A stretch of DNA of 64,000 nt from Sipunculus nudus. Its lineage: Eukaryota > Annelida > Sipuncula > Golfingiida > Sipunculidae. Location of the stretch: the NCBI GenBank assembly GCA_026874595.1, contig CM049317.1, positions 51,233,618-51,297,617 of the forward strand, in the 5' to 3' direction. Under the pieces are notes generated by a model that was not told the origin of the DNA, did not search any database, and saw only the letters and a list, made by a program, of their open reading frames with translations. Position 1 is the first letter of the stretch. Every line of letters starts with the position of its first letter. The position numbers and the translations under genes were made by a program. Below, in pieces: positions 1-64,000 of the stretch.

Positions 1-129
1 AACATTTGGCCGATCCCGGGTTCGAAACCTTGTTGGTGGCACACAAGTCCGGCAGTCCAACCACTTCGCTAGAAAAGCAAGCTTCACTAGCGAGACAGTT
101 CGGTCCCCTTTTATGCGCAACCCGTAACA
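1..129 (-). mobile_element. TRIM 3' LTR, truncated by window edge
   Basis: Read on the minus strand, this begins TGTTACGGG at position 129 and runs out of the window at position 1. It aligns base for base with the LTR at 254-411: a CATAAAAGG TATA-like box, an ACTGTCTCGCTAG stretch, the A-box-like TAGCGAAG and the B-box-like GGTTTCGAACC. About 28 bases of the LTR should lie outside the window. A purine tract (GAAGAGGG) sits just before the TG, where a polypurine tract belongs. It is the second LTR of a miniature LTR retrotransposon. Its identity as an LTR rests on the paired copy and on the complete element at 48412-48736. Confidence 0.75.
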
Positions 130-253
130 CACACCCTCTTCAGAGCGTTCTGCTATCAGATCAGAGCAGGACTAATTATTCCAGGAGTCACACTTTGGTT
201 AGCTTATTCCCTGGGCCACAAAGTTAACCGTCACGTTGGACGAGCCCCCATTT
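130..253 (-). mobile_element. TRIM internal region with PBS and PPT
   Basis: Only 124 bp separate the two LTRs. On the minus strand it starts AAA and then TGGGGGCTCGTCC (238-250), a primer-binding-site-like motif. These 13 bases equal the start of the known tRNA-Pro PBS of murine leukaemia virus. It ends with a purine tract just before the next LTR. The middle is closely matched by 48584-48692 (shared words TTTGTGGCCCAGGGAAT, AAAGTGTGACTCCT, GATAGCAGAACG). No gag or pol coding potential is present, so any movement would need enzymes in trans. The conserved middle may hold packaging or dimerisation signals, which is an inference. Confidence 0.75.
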
Positions 254-411
254 TGTTACGAAGAGAAAATGCTCAGGGGAAAACCCTTGGCCGATTCCGG
301 TTTCGAACCCATGTCGGTGGCGCAGATGTCCGGCGTTCTGGCCGCTTCGTCTGTAAAGCAAGCCTCACTAGCGAGACAGTTCGGGCCGCCTTTTATGTGC
401 AACACGTAACA
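254..411 (-). mobile_element. TRIM 5' LTR
   Basis: A 158-bp LTR with ends TGTTACG...CGTAACA on the minus strand. It contains a CATAAAAGG TATA-like box near the 5' end, an A-box-like block and the B-box-like GGTTCGAAACC, and is followed by the PBS at 250-238. It matches copies at 1-129, 10954-11051, 39649-39805 and 48412-48567. The flank on its right (412-590) recurs beside the truncated copy at 10954-11051, so this insertion predates the duplication of that neighbourhood. Confidence 0.8.
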
Positions 412-430
412 ATGTATTCCTTGCATTTCG

Positions 431-476
<46 letters not shown>

Positions 477-590
477 TCAATATGCATGACTTTTTGTATA
501 AGTTAAGATTGAAATATGGTGCGGATATACACTGCACTCGTTCTAAATTTCGTGCATTGTATGGCAATGTTGTCCGGCTTTCAACACAGG
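412..590 (+). repeat. Duplicated flank with (TA)n microsatellite
   Basis: A TA microsatellite at 433-474 is followed by unique-looking sequence (for example GATATACACTGCACTCG). The same order recurs at 11052-11320, where the microsatellite is longer and interrupted. In the second copy this segment joins directly to the equivalent of 5156, so 591-5155 is extra in the first copy or lost from the second. The reading frames across the TA repeat are low-complexity artefacts. Confidence 0.75.
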
Positions 591-1219
591 AGATCTGGAA
601 CTATAGCAGTGTATGACCGTTCCTTTAGGAGTGTACATTTTTGTCAAAATTATTTCATCGCCCGTGTATCTAGTTTTAATTAGAAATGCCTTGAGAAAGC
701 ATACCACACCATATTCTCTGACAAAGGCATTAAGGCTTTCACAACTAAAGCTGAAGATCTGTAAAAAAGTATACATAAAACATGTACGTTAACTGTGTAT
801 ACTGACTTGTAAATCCCTTCAGGTTGCCTTTCAGATGTAATTTTACATATGAGATATTGTATATGATTACATACCCTTGAGTCAAATACATACAATTTAC
901 ACACATACATACAGGCTTTTATAGTTTCGCTTCGGACATGATTTGTTCCCATAGTACATTGTTCGTTTACTCACATAGAGTTTTTATTCAGGGTTTGTTT
1001 TAGGTTTTAATAGTTTCTATGTCGGGTCTAGCGCAAATCTACTTCCGTAGATATCACGAAATGATACATAGTTTGTTGTCGTGGTACACTACAAGGTCAA
1101 GGACACTGTGACATTATGCCATCAGTCGGAGTAGGTCACAAGTCTAATGGGGAATGAGATGTATGGGTTCTTAAATGAACTCTGTCAGTCGTCAACTTGC
1201 TCCTGGAACCCCCCCCCCC
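591..1219. other. No gene or repeat recognised
   Basis: AT-rich sequence with short ORFs broken by stops in all frames. I see no conserved motif. A C-homopolymer at 1209-1219 leads into the MITE that follows. Confidence 0.5.
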
Positions 1220-1767
1220 TGCAAACCGGGTGTAGCCATTTCAGATTACCCCCGGTCCAGATTACCTCCGGTAACTTAAAATCAATTTAAAATTACCCAA
1301 AAGATGACTGGAAATAGATTACAGTTTAACCCCCCCCCCCCCGCGGTTAGAGATAATCCTTTCAATACAGTTTTTTCTCTGTGTTTATTAATTAATTTCT
1401 TTCTTCTTAATTTCGTTTAATTATTCTTAATATTTGTAACTGGTGTTTGCATATAACGTATAATTTGCTTTGGTGAATTGTGTGAGTCAATTTTATTCTG
1501 GTTAACAATAAATCAATATTTTGCGGCAATTCTTTTTGTCACAGATCGATTCTAGCTGGGATTATTGAAACAATATATCATGAGTTTAAAGCATACGAAT
1601 TAATCATGAGTTTTGGTTAAAACAGCGAGGGGGTAACCTGGAATAACGTTCAGACTACCCCCGGGGTTATCTAAAGTCGATTCGAGATTACCCAATTACC
1701 GATTACCGGGGGGGGGGGGTAACCTGGCACGGGGTGTAACCTTGAATCTTTACACCGAGGTTTGAAT
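1220..1767. mobile_element. MITE-like element, poly-C/GATTACC family, copy 1
   Basis: The left end reads TGCAAACCGGGTGTAG...ATTACCCCC. The right end, read in reverse, gives TTCAAACCTCGGTGTAAAG...GGTTAC, so the ends are diverged inverted repeats. Inside are runs of C (1330-1342) and G (1708-1717), and an AT-rich core. Related copies are at 20714-21296 and 21445-21848; the copy at 20714 has clean 30-bp TIRs. There is no coding capacity, and superfamily is unassigned because no target duplication is clear. Confidence 0.55.
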
Positions 1768-2120
1768 CCTCCAAGGCTGCGTAATTACCAGATATTCAAG
1801 GCTGTGTCAAGGACAGGTACTTAACGGATTGGTCGAAATAATGGACATGTCAACATGGAGACAGGCCCAGAGCCTTAATGAACAGTTTCTTATTAAATCA
1901 AAGAGTGAAACGCCACTCACAGATCATGTTCCATAAGAATATGGATTTCTGAGTACAATATGTGAGTGAAGTGCCTATCTCGCAGTGTTCACTGCCCACG
2001 TGACTCAGGAGAACCCAAGTCCGATATGTTCACTCCATTTTTAGCTCAGCTGACTGAAAGTCATCTGAGCTATAGCGATCACTCTTTGTCCGTCGTCCGT
2101 CTGTCCGTCTGTCCGTCCGT

Positions 2121-3750
2121 TAACCAGGCACAAATCGTAACCGCTGGACCTAGAACCTTGTAACTTGGGATTCTGAGAGGTCCATAAAAAATCTCCTTGG
2201 AAACCAGAAATTAGGTCTCTGTTACCCATATCCTTCGAGCTATGTGGCCCCAAAGTACCCCCCAGAAAAGTCAAAAATTTCATACAAAAACTTCAATATC
2301 TCATTAACTACTTGACTGATGGTCATGATTTTTGGCATACATATTGATCATGAGATGTTTCATCAGTTTGTGCAGACTGGTGGTGCCACCTGTATTTTTC
2401 GATTTTTTACGAATTTTTTTCTCTATTTTTGAGACCTTTAAAAATGTGAACATCTGTTAACAAGGCACAAATCGTAACGACTGGGCCTAGAATCTTCATT
2501 TTCGACACACTGAGAGACCTATGAAAAGTCTCCATGGAAACCAGAAATTAGGTCTCTGTTACCCATATCCTTCGAGCTATGGGGCCCAAAATTACCCCCT
2601 AGAATAGTCAAAAATTTCATACAAAAACTTCAATATCTCATTAACTACATCACTGATGGTCATGATTTTCGACATACATATTGATCATGAGATGTTTCAT
2701 CAGTTTGTGCAGACTGGTGGCGCCACCTGTATTTTTCAATGTTCACGAATTGTTTTCTCCATTTTTGAGACCTTTAAGGATGTAGTTATCTGTCAACAGG
2801 GTACAAATCGTAACGACTGGACCTAGAATCTTCGTTCTTGACACACAGGGAGACCCATGATAAGTCTCCATGGAAACCTGAAATTTTGTCTCTGTTACCC
2901 ATATCCTTTGAGCTATGGCACTCCAAAGTACAGCTCAGAATAATGGAAAATTTGATACAAAAGCTAAAGTATCTGAACAACTAATGCAGAGATAACCATA
3001 ATTGTTTGCATGGATATTGATCATGGAGTGTTTCATAAGTTTCTGCAGACTGGTGGCACCACCTGTATTTGTTCGGTTTTTTACGAAATTTTTCTGTATT
3101 TTTGAGACCTTTAAAGATATGAACATCTGTTAACAGGGCACAAATCATAAAAACTGGACCAAGAATCTTCATTCTTGACACACAGGGAGACCCATGAAAA
3201 GTCTCCATGGAAACTTGAAATTAGGTCTCTGTTACCCATATTCTTTAAGCTGTATGGGTCCAAAATACCCCCCCCCCCCAGAATAATGGAAAATTTGATA
3301 CAAAAACTGCAGTATTTCAATAACTACAACACTGATGGTCATGATTTTCGGCATACATATTGATCATGAGCTGTTCCATCAGTCTCTGCAGACTGGGTGT
3401 GCCACCTCTATTTTTTTCAAATTTTTACGAATTTTTTTCTTTTTTTTGAGACCTTTAAAGATGTGATTATCTGTCAACAGAGTACAAATCGCAACAACTG
3501 GACCTAGAATCTTCATTCTTGTCATGCAAGGAGGTCCATGAAAGGTGCCTGTGGAAACTTGAAATTAGGTCTCTGTTACCCTTATCCTTCAAGCTATAGG
3601 ACTCCGAAGTATCCCTCAGAATAATGGACAATTTGATACAAAAACTGAAGTATCTGAACAACTAATGCAGAGATCACCATGATTTTTTGCATGGATATTG
3701 ACCATTAAGTGTTTTTATTAGTTTCTGCAGACTGGTGGAGCCACCTGTAT
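2121..3750 (+). repeat. Tandem array, about 337-bp monomer, five units
   Basis: The anchor GCACAAATCG (or GTACAAATCG) occurs at 2128, 2465, 2801, 3138 and 3482, giving spacings of 337, 336, 337 and 344. Each unit carries GTCTCTGTTACCCATAT, a TTGATCATGAG block and a palindrome-like GGTGGNGCCACC near its end. The short ORFs on the minus strand are the same frame repeating with stops, so coding is unlikely. Divergence between units suggests an old array. Confidence 0.85.
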
Positions 3751-3754
3751 TTTT

Positions 3755-3817
3755 GTATCCGCCAAAACGAAGTTTTGCGGATACTGTGTTTTTGACGGAG
3801 TTCCTCCGCCGCGGCGG
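3755..3817. repeat. Hairpin and CG palindrome at array junction
   Basis: GTATCCGCCAAAAC (3755-3768) pairs with GTTTTGCGGATAC (3772-3784) across a three-base loop, with one bulged C. It is followed by the perfect 12-bp palindrome CCGCCGCGGCGG (3806-3817). This GC-rich patch separates the two tandem arrays and could mark the end of a nested element. Confidence 0.7.
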
Positions 3818-3982
3818 CGTTCGTTTCCAGAGAGCTCCTCGGAGACTAATGGACCGATTTTTCCCAAACTTACACCTATTATCGGGTCACATGTGAACTG
3901 GTGCCTAACCAATTTGCATTGACCTCTGACCTTTCCTCTCTATCCAGTGTCCATTTGTGGGTCTGTTTCCACTAATAAACCC

Positions 3983-4810
3983 TCATATCTCGGGAACCGT
4001 TTGACCGATCAGGAAATAAAATTGATACAAATGTAGCCCTTGGATTGCTTTATAACATACACAAAAAATGGTGGCGCCACCTGTAACCATGTTTGCACAG
4101 TGTCCATCTGTTCATCTGCCTTGGGTTAAAATCACTCATATCTCTGCAGTGAATTGACTAATTCACCTGAAATTCGTCATGTGTATACATCCAGGATAGC
4201 TTTCTTGATTTTATGACAGGTGGCGCCACCTACGTTCACGTTCACGCTGATGACATCCAAGCTTATATCTCGGGAACCGTTTGACCGATCATGAAATAAA
4301 ATTTATACAAATGTAGCCCTTTGATAGCTCTGTAACATACACAAAAAATGGTGGCGCCACCTGTAACAATGTTTGCACAGCGTCTGTCTGTTAGTCTGCC
4401 GTGGCCTAAAATTACTCATTTCTCTGTAGTGGTTCGACATAACTGCCTAAAATTTTGCAGGTTTATACATCGTGGACAGCTTTCTTGATTTTATGACAGG
4501 TGGCACCACCTACATTCTAGTTAACGCTGGACACATCCAAGCTCATATCTCAGGAACCATTTGACCGATTGGGCCAAAATTGTGTAGTGTTTAGATCTCA
4601 CATAGGTCTTTATCATACACAAAACTGGAGGGGTACCTGCAAAGATTTTTGCACAGTGTTTGTCTGTTTGTCTGCCATGGGCAAAAATCGCTCATATACA
4701 TGTAGTGGTTTGACTTTTCTGCCTAAAATTTATCAGGTGTATACAACTTGGACAGCTTTCTGGATTTGTGGTAGGTGGCACAACCTACATACACATTTAG
4801 GCTGCAGACA
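3983..4810 (+). repeat. Tandem array, about 280-bp monomer, three units
   Basis: The anchor ATATCTCGGGAACC and its variants occur at 3983, 4264 and 4544, giving spacings of 281 and 280. Each full unit carries two copies of GGTGGCGCCACC (4070, 4219, 4350 and 4499, the last with one change), alternating at 149 and 131 bp. The third unit is degenerate. The same palindrome occurs in the preceding 337-bp array although the rest of the monomers differ. Confidence 0.8.
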
Positions 4811-5489
4811 TCCATTCTAATATGCAACATACCTCACTCTATTTCCCCTTGCCACTCAATCCATGCCTCACTATCCGATTTTGGCAGATACATGTAGTCA
4901 CTTGTCGGTTACCCGTATTCTAGTTTTAAAAGTTTACACATTTTTCTCTATTTTTGAGATATATAAATACAGACTAAATCTTGGACTGTTGGTTAATCTG
5001 TTTGATGCTTCAGTTGAATGGGTATATACTACCATTCTGATGATAAAATTTCCTTTTGCGAATCTCTTCCCAGTCAGCTGAGCGTCATGACCCATGGGTC
5101 ACTTGTTTGTTATTATTACCGCTTTATTATTTCCGGACTTTCCGTATGTAATTTGCACAGCATTTTCTTATATCTTCATTTTGAATGAGGCATTTTTTTT
5201 AGCATTTTGAACTTTTGCATAATTACTGAGATAATCTTCATTTGAACAAATTTGTATGTAATATATGTGAATATTTTATATTACATATTCATGATATTAA
5301 AATAATCTCTATCTGGAATTTTATTTAGAGAATTTTCAATAATTATATTTGTAATTTAATTTTATTTAATTTAATAATAATTTAATATTTGATATATATA
5401 TTGTCACACAGATTTAGGGTTAAAATTTCAAGCTTGTTCTATTTTTCATTTTAATTAAACCGCTCCATGCAGACATCAGTGTTTGTCGT

Positions 5490-5770
5490 GTGGTTTGGTG
5501 ATTCGCATATTGAGAACAATGAAACAGATTTCAAATATCAATATTTCAAATAGTGATATATTTCGATATTTTGTTTAACATGCCTAAAGCTGATTTTTTT
5601 TTAAGTAACAATAATATTTCTTTTGCAAGTTAAGACATCTAAATGAGTTGGTATTGATGGCATACTTAAAGTGAAAGCCGACACCGTGTCAAGCAAGCTT
5701 CCGCCATTCGCTTATTTGGCCCCTATTGCCAGGTTAATTAGTACATAACTGATGGTATAATTATGAATAT
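5490..5770 (+). mobile_element. hAT-family MITE fragment
   Basis: GATTCGCATATTGAGAACAA, TATTTCGATATTTTG, AACATGCCTAAA and ACATCTAAATGAGT match the reverse complement of the complete element at 59810-60315 and the plus strand of 47812-48410. The solo LTR at 5771 cuts it, and its terminal repeats are not visible. The homologous copy is 11775-12044. Confidence 0.6.
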
Positions 5771-6027
5771 TGTTACAGATGTCTCTTCTACTGTATGCAT
5801 AGGTCTTACATGTGTATGTGCAGCGCTAGCATTGTCCGTTGCCATGGGAGACACGCGAGCTGGCCCGGCCCACGCGTGGGGTCTGAAGAGTAAACACAGC
5901 GCTCATACTTATCAGGAACTTTCTGGGCGGGTGTCGTGTAATGTTCTTTGGGCATGTGTATTATGTGTATTGTTGGGTTCTTTAGATTTTTCGGGGAATG
6001 GAAAGTTCTCTGCTTGAGGTGAAAAGT

Positions 6028-6035
6028 TATAAATA
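6028..6035 (+). promoter_or_regulatory. LTR TATA box
   Basis: TATAAATA, about 260 bp into the solo LTR. The equivalent position is TATAAATA in the 12045 copy and TATATAAAG on the minus strand of the 8073 copy, so the box is conserved in the family. Confidence 0.6.
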
Positions 6036-6456
6036 AGAGGCTGTGTTTAGAACCGAGGGAGAGAGAGGAGAGATATATTCCAGCGGACACAGAAGAGTGT
6101 AAGTCAGTTTGCGGACCTTTTTTCCGTTAACTGCAGCAGTTATAGATCTTTTTCGAATTTGTAACGGATTTTATTAGTTTTCAATTTGCCTTTTGGGATC
6201 ATTATCAAACTTTACCTTTTGATTACAACAAATTGATTTTGTGATTGAATTGGACAAGTATTCGCTGAGAAGATTTTTGTGAACTGTTCATCGGGATTAT
6301 ATGCTTTAAAGGACTTGTCGCTGTGACAGTGGTGGTATCCAGGTACTGCACACTTAATTTATTATACTGTGAAATTATATTGATTTGCTGTTGTACTGTT
6401 GTTATACTGTGTAATTGTATTGATTTAGTGTATTGTAATGTTAGGGTTGTTTTAAG

Positions 6457-6462
6457 AATAAA
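6457..6462 (+). terminator. LTR poly(A) signal
   Basis: AATAAA within TTTTAAGAATAAATTATAA. The same block recurs in the 50009 copy and, as its reverse complement, in the 8073 and 14327 copies. Confidence 0.5.
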
Positions 6463-8072
6463 TTATAATTATTTGTTAACAAAAAACCACTGACTTGTTT
6501 ATTCTTTCCCCTAGACATTTCACGCTGCCTAGTTTTACAGAATCGGATTTTTTATATCTCCATTATAAAAATTTATGCTCGTCACGACTACATGATCTGT
6601 TGATATTATGTTCCGTAACAATATTTCCTGATGACTGTCCTAGATACGGATCATGTAATGGACTCACACCAAAATCTAAACGATTCTACATTGGCCCATT
6701 CCCGAAATGCCCTGAATTTCATGAGATTTTATTCATGACTGCCTGAATTATGTTGTGAACATAGAAACACAAAATACACACACAAACACACACGGAAGCG
6801 CATAACCCTGGCAGAGCCAAGGGTATATTATAAGAAAGACCCCGTACTCAGTTTCAATCCAGCAACGAGATTCTCAATGTACGTTTCGTCGGATTATAAA
6901 AAAAAATGTAACACTGAGTTTATCCAAGAATGAAGAAATGTCAGATAACCTAAAATGCTAAATAAAGCTAGTCAAACAATCCAAGGCGTGGAGAGGAAAA
7001 AGAACCTAGTGGTCCTATGAATTTAAATATAAAAAATAGTACTGAAGTGCGTGAAATGTTTCGGTTGGCAATGTCTTAACTTAACCCTTGCATTACGGGA
7101 GAGCCTTGCCGGACTAGCGTACCGCAGACCTGAGGTTCAGCGTCTAAGAAAGAGTCTGCTTATGATAAATACTGGTCTAACTATCACTGAGTGTCTGGGA
7201 AAGAAGCCAAGTTCGTTTTATCATTCATGGCTGTCGTAAATAACTAAGTGACTGTAGCTATTACAACCCAAGCATCAACGATACTGTTAGGAAAAAGGAA
7301 GCGTCCACTGAAATAATTACATTAAAATCCATACATTTGTTTTAATGACAGGTTTTGAATGACGATTGAGATGGAAGATAAGATTTTTAACAACATAAAA
7401 ATTCAAAGACTTATTTCGGGACATCTTGATATCAGTTGTTTTGATTCTACATTGGTGCGTTTTCGAATTGCCCTGAAAATTTCATGAGATTCCATTCATG
7501 ACTGCGTGAGTTATCTTGTGAACAAACACACACACACACAAATACACGTAAGGAAATTAGCGCATAACCTCATGAAGGAGCCAAGGGTATATCATAAAAA
7601 GATGGCAATGTCCTAACTTAACCCTTGCATTACGGAAAAGCCCCGCCGGACTAGCGTACCGCAGACGCGAGGTTCAGCGTCTAAGAAAAATTCTACTTAT
7701 GATTAATACTGGTCTTGCTATCACTGAGTATCTGGGAAAGAAGCCAAGTTCGTTTTATCATTCCTGGCTGTCGTATATAACGACGTGATTGTAGCTATTT
7801 TAGCACAAGCGTCAACGATATTTAATAGAAAAAGGAAGCGCCAAAGATGTAATTACATTAAATAATCCATACATTTGTTTTAATGACAGGATTAAGGTTT
7901 TGAATGACTAGATGGAAGATAAGATTTTCTACAACATAAATAATCAAAAAGACTTATGTCATGACATCTTGATTTCAATTGCGTTGATTCTACATTGGCC
8001 CGTTTCCGAAATGCCCTGAAATTTTCATGAGATTCCATTCATGGCTGGGTGAGATATGATGTGAACAAACAC

Positions 8073-8849
8073 TGAACCGGAACCTAATATAAACAGATCA
8101 CGTATGCGTGATGAACACAAATTTTGTAATTGAGATAAAAAAATCAGATTCTGTAACACTACGTAGCGTGAAATGTCTAGGGGAATGAATAAAGAAGTCA
8201 GTGGTTTTTTGTTAACAAATAACTATAATTTATTCTTAAAACAACACTAACATGACAATACACTAAATCAATAAAATTATACAGTAAAACAGAGGTATAA
8301 CAACAAATCAATACAATCACACAGAAAATAATGTGCACAGTACCTGGATACCAACAACGTCACAACGATAAGTTCTTTAAATGTATACACTCGGAGAATG
8401 ACAGTCCAGTGTAAAGCTCTTGTAACAATCCAGAAAGAAAACTGAAGTCCAAAAGAGTCTGAAGAAAATCTATAATTGCCGCGCACGTCGGATAAGGTCC
8501 CGGAAACCGACAAACACGCTTCTGCGTCCGCTGGAATCTTCTCTGCTCTCTGCCCTCGGTTCTAAAACACAGCCCCTTTATATACTCTTCACTCCAAGCC
8601 GAGAATTTTCCACTTCTAGAACATTCGAAGAATAATACATTATACACGGTAAGCACGCGTCACAGGAATTCTCTAGTAAACCATCGGTGTGTGTATCTCC
8701 ACATACCAGGGTCATCACATGACCTCGGCCAGGCGTGCAAACCCCCAGCCAGCATGACAACGAGAGTTCAACCAGTACGGATTAAACATAAAATGCAACA
8801 ACAACACGAGTTACGTCCGTGTCTATCAATAAAAAGAGCACCTGTAACA
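8073..8849 (-). mobile_element. Solo LTR, 777 bp, minus strand
   Basis: Reverse-strand copy of the TGTTAC...GTAACA family. The plus-strand left edge is TGAACCGGAACC (first bases mutated) and the right edge CCTGTAACA. It is flanked by ACAC on both sides (8069-8072 and 8850-8853), although both lie in CA-repeat sequence, so this target duplication is less telling. The TATA-like box TATATAAAG lies at about 8575-8584 on the minus strand. Confidence 0.8.
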
Positions 8850-8872
8850 ACACACACACACACACACACACA
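8850..8872. repeat. (CA)n microsatellite
   Basis: Uninterrupted CA repeat directly after the LTR, the rest of the CA tract of the 750-bp monomer that the LTR entered. Confidence 0.9.
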
Positions 8873-8935
8873 AATATACATGACAGGGAATTAGCTCATA
8901 CCATCCTGGCGGAGCCATTAGATTTATTATTTTAC

Positions 8936-10180
8936 CATTTGCACCTGAAATTAATATTTTAGTTTTTAAAGATGAATTTCGTTTTCCCGCTTGTTCTTTT
9001 GCCTGGATATTTGACAGGACGCAATGATAATTTTCGTCGCACCAAAGTTGGAGGATACCCGTTCATTACAAATGCTTTGTTGTTAATTTCTATTTTATGT
9101 TTCAACTGAAAAAAAAATCACCAGTCAACGTACACAACTTGCCATACAAATGTCCTGTTCTCACTCTTTCCGTGTCATACGAAAGACATAAAATAAATGT
9201 AACAAAATCTTATATATAATCAACACTTTTTTCTAGGAAAGAAACAGAAAAGAAGACGATTTTAATCTGATTTGACAGATTATTTTCAGATTAGACGCAG
9301 GTGCAATCAGAATGAAGACAATATCTGTTCCTTTTTTTTCTTTTTTGGGCATAAAGAATTGCAAGATATGGTACCAAACGTCTTGAAAATAATGAGTATC
9401 TCGGTTTTTTTTTCCTGACGGGTAAAAGAAAATATATTTTAAAAAAGTTTAAGTTTTCATCATTAAACTTGGGGGGCTGGAGCTCAACAAAAATGTATAT
9501 TAATCAACGTTATTGAATTGGCGCAGAAGAAATATTGGAGAAACTTTAAGAAACTTTTACTTTAGGAACATTTCTAGAACAGTCCCCTTCAAGTTAAATC
9601 TGGCAGAAGTCGGAACTGATTACTAAAAAAGAGCATGGCGTAGGACTGGTTTCATAAAAACGAAAAAACTTTATTTTAATCCCCAAGATCGATATTTTCC
9701 ACAAACTAACAATAAAAAACCTTTCATGGATAAGATTTGCTTATCAGGTTAAAACAGATCAAATAGGTTTCAAATGTACATTAAAAGTTAATCTATACGC
9801 CTGCTAAGACAGACAAATCATTAAATATGCCGAAGCTGAAATAAGATTATCCCTTTTATTGCGATAAATTTTGCATGACGACGGGCAATATCCGTCTTCT
9901 GTCTTTGGCGATTACATTGATAGCGATTACATAGGCATGTTTCCGTCTTTTCATATGACAAAAACAATTAAAAAGCAGTCCATTCCATTAAAAACGAAAC
10001 ATATAGGCGGTGTTATTTTCTTTTGGGGAAAGAACGAACATACCTGACTGATAAACAGGATAATAAATGGACGCCGTTTCGCCAGGCCATGATTAAATTT
10101 AATTGACTTTAAGGTCGAGATGGATGGCCTCTCCTGATAATGTACTATCACTTAAAAGCACTTAGAAAGCATAAATTTTA
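8936..10180. other. No gene or repeat recognised
   Basis: About 1.2 kb of AT-rich sequence between the duplication block and the next LTR. ORFs are short and none resembles a known protein. No counterpart was found elsewhere in the window. Confidence 0.5.
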
Positions 10181-10953
10181 TGTTACGGAACCTAATATCA
10201 ACAGATCACGTATGCGTGATGAACATACATTTTGTAATAGAGATAAAAAAAACAGATTCTGTAACACTAGGCATCGTGAAATGTCTAGGGGAATGAATAA
10301 AGAAGTTAGTGTTTTTTGTTAACAAATAATTTTAATTTTTTCTTAAAACAACCCTAAAATTACAATTCACTAAATCAATACAATTACACAGTACAACAAC
10401 AGTTTAACAGTAAATCAATACAAGTATATAAATAAAGTGTAGAGTAACTGGATACCACCACTGTCACAGCGACAACACGTCCTTTATAACGTACAACCCA
10501 GATGAACAGTTCACATAAATCTTCTCAGAGAATAACAGTCAAGTTCAATCACAAAATCCTTCTGTTGTAATCCAAGGTGAAGTTCTTGTTAATAATCCCG
10601 AAAGCAAACTGAAGATTATATAAGATCCGTCACAAATTTAGAAGAAAATCTATAATTGCCACACTTATAGGAAAAGGTCCACAACTGACTTACAGCGTTC
10701 TGGAATATATCCCTTCTCTCTCCTTTGCTCCAAAAAAACAGCCTCAAGCCGAGCACTTTCCATTTTTCGAACAATCCAAAGAACCAAACATGATACACAG
10801 TGCACACGCGTTATTGGAATCATCTAGAACAACATCGCTGTGTTTCTACATATCAGGGTTGACACGTTGGCTGGCCCGGCATGGCCAGGCGATGATGTCA
10901 TGGCAACGAGCTATGCGTGCTACACAAACCAAATGTCAACAACACATAGAACA
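10181..10953 (-). mobile_element. Truncated LTR, minus strand
   Basis: The plus-strand left edge TGTTACGGAACC is intact, so the 3' end of the LTR is complete. The conserved TTGTTAACAAATAA and GTGACAGTGGTGGTATCC blocks (minus-strand reading of the latter) follow. The expected 5' end (AGATGTCTC) is missing. At about 10954 the sequence switches into a partial TRIM LTR, giving a chimeric junction between two LTR families. Confidence 0.7.
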
Positions 10954-11051
10954 TCCCTGTGCGCAAATGTCCGGCGTTCTAGCCGCTTCGTCTTTAAATC
11001 GAGCCTCACTAGCAAGACAGTTCGGGCCGCCTTTTATGTGCAACCCGTAAC
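10954..11051 (-). mobile_element. Partial TRIM LTR
   Basis: The 5' part of the TRIM LTR on the minus strand, ending at the intact plus-strand edge CCCGTAACA at 11051. It includes the TATA-like CATAAAAGG and AACTGTCTTGCTAG. The 3' half, including the B box, is replaced by the neighbouring LTR. The flank beyond 11051 matches the flank beyond 411. Confidence 0.75.
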
Positions 11052-11074
11052 AATGTATTCCTTGCATTTCGTCT

Positions 11075-11076
<2 letters not shown>

Positions 11077-11128
<52 letters not shown>

Positions 11129-11137
11129 TATATGTAT

Positions 11138-11188
<51 letters not shown>
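11077..11188. repeat. (TA)n microsatellite, interrupted
   Basis: Two TA tracts separated by a short ATGTATGTTT interruption, the counterpart of 433-474. Confidence 0.9.
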
Positions 11189-11189
<1 letters not shown>

Positions 11190-11774
11190 TCAATATGCAT
11201 GACTTCTTGTATAAGTTAAGTTTGAAATATGGTGTTACACACCTCACGCAGCGGATATACACTGCACTCGTTCTAAATTTCGTGCATTGTATCGCAAGGT
11301 TATCCGGCTATCACAGCAATTTCTTATATCTTCATTTTGAATAGGGCATTTTTTTAGCATTTTGAACTTTTGCATATTAACTGAGATAATCATCACTTGA
11401 ACAAATTTGTATGTAATATATGTGAATATTTTATATTAAATATTCATGATATTGAAATAGATCTCTATCCAGAATTTTATTTAGAGAATTTTCAATAATT
11501 ATATTTGTAATTTTATTCTATTTAATTTAATAATAATTTAATATTTGTATAAAATATATATACTTTCATTGTATTTGTTATTATAGATGGATGCAAATGT
11601 TATTTCAACATATCTAAAATAAGTAAAAGACTTTAGTTATTTATGTCTTAAAATTTATGATATATTTTGATATATGGTAACACAGATTTAAGGTTAAAAG
11701 TTCAAGCTTGTTCTATTTTTCATTTTAATTTAACCGCTCCATGCAGACATCAGGGTTTGTTGTGTGGTTGGGTG

Positions 11775-12044
11775 ATTCGCATATTGAGAACAATTAAACA
11801 GATTTCAAATATCAATATTTCAAATAGTGATATATTTCGATATTTTGTTTAACATGCCTAAAGCTGATTTTTTTTGTAGTAACAATAACATTTCTTTTGC
11901 AAGTTAAGACATCTAAATGAGTTGGGATTAATGGCATACTTAAAGTGAAAGCCGACACTATGTCAAGCAAGCTTCCGCCATTCGCTTATTTGGCCCCTAT
12001 TGCCAGGTTAATTAGTACATAACTGATGGTATAATTATGAATAT
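11775..12044 (+). mobile_element. hAT-family MITE fragment, second copy
   Basis: Homologous to 5490-5770 (GATTCGCATATTGAGAACAA, TTTCGATATTTTGTTTAACA) and cut by the LTR at 12045 at the same base as in copy A. Confidence 0.6.
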
Positions 12045-12721
12045 TGTTACAGATGTCTCTTCGTCTGTATGCATAGGTCTTACATGTGTATGTGCAGCGC
12101 TAGCATTGTCCGTTGCCATGGGAGACACGCGAGCTGACCCGGCCAACGCGTAGGGTTTGACGTGTTAACACAGCGCTCATACTTATCTGGAACATTCTTG
12201 GCGGGTCGCGAGTGTCGTGTAATGTTCTTTCGGCGTGTGTATTGTGTGTATTGTTGAGTTCTTTAGACTTTTCGGGGAATGGAAAGTTCTCGGCTTGAGG
12301 TGAAAAGTTATAAATAAGAGGCTGTGTTTAGAACCGAGGGAAAGAGAGGAGAGATATATTCCAGCGGACACAGAAGAGTGTAAGTCGGTTTGCGGACCTT
12401 TTCCGTTAACTGCAGCAGTTATAGCTCTTTTTCGAATTTGTAACGGATTTTATTAGTTTTCAATTTGCCTTTGGGATCATTATCAAACTGTACTTTTTGA
12501 TAACAACAAATTGATTTTGTGATTGAATTGGACAAGTATTCGCTGAGAAGATTTTTGTGAACTGTTCATCTGGATTATATGCTTTAAAGGACTTGTTGTC
12601 GCTGTGACAGTGGTGGTACTCAGGTACTGCACACTTTATTTATTATACTGTGAAATTGTATTGATTTGCTGTTGTACTGTTGTTATACTGTGTAAAATTA
12701 TATTGATTTAGTGTATTGTTA
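12045..12721 (+). mobile_element. Solo LTR, 3'-truncated
   Basis: Begins TGTTACAGATGTCTC after the same ATAT flank as the 5771 copy. It runs through the TATA box and GACAGTGGTGGT block, then jumps from GTGTATTGTT straight to the sequence that lies downstream of the other copy's insertion (GACTGTCCTAGATACGG). This is a deletion after duplication that removed the poly(A) end. Confidence 0.8.
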
Positions 12722-15700
12722 ATGACTGTCCTAGATACGGATCATGTAATGGATCCACACCAAAATCTAAACGATTCTACATTGGCCCATTCCCGAAATG
12801 CCCTGAAATTCATGAGACTTTTTTCATGACTGCCTGAGTTATGTTGTGAACATGGAAACACAAAATACACACACTGAAGCGCCTACCCTCCGGGCAGAGC
12901 CAAGAGTATATTATAAAAAAGACCCCGTACTCTATTTCAATCCTGGAACGAGATTCTGAATGTACATTTCGTCGGATTATAAAAAAAATCTAACACTGCG
13001 TTTATCCAAGAATGAAGAAATGTCAGATAACCTAAAATGCTAAATGAAGCTAGTCAAACAATCCAAGGCGTGGAGAGGAAAAAGAACCTAGTGGTCCTAT
13101 GAATTTAAATATAAAAAATACTACTGAAGTGCGTGAAATGTTTCGGTTGGCAATGTCCTAACTTAACCCTTGCATTACGGGAGAGCCTTGCTGGACTAGC
13201 GTACCGCGGACCCGAGGTTCAGCGTCTAAGAAAGAGTCTGCTTATGATTAATACTGGTCTTACTATCATTGAGTGTCTGGGAAAGAAGCCAGGTTCGTTT
13301 TATCATGCATGGCTGTCGTATATAACGAAGTGACTGTAGCTATTATAGCCCAAGCATCCACGATACTGTTAAGAAAAAGGAAGCGTCTACTGATATAATT
13401 TCATTAAAAATCCATACTTTTGTTTTAATGACAGGTTTTGAATGACGAGATGGAAGATAAGATTTTTAACAACATAAAAGATTCAATGACTTATTTCGGG
13501 ACATCTTGATATCAGTTGTTTTGATTCTACATTGGCCCGTTTTCGAATTGCCCTGAAAATTTCATGAGATTCCATTCATGACTGCGTGAGTTATCTTGTG
13601 AACAAACACACACACACACAAATACACGTAAGGAAATTAGCGCATAACCTCATGAAGGAGCCAAGGGTATATCATAAAAAGACCCCGTACTCAATCTCAA
13701 TCCAGGAACGAGATACTCAATGTACGTTTCGTCGGATTTTCAAAAGAAAACTAACACTGAGTTTATCCCGAAATGATGAATGTCAGTAACCTCAAATGCT
13801 TAATAGAGCTAGCCAAACCATCCATATAATAATAATACCGAAGTGCGTTAAAGGTTTGGGTTGGCAATGTGTTGAATTTAACCCTGACATTACGGAAAAG
13901 CCCCGCCGGACTAGCGTACCGCGGACGCGAGGTTCAGCGTCTAAGAAAAATTCTACTTTTGATTAATACTGGTCTTACTATCACGGAGCGTCTTTGAAAG
14001 AAGCCAAGTTCGTTTTATCATACATGGCTGTCGTATAACGACGTGATTGTAGCTATTTCAGCACAAGCGTCCACGATATTGTGTAGAAAAAGGAAACGCC
14101 AAAGATGTAATTACTATAAAAATCCATATATGTGTTTTTAATGACAGGATCAAGGCTTTGAATGAGTAAATGAAAGATAAGATTTTCTACAACATAAATA
14201 ATCCAAAAGACACATGTCATGACATCTTGATTTCAATTGCGTTGATTCAACATTGGTCCGTTCCCGAAATGCCCTGAAATTTTCATGAGATACCATTCAT
14301 GACTGGGCGAGTTATGTTGTGAACACTGATACGGAACCTAATATAAACAGATCACGTATGGGTGATGAACACAATTTTTTTAATGGAGATAAAAAAAATC
14401 AGATTCTGTAACACTAGCCAGCGTGAAATGATTAGGAGAATGAATAAAGAAGTCAGTGGTTTTTTTTTGTGAACAAATAACTATAATTTATTCTTAAAAC
14501 AACACTAACATTACATTCACTAAATCAATAAAATTATACAGTAAAACAGCGGTATAACATCAAATCAATACAATCACACAGAAAAGTAATGTGCACAGTA
14601 CCTGGTACCAACACCGACACAACGATAAGTTCTTTAACTGTATACTCTCGGAGAATGACAGTCCAGTGTAAAGCTCTTGTAACAATCCAGAAAGTAAACT
14701 GAAGTCCAAAAGAGTCTGAAGAAAAACTATAATTGCCGCGCACGTCGGATAAGGTCCCACAAACTGACACACACGCTTCTGCGTCCGCTGGAATCTTCTC
14801 TGCTCTCTGCCCTCGGTTCTAAAACACAGCCCCTTTATATACTCTTCACCCCAAGCCGAGAATTTTCCCCTTCTAGAACCATCGAAGAATAATAAATTAT
14901 ACACGGTAAGCACGCGTCACAGGAATTCTCTAGTAAAACATCGGTGTGTGTATCTCCACATACCAGGGTCATCACGTGACCTCGGCCAGGCGTGCAAACC
15001 CCCAGTCAGCATGACAACGAGAATTCAACCAGTACGGATTAAACATAAAGTGCAACAACAACATGAGTTACGCCCGTGTCACACAATATAAAGAGCACCT
15101 GTAACAACACACACACACACACACAAATATACATGACAGGGAATAAGCTCATATCCTCCTGGCGGAGCCAAGAGAATGTCATATAAGAAAGACCCCATAC
15201 TCAGTCTCAATCCAGGAACGAGATTCTCAATGTACGTTTCGTCGGATTATCAAGAAAAACTAACACTGAATTTATCCCGAAATGATGAATTTTCAGTTAC
15301 CTCAAATACTTAATAAAGCTAACCAAACCACCCAAGGCGTGAAAAGGTAAAAGCACCTAGTGGTCCTATGAATTTAAATATAAAAAATAGTACCGAAGTG
15401 CGTGAAAAGTTTCGGTTGGCAATGTATATAATTTAACCCTGGCATTAAGGGAGAGCCTCGACGGACTAGAGTACCGCGGACCTGAAATTCAGCTGTCTAG
15501 GAAAATTCTACTTATGATTAATACTGGTCTTACTATCACGGAGCGTCTTTGAAAGAAGCCAAGTTCAATTATCATACATGGCTGTCGTATTACGACGTGA
15601 TTGTAGCTATTTCAGCACAAGCGTCCCCGATATTGTGTAAGAAAAGGAAACGCAAAAGATGTAATAACAATAAAAATCCATACATTTGTTATAATGACAG

Positions 15701-15794
15701 GATTAAGGCTTTGAATGACTAGATAGAATATAAGATTTTTAACAACCTTAATATTTCAAAGGCTGTTATTTCAGGCCATCTTGATTTCAATTTA
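12722..15794 (+). repeat. About 750-bp tandem monomers, block B
   Basis: Anchors at 12773, 13523 and 14243 give spacings of 750 and 720. The third monomer is split by the LTR at 14327-15106 and resumes with GGAGCCAAGAGAATG and AGACCCCATACTC, ending in GCCATCTTGATTTCAA near 15794. This is the best place to read the full monomer. Confidence 0.8.
14327..15106 (-). mobile_element. Solo LTR, 780 bp, minus strand
   Basis: Counterpart of 8073-8849 at the same site. The left edge is TGATACGGAACC and the right edge CCTGTAACA, with ACAC on both sides. It differs from its partner by scattered substitutions and short indels, which could date the block duplication. Confidence 0.8.
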
Positions 15795-15960
15795 AAATGG
15801 TAACATGTGAGCTATATAGTGTGTAGAAAGTTGACTGGATGTCAGTCACGTACACACAGGCTCTGATACTTACGATCCCACCATAAAATGACAAATCATA
15901 ATAAATATTAAAATTTTATGTATATGTAAAAAGATACGAAAGGTGACAATATATGTCCAG

Positions 15961-16212
15961 CTGTTAAGAAAAGAATTGTGCAAAAAATTAAAGAAGCATG
16001 AAACTTGGCAAAAAAAGTTGTCCATACCATACTCAGTATTTTCAGATATAGGGCCAAGTAGAATTCACTCTATCTTGGTCAAAATCCAAGATGGTGGCCA
16101 AGATGGCCGCCGGATTATAAAATATCAATATATCCAGTTATATTTATCCTAGAATGCATTGCAAGTGCTTTATTTCTATGTTTTCGGGGTCAAGAAATTC
16201 ATTTATAAAGGT
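15961..16212 (+). repeat. Left arm of a 250-bp inverted repeat pair
   Basis: Matches the reverse complement of 19348-19606: GAATTGTG, ATGAAACTTGG, GGGCCAAGTAGAATT, CCAAGATGG repeats, TTTCTATGTTTTCGGGGTC and ATTCATTTAT occur in mirrored order. It carries two CCAAGATGG blocks that resemble YY1-type AAGATGGCGGC sites. It may be one end of a roughly 3.6-kb element, or one of several dispersed repeat copies. Confidence 0.65.
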
Positions 16213-18604
16213 TTCAGGTCTGTATAATGCCTCTATGGTTGAATTTTGGTTTTGCTGATTTTGAAATAATGCTAAATTTGCCTTTGTCTAGCACATCGAA
16301 CAGCAGTTGCATACTTTGTGATTGTTATCGAATGAATGTGTCATTTTCTGGGCTAGATTTGTCTGTTTTGTCATGCATCTTGATGCTTGAATTGTAGAAC
16401 AGTTTCGATTGCAATATTTCATGTTTCATCCTTTTGATTCCCCTTTAGTTACATGCTGATAAATGTAAGTACTTTGAAGAGGTGATGGGTGCAAGAAACT
16501 TGTTTGTCAAAATCTAAAATAAAATGAAGAACTTGATATGTCCATAAACACTTATCATAAGGATATTTGAAACCTACATACATGTTATTACATTCTGCGA
16601 TCAACGTAACTTTCATGTAAATCGCTGTTAGTGCAATTGGGAAATATCAAATGAATAAATAAAACTGTGCCGACATTTGAAATATATATTATTTTTAGTA
16701 TTTGAGCACTATGTCTGTGTCAATGCAATGAAATGGACAGTCGAGTGGTGAAACGCTCGTCTATCTTCAAAAGTCCCAGATTTGATCAACATCGTTCCTA
16801 TCAGAGTGGGTTGTAGTGGTCCTTCCAAGGTCAGTTGTTTTCTCCTGAAGCTCACACCTGTCAGATTCTATGCCTTTGGTGTACGTATTGAAATTTTGCT
16901 AAAAGTGTCTTTTTCATCAGCTCATCCAATGTTTAAATCTTGTAAAATTTTGAATACTGCATTTTCAAATGAAAGTGTCATTTGCTGAGGTATGTTTTAT
17001 TATATTAATTTTTCTGATTTCTCCTATTTAATTTCCTTAGAGGCGATGGATGAAAGAAAATAGCTGTTATGTCTGGTATCAAATTTGTTAATTTTACTAT
17101 CAACTTAACATCCATGTATACCTTTGTTAATGAAGTTTGAAACATCATAATATAGTGCTGAAATTTAAAATACATGTACTGGTAACATGTATTTGAACAC
17201 CATGTCTTTTTCAACAGAAAATCGTATCCATAAATTATTTAGACTACATGCATGCATGACAGGATACGCACATATGTAGAAGCTCACCCCTGTTTGCTGT
17301 ATAGATTCCGTGCTTCTTTTGCCATGGCTTTCACACTGTATGCTGACATGAAGACAGAATCAGCAAACATTTAGAGGAGCATAACATTTTGCTCTGTGCT
17401 ACCTTTGTACTATGGTGATGAATGCATGACATAATCAAAATACATTTAGATACCTTTGCAGGTTGCCAATATTGTGATTTTATGATGATGCTCGTGCGAA
17501 ATGATTAAAATGTATCTGTAAAATATCACTACTTTTTGCTGTGATGCCATTGTCCCGATATAAAACTTTTTCGTTTTTAACGAGTTGGCATTCACTTTGC
17601 ATGATGTGTTGGTATCAACAAAATACTTTCATTTGCTTACAGTATGTATACTTGTAGATTTATGTAGTTCATACATGTATTATTAGAATAGTTACCACAT
17701 GTATCAAACTTCAGGGGTCAGTGCTGCCAGTGATCAAGTCTGCTGATCGTTGAAGTTTCAAGGATGTATGATGAGGGAATGGAGAAGCAAGGCGCAAGAT
17801 AGAATTTCGAATTCACACAACAAGGTTGAAAAATATAATAAACCCTTAGGTTCCAGACATACATTTTGTCTTCATCACCTTGATTATATCAAAATTCAGT
17901 ACAAAGTTTGATTTGAGTCTTCATTTACTTGATTAGTGAATGTAATGGTTCTGAGCTTTAGGATGCTTTGCTATGGCGGTTGAAGTTTCTCTTCTCTGTC
18001 ACCTTTATGAACATTTGCAGAATGTTTTGAAAACTTTTATTTCATACCACATGCTTTATCATGTGAACATACATCAATGAGAATATACTAGATCTGAATA
18101 TTATTCCTGAATATTATTCTTGCTGAACAGAATAGTTAAATTACTAAAAAATTTGTAATACTGCAATTAAATTTTTTTAACTTATGCCTGAATATATTTT
18201 CTTTCAGATCTGACAAGACAACAGTTTTTTCTTCTGGTAAATCACACACAATTCCAATTTACTAACTATCGGTTCTGTTTACCTTATGTGCACGGCTCAG
18301 TACGATCTACAATTCTGCATTTTGTGCACATGGTGTTAATTTTTTTTTAAATAAATGTATCAAATATTTTTTTTTTGCTAATGAAATTTATAAATACATA
18401 TAATTTGTATAAAAGGTGTGCATTCTGTAAGCAAATGAAGTTTTTTAAGACAATATTGGTAAATGTTAAGTCAATGTCGGATAATTGGTAAGGATGATTT
18501 TACCATATCACCAAAGTAGCGGGTAAATTACATACTGCACAAGTATCTGCAAGTTTGCTGATTCTCTCATGCACAATTACCACAGTCCAAATATGAGGCA
18601 TAAA
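16213..18604. other. No gene or repeat recognised
   Basis: AT-rich sequence between the inverted arms. ORFs are short and unlike known families, and no transposase or RNA gene was seen. Confidence 0.45.
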
Positions 18605-19035
18605 GGGGCATAGGACGTCGCCTAGTGGTTACGGCTTTGGACATCGGAGTTGTAGGTCTCCACTTCAAACCCCGTCGATGTCTCAATGTCACAATGGTAA
18701 AATCTCGCCAAAAACCAAGAGATTCCCTCTAATGTCTTAACGATTGGTTATAATATCAAACCGTCTTATCGTATAGATAGCCTAATTCTCTTTGAAAGTG
18801 ATACCAACAGGCCTAAATGCACCCTTTTAAAAGAAAGAATAATGTTGTGAGCTTCTTAATGTGTACTGATTCTGTCTTCATGCAAGCAAAGAGTCTTAAA
18901 GCTGCACCATCACCTCATAGTGAAAAAGTCATTGAATCTATACACCTGACAGGTGTCGGCTACTACCCGTGTGTGTATCCTGCCATACACGGATTCAGTC
19001 TTAAATGAAATTTATAAACAAATAAAATGTATTTT
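18605..19035 (+). mobile_element. tRNA-derived SINE candidate
   Basis: A diverged tRNA-like head at 18608-18680 has A-box-like TCGCCTAGTGG and B-box-like CACTTCAAACC at tRNA-like spacing. A body follows with GCTGCACCATCACCTCA, and there is an A-rich end (ACAAATAAAATG) near 19018-19030. The acceptor stem does not pair, so it is not a functional tRNA. I did not find target duplications. Confidence 0.45.
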
Positions 19036-19080
19036 ACATGGATTGTACAACTAGTTATATACTTAGTATAACTAGTACAA

Positions 19081-19165
19081 GGCACCTCCATGGCTCGGAT
19101 GGTGGTGTTGGGTTGAGAACAATTACAACCCACTCTCATAGCAACACCGGTTATAGAACCTTCGT
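19081..19165 (-). mobile_element. SINE fragment
   Basis: CTCCATGGCTCGGATG and TTACAACCCACTCTCATAGC match the reverse complement of 45105-45185. It is a fragment in the opposite orientation to that copy. Confidence 0.5.
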
Positions 19166-19347
19166 CGCCACTCTATACATTGACATAAACACAGTGTTCA
19201 TTATTTGAAATGAACATATATATTAAATTTTACCACAGGATTCAATAAATAATTTTTACCGTTCCATGTGCATGAAAAAGGCAATTAAGCACAATTATAA
19301 TACCAAATGAAACCAGATTTCATTCACAGGGTAAGTATACTGACTGG

Positions 19348-19606
19348 AAACCCAAATAAATGAATGTCTCGACCCCAAAAACATAAAAATAGTGCACTGG
19401 CAATACATTCTAGGAGAAATAACACCGCACATGTTGTTATTTCATATTCCGGTTGCCATATCGTCCGCCATCTTGGATTTTGTCCAAGATATTCTAAATT
19501 CCGCTTGGCCTCTCATCTGGTAATATTGAGTTTGGTCTGGACTTCGATTATTCCAAGTTTCATTCTTCTTTCATCTTTTACACAATTCTTTTATATATGC
19601 AGCTTA
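19348..19606 (-). repeat. Right arm of the 250-bp inverted repeat pair
   Basis: Inverted counterpart of 15961-16212. The two arms enclose about 3.1 kb and could form a long hairpin if transcribed. Confidence 0.65.
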
Positions 19607-19671
19607 ACCGCTGAACTAATGGGAATATTACATAACTCTTGCCATAAATGCCTGGAGAGGTTTTAAACCTC

Positions 19672-19800
19672 CAAAATTGAAATTCTCTACCCAAAAAACA
19701 TAGAAATAGAGTACTTGCAATGCTTTCTAGCGACATTATAACTCGAGTTATTGACATTTTTTAATCCGGCGGCCATCTTGGCCGCCGGCGGCCATCTTAA
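19672..19800 (-). repeat. Third copy of the arm repeat
   Basis: A partial copy in the same orientation as 19348-19606 (ACATAGAAATAGAGTACTTG, GGCGGCCATCTTGG). It includes a GGCCGCCGGCGGCC palindrome flanked by CATCTT motifs. Confidence 0.6.
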
Positions 19801-20713
19801 GAACAATGGCTTTTGTCGCTGCTTGTTTTTTTTTTAAAGTTCCCAACTGTTTTGATTTCTATGATAAATGACTTAACCAAATCAAAATCAACGAAGCCGG
19901 GAGGATCACTAATATAATTATGTAGTTCAGTTGTTTAGTTGATTTTACAGCGGTCTGGACTCTGTATTCGGAGTGAGCTGCATGGAAACATGAAATGTTT
20001 TGATTTGCGGTCAGTCAACTCGTACACAGGAACAATTACCGCCTTATGACACAGTCACTAATGAATTCTCATTCCAACGCTCAGAAATGCTTTGAGGAGA
20101 TAGCAAATTGTGCTTTAAAAAAAGCTTCCAGTGCAAAGAATTACTGACAATTACAACATAAAGCAGACTGCATTTTGGGTGCAATAAATTTTCATAGTTG
20201 CCAATGCTAAAATAAGCCAGATAAGCAGTTTCTCGGGGGTGGGGGATATGAAACATATACTCTTCATTCTTTCTCTCTCTCGTTCCTCGTCTCCAGTTGA
20301 GCTGTTGTTGCCCGTATTGATGAGTCAGGTACTGTAATGCATTCTAGAGGTCGAAGTAGGTTTTAACTGAAAACACTAATTTGTTGAGACTGACGTAACC
20401 CTAGTGTGAAGTCATGTATTTGTATCGAAAAGGCAGAGAAGGCTTTATAGTTGCTCCTTGAAGGTCAACAGCTGTATAAGAACTGGTCGGTACCGTCAAA
20501 GAGTGTGCCCTAGCTGACTTCACACTGCGCTTGAGACTTGATGATCCAATCTGGAGTGAACCTTTACGCACGCAGAGTGTACCTTAGGTCTAGCTTTTCT
20601 GAGCTGCAAGGATGTGTTGCTTCTTTTGAATCGAATATTTGACGTACTCATCTTAAGACTATAAAATGTATTCTATTTTGTGGAGAACAGTTGCAGCGAT
20701 TCGCATATTTGCA
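19801..20713. other. No gene or repeat recognised
   Basis: No feature beyond short homopolymers and a CT-rich patch near 20270. Confidence 0.45.
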
Positions 20714-21296
20714 TTTTGCACAGGTGTAAAAAGACTTCAGGTTACCATCTGACCATCAGCCCCCCCCCCCCCCCCCCCCCCGGTACTCGGAAATCTATAC
20801 CATTTACCGACAGGATAGTCCGATTAATTTCAGATTACCCCCTCGCTGATTAAAATTAATCATAAGTTATAATACTTGATATTACCCATGATATACTATT
20901 TCAATAAATCACGTGGAAGATACGAGATTTAAAAGATGGAACGAATCTATAGCAAATCAAGCTGTCTCAATATGTTAATTATATTGTAAATTACTTTGAA
21001 AATTGTATTGACTGTATTATATTGATTGTATTATCTAAAGCGGACGACACTTTACACAAAATATACAAAGATTCAAACTAATTGTGGAAAGCCAGAAGAA
21101 AGAAATTATTTAGAATTGAAGTAAACAAACATATTAGGCAACTATATTGTAGGGGTAACCTGAAATCGTAGGGGTAATCTGAACTATATTTTAGAGCACA
21201 GAGGACAACCTTAAATGGGGGGTGGGGTTGGAGTTTAATCCTGAAATGGGGGGGGGGGGTGCAGTTAACCTGAAGTCTTTTTACTCTGGTGCAAAA
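20714..21296. mobile_element. MITE with about 30-bp TIRs, poly-C/GATTACC family, copy 2
   Basis: The left end TTTTGCACAGGTGTAAAAAG is mirrored at the right, where the reverse reads TTTTGCACCAGAGTAAAAAG; both continue ACTTCAGGTTA. A long C run follows the left TIR (20760-20780) and a G run precedes the right one (21248-21259). The AT-rich core has no ORF. Clear TIRs define the family that also includes 1220-1767 and 21445-21848. Confidence 0.7.
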
Positions 21297-21444
21297 AACG
21301 TAAAGTTTATGTAAGGCTTCATATTTTATATAACTGTTTTGTATAACTTATAATCCTTTGTATTCAATGCATCCTGGCAGGTATGGTACACAAATGGGAA
21401 AAAAATGGGGACCTTTCACTCCTGTGTCTTACCTGGTAAATAAA

Positions 21445-21848
21445 GGTTACCTATGTAAGACTTACAGGTTACCCCCTATTTCAGGTAACCTACCAACGGT
21501 GATCGGAACATAGTACCAAGTTAGCCCCGCGCTGTTCAAATTACCTCTGCCCATAGCTGATTCGATTAGATAAAAAAATATCCAGTGCTATTAACTAAAA
21601 TAATCTGCTTTTATAACAATAAACCACGTGAAGATAATACCTTTAAAAGATGGAATCAAATTATGACTAGTAAAATCATTGCAAATTGTTCATTCAATTA
21701 GTATTTATGTCTATATTGACTTATACATTTCATTAAAACGCATGACACATTACAAGCAAACATACGATACACAAATATTTGTTTACATCCCCCCCCCCCC
21801 CATTATCTCAAACGGGGCAATCAGAAATCGCTACACCTGGCAACCGCA
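21445..21848. mobile_element. MITE, poly-C/GATTACC family, copy 3
   Basis: The left side has TATGTAAGACTTACAGGTTACC and the right side, reversed, has TGCGGTTGCCAGGTGTAGCG. Both match the ends of the other two copies. A C run lies at 21788-21801. It sits only about 150 bp from copy 2. Confidence 0.55.
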
Positions 21849-22856
21849 GGGATAGGTTTCATGCTTGATACCCATAAGAGTTCATTCTTTGTCTTAAACT
21901 TTGTCCTTGCTTAGTTTTTTTTTTTTTTTACTTCCTTCCACGCATTGCTAAGTATGAGTAGCAAGGGCTGTTCCATAGCCCGCGTCATACCGCGGAGCGC
22001 AGTCCCGAGACATCGCAGTCACGTTGAATCCCCCCCCCCCCGTTTTTACCGTATATTTAAAATAAACAATCCAGTCTGTCAAGAATTTACAGGAGTTTCC
22101 CATCGCCTCACGTGATAGGTTTTCTTATCCTAGAATACCATTAGTCACCTGTATCATGATGTCACCAGCGTAAAAAAAATTATGTCAATAAAGTTTCAGG
22201 TCTAAATCTTAGTATGTTATCATGTATAACATCCTTAAATCTGTTAAATTTCAGTGATTTATTTACAATGTCTTTTCCCATTTTCCGTTTTCTTTTTGCT
22301 ATTCTCTCTTCTTCTTACTTATCTCGTGATATACATCAGAACGTCGTCTTTTTCATCAAATGACAGCTCTCTATCATTTATTTTTTCAACGTCTAGAGAT
22401 GCGCCTCCAACGCATTAAATGCGAAGGATGGGGACTGTCTTTTTTACTAGAAATATCTGTCCTCCTACTCGAATTGTATCCACCTCAGAGTGCTATCTAG
22501 TATATAGGACTTAACGGAGACCCTCCTGTAATCGGCTTCTTATGCCTATAATTTTTTATATGTAAAGACAACAACTGTGGCTGCGGTTACTCACCAGCAC
22601 GTACATTGTCATTCTCTTGACAAGTCGCTAGCCCTCTTGTGGCAGTTTGGTCTTTTGAGGATAGAAAGTTTGCTGTCAGACGCCCTTTCTTCTTACTATC
22701 AGTTGCTCTTCATTCTGTCTTCATAATCTCGAATTGCTCATACACCATGGGCGGCCCGCAAGTACCATAAGAAACCTCGGTAGGGTCTATTTTTTGCCTT
22801 TTACCATGGAACTCTGAAATATTCATTTAATGGCTGTGGTTTATCATATTGTTAGT

Positions 22857-23379
22857 TAGAGGTGTGCGATGTTATCGATACATCTGTATATCGCTTTACG
22901 GTGATTCGCATATTTTTTATCGCGATACAATTTACAAAAAGTCCGCCAAAAGGTAATTTGTATATCTGCTCGATGCCTTATTAGTATACGAGAAATATTT
23001 CCATTCAACAAAAAGAATGAATCTTGGACACGGACATTATAATTAATCAGTCATTAATATTTTCTCCTATAATGATAACTGCTTTATGATCAGGAGTCAA
23101 GTTAACAGTGTAATTGTTTAAAATGTACAACCTTGTATTGTGGTACACAACTGTGATTGTAAACACAACCTTTATCTCTCCGTGCCATAAACTATTTTAA
23201 TTGCAAAGTTATTTGCATATGTAATGCCTAAAGAAAACTTAATTTCTTTGAGGACTGTCAACAGGTCAGTACTTTGCTTAGTACACTGGTAAATAATTGT
23301 CATATTTATATATATTAGAGGAAACAATAATATCAATTCATGACAATGAAAATTTCACAATATGTATTGCAATCCTCTA
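22857..23379 (+). mobile_element. hAT-family MITE
   Basis: Starts TAGAGGTGTGCGATGTTATCG and ends CACAATATGTATTGCAATCCTCTA, with GATTCGCATATTTTTTATCGCG inside. This matches the family defined by 47812-48766 and 59810-60315. It has no transposase. The target duplication was not resolved. Confidence 0.6.
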
Positions 23380-23384
23380 CGTGA

Positions 23385-23700
23385 AGCGTGGTGTCTTAAT
23401 GGATAGGGCGCTGGACTTTTGACCGCAAGGTGCGAGTTCGCGTCCCGTTCTGGCCGCCGTTTGCGCTAAGACTCATAGGCAAAGTCTTTATCACAAAAGT
23501 GCGCTCTCTCGATCCGAGAGTGAAAGGGTACTGGTCATAAGAGGAAGGCAAATGTAGAACGAATAACCTTCTAACGCCTTATATGGCTGCTTGGACCAGT
23601 TGCCTGCGTCTGGTCGTCACTTTGTTAAGTCATTTTGACGTGCTAAGGGGTTTAACGACATAAGGTGAAATGTCAGTAGCCGCGATTGTTTAAGTTCCCT
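23385..23700 (+). mobile_element. tRNA-derived SINE candidate
   Basis: The head at 23388-23458 has A-box-like GTCTTAATGGATAGGGCGC and B-box-like GAGTTCGCGTCCC, spaced as in a tRNA. The body includes TGCGCTCTCTCGATCC and GGTACTGGTCATAAG. The anticodon stem does not pair cleanly, so it is tRNA-derived rather than a working tRNA gene. The 3' limit is uncertain. Confidence 0.5.
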
Positions 23701-24278
23701 GTTTAATTTCATGTTTAACTGATAGACTTGCAGTTTATGTTTGGCTAAGTTACAACCATTCGAAATTCGGACAGACCTTTCGGCGATTTGATGATGTTAA
23801 ACTTAAATTCCTGTGTTGTTATATTTTGTCTGTGATCATAATCCTATAGTCCAACCAACGCGCTAAATGTCAAGGATGCGGCCGTCTCGTTTCAAGAAAT
23901 ATTTGTGTCCGCACTTTGACTGAGGTCAGATTTGTCAGTGTAAGATTCTGTCCTGGCTGAAAGTGCCATCCTTATATAAACCCTGATGTAGACAATCATC
24001 TCATCCCCATCTTTCTATATTATTTCTATATTAAGTACAGCTGTGCGTGGGACCAGACTTAACCTGCTCGCCTTAGTACGTAGATCCTTACTTCGCGAAT
24101 TCGTAAACAAGATTGAGACTTTTTTGTCATTGAAGCAGTTTGGTCTTTCTAAAGTGAGTAATAAAACATGTCTTAACATCTCCCTATTATAAGGCACTCA
24201 TCACTAAGTCTATACAATCTCAAACTGAGCGTACTCTAGAGGCTGACGGTGGCATGAAGGAGCTATAGACTCAGCTTA

Positions 24279-24365
24279 ATCGGGGTATTATTACACAATT
24301 TTTACACACAGACTATTTCAATGGAGAATATAATTATGACCAAATAATATGGTATGATTGTTAGG
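24279..24365 (+). repeat. Direct repeat, left copy
   Basis: ACACACAGACTATTTCAATGG and ACCAAATAATATGGTATGATTGTTAGGC recur at 24860-24942 with few changes. The pair flanks about 495 bp that contain the minus-strand SINE. It is too long for an ordinary target duplication and too far from the SINE tail. Confidence 0.75.
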
Positions 24366-24407
24366 CCAAACAACAGTAAAGTTATGGTTATCAGGCACCG
24401 CTTGCTT

Positions 24408-24873
24408 TAATTTTATTTATTTATTTATTTATTTTTTTTTTGTGAAGGTAACCGCCGCCATTTTTAATGCAGACTTATCTACTTCTTTACCTAAGTATGT
24501 ACATCTGCAAAGTTTCCATTTCGCTTTGGGACTGCTTGACAGGGCGGTAGCACTCGCTTGCTATCTTTTTTTTTATTTTGTATCCTGGTGTCACCGAGGC
24601 CCGGTGTCTACCGCACGTGCGGGTCGTGGGTGTGTAATCATCCCCATTGCTGGGTCATAACACCGAGGAACCTCCCAAAGATGCACTCGTATGTAAGTGA
24701 TACACGACCGTGGGCACAGCCTCCCAATTAAGCCTGCAGAGCGCTCATCCTGGGTGGGGACAGACCGTAAAAAACTTCACCGCCTCGGTTGAGATTCGAA
24801 CCCACAATATCCCGGCTTTGAATCCTGCGTTCTACCCCTGAGCCACAGAATCCGGTGCAATCGGGGTATATTT
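24408..24873 (-). mobile_element. tRNA-derived SINE, family 1, minus strand
   Basis: Read on the minus strand: a tRNA-like head with A box TGGCTCAGGGG (24845-24835) and B box GGTTCGAATC (24802-24793), 43 bases apart as in tRNAs. A body follows (GAGCGCTCTGCAGGCTTAAT, GGTTCCTCGGTGTTATGACC, TTTGCAGATGTACATA) and an A-rich (AAAT)n tail near 24408-24445. The second copy is 38488-38820. Confidence 0.75.
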
Positions 24874-24942
24874 ACACACAGACTATTTCAATGGCGAATA
24901 TGATTACGACCAAATAATATGGTATGATTGTTAGGCGCCCGA
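24860..24942 (+). repeat. Direct repeat, right copy
   Basis: Partner of 24279-24365. Confidence 0.75.
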
Positions 24943-26930
24943 ACTGATTTCTGAAAAAAAAGTGTCGTGAACCATACAATATTTTTGGGGTTTTTTTTCG
25001 GCCTTAAACCACCTTTATATGGATTACTCCTTTGAAAAAAAAAATGTGTTATGTGATTGAATTTTTGAATATGATGTGTTTAGTTCACTTTTAAAGCTTA
25101 ATGTTTCTTCCTTTTATCTGTGTTTTATGTATGGCTTTAAGAAGAGGTTGGTGTTTTGAGGAGAGTTTTCCCTATCGAACAGTGTGAATTGATAAGACTT
25201 TAACAACCCACTCATAACTGTCAGCAGACTTTTAACTGTCTGTCTTTTTTATGTAACCAGCCATGCACAGCACTACAACTTTACAATTTCAGTCAAATAT
25301 TTTTCTTTTACTTGTCGTTTTAACATGTTATTGCCTGATTTCCCTTACCGTGGGAGCCCCTCATTTAACTCCAGAAATATTCTATCATTCACAAGTGCTT
25401 AATCATATTTTTAACGATACTCCACCGAAGCGCTATATGTCAAAGAGGCGCTCTTTTCGTTTCAGGAAATAATTGTCTCCGCAATGGGGCTGAGGTCCAA
25501 TTTGTCACAATCACAGTCTGTACCGGTTCCACCTGAAAGTACCGTCCATACATAAATCCTGGTGTAGAAGTTCTTGACGTTGTTTCTGTATTATTTCTAT
25601 ATTTCAGCTGTATATTGGACCAGGTTTAACATGTTCACTATAGTATACGTACATCTTTATTTCGCGAATTCATGAAACCAGTAGAGACTTTTTTTATCTT
25701 CGAAACAGTTTGGTCTTTCAAAACTTGAAAATCCTACAAAAGACGCCCCTATCTCCATATTAGCAGTCACCGCTCATTCTAGCTTCATGATCTCAGACTG
25801 CTGTGCTCCAAACATGAACTGTGGCATTAAGAGGTGAGAATGTGACTGAAAGTGCTGGTAGTACAAACTAGATTCAGCTTGACATTTGTTCCTTATTTGA
25901 CACAGGCTACACAAAGGAGAGTTCCTTTTTGCGATAAAACCATTGTTAAATGATAGATATTATGACCAAGATTATTTTTGGATAACCTAAATGTGCATTA
26001 TTATTTTGAAAAAAAAAATGATTTGCTGTGTCGTGTAATTGAAGAATCTGAAAATAATTTTAAAAAAACTTTAATTAGTTCACGTTTTACAGCTAATTTT
26101 TCCTCCCTCCCGTGTTTTTGTTTTATATTTTCTCCTGGATTATATAAAGAAACACCTAAATTGATGGATTTAAGAAGACTCTTAGAGGTCGGTTTGTTAA
26201 GAAGCGTTTCCAAGTTTAGCTTACTAGAATTAATAACTGCCTGTCTTTTTTATGTATCAAGCCATTTTAAGCATTACAACTTTTTAAGTTCAGTCAGATA
26301 TTTTTCTGTTCTATGTCTCTTTAACAGGTCAATTTATGTTGCTTTTTTCTCCTCCTGCCTATGGGCCCTTCATCTAACTCCAGAAATGTACTGGAACGCC
26401 GTCCTATCATTCAAACTAAAGTGCTTCATCATATATTTTTTTTTTCTGTCTAACGATACTCCACCGACGCGCTATATGTCAAGGATGCGGCCGTCTCGTT
26501 CCAAGAAATAATTGTTTGCGCACCCGGGCTGGGATCAAATTTGTCACAGTCAGTCAAAATCGGTGCTGGTTCCAGCTGAGAGTGCCATCCTAGTATAAAC
26601 CCTGCTACAGACGTTCATCTAGTTCATTCTGTATTATTTCTATATAGAGATCACAGCTGTACATTGGATCAGGTTTAACCATTACCTCCCACTGCGTATG
26701 TCTCGATCTGTAACTCCTGTTGCTCCTGCTCCAGAGGCAATTGGTCAGTCCTAGGAGAGAACCGCCGCTATCAGACATCTTCTCTTCATATTAGAATTCG
26801 CTTTTTATTGTCCAGAAGCCTCAGTTGAAAGTTGGATAGGTTCCAGGGGAGTTTTCATCTTATATTTTACATATATGTTTCGTCAATAAAGGTTTTTTTT
26901 AATTTATCAAAGTTATGATTGTTATCTTAG

Positions 26931-29900
26931 AGTTATTATGACTAAAAAATGCATTTAAACCATTTTAAATTAAAATCTTATGAAGAAATGTTATGTTGTC
27001 TTATGTAACCGATGCCATGAAATATAAAAAAATAATTTGTTTAGATCATTTTAAAATCACTGTCAGGTGCTCATTACACTTTAATTTCCTGTGTCTATTA
27101 TTATGAAACCCCTACTATATACTTAACATTATATTATTAATGCATGTTATTGTGTCTTGGGATAATTGGGTAAAGAAATTTCATCGGAGGATTTAAGAAG
27201 AGAAAGGCATTTTTTTCTAAGCGATTTCTGCAAAAAGCAAAATGATGTATTGTGATTTATTAACAATATTGTTTTGACGTCTGCACAAATGTATCAAGAA
27301 TTTAGTCTCAGAAACTGACACTGCTAACATACATTGTGGAATAGTATCAGTACTTTAAAAAAGTAGGGTCGTAAAGTAGGAGTGGATAAAATGTAAAAGC
27401 TGATTTGAGTGAATATTTATTATCAAAGGGGGTGTTTATTCTTAAAGTATTGTATGGTTCTACAGAATGTAAACAATAGCAGCTCGGACATAGGTTCCAA
27501 AGACATTATGAACTTAAATATACAGGAAAGGATTGTATTTACATACATTACCTACATTTACCTGACGTTTACCTGTAGGTTTTCTTTATCCTATCTCGAC
27601 ACAATAGAATTTATATATTAAACTGTGCTTGAACTCCCAAACCAACCAGAATAACCATGTCACCCATATAAACCCCTCAGGTTCTTTGCACCATTGCTCC
27701 GGCTGTGTAAAACCTGTCGGATCAGTGAAGGCTTCATTAATCCTAAAGCTTCCTGATAATGTAAAAAAAACATACAGTTTCAACACAAAACGAATACTCA
27801 GTGTGGTTTCGGTTGTGCACTACGCTCAGAATCAGGCTCACTAGAGTATACGACTCAGCTGTTTAGGGTTCGTGGGCTTTACAATCTGACTCTAACAAGG
27901 CTCCGCGGCTGATTAATACATGCACACGTATGGCGTAGGTGTAAAATGAAGATATGAGGGAAATGCAGTAAATTCACAATTGATAAGAACTCCGCAGTCC
28001 GTGAGTGGAGATAAAAACAGGAAACTTTTTTTCACGTAGGCTTTAATTGTATGAAACATTATTGTTAACATGAGTTTTAGCAATCCATTTAATTAATTGA
28101 CCCAATGTACCGTCAAAAGAAAAGTCTCCCTTCGCTCATTCAGGTCACGCAAACGTACGTATTCCAAATCTCATTATATTATCAAATAACATAGTTCCCT
28201 ATGAAACAATATTAACATAGAATGTGCCAAATTCCTGGAGGAAAAACATTTTTTCTATCTATTTTCCTATAAAAAAATCATGAGATTGTGTGATTTGTTC
28301 AAATACTATTGGCACATCTATGAGCACTCTCAACTCGGCAGTGACGTCACACACTGGGGAATCCCCTATTTCTAAACATTTTAGAACTCAGTAAAGCACA
28401 GTAATTCTGCCACTATCAGTCCAAAATTTTCAGCAGATAATAAAACAATATGCATTACGAGATCTGAGTTGTTGATAAAATTCAGTCCATGATGTCACAT
28501 GCTTACCAGTCAATCAAATCAGGGCAAAGTCCTGGATTTAGATGAAATCCTCCCTTCACACAACAATCGCACGTGGAACATATGTTTACTGAACCTTCAA
28601 GCTCGTATAGTAACATTAGGGAGTAAAATTTTCATTGTAGAGACCCTGGCCATTTGACAGTATTCATCATCACTTAACAATTACTCAAGCTCTCGTTCTT
28701 CATGCCGAGTGGGTCCCTGTTGAACCATTGGTTCAGGTTGTCTGGCCATGCGGGGTTTCATTTAGAGCCTTTGGGAATTTGCTGAGAAACTACCCATAAC
28801 TTATGTTCAGCTAGACATTTAATCATGCCCTATATTCATAGGAAAAACTTTGCACTGCTGGCACCAGAGGAAATGAACTATAGATTTACTCGAATTTTTT
28901 ATATCGTTTACTTACCATTGGATTAATTACTTACCATTGGTGCGTGAAACATATAAAATGGTTCTTTTTCGTATGTCCAGTAGCGCGTTTAACCTTTCAT
29001 AGACTGGAAAATGTGAATCATCCAAACGGATATAGCGTAGAAATGAAATCTGATAGACCAATATATTTCAGGGAATAAACAGGGCAGCGACATTTAAAAA
29101 TTCTGATTTAGTTCAAAGGACTGAGGCCCTTATATCATAAGCGACAAGATTTTATGGGGCATCAGCACTTTAAGGATATTGGGTGCTGTTATATGGATTT
29201 ATCACTGTCGTATAAGCCAAAAGAAACCCTGGCTAAGGCGCTTATTTAATAAATATTCATACCAAAATGTACTTTCTCCAAACTATACTCCGTTCCACGA
29301 ACCATGGTCCACGTGTTTTTAGTGAGAGAAAAGTGAAGTTAGATATCATTATAAATCTTACAAAATGAGGTAGAAGCAACATCCTTCTGATTTTTTCCCC
29401 ATACATATAAAACTGTAACTTGCATGTTGTTTTCACAATCGATTTATTCTGAAATGTGAGAATCAGTCTACGCAAACTTTGCGACAGTTTCTCCAAGAGG
29501 CGCTAGTATACAAGGGGTCAAGGACGATGCCCTGGATTGGTTGTAAGAGTCCATTTTACCAGAAGGGGTGGAATGGTTTATATTGTTCCTGTGCTGTGGT
29601 GACACATATCATGTTGTTGACCGTAATTCAGAATATCTAAACATGTATAAATCAAATTTATAATGTAAACTTCATTAGCAGAGGTATATATGTATGACTG
29701 ATGAGTGGGCAGAATGCAGATAATAAATATAATTAATGTTTGACATGTTTGTATGGGCCATGTTAACAGGAACAAGCAAATATATAGGCCCAAGCTTCCT
29801 CCGTGCTGAGAGACGTTTCGGAGAATTTGCTCCTGTTGAGGACCTATACAATATTTTATTGCATTTTTTATGAATTGTATCACAATTTTGTTTTATCAGA

Positions 29901-30030
29901 TGCATCTATAAAATTGAAAAAAAAGTATAATATAATTTGTAATTATTGAGCATCATGGACATTACCTGGAAGCATTTTATGAATTTTTCAAAATTCAACT
30001 CTTGTTCTTGTATTCATCCATGATAAAGTG
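26931..30030. other. No gene or repeat recognised
   Basis: About 3.1 kb of AT-rich sequence. ORFs are up to about 100 codons without recognisable domains, and no copy was found elsewhere in the window. Confidence 0.45.
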
Positions 30031-30039
30031 CATAATATG

Positions 30040-30161
30040 TACTTATAATATATATATTTTTTTAAATTATATATATATATATATCTTTATATCAAATATA
30101 TTATATATATTTTTAATATATTTTCCTTTTATTATATTATTCATTATATATTTAAAATGTG

Positions 30162-30213
<52 letters not shown>
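30040..30213. repeat. (TA)n-rich tract
   Basis: Imperfect TA-rich sequence leading to a pure TA tract at 30164-30213. ORFs rich in Ile and Tyr across it are artefacts. Confidence 0.9.
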
Positions 30214-30220
<7 letters not shown>

Positions 30221-31392
30221 GTTCACCTGACTTAAGAAAGAATACAGAGTAGACATAAAATTTTATGTATAGGCGTATGAAATGTGAGTCAGACAACCGG
30301 GCATATATTCCGGCATTTTAAAATAATATATTATCTCTGCGTTATGTAAGTCTATAATAGCCGTGACAACCCGACTCAGTAGGCAATCGGATAATTGGGC
30401 TGGTAAGCCTACGCGCCAGTCATCTGGTCGTAATGCCATAGGGTCGACATGACGCTAGGTCTGTAAGCGTTCGAGTTCATTAAAAATATTGGAAAACTTT
30501 TGAAATTCACATCATCTCTAAAGTTTGTCAAAAAGATTGTCGCTAATTGTATGGAGTCGAGTCTCTGATTGGCTCTCTTTATGGCCGCTGCATGCAGCGT
30601 CTTTCCATTAATCAACAGGGTAGCTTTATACATAACAATTAAACTGTTAATCATTTTCTCACAAAATGAAATAGGAGTGGACACCTCTGTATCATTCAAA
30701 ATTATCAAGTATACCGCCAATTAGCCTTATAACAAAAAGTAAAACTTACAGGCCTTTCACACTGTGTTTCAGGATATAGTGACGATCTAGAATATATAAT
30801 TTCGCCAATGTTTCTTGGGGTCGTTTATAGAAAGCTTAAAGCGCATATACCATACTCCATTTCCATAGAATATAGGCCTATGCGGGAGGATGCCATACAG
30901 AGAATTTAACAATGGTATTGGCGTACGGGATCGACACTCCATTATTGACATTATTAAAGCATCAATGTAGGGTATAATGGATATACAAAAATTGCCCTTG
31001 TCATAAAAAAATCGATTAAAGTGGATTAGCATTTTTTCTTTTAAAAAAATTGCTAACCAAAATCTGAGTGACATGCGTGTATTGATCACTGCACCAGGTC
31101 TGCCGTGCACGGGAAGGGGATACTAGTCTTAGATTTTTTTTTATAGATCTGATCAAATACAGGTTCTTGGCTAGATTTATCGGCTTTGATATTAACTGCG
31201 CAATGGTATCACTGGCAAGGTTTCCAAGCATGACAATAAAAGGGATTATGACAATATTACATGATATTAAACGGTCAGATTTTTCTTACCTTTGTATATT
31301 AATATAAAAAAAGTATGGGATTTCAGATTTATGTGTCAATAGACGGTATTTTTTGTTCACCGATATGACACAAAGGGAGCTTGTCTGTTTCT
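30214..31392. other. No gene or repeat recognised
   Basis: Minus-strand ORFs of about 70-107 codons show no recognisable motif and no support from splice-like boundaries. Confidence 0.45.
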
Positions 31393-31490
31393 AAAAAAAT
31401 GTCTGTTGCAAAAAAAAAATTTTAGAAACGAAAAAAAAAAATTTTAGGAAGCAAAAAAAAAAAGTATCTTTCGAGATCTCCAGATAAAAT
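31393..31490 (-). repeat. Poly-A/T minisatellite, inverted copy
   Basis: A10-11 runs separated by TTTTAGAAACG and TTTTAGGAAGC units, then CGAGATCTCC. The reverse complement (GCTTCCTAAAATTTTTTT, GAGATCTCG) matches 32590-32775, so the two form an inverted pair about 1.1 kb apart. Confidence 0.6.
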
Positions 31491-32589
31491 GTCACACTTA
31501 TACGAACCATTCGAAGCTGAATTGACATAAAACAAAGCAACCTTATGGGGACAGTATACGTAAGGAGTGCTTACTAGTGCAATTATAAAACAAAGACCAT
31601 GTATACTGTGTTTAACTGAACGGTAATACAATATTTAATTTAAAATCAATCAAATTTGTATATCCCCTGAGATAAGGCGATTTGAAGAAAAGTTCAACAT
31701 AAATTCAATATTTAATTATTATATCCGTAAGGAAGATGTCAAAGCCTAAAGAATCTGAAACATTCTACCTGAATGGCGGATTCGGAGCCATGTCTGATAA
31801 ATCACTCAAATAGAAATGTTTAGGTCCGCATGCATGCATTGTGGGTACCTTATTTTTTTAAGAATACAAAGAAATATGAGCTTCATATAGAAACACGCTT
31901 TTTGTGCAATTTCTTTCAGCTTTTGTTTTATTGAAATGGTGTGTTGTTTTATGGAACATGTATTAGACCATCATAAATAAAAATATGCTAAAGCTGATTA
32001 CTGTGTTTTCGGGTAGGTACGCTGGGGGGGGGGGGGGGGTCGGGGAGGGGCGTTGCCTCAGCCCCTAAAGCCCAAGTCTTGATCCACTATAGCTCTTACT
32101 ATAGCTCAGATTAATTTAATCAACCTATCTTCATAAATGTTTTATATTCATAAATAAACGGTTTAAAATTTCGATCATCTCTCATCATGATTTTTCTTCA
32201 GCAAAATGCTCTGCTTTGGTCTTAAAGTCGCTATTCACCTGCCCTATTTATAGAATCTTTGTAATACAAGCTAACTCTGCATATACATATTAAAGAAGTG
32301 AAAGTAATCATAAACATAATCTAGGTTAACATAATCTATTAATCTTTCATAAAAATGAGCCAATGCCAAAGGCGGTGTCTTTGTCTATATCCACGTTTTT
32401 TTCTAACATGGGTCGGGGGGGGGGGTGCAAAAATTGCCACCGATCGTAATAGAAAGACGTCCGGCAGAAACTCGGTTACATGTTTTTATCTGTATGTTAA
32501 CACTTGCTCAAGTGCCTTGTTTACAAGTAGCCTGTAGAAAAAATGTTTATACGTCAAAGTGGCGTTATAAGACCCATTTCAAGCTGGGG
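31491..32589. other. No gene recognised
   Basis: Sequence between the inverted minisatellite arms. It includes a G13 run at about 32026-32038 and another G-rich patch near 32407. Confidence 0.45.
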
Positions 32590-32775
32590 TTTCTTCCTAA
32601 ATTTTTTTTCTTTTGCTTCCAAATTTTTTTTTTTGCTTCCTAAAAATTTTTTTTTTTTTTGCTTCCTAAAAATTTTTTTTTTTTTTTGCTTCCTAAATTT
32701 TTTTTTTTGCGAAATTCTATGTCGAGATCTCGAGATGTTATCTCGAGATCACGAGATAAATATTTTTTTTTTCTG
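32590..32775 (+). repeat. GCTTCCTAAA-poly(T) minisatellite with ATCTCGAGAT palindromes
   Basis: Five or so units of GCTTCCTAAA followed by T8-15 runs, then two perfect ATCTCGAGAT palindromes (32727-32736 and 32740-32749) and a third diverged one. The Phe-rich ORFs here are artefacts of the T runs. Confidence 0.75.
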
Positions 32776-32884
32776 TGTCCTAAATCAGCCACCGTAATAT
32801 TTCATAATTAATTTGGAGAAAAAAATAAGGCAGCCTCTCACATCTGTTAGTACTTGCAACACTGAAGCACACAAAATCTAATTT

Positions 32885-33035
32885 ATTCCTCAATGGCTCA
32901 TTCCCGAAATACCCTGAAAATCTCATAGGATTTCGTTGCGTGAATTATTTAAGAACAAACACCTACACAAATATAACAAAAAGCACGCACAAACGGGGAT
33001 GAACGCATACCTTAGCTCCTGTCGGAGGCAAATGT
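32885..33035 (+). repeat. Diverged relative of the 750-bp monomer
   Basis: CTCATTCCCGAAATACCCTGAAAATCTCAT...GAATTATTTAAGAACAAACAC...CGCATACC follows the order of the first roughly 150 bp of the monomers at 6682 and 12773. So the unit also exists as a dispersed fragment outside the arrays. Confidence 0.55.
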
Positions 33036-33528
33036 TTTTATAGAAAATACAAAAAATAGTTTTGCCGAGGCTATTTAAAAGGTTATATAACGTATGAATA
33101 TCAGTCAGCAAATGAGTGATCGTGATTGACAGGTGACCAGTTTTTCTCTCATTACAAAAAGATCTGGTTACTACCACATGTCTCCCAGAACACGTCGGAT
33201 ATTCCGGGATTTGATCCTCCCCTCCGGGGATGGTGGCTATTTACGGCTGACCGGAGAGACAGAATCGATCAGTCTATCTGTCGGGCGCAGGTGTCAAGCC
33301 AAGTGATATCTGGCATTCCGTGTATCAGCTCACCATTAATCCACCATGATTCGCGTATCATGGGAACGGGCCGCTGATCACAAAGGAGAGTACAGACATA
33401 CCATATACATAACATAAAGCGGACTACGGAAAAATGATGCGCTCTCGCAGATGCTGTTTTATAAAAAAGTGAAAATAAGGCAGAACAGCTCTCTGTCTGT
33501 CTGTCTCCCTCTCTGCATGCCTGTCTCT

Positions 33529-33529
<1 letters not shown>
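33036..33529. other. No gene recognised
   Basis: No recognisable feature; ends in a short CTGT-rich patch before the TA microsatellite. Confidence 0.45.

Positions 33530-33585
<56 letters not shown>
33530..33585. repeat. (TA)n microsatellite
   Basis: Pure AT repeat at the 3' end of the minus-strand SINE that follows, where SINE tails often seed microsatellites. Confidence 0.9.
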
Positions 33586-33587
<2 letters not shown>

Positions 33588-33722
33588 TAGCAATGCTGGT
33601 TCATTTTACATAGATGGAAAGGGTATACACAGAAATGTCGGTTTACTGCCGGTGGGATTCGAACCCACGATCTTCCTATTTCCGGTGCGGCTGCCGTAAA
33701 CACTTTGCCACGCCAGATCCCC
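33586..33722 (-). mobile_element. tRNA-derived SINE, minus strand
   Basis: Read in reverse: GGATCTGGCGTGGCAAAGTG head, B box GGTTCGAATCC, T-stem CGTGGG...CCCACCG paired, then a short body ending in the TA microsatellite. The A-box-like TGGCAAAGTG is at tRNA spacing. The acceptor stem does not close, so it is a SINE rather than a tRNA gene. Confidence 0.6.
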
Positions 33723-33734
33723 CCCCCCTCTGTG

Positions 33735-35190
33735 TAATTGCAAACTTATATATATATCTGTTTGTTTATCTGTATGTTAGTGGTCCTTTGTTCTGTTCCG
33801 GAGGGGAGGAAGAGGGGGTGCATGATACTTATATTTTTTACACAAGTATTTTTTCTTAGATAGATTGAAGCGTTTGAGGCCAGGTATTGCACACAATTAA
33901 AGTGATAAATATTTGAGCTTATACTACATAGAGCCAACCCTGACCAAAACCAATACACGTTATTCACCAAGGAAATGAGTCAAAAGCTTTCTGCTTTCTC
34001 CTCCTCGTAGTCATACATTTTTATCTTTGTCTTACTTTTCTCATTTCTTTATTGAAAAATGCATCTTCAATTTAAAATTTTTAGCTGATAAACGTCCATA
34101 TACGTCCATAACAATTCTAAAGATGCTAGTAACAAGGCGTGACAATCCTATTAGTGCATTCGACCACAGTTTATTTTTAAAAAATGTATTAAAAGGGATA
34201 ATAAAAAAATATAAAGAAGCCAGGCATGAGGGCGTAACCATCATATTAACCCATACCCCCAAAATGTCACAAGACAAAACAGGATTTGGGGTTATTCCAT
34301 TTCGTTTATCCACCCTACCCATTAGTACAGTGTCTCCGTCCATCAGACAACCCGTCAGTGATTGTAAGCTATATAGAGGCAAGGCTTATAAAAGGGCTCT
34401 CTACCCGGCTTTATTTTCACCTCTCCGTACTAATGATCACTTGAAGTTTTAAAGGCAGTGTCTATTCTGTCTGACAAACAACACCAGAACCTTTCCTTGG
34501 GGAGCATGGACAGGTCACTAGCTCAACAAATACACAAATTATATTAATTACAAATTATATTTCAAGAATAAAAGGTTCTGGTTTATCATTTTTAAATTAG
34601 AATAAAAATGACATGCAAAATAATATATTCTGAATATCTTTCGCAAAACAAACGTAAAGCTCTATTGATTAACATTAATTAGCATTCGTTTTAAGACATA
34701 ATTGTTGCAAATTAATTTAAAAAAATAGAGTTTATTTATTTACATAAAAACTTGGTTTCAGCGTCATTGCATCGATTTATAGAGTACTGTATATAATGCA
34801 GGTTTAGCAAATAATCACCTCCGCAGGTTTAAGGTTATTAAGTTACCGACTGTACTTCGGACATTTACAGATGATTCGACCTTTTTGACGAATAATAAAA
34901 TATTTTCCTAAATGTATCTTTATCCGTTTAATTTAAACATCTAAAGTCTAACAAAAAATTATGTACCCTACATTCTGATAATCAAATATTGCGTGCTGCA
35001 AGATACATGAGTTGGAGTTATCCCTGCAGGCTTTTGCACATTACAGTTTCAAATCAGGAATTATTTACAAAGATAGTGAATCAATCAAATGAATCGCTTG
35101 GGCTCCGGGTGTGCACCTAGCAAAACAAACCTGTAACAATTGTAAGACCAATTCGGAGCCCGGGAGACGACATGGTGAAAAATATTTTTA
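33735..35190. other. No gene or repeat recognised
   Basis: The 141-codon ORF at 34027-34452 has no known domain, no partner on the flanks and ordinary AT-rich composition, so I do not call it a gene. Confidence 0.45.
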
Positions 35191-35425
35191 ATTCTTGCTC
35201 ACGAATTACTAATCCGTGCGCACGAATTACTAGGTGTGAAAAATATATTTCCATGGTGGAAACAAATATTTTATAATTTGTGCGCACGCATTACTAATCC
35301 GTGCGCACGAATTATTGGCCAATGAGAACAGCTTTCTTATGTAGCTAGCTTAATGCTCATTGGCTACTAATTCGTGCATACAAATTAATAACTCGTGCGC
35401 ACGAATTACTAGCCAATGATAAGCA
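35191..35425. repeat. Minisatellite with GTGCGCAC palindromes
   Basis: Perfect GTGCGCAC palindromes at 35216, 35280, 35301 and 35395, each within CCGTGCGCACGAATTACTA or a close variant, plus two degenerate copies. Between them GGCCAATGAG and CTCATTGGC form a further inverted pair. No coding frame. Confidence 0.7.
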
Positions 35426-35479
35426 AGCACATATCTACTCAGTCTAGGCACAGGCTGGCAGATTCAGCGGGCACACATG

Positions 35480-36640
35480 GTTGTCAAAATGGAGCCCAAC
35501 GACTTCCGATAGTTCTGTTAGAGTCTTCCTTGGAAAATTCGGAACTCTGTATTGCTTGAAAATATAAAGGGTTATAAGCTATACTTAAAGAATATAAATA
35601 AAAAACCCACAGATCCATATACTTAGTGTCGTGCATGGTGGAAAATTTTTAAGGCTTTCTTCGGTAAAAAAAACAATTCTACATTTTCATCGTTAGAGCA
35701 TTTTGGGAACATAATTGTAGACAAAGACGACCAGGCTGAAATTTTTAACAGTTATTTTGCTTCACAAAGTAACTACAGTTACAGTTCACAATCGCCATTT
35801 GAAGATGATGTTTCATTGCAAATTACAGATAAAGCTTCACAGAAACTGAGGTATCTCATGTCATATTTGGGAGTAACCTTAACTGATTTGCTTTCCTGAC
35901 AGGACACATAAACATAATATGTTTGAAAGCCAATAATCGTTACGGAAGTTTGAAATATTATAAATTCCATTTCTCTATGAAACTTTTAGATCATATGTAT
36001 GAATCATTAATACGGACACTACTGGAGTGTGGTGATTTTGGCAGTCATATCAACTGGAGACCATACAATGGAAAGCAGGTTTAACATGTACTGGAGTTCT
36101 CTCGACTACCAGCACGGGAGCTATGTTAAAAGAGCTATGGAAGTCAAGTATAAAAATAAGAAGAGAGCTGGCTATACTTTTCACATTTTTATGAAATGGT
36201 TAATGGACTTGCTCCGTATTTTCTGCTTAATATATTACCCTTAAACCATGCTCACCCCTACAGTGTGCGCAAATCGCATTTGCTAAGGATACCTAGGTTC
36301 AAACTGAAAGACTGTTGCTCTTCATTCCTTCCAATAGCCTGCAAACTTTGTAACAGTATCCAATTTCCAATAATTCAGTCTACTTCAATAGAATCCTTTT
36401 AAGATAAATGGTCGTGACTTTTTAAACCCTGCCTTTCGAGAAATACAAAGTTATTATGATGACTATCATTGTCAACATAAATTAATTCTTACTCGGTTAC
36501 GACTAGATGCCAGCTGCTTAAATCAATACCTACTTTCCATTGAAAAGACTGATGGTTTTAATCTCATTGATAAGCTCGATACGTACTTAGACGTTTATTA
36601 TTTTATTGTATCACGCCTACCAGTTATACTATATGTATAT
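35480..36640 (+). pseudogene. LINE ORF2 relic lacking the RT core
   Basis: An open stretch near 35650-35850 encodes a linker typical of the region before LINE reverse transcriptases (WWKIFKAFFGKK, NIIVDKDDQAEIFNSYFASQ). After a gap the C-terminal part appears: EMVNGLAPYFLLNILPLNH around 36190-36245 and, after frameshifts, TRLRLDASCLNQYLLSI near 36493-36545, resembling the terminal RLR-x-S-LN block of such proteins. The catalytic palm, including the YADD region, is absent, so an internal deletion removed it. Several stops and frameshifts show it is dead. Clade is unassigned. Confidence 0.7.
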
Positions 36641-36965
36641 GTATCTGTGTATGTGGAATGTCAATCTGTATTAACGTATATTATATATTTGTTTATATTT
36701 CATCGTGTGTGAATATATGTGCACTTTTCCAGTCTGATATATACATTCATGCTATTTATTTCACATTCTTTTTAGTTTTATACAGGGGAGAATTTGCATT
36801 AGCCTTATCGACTAATCGATTAATTACACCTCATAAACTCCCACGTATATCAAGAGCACACAATGGTTATACATCTCATGACCTGGAAACCAATCTTTCC
36901 CTTCCCCCGCCCTTTCTCTTCCCAAATATCATACAAGTTCAGTGCCCATGGAGCAGGTTGAAGCA
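36641..36965. other. No gene recognised
   Basis: The 174-codon ORF beginning at 36658 runs from this stretch into the hairpin region and has no recognisable domain. Confidence 0.4.
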
Positions 36966-36975
36966 GGCTTCCTAT

Positions 36976-37021
36976 CTACCGATTTTTCAGTCACTTTTTT
37001 ACTGGCTGGAAAAATCGGTAG
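36976..37021. repeat. Perfect-stem hairpin
   Basis: CTACCGATTTTTCAG (36976-36990) pairs with CTGGAAAAATCGGTAG (37006-37021), one bulge, loop of about 15 bases. Confidence 0.7.
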
Positions 37022-37235
37022 GATCGGTACATGTTATTTATTTTTTGCTGGTTGATTTTTTTTTAACCGGCCAGATAAATCTACAAGTGTCGGTGGCAGA
37101 TGATTGCCCGCACACTTACAAATCTTTCATGCAGATTGCCAGATTTCTCCGGTCATTTTGGTCACTTCTGATTTCTTCTTGAGGACTATTATTTGCGTCA
37201 GAAATGAAAAAAAAGAAAACCAGATAGGTTGAAAA

Positions 37236-37475
37236 TCAGCCGATGTTTTTTTTTTCGGTTCCGCCATCACATCTATCCCTTTTTCCAGCCGGATAAAAAT
37301 CGGCCGGAAAACTTTGATATTGTCATGGTTTTCTGCAGCCGAATTTGTTAGCCGGATTTTTATAAATTTCAGCCGGTAGCATCCTCACATCAACCAATCC
37401 TTCCGGTTTTAAAGGCCGGCGAGAAATCGGCCGGAATATTCGGTAGATGTGATGACGGAACCGAAATAATCGGCT
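37236..37475. repeat. Inverted-repeat element rich in CCGGCCGG
   Basis: Arms 37253-37275 and 37444-37466 are 23 bases with one mismatch (TTTCGGTTCCGCCATCACAT). The flanking AGCCGAT extends the arms outward. The interior repeats ATCGGCCGGAA-type words in both orientations. Further CCGGCCGG words continue to 37560. It may be a small foldback MITE. Confidence 0.65.
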
Positions 37476-37589
37476 TATTTACCTTTCCTTTCGTGTATAG
37501 ATTTTTTATACCCTCACATCTAACGATCCCACCAACTATTCCGGCCGGAAAAATCGATTTATTAGAGGCCGGCTTTAAAGCCAGATGTC

Positions 37590-38487
37590 ATGCTTACAGC
37601 CCATTCCAGAAAATATGGAAATAGTACGTGACTAATGTATATCCTATGTATATTTCATGAATCATTCATAGTAATTGCACCAAAAGCACTCGATCCCTAA
37701 TTTCAATTATATGCAAGTCGTTGGGCAAGGATACCGTATCACACTCTATATGTTCCAGCTCGGTTCTAATAGACAGGACATGATATTAACACCCACGTTG
37801 AACTACATTTCTTGCGCTCGCCAGCTGGTGCAAGACACGCACTTTCAGAGCTGCAAGTGGGTCGGCGACTTGTCGTAACCCACTTATCCCTGGTATGGGT
37901 CAAGTGAGCCATGCAATCTGTTATCTGCATCCACCATTTTCTTAATACGATCACCTTGTGATAAAGGTTCTGATTTGAGTCCATTAAAAGAGATTTAAAA
38001 TGTTTCTTGCTTGGATTCTGGAGTCTAAGCTTGAGTCTGAATTACTTAAACTTTTATTTTGTAAATTTAAGTTAGACCAAAACTAATTTGGATATTTTGC
38101 ATTGGAAATAGGGAAAGGGGACCCTAAAATTGGTGGCTGAGGTTGAGAAAAGTGTGGGGGGGGGAACCCTCCCCTCGAACCGCTTCTTTACTTAAGGTTT
38201 TACGGGAATGGGTCAAGGAATCAATTTAAAATCCCAAAATGGTGTGCATAATCTATATTAGTTATTACTTACCTAAAGAAGAGGGGCTGAAATATTAAAA
38301 TTATAAATAATAAATTTAGTAATCACATGAATATAAAAATTACATGAATATATAAAATTCCCTGTTTGGAAACACGGGCATGCATTAAAAGTATCCTTTT
38401 CGGTCCCCAACATTTTAGTGTCTTTGATGCAGGTTTTTGTATTTTTAATGTGACATCTTTTGTCTCTTATTTGGCACTATGATACAA
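37590..38487. other. No gene recognised
   Basis: No recognised coding or RNA feature; a G-rich patch near 38156-38163. Confidence 0.4.
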
Positions 38488-38820
38488 TATTTAACCGGCT
38501 TCAGTGGTCTAGGGGTACAGCAAAGGGCTCAAAACCAAAAGATCGCTAGTTCGATTCTCAGCCGAAGCGGAGCCAATTTTCACGGTTGGCCAACACACAG
38601 GGTGAGCGCTCTACAGGCTCAATACGGAGACTGTTCCCAGCAATCGTGTCTCACAAACGAGTGCGCCTTGCGGGGTTCCTCGGTGTTATGACCCCGCAAT
38701 GGGGTGACACACACCCAGGATGGAATTCTGCAGATGTAGATTGTACTAAGTAATGCAAGCTTTCTAAACATGGAGCGGTTACCTCCCCCCCCCCCCGAAA
38801 AAAAAAATATAATAATAATA
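38488..38820 (+). mobile_element. tRNA-derived SINE, family 1, plus strand
   Basis: The head has A box TGGTCTAGGGG (38505-38515) and B box AGTTCGATTCTC (38548-38559). The body words GAGCGCTCTACAGGCTCAAT, GGTTCCTCGGTGTTATGACC and TCTGCAGATGTAGAT match the minus-strand copy at 24408-24873. It ends in an A-rich tail with AATAAT repeats. GATACA on both sides (38480-38485 and about 38821-38826) may be the core of a target duplication. Confidence 0.75.
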
Positions 38821-39541
38821 CGATACAGCAATTGCTCATGGCCTCTTTATATTCTGACCATTTTTTTTCTGGCAAGAAGATATTTATTTCCATCCTAGTG
38901 TAGATTTGATCAAATCTGGTTCTCACCTCCGATAAAATCTCTGGAAAATGTACATTCACTTATATGTCTAAATGCAAGATCACAGGGTCACATGATGAAG
39001 ACAAGCAAGTTCGGAATTACGAACATATATGCTACTTTTATCAAGTGGGTGCATTTTCGAGTCTCATATGTGGTCTCATATAGCGAGTAAAAAAATAATA
39101 TCTCGGGATAGGAGAACAAGTTGTCGTTATTTTAAGGTGGCCACTAAACAAATTATTTCGCATCTTCGCGAGGAAATATATTATCCGCTATCCAATATAA
39201 AAACATTAAAAAGACACCTGAGGTCACTGGCCTCCAGGTGATTACTCATACTTTATCATGGTCACGTTGCTTCAAGCCAGTCTCCATATATCTCATCCTA
39301 ACACGTAGAATGTGAAACAGGATAAACAGCCAAATGTCTGACGCATCTATATATAAATGGTACAGTGAATACAAGAATCCAGGAATAACTAAATCTTTCA
39401 CACAATTTTGACCATGCGTTCTGTATATTATACCTGACCGATGTGGCGCCCGCTTATCGTCACAGTGGTAGATTCTATGATTCAGCATGGTCGAACGCAT
39501 GCAATAAAAATGTCTGACAAATCTCTTTCATATCACAAGAG

Positions 39542-39544
<3 letters not shown>
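38821..39544. other. No gene recognised
   Basis: No recognised feature. Confidence 0.4.

Positions 39545-39594
<50 letters not shown>
39545..39594. repeat. (CT)n microsatellite
   Basis: Uninterrupted CT repeat. Confidence 0.95.
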
Positions 39595-39597
<3 letters not shown>

Positions 39598-39648
39598 CCG
39601 AGTATCTGATTAAGTCCTCATGACTCCTTGATACAACTATGATTCTAC

Positions 39649-39805
39649 TGTGAAGGGGTGACATAAAAAGCGGACCGAACTGTCTCGCTGGAGAAACTTG
39701 CTTTTCTAGCGAAGCGGTTGGTACGCCGGACATGTGCGCCACCGATATGGGTTCGAATCCCGGATCGGCCCAGTATGTTCCCCTGAAAAATTTGTCTTCG
39801 TAACA
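39649..39805 (+). mobile_element. TRIM solo LTR with tRNA-like block
   Basis: 157 bp, TGTGAAGGGG...CTTCGTAACA, no PBS downstream, so a solo LTR. Flanks CTAC and CTAA are a possible decayed 4-bp target duplication. It holds the clearest Pol III-like signals in the family: A box TAGCGAAGCGG (39707-39717, exact to TRGCNNAGYGG) and B box GGTTCGAATCC (39750-39760, exact to GGTTCGANTCC). The starts are 43 bases apart as in real tRNAs. A TATA-like CATAAAAAG lies upstream. Confidence 0.8.
39707..39760 (+). promoter_or_regulatory. Pol III A-box/B-box pair inside TRIM LTR
   Basis: TAGCGAAGCGG and GGTTCGAATCC at tRNA spacing. A three-base D-stem (GCG/CGC) and a T-stem GGG/CCC can pair, but the acceptor stem cannot. 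Whether Pol III uses it is an inference. Confidence 0.55.
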
Positions 39806-39984
39806 CTAAAAATACATGTTTTCTTTCAGATTTCTGATTCACTTCTGTTTAAAGGGACCTATTCACATACCAGGTATGTTAATAACAAGCACTTAAGTGT
39901 TATCTCCCTAAAATAGTATGGCATTTGTCTGTTATTTCGTTCTTAAACCATTTGCTTTATTAATATACAACGGTGGAATCACGC

Positions 39985-40060
39985 CTTCATCGGGCGCGAT
40001 CTTTGGCGCTAACCCAACAAAGCTCGCGCGCGCGAGGAACAACATGGCTCTTCCGCTCAA
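39985..40060 (+). promoter_or_regulatory. CpG-dense patch, possible promoter
   Basis: About ten CpGs in 60 bases (CGGGCGCGATC, GCTCGCGCGCGCGAGG) in otherwise CpG-poor DNA, just upstream of an ATG in AACATGGCT. The GCTCGCGCGCGCGAG core is nearly palindromic. No continuing exon can be shown. Confidence 0.2.
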
Positions 40061-40214
40061 CACCATAAATCAAGTTTTTTTTTTCAAAAGTCAAACCGGT
40101 GTATCTTCTGTATTTGTTTTTGGTCAGTTTGGGAGTTGTTGCGCATGCAGAGGTGGCCTCTGTTCGTGCAGTCATGTTAAGGTAAACATACACACTTGGA
40201 CTATTTACTCATAA

Positions 40215-41267
40215 ACAAATCCATGGCAACATATAAGACAGGTAATATGATATAGTAGGTCCGTGTGCCGGGAAGGTTTGCTGAGAAATTTTTGCATTCT
40301 GCAAAACGAGCTAATAGTTGAGATAGCTAATTATTCTGTCTCATTAATCAGTATTCCGTCTATCCTTGTCACTTTGTTACTCTCTAGCTGGTCTTCGTGC
40401 ATTTCGCGGTCACTTGATCGAAATAATTCCCATTGGTGATCCCTTCTCAAAAGGGGGATCTTTAAAAGAGTTATATTTATCCGAACGGAGTGAATACAGT
40501 GACTGTCTCACTGGAAACATTTGCTCAGCTTTCAAACAGGAATGGTCTTTGGGAGTGCGCGATATTAAAAAAATATACAGCCATTAAATGTACATGAACC
40601 ACATATACTATAAGGCTAACGTAACTTAACCATTGATGCTAACACGCAAGTGTACCGAAGGACACATTTTCTACGTGGAGAAACGTTATTCGCTTTAACA
40701 CTGAAAGGTAAAATCACATGTCATCGAAAAATTACTGCACCTGTTCAGCAAGCTGAAAAAGTGCCTAGGCCTAACAGTAATGCCGCCTTTGTGATAGATC
40801 GGGGCCGGGGGCTGACTGCATTGCTTGCCGGTCACATTTTACACTGCATGCAAAACCGTCTACCATGTCCACGAGGCCAACCATACAGCACTTTGAGAAT
40901 AATTTCACTATTTCTGGATAAATTTTAAGTATATCATCATCAGAAGAATATTCTGATATTATCTGATCGATTGAATCGATCGTATGAAGAACATTCGGGT
41001 TTGAGTATGGAAAGAACTAATTTTTTTTTAGTTTTATTCTGTATGCCTACACATTCATGCCACTCTAGCCCCACCTAACCCTGGCTGTCCATTCATAAAT
41101 ACTGTTGAACAGTGATTCTTTAAACGACCTGAGGTCATAACCAGCGGTATTTAATGGCAGAAACTCAATAATTATGACTTTGAAGTGGGTGCTGAAGTCT
41201 ACAATCACCTATTCGGCATTGTTTATTATACCCCATTATCATTATCATCATGTCATCTATGTTTTAG
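40215..41267. other. No gene recognised
   Basis: Short ORFs only, no recognised domain. Confidence 0.4.
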
Positions 41268-41405
41268 ATCATTCATGATGATATTGACAATTTTCTATTA
41301 CCATTCACACTCCAGAGAGTCCAGTTCCCTGTTCGCATCGCCTATTCCAGGACACTCAATAAATCCCAAGGACAAACATTTGATAAACTGGAAATATTCG
41401 TAGGT
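41268..41405 (+). pseudogene. Helitron RepHel helicase C-terminal fragment
   Basis: The frame starting at 41268 gives LLPFTLQRVQFPVRIAYS followed by LNKSQGQTFDKL. This is the conserved end of Pif1-type helicases as found in Helitron RepHel proteins (QFPvrlaFa-TINKsQGQT). A stop lies just upstream in frame and the homology fades after about 45 residues. No Rep domain or Helitron terminus was seen nearby. A host Pif1 fragment is the alternative. Confidence 0.6.
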
Positions 41406-41579
41406 TATTGTATTTTCAGGCTGAATCGGACCGAGCGGTATGCCTTACAGCTCATATCGCTGTGTAAAAGTTTCCAAAGAAAAACCTTCCAGGCTGACAT
41501 CTTGTGTTCAATTCTTCAATTCTTCTGTGTTTCTTTTTCCATATGTGAAAGGACAATGTCATTTAAATACAGTGTTCTG
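41406..41579. other. No feature recognised
   Basis: Short unassigned stretch between two mobile-element relics. Confidence 0.4.
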
Positions 41580-42645
41580 TTCAATGTCTGATATTGAACC
41601 ATTCTAAACTTTACTTAGTTTGTAATCTTTCTAGTACTGATGTACGCTTCTTGAACTGTGTCTGTATCTTCAATATTAAACTCATTAACCCACCTGTTTA
41701 TTGATCTTAAAGGTGCTGTAAAAACATATCTTGTTACTGTTTTCATTCTAGTTAAAGAATCTTCTTTGTATGTTACATCATCATCATTATCCAATTGGTT
41801 TGCTCGTATTTGGTTTATTTGACCAAATGAAATTGTAAAGTATTTTTTTTTCTAAAACCTTCAGGTAACTTATTCATGGGTTAGGTAAAACTGAAAGAAG
41901 GTACATTAACTGAGATAAAGCATGGCTTTCAAGTACTGTTATTTTCCCCATTGTTGCCATTTTCCTCCCAGACTATGATTTTAATATTCCTTCTGTATCA
42001 GCTAGTTTGCTGGTAATTGTCTTATAATAGACAATGCAAAGATAGTCTGAAGGAAATTCCCAATACATTGACTGGGTCCTCTGTCCATTTTAAGCCAGCT
42101 TCTGCAACCTGCATTTTAGCATATTGTTGGTTAAGGTCATTAGCTGTGAGCGACATTATTACAGTTTAACCATTATTAATTTTAATCCTGACTGGCTTTC
42201 AGAATCTTGTAAGATTCTTGTATGACTCAAAAATACTCTATGTCAGATTATAGAAAACCTGTGTTATCTGTATAGTGTGGGGCCTTATACATGTTATCAT
42301 TAATATTTACCCCAGTAATTTTCCTGTCTCTTCTAACTTTTCTTGTCATAATTCTGAGCAAAGTATAAATAAATATGGTGATAAAGGACACCCTTGTTTA
42401 ACACCTTTCCATGGCATAAAGAACTGAGAACACCATCCATTATTAATTATGCATGTGTTAGATTCTTTATATTCTGTTTTCACCAAATTCTTAATGTTTT
42501 TGCTTAAATGAAATATTCGAAAGGTTTCCAAATAAAAGACCATTCTCAATAGTAGAAAGCTTTTCAATAGTCGATACTCATGAAATACATTTTTGGGTTT
42601 TATTATATTTAATATATTTTTGGTTACAGAGAAAAAAGAATGCAA
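41580..42645 (-). pseudogene. L1-like LINE reverse transcriptase relic
   Basis: On the minus strand, INNGWCSQFF followed by GVKQGCPLSPYLFIL is the hallmark RT block of L1-type LINEs (42345-42460). Farther along, HYTDNTGFL at about 42250-42280 sits where YADD should be, so the catalytic Asp pair is damaged. The RT end block SHALSQLMYLLSVLPNP and ILYNFIW (about 41840-41950) and a GGL-like trace close the region. Several stops and frameshifts occur. The N-terminal RT is missing at the junction with the endonuclease relic. Confidence 0.85.
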
Positions 42646-42689
42646 GTATAATATTTTTAAAGGAGATACATAGTCGAAGTGAACAAAAT

Positions 42690-43110
42690 TATGGAAGGCT
42701 GAATGGGATTTTTAGTTTGATTTAAGTCATGGTAGCACCAATACAAGAGGGGTCCCTGTACTGATTTAAAATGATGTGTCATGTGATATTGTGGAACAGA
42801 GATAGGTCAGATAAGAAAGGGAGATTCATAGTTATGGACTGTTTATTGAATGATTTTAGACTAACACATTTGGAATATATATGGACCAAATTATGAATAC
42901 CGATGATTCTATGATAATAATTTTTTAAAAATAGTTAATGATATAGGAAATGAACAGAGTGTAATTTTTGCGGACTGGAACGTCACCCTTGACATAGAAT
43001 TTGACCAATGAGATGGACATCAGAATAGATATAAAAAAACACGGAGACTAATGGAAGTCTTAGCGAATCTTTATTTTTCAAAACCACGTCACTAGGTTTA
43101 GTAGCTCATG
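42690..43110 (+). pseudogene. L1-like LINE endonuclease relic, opposite strand
   Basis: On the plus strand, SHGSTNTRGVPVLI (42725-42766), KGRFIVMDCLLNDFRLT (about 42826-42873), NIYGPN (42874-42891) and FADWNVTLDIEFD (about 42967-43005) follow the order of an APE-type LINE endonuclease, with frameshifts between. The usual GDWN glycine is lost. It points away from the RT relic on the minus strand only about 45 bp away. This order fits 5' inversion (twin priming) of one insertion, though the part between the domains is missing. Confidence 0.8.
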
Positions 43111-43478
43111 AAAGTATGATTGATTCCCCGATTTTAAAATGCCTTTCTGTATCAAACATTAATATCATTTCCTTCACTCTAGGAAAAAATGTTCTCAGTG
43201 GTTCTTTGTAGAACTCTCATACTTCGATCTGGAACCAAGGTTCCTCCTGAAACCTTTTTACTTGTGTATAGGTTCCTCTCGGCACTATTGGGGTTCTTGA
43301 TAGGGCTGAGGTTCCAGATAAAAACTGGATGGTGACCGCGCGCCGATTCAGATAATTAGGATGCGCATGCGCGGTTAATTTGAACGCCAATGGCCGAGCT
43401 GGAAGATGTTTCGGTCGTCCTACAGTAGCAGACTTTTTTTTATTATATTTCATGAGTTAAGTATTTATATACATATGC

Positions 43479-43482
<4 letters not shown>
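43111..43482. other. No gene recognised
   Basis: No recognised feature. Confidence 0.4.

Positions 43483-43516
<34 letters not shown>
43483..43516. repeat. (TA)n microsatellite
   Basis: Pure TA repeat. Confidence 0.9.
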
Positions 43517-43517
<1 letters not shown>

Positions 43518-43556
43518 TGATGTAAAGACTATTGAGGATAATATTCTATTTAATTA

Positions 43557-44379
43557 TGTGAAAGATGTCTCTTTTATTGTATGCAGGAGTGTTTTTGTTC
43601 AGTGATACCGTTATCTGTTGCTATGACGGCATAGCCCGGTCCACGCGTGGGGTCTCACGTGTAAACGGCGGTCATGCTAGTCTGGGGCTCGGCCCACCTG
43701 TGAACCTTGACATGTACAAACACAGCGTTCTTGTTCAAAAGGTTTCCTGTAACGTGTCCACTATGTATCATGTTAGATTCTTTAGATTGTACAGGAAGTG
43801 GAAAGTTCTCGGCTTTGGGGAGAGAAGTTTTAAACAGGGGGCTGGTGAGAGAATATTCCAGCGGACACAGAAGGGTGGAACTTTTCCTATAATTGCGGCA
43901 GTTACGGCTTTTCTTCTAAATTTGTGATGGATTTATACAGTCTTCAGTTTGCCTTTCGGATCACTGCCAGGATTTCACTTTGGATTACAGTAGAATGATT
44001 TTGTGATTACAATGGACTGTTATTCTCTGAGAAGATCTGTGTGGACTGTTCATCCATTATACATTTTAAAGGACTTTTCGCTGTGACAGTGGTGGGATCC
44101 AGGTACTGTGCACTTTGCCTATAATGCTGTGTGATTATATTGATTTGCTGTTATACTGTTGTTGTACTATGTAATTTTATTGATTTAGTGTATTGTAATG
44201 TTAGGGTTGTTTTAAGAATAATTATTGTTATTTGTTAACAAAAAACCACAGACTTATTTATTCATTCCCCTAGACATTTAACGCTGCCTAGTGTTACAGA
44301 ATCTGATTGTTTTTTATCTCCATTACCAAAAGTATGTTCGTCAAGACTACGTGATCTCTTGATTTTAGATTTCATAACA
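43557..44379 (+). mobile_element. Solo LTR, 823 bp
   Basis: Starts TGTGAAAGATGTCTC and ends TTTCATAACA, flanked by ATTA on both sides (43553-43556 and 44380-44383). The internal landmarks of the family are kept: GACAGTGGTGGGATCCAGG, GTTAGGGTTGTTTTAAG and CCTAGACATTTAACGC. Both ends carry substitutions, so it is older than the 5771 and 50009 copies. No internal region. Confidence 0.85.
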
Positions 44380-44383
44380 ATTA

Positions 44384-45047
44384 TAATGATAAGAATTAGT
44401 ATATTTTTCTTATGAACCTTTGGAGTAAAATGATGAAAAATGGCACGTCATGGAATAAAAGTTCGTCCATTAACTTAATCGTTTCTAAATGTTGAGGCTT
44501 CTTCAACCAAGAGGTTGATTTTCAACCTTTTAAAATGCAAAACTTGAGTACGTTTAAATTATTGTAATGCCCACTGCAGTATGATGTGCAAGAAATATAT
44601 GATTGAAATTAATTTAAATAAGTGATGCGTACAATTGGAATATGAAACCATAGACGCATTCATTTGCCTACCGAAAACCCGAATTCCCTTGCACACAAAT
44701 TAAAAGCTTCAAACATGCCAATTTGTATCACGATTTGGAACAAGAAGGTCTGGTAGAAGTGATACCACCTAAAGAACATATCGTTGGTTAAAAAAAAGAG
44801 TTAAACCCAAGTGATTGAGGCTGGTCGTGAAGAGGCAAAGGGATATCACGAATTAGTCGATCCTTTTAACCCGCTATATTTTATCAAATGTAGTAACCTT
44901 TCAAGCAAGGTTTGAATATCTTTTTTTAATACTGGACATTTTCATACATACTTTTCTTTAGCTTCATTCAGCATAACTACACTACAATTAGTGGATTTGG
45001 CTGGCAGATGGTGGGTTTCTTTGAGACCCGAATACAATGGAAACTGG
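44384..45047. other. No gene recognised
   Basis: No recognised feature. Confidence 0.4.
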
Positions 45048-45185
45048 TAAGTCGAGGGGTAGAAAGCTCAGCTCTCCGCTGGCGACCCTGGCTCGATCCA
45101 CGATGCGGCCATGAGAGTGGGTTGTAGTTCTCCGGTTTCCTCCACCAATACAGTCTACCGAACGCCATCATCTGAGCCATGGAGA
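45048..45185 (+). mobile_element. tRNA-derived SINE candidate
   Basis: GTAAGTCGAGGGGTAGAAAG resembles an A-box region and TGGCTCGATCC (45089-45099) a B box, about 40 bases apart. The following ATGAGAGTGGGTTGTAGTT is shared in reverse with 19081-19165. No tail or target duplication resolved. Confidence 0.45.
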
Positions 45186-46775
45186 ATGTCTTGATTAGTT
45201 TTATAATTATTTGTAGAATCCATGTCAAAATAAATAAGTTTCTATTTACATGAGTCATGTATCTTACCGACTTGAATCCGACTTTAAATTAGTCAGCCCA
45301 GGATTAACTTGGACGAGCCCCAAGTACACACTGAAATCTGACTGACATCACACAATCTGTCTATAGTCATGGTTACAGTCTAAAATTTTACTGACATCAC
45401 AAATCGCTCTCTTAAGCGTTCGGATAAGTCTCCTTGGGAAACATGGTCTCACAGGTGTTCCTTCAGGAGCTGACAGATCTGAATTAAAGGTATGATTCAT
45501 ACAAAGTACGTCTCCTGCTTTCAAATCATAAATTAACACGTTTGGGACCGTCTGGTCTACTTCTAAAAACGAACGTCGGATCCCTTTTCAAAATAGAGAA
45601 AAAACATCCAGCACAATAATACTCCCCTTACCAACCAACTATTGGCGGTTCCCCTATGGGTAGTACAATGAAATTTTGCGATTATTCTCTTAAACCTAAA
45701 TATTATCAAACAATTTGACAATAAACCTGATAAGGGAGTTAAGGCCTTATATGAGATGTAAAGGTACATCACAAAGTGACATGGCATCTGTCATGGGGTT
45801 AATAGCCTCACTTTGACTTTTACTTTTTTTAGAATATTTATGACACTCAAGAACCAATAAGCATATTTTAAATGTAGTTGTTTGAGCATATGACTAGTGA
45901 CCTTGGCCTTCATTAGATTACTGAAATTTCATACATGGTATGGTTTTGCTTTCAGTCTCGTTGATTAAGCTTATACCTCATCCCTCCATCGCAGCTTACT
46001 TTCTCGATTTGATCTATGAGTTTAAGAAAAGATTAACAAATTTCAATGGGCAGCCAACTGTGGAACAGACTTTTCCATAAGCTATTTATAAACTTGCTTC
46101 AGTACAAAACACCGTACACAATTAAGACGACGCTTACTGTGATTGGGCATTTTAGAGTCCTCAGAAGATTATTTCTTACCTGTGCGATAAGCTTTATTTT
46201 TGCCTACGATATCAATTTGGTACTCCCGATATATGTTATTGGGCAGTTCTTTTAAAAAGTGCGGAAATACCTTTGTCAAACTGATAAAGGTCTGGGCATC
46301 CATGCCTGGGGCTACTAATTGCAGTAACTGTTGACAGCTAACAGATGTCTCGGTGCCACACCAGTTTTTAATCTTATGTTAAAGGGGCCTATTCCGATAT
46401 CTGAGTTCTATTTATTAAAGACAATCCCTTGAACCCTTTATGAAAAAAAGCTAGAAAACGCCGATCCCACGGCACACAGGCTGTTCGTTTGTTTATTTCT
46501 ACATGTTTATAACATGCTAGGAATCCGCCAAAATAATCCAATCACATTCAACAAGGACTTCTGGCGGATTGCCAGATAAACCAGTGTTTTGAAAAGGACA
46601 TTTTGCAAATAACAACCTTTATACTTTCGCCCATATGCAACCAAAATTCGTTGTTTACATATTTTTTTTTACCCATTGTCAACACTGCTGTGTTTACTAA
46701 CTGCTTGTAGATAAACAAACTCATGCATCCGTGTCAGAGGTGTTATAAACAAGAAATCACATCAATTCTACAGAA
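45186..46775. other. No gene recognised
   Basis: About 1.6 kb without a recognised feature; all ORFs are under 80 codons. Confidence 0.4.
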
Positions 46776-46831
46776 AGGGTTGGTGAATAGCCAGCTTTAA
46801 GAAGGGTTGGTGAATAGCCAGCTTTAAGAAG
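46776..46831 (+). repeat. Perfect 27-28-bp tandem duplication
   Basis: AAGGGTTGGTGAATAGCCAG plus CTTTAAG occurs twice back to back, indicating a recent slippage or duplication. Confidence 0.85.
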
Positions 46832-47811
46832 CTTTAGAGGAATTACAGTGTAGGTCAGTGCGTGTACTTTATTCAACAGAAGCAATCGTCACACAGAATT
46901 TTAGATACAGGAAGTTATAAAGATAATACACGATAGCGCGGCATCATTTTGTCACCATATACTCCCAGTCAAAGGAAGTTACAATTACTTGGAGCTGCAA
47001 AAGTTATAACATGTTCTTCGTGGTCGAAAAATCAAGTAAATTACCATTTTTAGTAAAAACACCAAATCTGAACAATTTTGAAGTATGAGGTCGGACTCAC
47101 TTCAAACATGAAACTTCTGATAGACGTATGGATTTGGTATCGGTTAAGACAGTTCGTTCCATTATTACTCAACACTGCACTGATATTCCTTGCTTTGGTG
47201 TTCTTGTGATGTTGAATAATTTTGCCTAAAGTGTCAGGACTATAATAATCCATCGGTGCACCGATTTACCGCGACACAAGGTCAAATATCGAATCGGCGT
47301 CATCATATGTCTTTGTAGGATTAGTTGATGATATATGACCATCCAACAAAGTCCGACGTTTAAGACTGAATCCCTGGCAGAATAAGTTGAATAAAATCAG
47401 GTCATTTAAAATTAATATTAGATCCATGAAGTATAGATTATTTAAAACCTGTTGTGGTGTTCTCTTTGATGGTATTTGTATTTATAAATTTCACATTAAT
47501 TTTCATAATTTAATTTTTTTAAATGGTACACACTTATAAACAACCAAACACAGCAACCCACTTTTTATGTGCTCATATCGAATAACATGATTATATCTCA
47601 TAACCTTTTTTTTTCTTGTTTTTCATCAAACATATTTCTACCAAGTTTAAAATGAAATTAAAAATTTTTAATTAACTCAAAATTTGCTAAATCGGGTATA
47701 ATGTGCATTTAAAACAGCTTTTGGTTTTATTTTAAATTAGGTTGTCTTATTTTTGCAGGGATGCTATCTTAAGTAGCGATTCCCAGTATTTAATTAAAGT
47801 GATCGGTTTAA
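46832..47811. other. No gene recognised
   Basis: A segment near 47320-47365 (GATTAGTTGATGATATATGA, CCATCCAACAAAGTCCG) resembles 63892-63935, pointing to a dispersed repeat of unknown type. Confidence 0.4.
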
Positions 47812-48023
47812 TAGGGGTGTTCGATATTATTGATATTTCGATATATCGGTATATGAGAATTCCCATGTTGCGTATCGAGATACAGTTTGCAACTATCGAT
47901 ATTTATCGATTCGTTTACACATGCCAAAACGGAACTTTTGGATAGAAAAAAATATTTTTTTTTAATTTATACATCTAAATGGGATTTGATAAATAATAGG
48001 TTTAAAGTGAAAGCCGTCACCAT

Positions 48024-48173
48024 GTCATATGACGTTCAATAGGAAATATTCAGCTTCAAGTAGGCTTGATATACTATAGATCAAAGGTCCGTCCGTGTCA
48101 TAAGACGTTCATTAGGAAATATTCAGCTTCAAGTAGGCTTGATATACTATAGATCAACGGTCCGTCCAAGGAA
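48024..48173 (+). repeat. 73-bp tandem duplication
   Basis: GACGTTCAATAGGAAATATT and the following CAAGTAGGCTTGATATACTA recur 73 bp later almost unchanged. Confidence 0.85.
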
Positions 48174-48411
48174 ATTTGCATGTCTGCATGCTCGAAGACT
48201 TGTTAATAAACGAGAAATATTTCCGTACAATAAAAAGAAAGAAGTGCTGAATACGGTCATAATAATTAATCGTTCATTAATATTCTCTAGTCATATCACT
48301 GCATTTAAATAAATATTTTATATAGACAGCACGCCAGTTTCCTATAAATTTTATACAATGAAAATATCGCAATACGTATCACAATACGATACCACATATC
48401 GCAATATATTG

Positions 48412-48567
48412 TGTTAAGGGGTGACATAAAAGCGGACCAAACTGTCTCGCTAGAGAAGCTTGCTTTGCTAGCAAAGCGGTTGGTACGCCGGACTTGTGCG
48501 CCACCGACATGGGTTCGAAACTGAGTTCGGCCTAGTCTTTTCCCCTGAGCAATTTGTCTTCGTAACA
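48412..48567 (+). mobile_element. TRIM 5' LTR
   Basis: 156 bp, TGTTAAGGGG...CTTCGTAACA, with TATA-like CATAAAAGC, A-box-like TAGCAAAGCGG and B-box-like GGTTCGAAACT. It closely matches the solo LTR at 39649-39805. Confidence 0.8.
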
Positions 48568-48570
48568 AAA

Positions 48571-48583
48571 TGGGGGCTCGTCC
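48571..48583 (+). other. TRIM primer-binding site
   Basis: TGGGGGCTCGTCC, three bases after the LTR end. The identical 13-mer lies at the same place in the element at 1-411 (238-250, minus strand). It would pair with the 3' end of a tRNA ending GGACGAGCCCCCA. Confidence 0.75.
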
Positions 48584-48692
48584 AACGTAACTTTTTTTCT
48601 TTGTGGCCCAGGGAATCAGCTCACCAAAGTGTGACTCCTAGGATAATTAGTCTTGTTCTGATAGCAGAACGTTCTTAAGTTAAGAGGGGATG

Positions 48693-48736
48693 TGTTACGG
48701 CCAAATATTTCCCCTGAGCAATTTGTCTTCGTGACA
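48693..48736 (+). mobile_element. TRIM 3' LTR with internal deletion
   Basis: The first nine bases of the LTR are joined to its last 35 or so (CCCCTGAGCAATTTGTCTTC, GTGACA). The target duplication follows directly, so the deletion happened before or after insertion without touching the ends. Confidence 0.75.
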
Positions 48737-48799
48737 ATTGCATACCAAGTAACATACCAAGCCCTGTGGGTTAGCTCGACAGGCGAACCATCATTGGCC

Positions 48800-49054
48800 A
48801 GAAATCATTTAAATGGCATATGATTGACAAAACCGCTGCACGATCATAATATTTGATAATGCTCTGTTTTATTTACATTGTTCCTGAAGCATGACAGCAA
48901 AGACATACAAAACTTGAAGAAAGTAGAAAAAATAATGGCTTGGAATGTAACCTCCAATACTGCTTGTATGTATCGTATAATGCATCGTGTGATTAGTGAA
49001 TAATTGCGATAAGTAACGTATCGTGAAATTATTTATCCTTACAGCCCTATAAAA
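48800..49054 (-). mobile_element. hAT-like terminal fragment
   Basis: The minus-strand reading starts TAGGGCTGTAAGGATAAATA and continues with CACGATACGTTACTTATCGC, resembling the TAGGGCTTTGTATCG end of the hAT-family MITEs. The other end was not identified. Confidence 0.4.
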
Positions 49055-50008
49055 TATAATGGAACTGATGACTATATGTAAAAAACATACAACATAAAAC
49101 AATATTAAATATTCAAGTGATCGTTATATTTATTTATATTATATTGTTCTTGAGGGTACAATTATAAAGGAAAAATCAAGACCCTCTAAGCAGCACTGGC
49201 TGTTCAGCATGTTTAAAAATAACCATGTGATAAGCATTTAATTAAATTAAGATCCTTCTCAATTGTATGAATTATATGCATGGTTATAGGGAAAGGTGCA
49301 TTAGTGATTAACTGATGTTAATTATATAGATTATTTCTGGAAACAAGAGCATCATACGCCCGCCGTATGCCCTGTGGCTTTTGACCGATTAAACATGCGC
49401 GGGTTTTCCGAGAATATCAGATACATTATAAAGAAACATTTAGCGTGTAGTTCTTTAAGTTCCTGGTCAGAAATCGCTGGGGATGTACGGTCACACAAAT
49501 GACTAACCAGTTAGAGACGCCTATACCATAATACGACGTGCGTATAAACATTTGACGGCATATCCGTTAGCTAGTCCTGGCACGTAAATTGTTTACAAAT
49601 TCAACTGTCCAATCAAAATAATCTTCTTAAAGGATGCCTAGTTAATTAGGAGATGCATGTGAAATCTCCCATTTCATTATGGTATTTATTGAAATCTAAA
49701 ATTTCTTCTTGGATTTTTTTATGAAAAGAGAAACAATAGATGAGACTTTTGTGTCTTTGTCTGTCTAATTTTAGTTGGGTTAAATGTAATCAATTAATAT
49801 GGCAGTCCTTGTGGATATCAGGGTAACCTAGTCTCAAGAATGTAATCCGCAGGTGCTTCAATGATTGAAGGCACCCAGCTGCTAAGAATAGCTCCACCAT
49901 GATCATTACTGAAGAGTTATTAATTAACAAGCCCTGTAATTAATGAGAACTACAGTAATCTTTCATCATGATATATCTCAAGTAATAAAACGCAATTAAA
50001 AGACACAG
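49055..50008. other. No gene recognised
   Basis: A GCATCATACGCCCGCCGTATG hairpin-like patch at about 49350 is the only structured piece noticed. Confidence 0.4.
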
Positions 50009-50917
50009 TGTAACAGATGTCTGTTTTAATGTGAGCTGTTGACATGTCTCTTTAATTGTGCGCTGTTGACATTCTGATTCGTGTTTGGCTCAAGCCCAGG
50101 GCGTTTATGCTACAGCATTCCTTTGTTCTAGCTGGCCGGGTGCGGCCTACGTGTAAACACAGCGGTCATGCTAGTCTGGGGCTTTCTCGCCTGGCCGAGC
50201 TGGACCGGCCCACGTGTGAACCCGGCCATGTAGAAACACAGCGTTCTTTGTTCTAGAGGTTTCCTGAAACGTGTGTACTGTGTATCATGTTGGGTTCTTT
50301 GGATTGTTCGGGAAATGGAATGTTCTCGGCTTGAGGTGAAAAGTTATAATAAGGGGCTGTGGGAGAGCCGAGGGAGAGGAGATATATATTTCAGTGGATA
50401 CAGAAGAGTGTAAGTCAGTTTGTTGACCTTTTCCCTATAACTGCAGCAGTAATAGCTTTTCTTCGAATTTGTAACGGATTTTATTTTGTCTTCATTTTGC
50501 CGTTGGGATCACTATCAGAACTTTACTTTTGGATTACAACGGATTGATTTTGTGATTGAACTTGACTGTTATTCTCTGAGAAGATTTATGAACTGTTCAT
50601 CTGGGTTGTACAATATAAAGGACCTGTTGTCGCTGTGATAGTGGCGGTATCCAGGTACTGTACACTTTATTTATATACTTGTATTGATTTGCTGTTGTAC
50701 TGTTGTTATACTGTGAAATTGTATTGATTTAGTGTATTGTTATGTTAGGATTGTTTTAAGAATAAATTATAATTATTTGTTAACAAAAAAACACTGATTT
50801 CTTAATTCCTTCCCCTATACATTTCACGCTGCCTACTGTTACATAATCTAATTTTTTCCATTACAAAATTTATGTTTCTGACGCATACGTGATCTGTTGA
50901 TATCAGGTTCCGTAACA
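50009..50917 (+). mobile_element. Solo LTR, 909 bp
   Basis: Starts TGTAACAGATGTCTG, ends GGTTCCGTAACA, and is flanked by perfect ACAG duplications (50005-50008 and 50918-50921). TATA-like TTATAATAAGGGG lies near 50343 and AATAAA near 50760. It contains an imperfect internal repeat near its 5' end (GAGCTGTTGACATGTCTCTT then GCGCTGTTGACAT), which helps explain its extra length. No internal region. Confidence 0.85.
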
Positions 50918-51017
50918 ACAGACATACCTTATTGTAATAATGTTTTATTGTTTTGTCTACTGGTTGTTTATATCTCTCTCGTATGTTTGTTTTTGTGTTT
51001 GGGAGGGGGGGGGGGGC

Positions 51018-51051
<34 letters not shown>

Positions 51052-51056
51052 AAGAC
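51018..51056. repeat. (GA)n microsatellite after a G run
   Basis: GA repeat with AAAG interruptions, preceded by a G-rich run at 51001-51016. Confidence 0.9.
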
Positions 51057-51737
51057 AGTTCCTTCTCAGTGATTAATATAATTATTTCAGTCAAATGATC
51101 ACTGATTTTTACCTGTGTTTGTTTCCTTGAACGTTATCAGGATACTTACATAGGACCACAAGGTTTATTCTTGTGATGTCATCTCCTTACGCCATCAATA
51201 TATTGCTAATACCATATTGATAAGTTATATGTGGAGATAATGATGCGGATCTGAATCCCATAGGAGCTAATAATCACTCGAAGCCCCGAAACCCGCAGCT
51301 CGCGATATTGAGGAAGTGGCTATAAGGAGTGTACCGTATTGGGAATAAGGATGCAAGCTTAATAATTAACATCAGGTGCGAATCTGTGCCCTAAGCGCGA
51401 ACAGAAAATGTCAGAAGAAAGCGGAAAAGAACAAAAAATGTAATCGATGGCACTTGCGGGAACGAAATCAGGTCAAACAACATTTTTTTTACCCAAATAT
51501 GAATATAGGAATAAACTGATAACCGTCCTAGGGTGGCTAAATAGATTTTTAGGACACGTCCAAGGCCGTTTGGTGACAGTTTCTATTGTATGTATGAAGG
51601 TATATAAATGCGATTAGAATGGTATGTTGCATTTTTTTAGCCTTCTTGTTTGCAGGAGCTTATGTGCATCGGTCAAAGATTACTTATCATATTCATAATG
51701 AATAAATGGCGCGAGATAGTGCTCATATTGCGAATGC
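51057..51737. other. No gene recognised
   Basis: A possible splice acceptor (TTCTTGTTTGCAG, ending at about 51655) is followed by a frame that closes after about 16 codons, so no exon is called. Confidence 0.35.
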
Positions 51738-51740
51738 TTA

Positions 51741-52402
51741 TGGGGCTGTCCCACGGCGATTCTACAGGCGACTACAGGAGACCAGGCTGTCGCCTCATGG
51801 TCACCGAAAACCAGGCGACAGGACCTCCGCTACGAAAATAGTCTACGACAAGCCACACATGGTTGGCGACTCTGTGACGACAAGCTACGACAAGCTGACG
51901 ACAACCGGCGCCACAGTCGCCGTGACAAAGGACAATCACCTACGAAAACCTACGACTACATCAACGACAACCTACGACCACACTTGCGACAACCTACGAC
52001 ACCCGAATTCTTGCTTCGTCCACCCACGACAATCTTTGACGATTCTCTATCATGTACTATGTGAGGAGCCGGACACAAACATGGGCCTTGTTTCAGGTAC
52101 AACAGCCCGCGACAACACGTGACAACCTACGTCACCTGGCGACAGCATACGACAAGACCTACGACAACCCGCGTCAGCTGGCGACACCACCTACGCTAGT
52201 AAAAGACAGGCTACGCTCACTGGCGACAAATAAGCTGCCGCCTGATAATTTTGTACAAGTTGAAAATCAAGAGGTGACTGCTTCGAGGTCAAGCGTCTTG
52301 GGGCGACTACAGGCGACCATACAGGCGACCATCCAGCGACCATGAGGCGACAGCCTGGTCGCCTGTACTTGCCTGTAGAGTCGCCTAAGTGGGACAGCAC
52401 CA
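51741..52402. mobile_element. PIF/Harbinger-type MITE, 662 bp
   Basis: About 60-bp terminal inverted repeats at 51741-51802 and 52338-52402: TGGGGCTGTCCCAC at left and TGGTGCTGTCCCAC reading in from the right, both continuing to CCAGGCTGTCGCCTCATGG. It is flanked by TTA on both sides (51738-51740 and 52403-52405), the 3-bp TWA duplication typical of PIF/Harbinger. The interior is made of CTACGACAA and GCGAC words. The ORFs inside are by-products of these words; no transposase. Confidence 0.8.
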
Positions 52403-52433
52403 TTATATACCTTTAATATCTTCCAACTTTTTT

Positions 52434-52703
52434 AGACATCATGAACCCTCTCAACCAAAGGGAAAGCCAGAGCCGGACAAGGACAAGAAGATTCGGATTT
52501 ATAAATGTATTCGTACAAACACTGTCAAGCGGTACTACCAATACATAAACGGGAAACAAAGCTCCAGTGCAAAATGGAAAATTCCACATCGAGAATTCAA
52601 CGTAGAAAAGATTAGGTTGAGCTACACAGAACACCTGGAAACGAGAACACCTGAACTCCCACTGCATGAGTCCAATGAACAATGCAAAGAAGGGCGTACA
52701 TAA
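52434..52703 (+). CDS. Possible terminal exon, unknown K/R-rich protein
   Basis: A polypyrimidine stretch and AG (CAACTTTTTTAG, ending about 52434) precede about 88 open codons ending in TAA at 52701-52703. The translation is hydrophilic, lysine-rich (KPEPDKDKKIRIYKCIR, NTVKRYYQYINGKQSS) and not repetitive, unlike other ORFs here. I do not recognise a family. No upstream exon can be shown because the Harbinger MITE lies just before it, and the ORF could be chance. Confidence 0.2.
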   Translation, partial: RHHEPSQPKGKPEPDKDKKIRIYKCIRTNTVKRYYQYINGKQSSSAKWKIPHREFNVEKIRLSYTEHLETRTPELPLHESNEQCKEGRT

Positions 52704-54329
52704 AATATCAAAGGGATGAACTTCCTGTGCAAGGTTAACTATTGAAATCTGCCAAAGGTCGAACGCAGAGGTACACCGTCAACGACTGACTAGCGGGAAT
52801 TAGTGATCCGTAGAGAGCGTCGGGGTAATCAATTTACGTAATTGTATTGTGGCAGCTGAGGCCACAGTGTCTGCATGCATGGGTGATACCAAGCAAGGCA
52901 ATTATAAATTTTACAGTCTGCAGGCGGTGTTGACGTCCCACGTGAACGGCGCCCTTATGGCCGTCCCTCCTACTCTTATTGAGAAGCCGACCCTGCGGTT
53001 TTGTGTTACCAACAGAGGCAGGGATTTCAAGCAACCGTTTACCTCACCGCACTGATTGCGTTTCTATCACATATGCTCAGCCAGCAATAAGGCCAGCATT
53101 AGCAGGGCTGATCAGTTAACGCTGTTGACTCCCACAAGTTTCCTATCATTGTTTGTCATTCTCTCCAACGGGCCGTTCATTAGCATCAACTGACCGGATC
53201 CTAACACGAAACGGCAAAAAAAAATACCGCACCATCTCGGTGCGCATCGGTAAACGAGGCAGCCTGCACGTGCCGAGTGGTGTTTTATGTAGGACCCTCA
53301 AGTTCAATTATGCTAATTGTGTCTCCTTGTGCAAACCAGTCCCAGTGAATCATTTGTTCACACCCGGAAAACATTGACCCGTTAAAATGTATAGGGCTGT
53401 CCGCGTGCGTGAAGTGTCACATACTAAACGACCCGCGTGGACGTGTTGGTGACTTTAAATATTAATACGATATTAAAACAAAAGTTAGATGATAAAAATT
53501 CGTAATTTGATTATTACTTTCGCATTACTTTAATTATTTTCCACCCGTTAAAGTCTGACCTTTAATTGTTTACTTCAGCCAAAGTGATTATGATTTGATG
53601 GTTAGTTTTGGTCAGTTTTATTTTGTGAGAAGGGTAACGCGAAACTATTCTTGATCCAGTTAAAGATACATAAACATTTGCTATAATGCGCGTTATCTCA
53701 CGGTATGAATTAATTTTGGCTGACTACAAAAGTTTAAACGATTAAATTCACATATTTTATACATAGCTATGGCTCTGTGTGTGAATTCACGTGTGTCTAT
53801 TTACCATAACGAGCCTGCGTGACCAGAGGTCAGATTTTATGTATGTACCTATATACATAATCTATGATATCTATGTTCCTTTAAATTTACTCATGCGCAT
53901 ACAAGGGAGAAAATGAGAGAGAGAAAAAAGGAGAGAGAGAGAGATATAGAAAGGGAGAATCGAAAAAAATGTTTACTTTTATTAAAGCAACTTTCTCAGT
54001 AATACATCATAAAGTGATAGATTCATATGCCCTTTGAGTTCTTTGGGACGGGGAGACGAAGGTATTGAATATCAATGTTTTACTGATAACAACAAACTCA
54101 TAAAATCATGAGTTATTAAATCTCCAAATGCTTCCCACGCTGGATAGCGATAAAAAGCCCATAAACGAACCGCAGATGATATATGTCCAGGCAAGGGCTC
54201 CTGATGCGGTCGCATATCTGCCAGCTGGAAGCTTTCACATCATACAGTTTTTCCGTGAAGGTAAAACCATTTATGTGTTATCAAAAACATGTCTCAGCTA
54301 CGGAGGCTTCGTATCGGAATTGACGTGGA
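52704..54329. other. No gene recognised
   Basis: Includes a GA-rich patch near 53910-53945. Short ORFs, none recognisable. Confidence 0.4.
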
Positions 54330-57300
54330 GTTCGAGCAGCGGGCGCATGTCTACGGTCTGTCGCCATGACGGCGTAAAAATGACTGATCACCCAAGGCAA
54401 ACGTATAAATGCTCGAATACTAATCCATCTGGCGTGCCTGCATAAATTGTACAACGGTTCCCCCCTTTATAATATTAACTCAATCGATAACTACGCCAAC
54501 AGCCGCCTGAAGGTATTTTTTTATTTAAGCTTTATAATAAGAATCTGTTAATCTTGTTGGCATATATGAACTGCCTGAATGAGGAGAGAAAGATTGAAAC
54601 AACGCCAGCTGCAAAGGCAATCACTGATCTGATAAACGGCACACGCTAACACTTCATATTCCATTCAAAATCTGCCCTCCTCAGACTTCCAACTGAATGA
54701 TTAAAAAAATATTTCCAACATGGCAGAACACAGATCGATAAAGTTCTTCCAAATCTCCTGCTGGTCAGGAATTGTAAATAATACATCTAAATGCAATGAT
54801 GGTTCAGGTTTAAATGTCTCTAAGGGTCTGGGTACAGGTCTTTTAAAGATGTGGGGTATAATTGTAAGACATATGTCGTCACATAAATGTTTATGTATGG
54901 CGGACTTAATGAAGTAGGTAAATTTTGGGGGGAATGCATAAGTTCGATGTGAATATTAGCCCTTAGTCTGTTAAGCTTTACTGTAGAAACAAGCAGTCCC
55001 GACCGTTCCCACAGTTATTTCAAATAAGGTGTTGAGTAGAAAAGACCACTGGCTGAAGGATGACACTAACTTCCTGTCCGTACCGTAGTAATAAGGTCAT
55101 TATTGAGGAGTACAATGAAAGATGAAATGTAAACCTTTCATCAACAAGTAAACATTTGGTATTTTCCCCCGTATACAGTGAAAAAGATGAACTGTCAATT
55201 AAGGGGATTTCTAACAAAATAGGGTTAAAACGATGCATGATTTAACAATAATATATTTATCAAGATATTTTACTCACTTCACGATACTCGATACGATACT
55301 TGTATAGAGAAATGTAAATTTGCTTAGCCTCGTGAAATGTTTTACAAAATAATAAAGAAAGTCGATTTACAGACGTTTTGGCAAGGGATGCCGTTCAGGT
55401 TGTGTCCTACCAGTTAAAATTACGGAGAGGATATCTGTGCCATGTCCGATGTCACTTCTTATCAGATGGTCAAATATCATACACATATCGATGCAGGGAC
55501 CTCTCACCACACCGATACGATGACTATGTATCGGTACAGCGCTTAACCGTCAAAGCCGTAGAAACAAAATTGAATGGATTTTACCTTCAAATATATAAAT
55601 TCATGCATGTCCCAAACATTACATGACTTGCAGTATGTATTTAATGATTTATGCACGATAAATGTCCAAGACTGAAAATGTAACGGTTTAATTAAATAGT
55701 ATTTTCCCATTTCACTGTTACTGATGCGGATACAGAGTGAATTGTCAGAATGAAAACTTATTATGACATCATTTATACCCGGTCAATATTAACACACTAA
55801 TTTGATTTTTTTTAATAATACCCACTAGTCCAAGTCTTGCTGAAGCAGTGTGAACAAATACGATATCAATGAATTATGCGCACTTACGGAACTAAAAAAT
55901 GCTGCCTACTAATGATTGTTAAGTGCTTCAGTGTGACGCGGCATATCCGTTTCCGGCCCTCATTGATTGGTTTCAGCTGTTATTGTTCTAAATTAGAGTT
56001 TATCGAGGGGGTAGATAATCCCGCCACGTGGGAGTTCGATGATGATTAAAGAAAAACATGGCGCGCCGCTTTATGTTATTCTTCCACCTGATTTAATAAT
56101 TGAAGCCAGAAACACCAGAAACAAATTTTAACAAAATCCTCTGTAAAATATTTCATTGCATGCATGTGAAAATTGATTCTGTAGACAGAGAACTTCTTAA
56201 AAAAAATGGAATAACTGACGTGATATTCTAATTTCGGGACTGGGTTTATTGAGTCCTTAACCATTTACGGTAATGAATCGCGGTGGGGATGTCTTTGCTG
56301 TAAAACAATGAAATGTACGGTTTATATTTCTTTATCCTTACGATCCTTATTCTTGGTCATGTGCCAGACACGGTGTAATCAGACCAAAGAGAGCGGCTGT
56401 CGAACGTTGATGAAAATTTGGTGTTGGGTGCACAATGCTGTATCAGGCTCTCATTTGTCTGTTTACAATTCTTTGCTCCATGCCTGCCCAGGTAGTAAGA
56501 CTCAGATACTCTTGCTATACAAAGCAGCGGGTACGGCCATGGTGATCTTGGACATCTACAATGTATAACCGTTGCGCGAAGAGCGTTGTCATATTCAGGT
56601 ATTATAATAATTGAAAACGGAAAGTCGATTCCAAAAAAAAGGGTTTATTCTTTTATCTCTGTTCGCCCTGTTACCAAAAAAAGAGTGTAGATTATTATTT
56701 TCTTTTTTGCTAATAATGGTATGTATTATTCTTTATTCAAATTTGGTAACACAATATCAATAATTCATCAAAAGATTTATTTTTATACAACTTAAGTTTT
56801 TATACCAGTTTATTAAAAATCATACCCGGTAGAAACTTTTGTTTTGTTACAGAGGCCACCTGCCAGATAAACCACATACTAACACTACATGGGAGACATT
56901 CAGACACATACCACGTGAATATGTGTCGTCAATACGAAAATGCAGCAACTAAACTAATCGTGAAAAACACCCACATAAAGAACATATTTATGTTCATATA
57001 CCAACACACACTGATTCAGTCCCAGTTACTTTATATCTTCATACTATCTGGTCGGTGATAGCAAGCTACAGGACTGTATCCTAAACAAAAATATTTTTAT
57101 TTATCTTTCTTTCCTGTTTGCGTTACAACCCCTAAGGTGGAGAATTTACCCCATAAAGTTTGTCAGATCTGACCAAAGTTGTTCATATTACGATATTCGG
57201 CGTTTAGAATGAGAACATGCAACAACGCCTAAAATTATACACACTAAACTTGCGTTGACTCAGTTGGGGCATAAATTGCGGACACGGGCGAATGGAATGT

Positions 57301-57515
57301 TTCAGCTAGCACATGACCACAAACCTCCGAAATATGGTCCTTGGCTGGAAATTCGGGGAAGTTCCGAGACCTTCGGGGTTACGTAATGCGACTCAGCAAA
57401 TGCATAGAAAAACTTTTTCCCTCGCGAAAAGTGACAGGCACATGGAAGACAGAGTATTAAATACTCTTACCGCGTTTGCTGTTAATAAACGTTCATGTTA
57501 GAATCCTGCTTTACC
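54330..57515 (+). repeat. Tandem segmental duplication, left copy
   Basis: About 3.2 kb matching 57516-62395 in order and orientation. Landmarks: ACCCAAGGCAAACGTAT, ACTACGCCAACAGCCGC, AACAACGCCAGCTGCAAAGG, TGATGCGGATACAG, GAGTTTATCGAGGG, CTTTTGTTTTGTTA, GACACGGGCGAATGGAATG. This copy lacks three insertions found in the right copy, so it shows the empty sites. ORFs here are not conserved in the partner. Confidence 0.85.
56340..56560. repeat. Diverged foldback region
   Basis: The right half, read in reverse (GCTTTGTATAGCAAGAG, GAGCAAAGAATTGTAAACAG), corresponds to the left arm of the large hairpin at 61310-61612. The left half is only weakly complementary in this copy. Confidence 0.4.
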
Positions 57516-57927
57516 GCGAACAGCAGGCGAATGTGTCCCTTATGTCGCCATGACACAGTTCATATGACCATTAACCCAAGGCAAACGTATTAAAGCTTGA
57601 ATATAAATCCATCTGGCGTACCTTCATTTATGACACAACGGTTCTCTCTTATTTTTAGCTCAGTCTATAACTACGCCAGCAGCCGCAAGAGGATTAACCT
57701 ACAGGTAATTTCTTTTACTTTTTCCTTCATAATAAGGAGCTGTTATTCTTATTGGGATATATGAATTGCATGAATGGGAGAAAGAAAGATCGAAACAACG
57801 CCAGCTGCAAAGGAAATCACTGATCTGATCAATGGCCCTCGCTAATCCTTCATATTCCATTCAGGAAACACTTAATGCTTTCCTTAAAGATACAAAATCT
57901 GCTCTCCTCCGATTCTAAACTGACTAC

Positions 57928-58786
57928 AAAAAAAGATTAACCGTTAATGTTGACAAAACCTAATCACTACAGTTCGTGATACGTCTTATTCATTGAATAT
58001 TACACTGAACCAACAGGCCTTACAACAATGTACTAATATAAAATATTAAAGTACTGTTTTAAATGACAATCTGAACTTGAATGATCCTTTTCGACATTTG
58101 TTGTGCACAGTATCGTCGAAATTAAGTGCTCTATTCAGAGCTAGTAAATTTTTACCAAAGGGAATCTTATCATACAAAGGTTTCTTTGAGCCTTACTTAG
58201 ACTATTGGATAACTATCTGGGGTTATACGTCCAAAATTAATCTTAACAAAATAAAGAAACTACAGAATCGCGCAGTAATATTAATTTGTCATGTTTTCAA
58301 TCATGAGAGAAGCACCAGTGATCTACGAAGTGCTCTTGATGTCCAGTCAGTAGTAGTTAGACGAGCTTACATGACTTGCATCGTGTTATATAAAAGCGTT
58401 AACAGCCAATGTCTATCTTATTTGTTAGAGCGCTTGAGCTATGTCACAGATGTGCACGGTTACGCAACACGGGCACACGCAACATGAGCAATGTCTGTGC
58501 CTAAAGCACGAACAGAATATTTGAGAAACGCCGACTTATATCATGGCCCCCTGCTATGGAATAGGTTACCAGTTGATGTGTAGAATGTCCCTTCTCTTAA
58601 CATATTTAAGAAAAACATAGAACAATATACGTCATATCTTTAACACGGGATTAATTATTTATTAATTTTTATAAATTTTACTATTGTATTTTGTTTTTCA
58701 TTGTATTTTTTATCAGAGCCTTGTGGAAGATCAGACACAAGTCACCCTTAATAAAGAGTTCTAAATAAATAAATAAATAATAAATG
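57928..58786 (+). pseudogene. 5'-truncated LINE (Jockey/CR1-like RT end)
   Basis: Begins in the RT with LTVNVDKT, then a frameshifted VLNDNLNLND, and the long frame 58077-58487 with SKLSALFRASKFLPKGI, FEPYLDYWITIWGYTSK, KIKKLQNRAV and CIVLYKSVNS, all typical of the RT C-terminus. After a frameshift it continues MSVPKARTEYLRNADLYHGP...LLWNRLP, one in-frame stop, and the natural end near 58641. A 3' UTR with AATAAA and an (AAAT)n tail follows. The left duplication copy lacks it (empty site near 54700), so it is a genuine late insertion with strong 5' truncation. Confidence 0.85.
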
Positions 58787-59390
58787 TTGAAAAAAATGTT
58801 TCCGACATAACAGGACACAGACCTTCCAAATCTCCCGCTGGTTAGGGATTGAGGGTAAAGAATGCTTCTAAATACGATAATAGGGTAGGTTTGAATATGT
58901 TGAAAGGTCTAGGTATAGGTCATTGAAAGATGTTGGAGTACAATTAATATCAAGGCTTACAGGCCTAATGCGAACCTGTGCAAAGTTTGGGAGTATGAAT
59001 CACCGTACTGGGGCCATTCACCCAAATTTGCGAGAGATTGTTCGGGGGATCATTTCTGTGAAATATTGGACAATTTGGCTGGAAAGTTTCAGAGAAGAAG
59101 GTTTTTATATCTTTTTCAACTTTTCCTGCATAAGATCTAATAAAATCACTAAATCAAAACCATTTGAACAAATTTGAATGATCAACATCTAAGGATCATT
59201 CATGATATACGTTACTTGTATAAAGAAATGTAAATACGATTTATTACGTGTAATGTTTTCGAAATCATAAATAAAATGGATTTACAAACGACTGGGCAAT
59301 GGAATGCTTTTTTGCGATTTGTTTCCTACCATTTAATTACTGAGAGGATAATTATCATGTTAGATGTCACCTTGTAACGGTTCGTGAAAT

Positions 59391-59788
59391 CAGTGATTCT
59401 GTAGAGTCCACACTTTCTGAGTCCGAGTCTAGGCTACTCGAGTCCTTGAAGTTCGAGTCTAGGTCGAGCTTCTTCGAGTAAGAGTCACTTAAAACATATA
59501 AGTCCCATATAAAACAAATATCTTTAAAAAGCAATTGAAAACGGAAATTTCAGATTATCGTGTACATTTTTGAGTTTGCTGCTGAGCAAATCTTGGTATA
59601 TACAGCGTTATTATTTTGTAATATCCTCTTCGTAATTTCTGTTGGACTCGAGATAGACTCGGACTGATTTCTCGAGTCCATACTCCGAGTCCGAGTACAA
59701 GTCTGCATGAGTCCAGGAGTCTTGGGTTCAAGTCCGAGTTGCTAAAAATGTGGACTCGAGTTTGGATTCGACATGTCCTATATCACTG
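59391..59788. mobile_element. hAT-type MITE with GAGTCCGAGTC words
   Basis: Ends CAGTGATTCTG...TATATCACTG give a short inverted CAGTGAT terminus. The right flank AATCAAAT and left flank CGTGAAAT correspond to the single GGTCAAAT of the left duplication copy, fitting a decayed 8-bp target duplication. The interior repeats GAGTCCGAGTC and CTCGAGTCC. No transposase. Confidence 0.6.
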
Positions 59789-59809
59789 AATCAAATATCA
59801 TATCGATAC

Positions 59810-60315
59810 TAGGGCTTTGTATCGCCTACAAATTTCGCATTGCAATATATTGCTATATATGCTAGCGTATTGCATTCGTATTGTGATATTTTAATTGCAT
59901 GAAATTTATAGTATATTAGCTTGTTTATAAAAAATGTTGATTTTAATGCAGTTTTCATAAGATATGAGGAGAGAATATTAATGAATAATTATTATGACCG
60001 TAAACAAATAAGTCTTCGAGCAGGCCAGCACATTTCCTTACACGGACTAAGGGTCTATGATACATCAGGCTTATTTGAACATGTCCTAATGACACAGTGG
60101 GGGCATATAATAAGCATATAATTAATGGCAATTCATTTAGATGTCTAAATTTGCAAAAAAAAAAAACAAAAAAACAAAAGAAAATCTGTTTAAGGCATGT
60201 TTAACAAAATATAAAAAAAATATCGATATTTGAAAACTGCATCGCGATACGTAATATGCGAATCATCGTATCGCGATAAAACCGATATATCGATCGATAA
60301 TATCGAACACCACTA
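59810..60315 (-). mobile_element. Complete hAT-family MITE, 506 bp
   Basis: Flanked by perfect 8-bp duplications ATCGATAC (59802-59809 and 60316-60323), the hAT signature. The ends are TAGGGCTTTGTATCG and, at right, ATATCGAACACCACTA. The left duplication copy has a single ATATCGATG here (about 55485), giving an empty site. This is the reference copy for the fragments at 5490, 11775, 22857 and 47812. The 66-codon ORF inside is not conserved among copies. Confidence 0.8.
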
Positions 60316-61309
60316 ATCGATACAGAGACATCTGGCCATAATAATACGATACTTATTTTGTATCGTGATGTATCGGTGCAGCTGTGAGTCGTTAAAGCCC
60401 TAGAAAAATATTATGAATTATATCTTGAAATATATAAAATTCATATGTCCCAAAAAGACTAAATAACAAGTATGTATTTGATGATTTATACATGATAAAT
60501 GTCCCAGAATCATCAGTTAGGTTTTAAACATATTTCTTACGCACTCATTTGTTTATGCGTGTTAGATATATATTAACTTTACATGACTAACGGTGCTGAC
60601 AAAGTATATCTGCGCATTTAACTGATACTGATGCGGATACAGGGTGAAGTGTTATGACATATTATGACAATATTTATGCTTGGTCAATATCAACGCACCA
60701 AATTGTTTTATTTTTTAATGCCCAATAGTCCATGTCTTGCTTAAATAGTGTGAACAAGTACGACAATAACGAATTATACGCACTCATGAAACTCGAAAAA
60801 AATATGCCTTTTACTACCTGTTATTTGCTCTCAGTGTGAAACAGCATTTCCGTTTCCTGCCCTCATTGATTGATCTCAGCTGTTATTGTTCTTAATTAGA
60901 GTTTATCGAGGGTGTAGCTGATCCCATCACGTGGGAGTTCAATGATGATTAAAGAAAAACACGGCTCGCTGCTTTAGTAAAATCTCTCACCTGATTTAAT
61001 AATAAACAAGCACACACCAGGACAGATATTAACAAAAATCCTTCGTAAAATATAACATTGCACAATGTGAAAGGAGACCCAGAAAATCGATTCTGTGAAT
61101 AGTCCTTTTTTTAAATAACTCGAATAACTGACGTGATATTCTGATTTTGGGAAGGGGATTATTGGATCCTACTCCACTGACGGAAAGAAATCCATATGGG
61201 GATGTCTGTGCTGTAAAATCAATGAAATTTGGGCTTATTATATGCTTCTCAAACGGCGGGTGTACACTCCAATCGTCTCAGATCTCCGTTTTGTTTTTAC
61301 CGCTACTTT

Positions 61310-61612
61310 GTATAGCAAGATTCTCTGGGTCACACCACTATGGTAAGCACAGAGCAAAAATTATGATCAGACCAATGAGAGGGCGGTATCGCATTGTGCA
61401 TCCAGCTCCAAATTTTAAATATACGACACCCGCTCTCGTTGGCCTGATTCTCGGCCCTTTGTCAGAACCGTCGCAATCCTGCCAACGAGAACGGGTGTCG
61501 CATGTTTAAAATTTGGAGCTGGATGCACAATGCGATACCACGCTTTTTTTGTCTGATTACAATTCTTTGCTCTATGCTCACTACGGAATTGTGACCCAAA
61601 GAATCCAGTTTA
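61310..61612. repeat. Large inverted repeat (foldback), about 130-nt arms
   Basis: The inner arms 61385-61443 and 61481-61539 are 59 nt and nearly perfect (GGTATCGCATTGTGCATCC, CCAGCTCCAAATTTTAAA). The pairing continues outward more weakly to about 61312 and 61612 (GATTCTCTGGGTCAC against GATTCTTTGGGTCAC). The loop is 37 nt. The near-perfect inner part suggests recent formation or correction of one arm by the other. Confidence 0.8.
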
Positions 61613-62496
61613 TAAATATTTGACATGAAAGGTACTTTTGTTTTGTTATTGGGCCCGACTACTCGATGGACCACATACCAACAAAACAAGGAAAACATTT
61701 AGATTCATAGCAGTGAATACGTATCGTCACTACGCTAATGCAGCGTATAAAACTAATCGCTAATTCATATATTTTATATTCATACGCCGACACACTGGTT
61801 CCTTCCTGGTCACTGAACATTTTCTTACCTTCAAGCCTATGGCCAGCTACGGTTTCCCTATTCATCGAGCTGTAGTGGCGTCTATTTCATGAGTTATGAA
61901 CATGCCTGCATGTCTTCGGGCCGAAATCACAACTGCAATTCAAATTCAAATATCTGAACAAAAACGCGTGTACCAGAATCGGAATCGGCTTATACGGTTT
62001 TATCTTATTAATCAGATTCTCGATACCTTAATCCTTAACATTTCATTGAAACATCTTAGATCACGTACACGCAAATCATGTGATTGGTTCAATTGCCTTG
62101 TTCATTATTCATAAAATAGACGCCAGAGCAGCTCGCTGAAGCAAGGTCTGTGAAAGCGTTGCTAGCTGCGCAGACTTGGCAGTATAGGGCTGGTTACTTT
62201 TGCGGACACGGGCGAATGGAATGAGCATGGGAAGCTCCGAGAACGCGCAGTTCCACACAACAAATAGGAATACACCGAATACACTGATACGTCTACTCGG
62301 GAAAGTGAACAAGTAAAAGAAGCCCGAGACTTAATGTCGTTGCTTGCTTTCATATCGCTTTTCCTGTTATTAAACGTTCTTGCTGATATCCTGCTTAACT
62401 CAATTGTAATAAGCTTAACCACATGTATTAAGGTGACACCCTCCAGTTGCCAGTTCAGAATTCGCACAAATAATTCCGACCACATTAGGGTCATTC

Positions 62497-63126
<630 letters not shown>

Positions 63127-63135
<9 letters not shown>

Positions 63136-63162
63136 TACACACACACACATACATACACACAT
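63127..63162. repeat. (CA)n microsatellite
   Basis: CA repeat with CATA interruptions closing the CT array. Confidence 0.9.
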
Positions 63163-64000
63163 AGTCGAGACTTTATGGTAAGATTCTGCAGCCTTCCTAT
63201 GAGTGATGTTGACATTATAAATTTATGAGATCATGGTCGAGCCGTAAGCTGGCTAATCATGCATTTAAAAAGTGTTCTCTTAGAGCAACTGCCAGCTGAG
63301 TTAGTAATGCTTTTAAGACACAGATGCAGCTTCTGACAGCGACATTACATATACTTGTTTCCCTTTGTTAGCCAATGGGCGCTTGATAAAGTTGTAACGA
63401 ATGTTGAGATATAAATAATAGGATTCCTGCCTATGGGAAGAGAGGTAACAGGACACGTTAATTTATACTATCAAGTCTGTGTCTGTGACAGCCAGCTACA
63501 TTTCGCCTTGAGTTAGCGAGTTATTTACGTTGCACAGTGTTTGGTAAAACAATTAAAGTTGGACTTAGACATTTGACTTGTTTTTGGGTGCCATAGACTC
63601 GGACTTGGATTCGAATATTGTTGACTCGATTATAACCGTGAAATCAATCATTTCATGTAACAGACGATAATCTTATAAAACCTTAAGCAATGGACCTTAA
63701 TGTCGCAAAATTGTCTGTTTGTTTAAGTGTCTTGTAAAAAGCCTGCAAGTTTGCATATATCAAAGACAGCAACAGGGAAGGTCAGTCTGAAACCAGATCA
63801 TACACGAGAGAGGTGTTCAGAAGGGCTGCAAAGACCCGCCGATACATCGGGATACAAATTCGTTGTGGTATCACCACATAACCATGTACCGATTAGTTGA
63901 CGAATTAAGGTCATCCAACAGAAAGTCCGGCATTTTACAACCTCCGACAATTAATAACTATCAGCGGAGCCATTATATCATGATTGACAAGAAATAAGTT
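63163..64000. other. No gene recognised
   Basis: A TATAAATAATAGG motif near 63411 could be a core promoter but nothing downstream supports it. TAGACTCGGACTTGGATTCGA near 63595 resembles the interior of the MITE at 59391-59788, and 63892-63935 resembles 47320-47365. Confidence 0.35.

Follow-up and report, generated by a model that had tools for sequence, protein, structure and literature searches.

The elements closest to the one analyzed here are those named Helenus, TRIMs with tRNA-like LTRs described by Kojima in 2024 from fungi, a plant and six animal phyla; in molluscs they were found in pteriomorph bivalves, where 51 families were recognized (PMC10886601). As described there, Helenus elements have a total length of 311-1263 bp and consist of two LTRs without a coding region, animal members generate 4-bp duplications, and bivalve members use tRNA-Pro among other primers; helpers of the animal elements were inferred from PBS similarity (PMC10886601). 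According to the same paper experiments are needed to establish the use of Pol III by Helenus; it states that complementarity between the tRNA-like block and the PBS was looked at and not found, and the strings "terminat" and "TTTT" bring up nothing on Helenus in its main text (PMC10886601). Two other systems are related in organization. The RNA of Cassandra, a plant TRIM with a 5S rRNA block in each LTR, begins in the block of the 5' LTR and ends in that of the 3' LTR (PMC10886601), and biv-TRIM is a bivalve TRIM that occurs with solo repeats and in tandem arrays (PMC6934838).

The window, i.e. the whole stretch of 64,000 nucleotides of Sipunculus nudus DNA that was analyzed (assembly GCA_026874595.1, contig CM049317.1, positions 51,233,618 to 51,297,617), includes at 39649-39805 a segment that a sequence-only reading had described as the LTR of a TRIM with a tRNA-like Pol III promoter. 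The main features are listed in Table 1. With a probability of roughly 0.7, we consider this segment to be a solo LTR of a Helenus-type TRIM of about 430 bp that would be transcribed by Pol III with the tRNA-like block serving as R, and whose T-arm would be a site of template switching. The A and B boxes proposed in the sequence-only reading were confirmed at 39707-39717 and 39750-39760, 43 bases apart from start to start, as were the TATA-like box and the TG...CA ends of the LTR. The flanks of this solo LTR, ctac and ctaa, are identical at three of four bases. The pair of boxes is unlikely to be a chance occurrence, since the degenerate A-N-B composite is found four times in the window as compared with a mean of 0.25 and a maximum of 3 in 60 first-order Markov simulations. 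Two of these four composites belong to the Helenus-type family and two to another tRNA-headed repeat, beginning with TGGCTCAGGGGTAGAAC and including a B box, which is located at 24793-24845 (minus strand) and 38505-38557 (plus strand). The two copies of this repeat are about 74% alike over 234 bp and probably represent a SINE family. A further perfect B box, GGTTCGAATCC, at 33655-33665 (minus strand) has no A box at the spacing found in tRNAs.

Table 1. Location of the Helenus-type copies, their motifs and the second LTR family within the window.
Feature	Position	Strand	Remarks
Solo LTR, Helenus-type TRIM	39649-39805	+	TG...CA ends; flanks ctac/ctaa
TATA-like sequence CATAAAAAG	39662-39670	+	CATAAA in 123/145 LTRs
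A box TAGCGAAGCGG	39707-39717	+	Degenerate A box retained in 115/145 LTRs
B box / T-arm GGTTCGAATCC	39750-39760	+	Degenerate B box retained in 108/145 LTRs
ATCCCGGA, exact complement of the final 8 nt (TCCGGGAT) of the full 18-nt tRNA-Pro PBS	39757-39764	+	Proposed annealing site in template switching
Site of the TTTT run of the family, candidate Pol III terminator	39776-39779	+	TGTT in this solo LTR itself
5' LTR, fuller copy	48412-48567	+	Target duplication attg/attg; B box is GGTTCGAAACT
Internal region of the 48412 copy	48568-48692	+	PBS TGGGGGCTCGTCC at 48571-48583; purine tract AAGAGGGGATG at 48682-48692
3' LTR of the 48412 copy, short	48693-48736	+	Internal deletion, tRNA-like block gone
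5' LTR, another full copy	254-411	-	A box degraded; target duplication acat/acat (read in L039)
Internal region of the 254-411 copy	130-253	-	PBS at 238-250
3' LTR of the 254-411 copy	1-129	-	Cut by the start of the window
Helenus LTR, initial 92 bp, joined to the second LTR family	10961-11052	-	
Second LTR family, candidate helper	10177-10960	-	Ends in ..GGTTCCGTAACA; upper boundary set by eye
Second LTR family, other copies in the window	8078-8767, 14330-15022, 6305-6618, 44058-44377, 50169-50915	-, -, +, +, +	

An exact 29-mer from the LTR has 1,173 matches in the 1.43-Gb genome, a number that is a lower bound on the size of the family, and its reversed control has none. Three genome searches were carried out, in which the best 40 of 3,195, of 2,386 and of 2,684 first-look candidates were scored, and 108 loci together with the window yielded 66 distinct chains with both ends complete. 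TG...CA ends are present in 61 of these chains, and in the remaining five the alignment ended one base early. The copies with the structure LTR-int-LTR (n=45) are 325-440 bp long (median 430), with two LTRs of about 156 bp each. The element is too short for gag-pol, and a Pfam search at E 0.1 of the three stop-to-stop frames that overlap the copies in the window gave no matches. An exact 4-bp target duplication flanks 39 of 61 chains, as opposed to a mean of 3.4 and a maximum of 6 in rotated pairings; duplications of 3, 5 or 7 bp do not occur in the 61 chains, while those of 6 and 8 bp occur six and five times. The only repeated flanks in this set are AT repeats, and once these are removed the 6- and 8-bp duplications disappear and 30 of 46 chains still show the 4-bp duplication. 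A 13-nt PBS with at most one mismatch is found at 56 of 71 LTR/internal junctions, but the exact 18-nt tRNA-Pro PBS at only 3 of 71 ordinary junctions: among complete chains with a recognizable PBS, the bases that follow it are AA in 40 of 43 and GGGAT in two. We take this PBS to be of the tRNA-Pro type, an assignment backed by antisense tRNA copies in three of the loci read from the genome (L134, L143 and L147). A purine run of at least 8 nucleotides, the PPT, precedes the LTR at 52 of 62 internal/LTR junctions. The two LTRs of an element differ by 1.9% to 19.9% (median 8.4%, 39 pairs). Judged from these sequences, the family has the anatomy of LTRs, PBS, PPT and 4-bp duplications, priming of the tRNA-Pro type and a high copy number, and it includes solo LTRs as well as tandem LTR-int-LTR-int arrays.

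This anatomy bears on the possibility that the element is a tRNA-derived SINE, mobilized by a LINE, that merely resembles an LTR element. Such an origin would account for the tRNA-type A and B boxes, the short length and the abundance, but SINEs generate duplications that are longer and variable in size, and they lack LTRs, PBS and PPT. Mobilization of a SINE by a LINE is refuted because the duplications have a fixed length of 4 bp and flank a pair of LTRs on the outside; with the PBS and the PPT added, the identity as a SINE is ruled out and its probability is negligible.

By its TRIM size, the tRNA-type A and B boxes within the LTR, the PBS, the PPT, the 4-bp duplications and the use of tRNA-Pro, the family resembles Helenus, and it can be considered Helenus-type, an assignment that is made by structure (length, boxes, PBS, PPT and 4-bp duplications) rather than by sequence identity to the named families. 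Its high copy number and tandem arrays are shared with Helenus LTR-11_DR (PMC10886601). On the other hand, it differs from Helenus in that the fifth base of box A is G, not Y, in its commonest form, and, compared with Helenus as reported, in that the full tRNA-Pro PBS would pair over 8 nucleotides with 41 of 145 LTRs. With Cassandra it has in common a Pol III-type promoter in the LTR, a (candidate) terminator in the same block and the occurrence of tandem arrays (PMC10886601, PMC7215508). The promoter is of the tRNA type and not 5S, the host is an animal and not a plant, the PBS corresponds to tRNA-Pro instead of methionine tRNA (PMC10853983), and transcription by Pol III, reported for Cassandra, is here predicted from sequence. 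The parallel to Cassandra drawn in the sequence-only reading thus stands, in that the LTR of this animal TRIM carries a Pol III-type promoter resembling a tRNA; it is not new, because such elements were published in 2024 as Helenus (PMC10886601). Like biv-TRIM, the family is a TRIM with solo repeats and tandem arrays, and it is unlike biv-TRIM in that the latter has repeats of 202-218 bp, an interior of 77-80 bp and no clear PBS, a tRNA block being unmentioned in the available text (PMC6934838). The family is independent support for the view that Helenus-type elements are a real class with high copy numbers in an animal genome.

The tRNA-like block was compared with genuine tRNAs. The tRNA covariance search proposed together with the sequence-only reading came out negative, as the Rfam tRNA model has no match to the LTR even at E 10. 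ARAGORN (bacterial-code setting) identified no tRNA genes in the window and none in 57 of 68 search loci, and the minimum-energy fold predicted for 39683-39779 consists of hairpins without a cloverleaf (z -1.4, with 16 of 200 shuffles equally good). A true tRNA gene was rejected on these three grounds. A conserved RNA structure is not claimed either, because columns 39744-39746 vary more than their partners, the frequency of the commonest base being 0.74-0.85 as compared with 0.97-0.98. When 20 of the 23 junction loci described below were searched with Rfam at E 5, the sole tRNA match was the copy of the primer tRNA in L143 (30.7 bits, threshold 29). A match to tRNA-Sec over a portion of the L135 LTR was below threshold (22.7 bits, E 0.91), and three 13-nt matches to tmRNA (9.7 bits) fell on T-arms. 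To judge from these searches, the block is a promoter-like resemblance to a tRNA and not a tRNA.

By analogy with the Cassandra RNA, which extends from one 5S block to the other, we propose a layout in which the tRNA-like block is the R region. In the 5' LTR, Pol III would start immediately upstream of the A box and read through the weak TTTT located there, to stop at the equivalent TTTT of the 3' LTR. The block of roughly 85 nucleotides between this start and TTTT would then be the repeated R region. A coding LTR element, probably a Gypsy, would package the RNA, and tRNA-Pro would prime its reverse transcription. Thus defined, the R region makes this a testable model of transcription. TTTT is found at the position of 39776-39779 in 132 of 145 LTRs. 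GTTCRA, the core of the B box, is present in 113 LTRs, and in 97 of these TTTT follows it at a distance of 19 nucleotides. The tails of 103 of 113 LTRs include TTTT, in comparison to about 52 in shuffles of the same tails; in the interiors it is present in 17 of 94, as against 24.6 in shuffles. This spacing is fitting for Pol III termination within the 3' LTR, as far as a sequence motif can tell. Early termination of some Pol III transcripts at the TTTT of the 5' LTR should be expected.

Other properties of the LTR would suit Pol II. CATAAA, which is also a variant poly(A) hexamer, is present in 123 of 145 LTRs and is conserved at least as well as the boxes, a point against the Pol III proposal, and transcription may instead begin, by Pol II, at the TATA-like box. 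The parts of the LTR that vary least are the TATA-like region and TTTT (mean variant fractions 0.022 and 0.019, respectively). A Helenus-type TRIM that carries a relic tRNA-like block with decaying boxes, whose RNA would be transcribed by Pol II starting at the TATA-like box and whose R would be very short, would agree with these values and with the location of TTTT, which every Pol III transcript has to cross. It agrees less well with the scarcity of AATAAA, which is found in only three LTRs and missing from 142 of 145. What the two explanations predict for the boxes is different, and the excess of box conservation, although it is in the direction expected for a promoter in use, is not significant, as a relic block would allow. 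Mean variation is 0.039 at the box-core sites and 0.0645 elsewhere (P 0.13), whereas for the whole boxes it is 0.051 (A box) and 0.076 (B box) with about 0.06 in the rest, i.e. the whole 11-base B box is slightly more variable than the rest of the LTR. The statement that all full-length LTR copies keep the block holds only roughly: both degenerate boxes are retained in 84 of 145 LTRs of the genome sample, and the block is altered or lost in three LTRs of the window. Sets of 14 random other sites were all unchanged in a mean of 54 LTRs (95% 21-90; P 0.07), a comparison that favors the boxes because variation was allowed at their degenerate positions. A test of rare versus shared variants gave a Fisher P of 0.34.

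The 39 pairs of LTRs permit a separation of changes by age, since differences between the two LTRs arose after insertion and changes common to both were inherited. Post-insertion differences are about as frequent in the 14 box-core sites (45, or 3.21 per site) as in other sites (3.47 per site), while just one of 104 inherited changes is located in the box cores. The cell-level Fisher P of this comparison, 0.003, is inflated by shared ancestry; with sites as the unit P rises to 0.09-0.15, equally low values being reached by 9 of 105 slid masks. Over thresholds of 3-8 loci the site-level P is 0.06-0.28. The box cores may thus be under constraint, with a suggestive trend in favor that is not significant with sites as the unit, and of the expected higher conservation of the boxes the part that holds is the direction in the cores. 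The single inherited change, together with the fact that 9 of the 13 box variants common to at least 5 loci are permitted by the degenerate promoter consensus, argues against a relic block, which we regard as unlikely without considering it negligible. The reading in which Pol III would transcribe the element is the one we retain in what follows.

A search of the genome for an LTR end and PBS not continuing with A gave 266 places; 20 places, chosen from 100 of these so that odd spacers were included, were read. In three of the 20 the PBS is followed by an inverted copy of the T-arm of the LTR itself. An exact 25-mer across this junction occurs at 23 places in the genome (reversed control, 0), all of which were read. 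Because L130/L131 and L145/L146 share flanks, they represent 21 independent junctions. To the right of the PBS there is an inverted Helenus LTR in 20 and an antisense tRNA-Pro in three (L134, L143 and L147); to the left, Helenus LTR sequence in 19 and another LTR in four (L138, L147, L148 and L150). As the search pattern selected such junctions, the number found is no measure of their share of all copies; they look like a small minority against at least 1,173 LTRs. We infer that these junctions are template switches that occurred during reverse transcription and were primed on the tRNA-like block. This template-switch signature is the new part of the present analysis, and none of the literature titles and abstract openings screened was recognized as describing fusions of a PBS to a T-arm.

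The same junctions could have been generated by chromosomal recombination between neighboring inverted elements instead of reverse transcription. The position of the junction was set by the search pattern, several of the left arms are truncated or complex, and the pairs with shared flanks are segmental copies, all of which this explanation would accommodate. It does not predict antisense primer tRNA at 3 of 23 junctions, nor the extension of 14 of 20 inverted arms to position 1 of the LTR. Both outer ends are available at seven loci. L136 was excluded because its left LTR follows an interior and its outer end is outside of the sequence retrieved for this locus, and L130/L131 were counted once, leaving five independent palindromic copies with the flanks tggc/tggc, cctt/cctt, agga/agga, atat/atat and tgaa/taaa. 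The duplication is exact in four of these five testable cases, a result that also speaks against recombination. Matching duplications were seen by eye in L145 (aaca) and in L151 (aaag), where the left end is an inverted U5 end. Recombination between neighboring elements is in our opinion improbable as the source of the junctions, and template switching is the interpretation developed below.

Switching within a single molecule was considered as well. The inverted arm of 10 copies was ranked by its similarity to the left LTR of the same copy among 145 LTRs, and the ranks ran from 1 to 126: L152, L135 and L130 ranked 1, 2 and 3, while L141 and L133 ranked 122 and 126. A plain snap-back is therefore not established, and is weakened as a general origin, the switch having often taken place between molecules.

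The T-arm sequence ATCCCGGA is found in 41 of 145 LTRs, as compared with 8 of 2,900 Markov shuffles, and TCCGGGAT, the end of the 18-nt copy of the primer, is its complement. Plus-strand strong-stop DNA would end in a copy of the T-stem of the primer (..TCCGGGAT). Such an end would pair with the Helenus T-arm and not with the tail of the usual Helenus PBS, where primer pairing extends over only 13 nucleotides; as ordinary copies lack GGGAT, an 18-nt copy of the primer would meet mismatches at its own PBS and would fit a T-arm carrying ATCCCGGA. This difference may be the reason why the fusions recur. A switch onto a Helenus LTR would generate LTR-PBS-inverted-LTR molecules, some of them joined to a second LTR family, which integrase would still insert. 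On this view the tRNA-like block would come at a cost to the element. With the 18-nt PBS at 3 of 71 junctions and ATCCCGGA in 41 of 145 LTRs, the 8-nt fit applies only if the primer itself was copied, or in some copies. The GGGAT at the 20 inverted junctions may equally derive from the T-arm, and direct copying of the primer is seen in the three tRNA copies only. In L143 (G000:C8:23602452-23602996), a Helenus LTR and its PBS are followed by about 55 nucleotides of antisense tRNA-Pro and by an LTR of the second family; apparently the reverse transcriptase proceeded through most of the primer tRNA before it switched near CCTAGAC. Tentatively, and with chances close to even, we suggest that the tRNA-like LTR acts as a built-in recombination site, on whose T-arm the plus-strand strong-stop DNAs of both Helenus and its mobilizing LTR element would prime to yield palindromic and chimeric cDNAs that are inserted by integrase. 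The chimeras would then be a fossil record of co-packaging.

If this is the case, template-switch chimeras would reveal which element helps a TRIM whose promoter is of the Pol III type, and fusions of a PBS to a T-arm that link a TRIM to another LTR would offer a route to the helpers of non-coding LTR elements. The second LTR family is present at 6 of the 23 junction loci (L133, L138, L143, L147, L148 and L150) and occurs at least six times in the window, where the start of a Helenus LTR is fused to it at 11052-10177. A TATA-type sequence was seen in its LTR in L156. About 2.6 kb after a PBS of this family in L113 there are integrase domains followed by a fragment of RT (L157), whose location in the same element is a candidate assignment only. 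The second LTR family is perhaps the Helenus helper, given its recurrence at these fusions.

The first candidate helper had been a Gypsy-like element in L129 (G000:C3:67375300-67381500) with a full tRNA-Pro PBS, the PBS also found in the second LTR family, and with RT, RNase H and integrase in separate pieces and in Gypsy order. It was dropped because none of the 23 junctions has it as left arm. A zf-MYND finger (E 2.9e-10) lies within L129:1579-2577.

Within the window, the blocks 5396-8917 and 11670-15170, of 3.5 kb, have main pieces that are 92-94% alike, with LTR sequence of the second family in opposite orientations around internal repeats. A shared flank (433-583 and 11146-11313) is found upstream of the full Helenus copy at 411 and of the fusion between Helenus and the second family at 11052, which suggests a duplication followed by an exchange.
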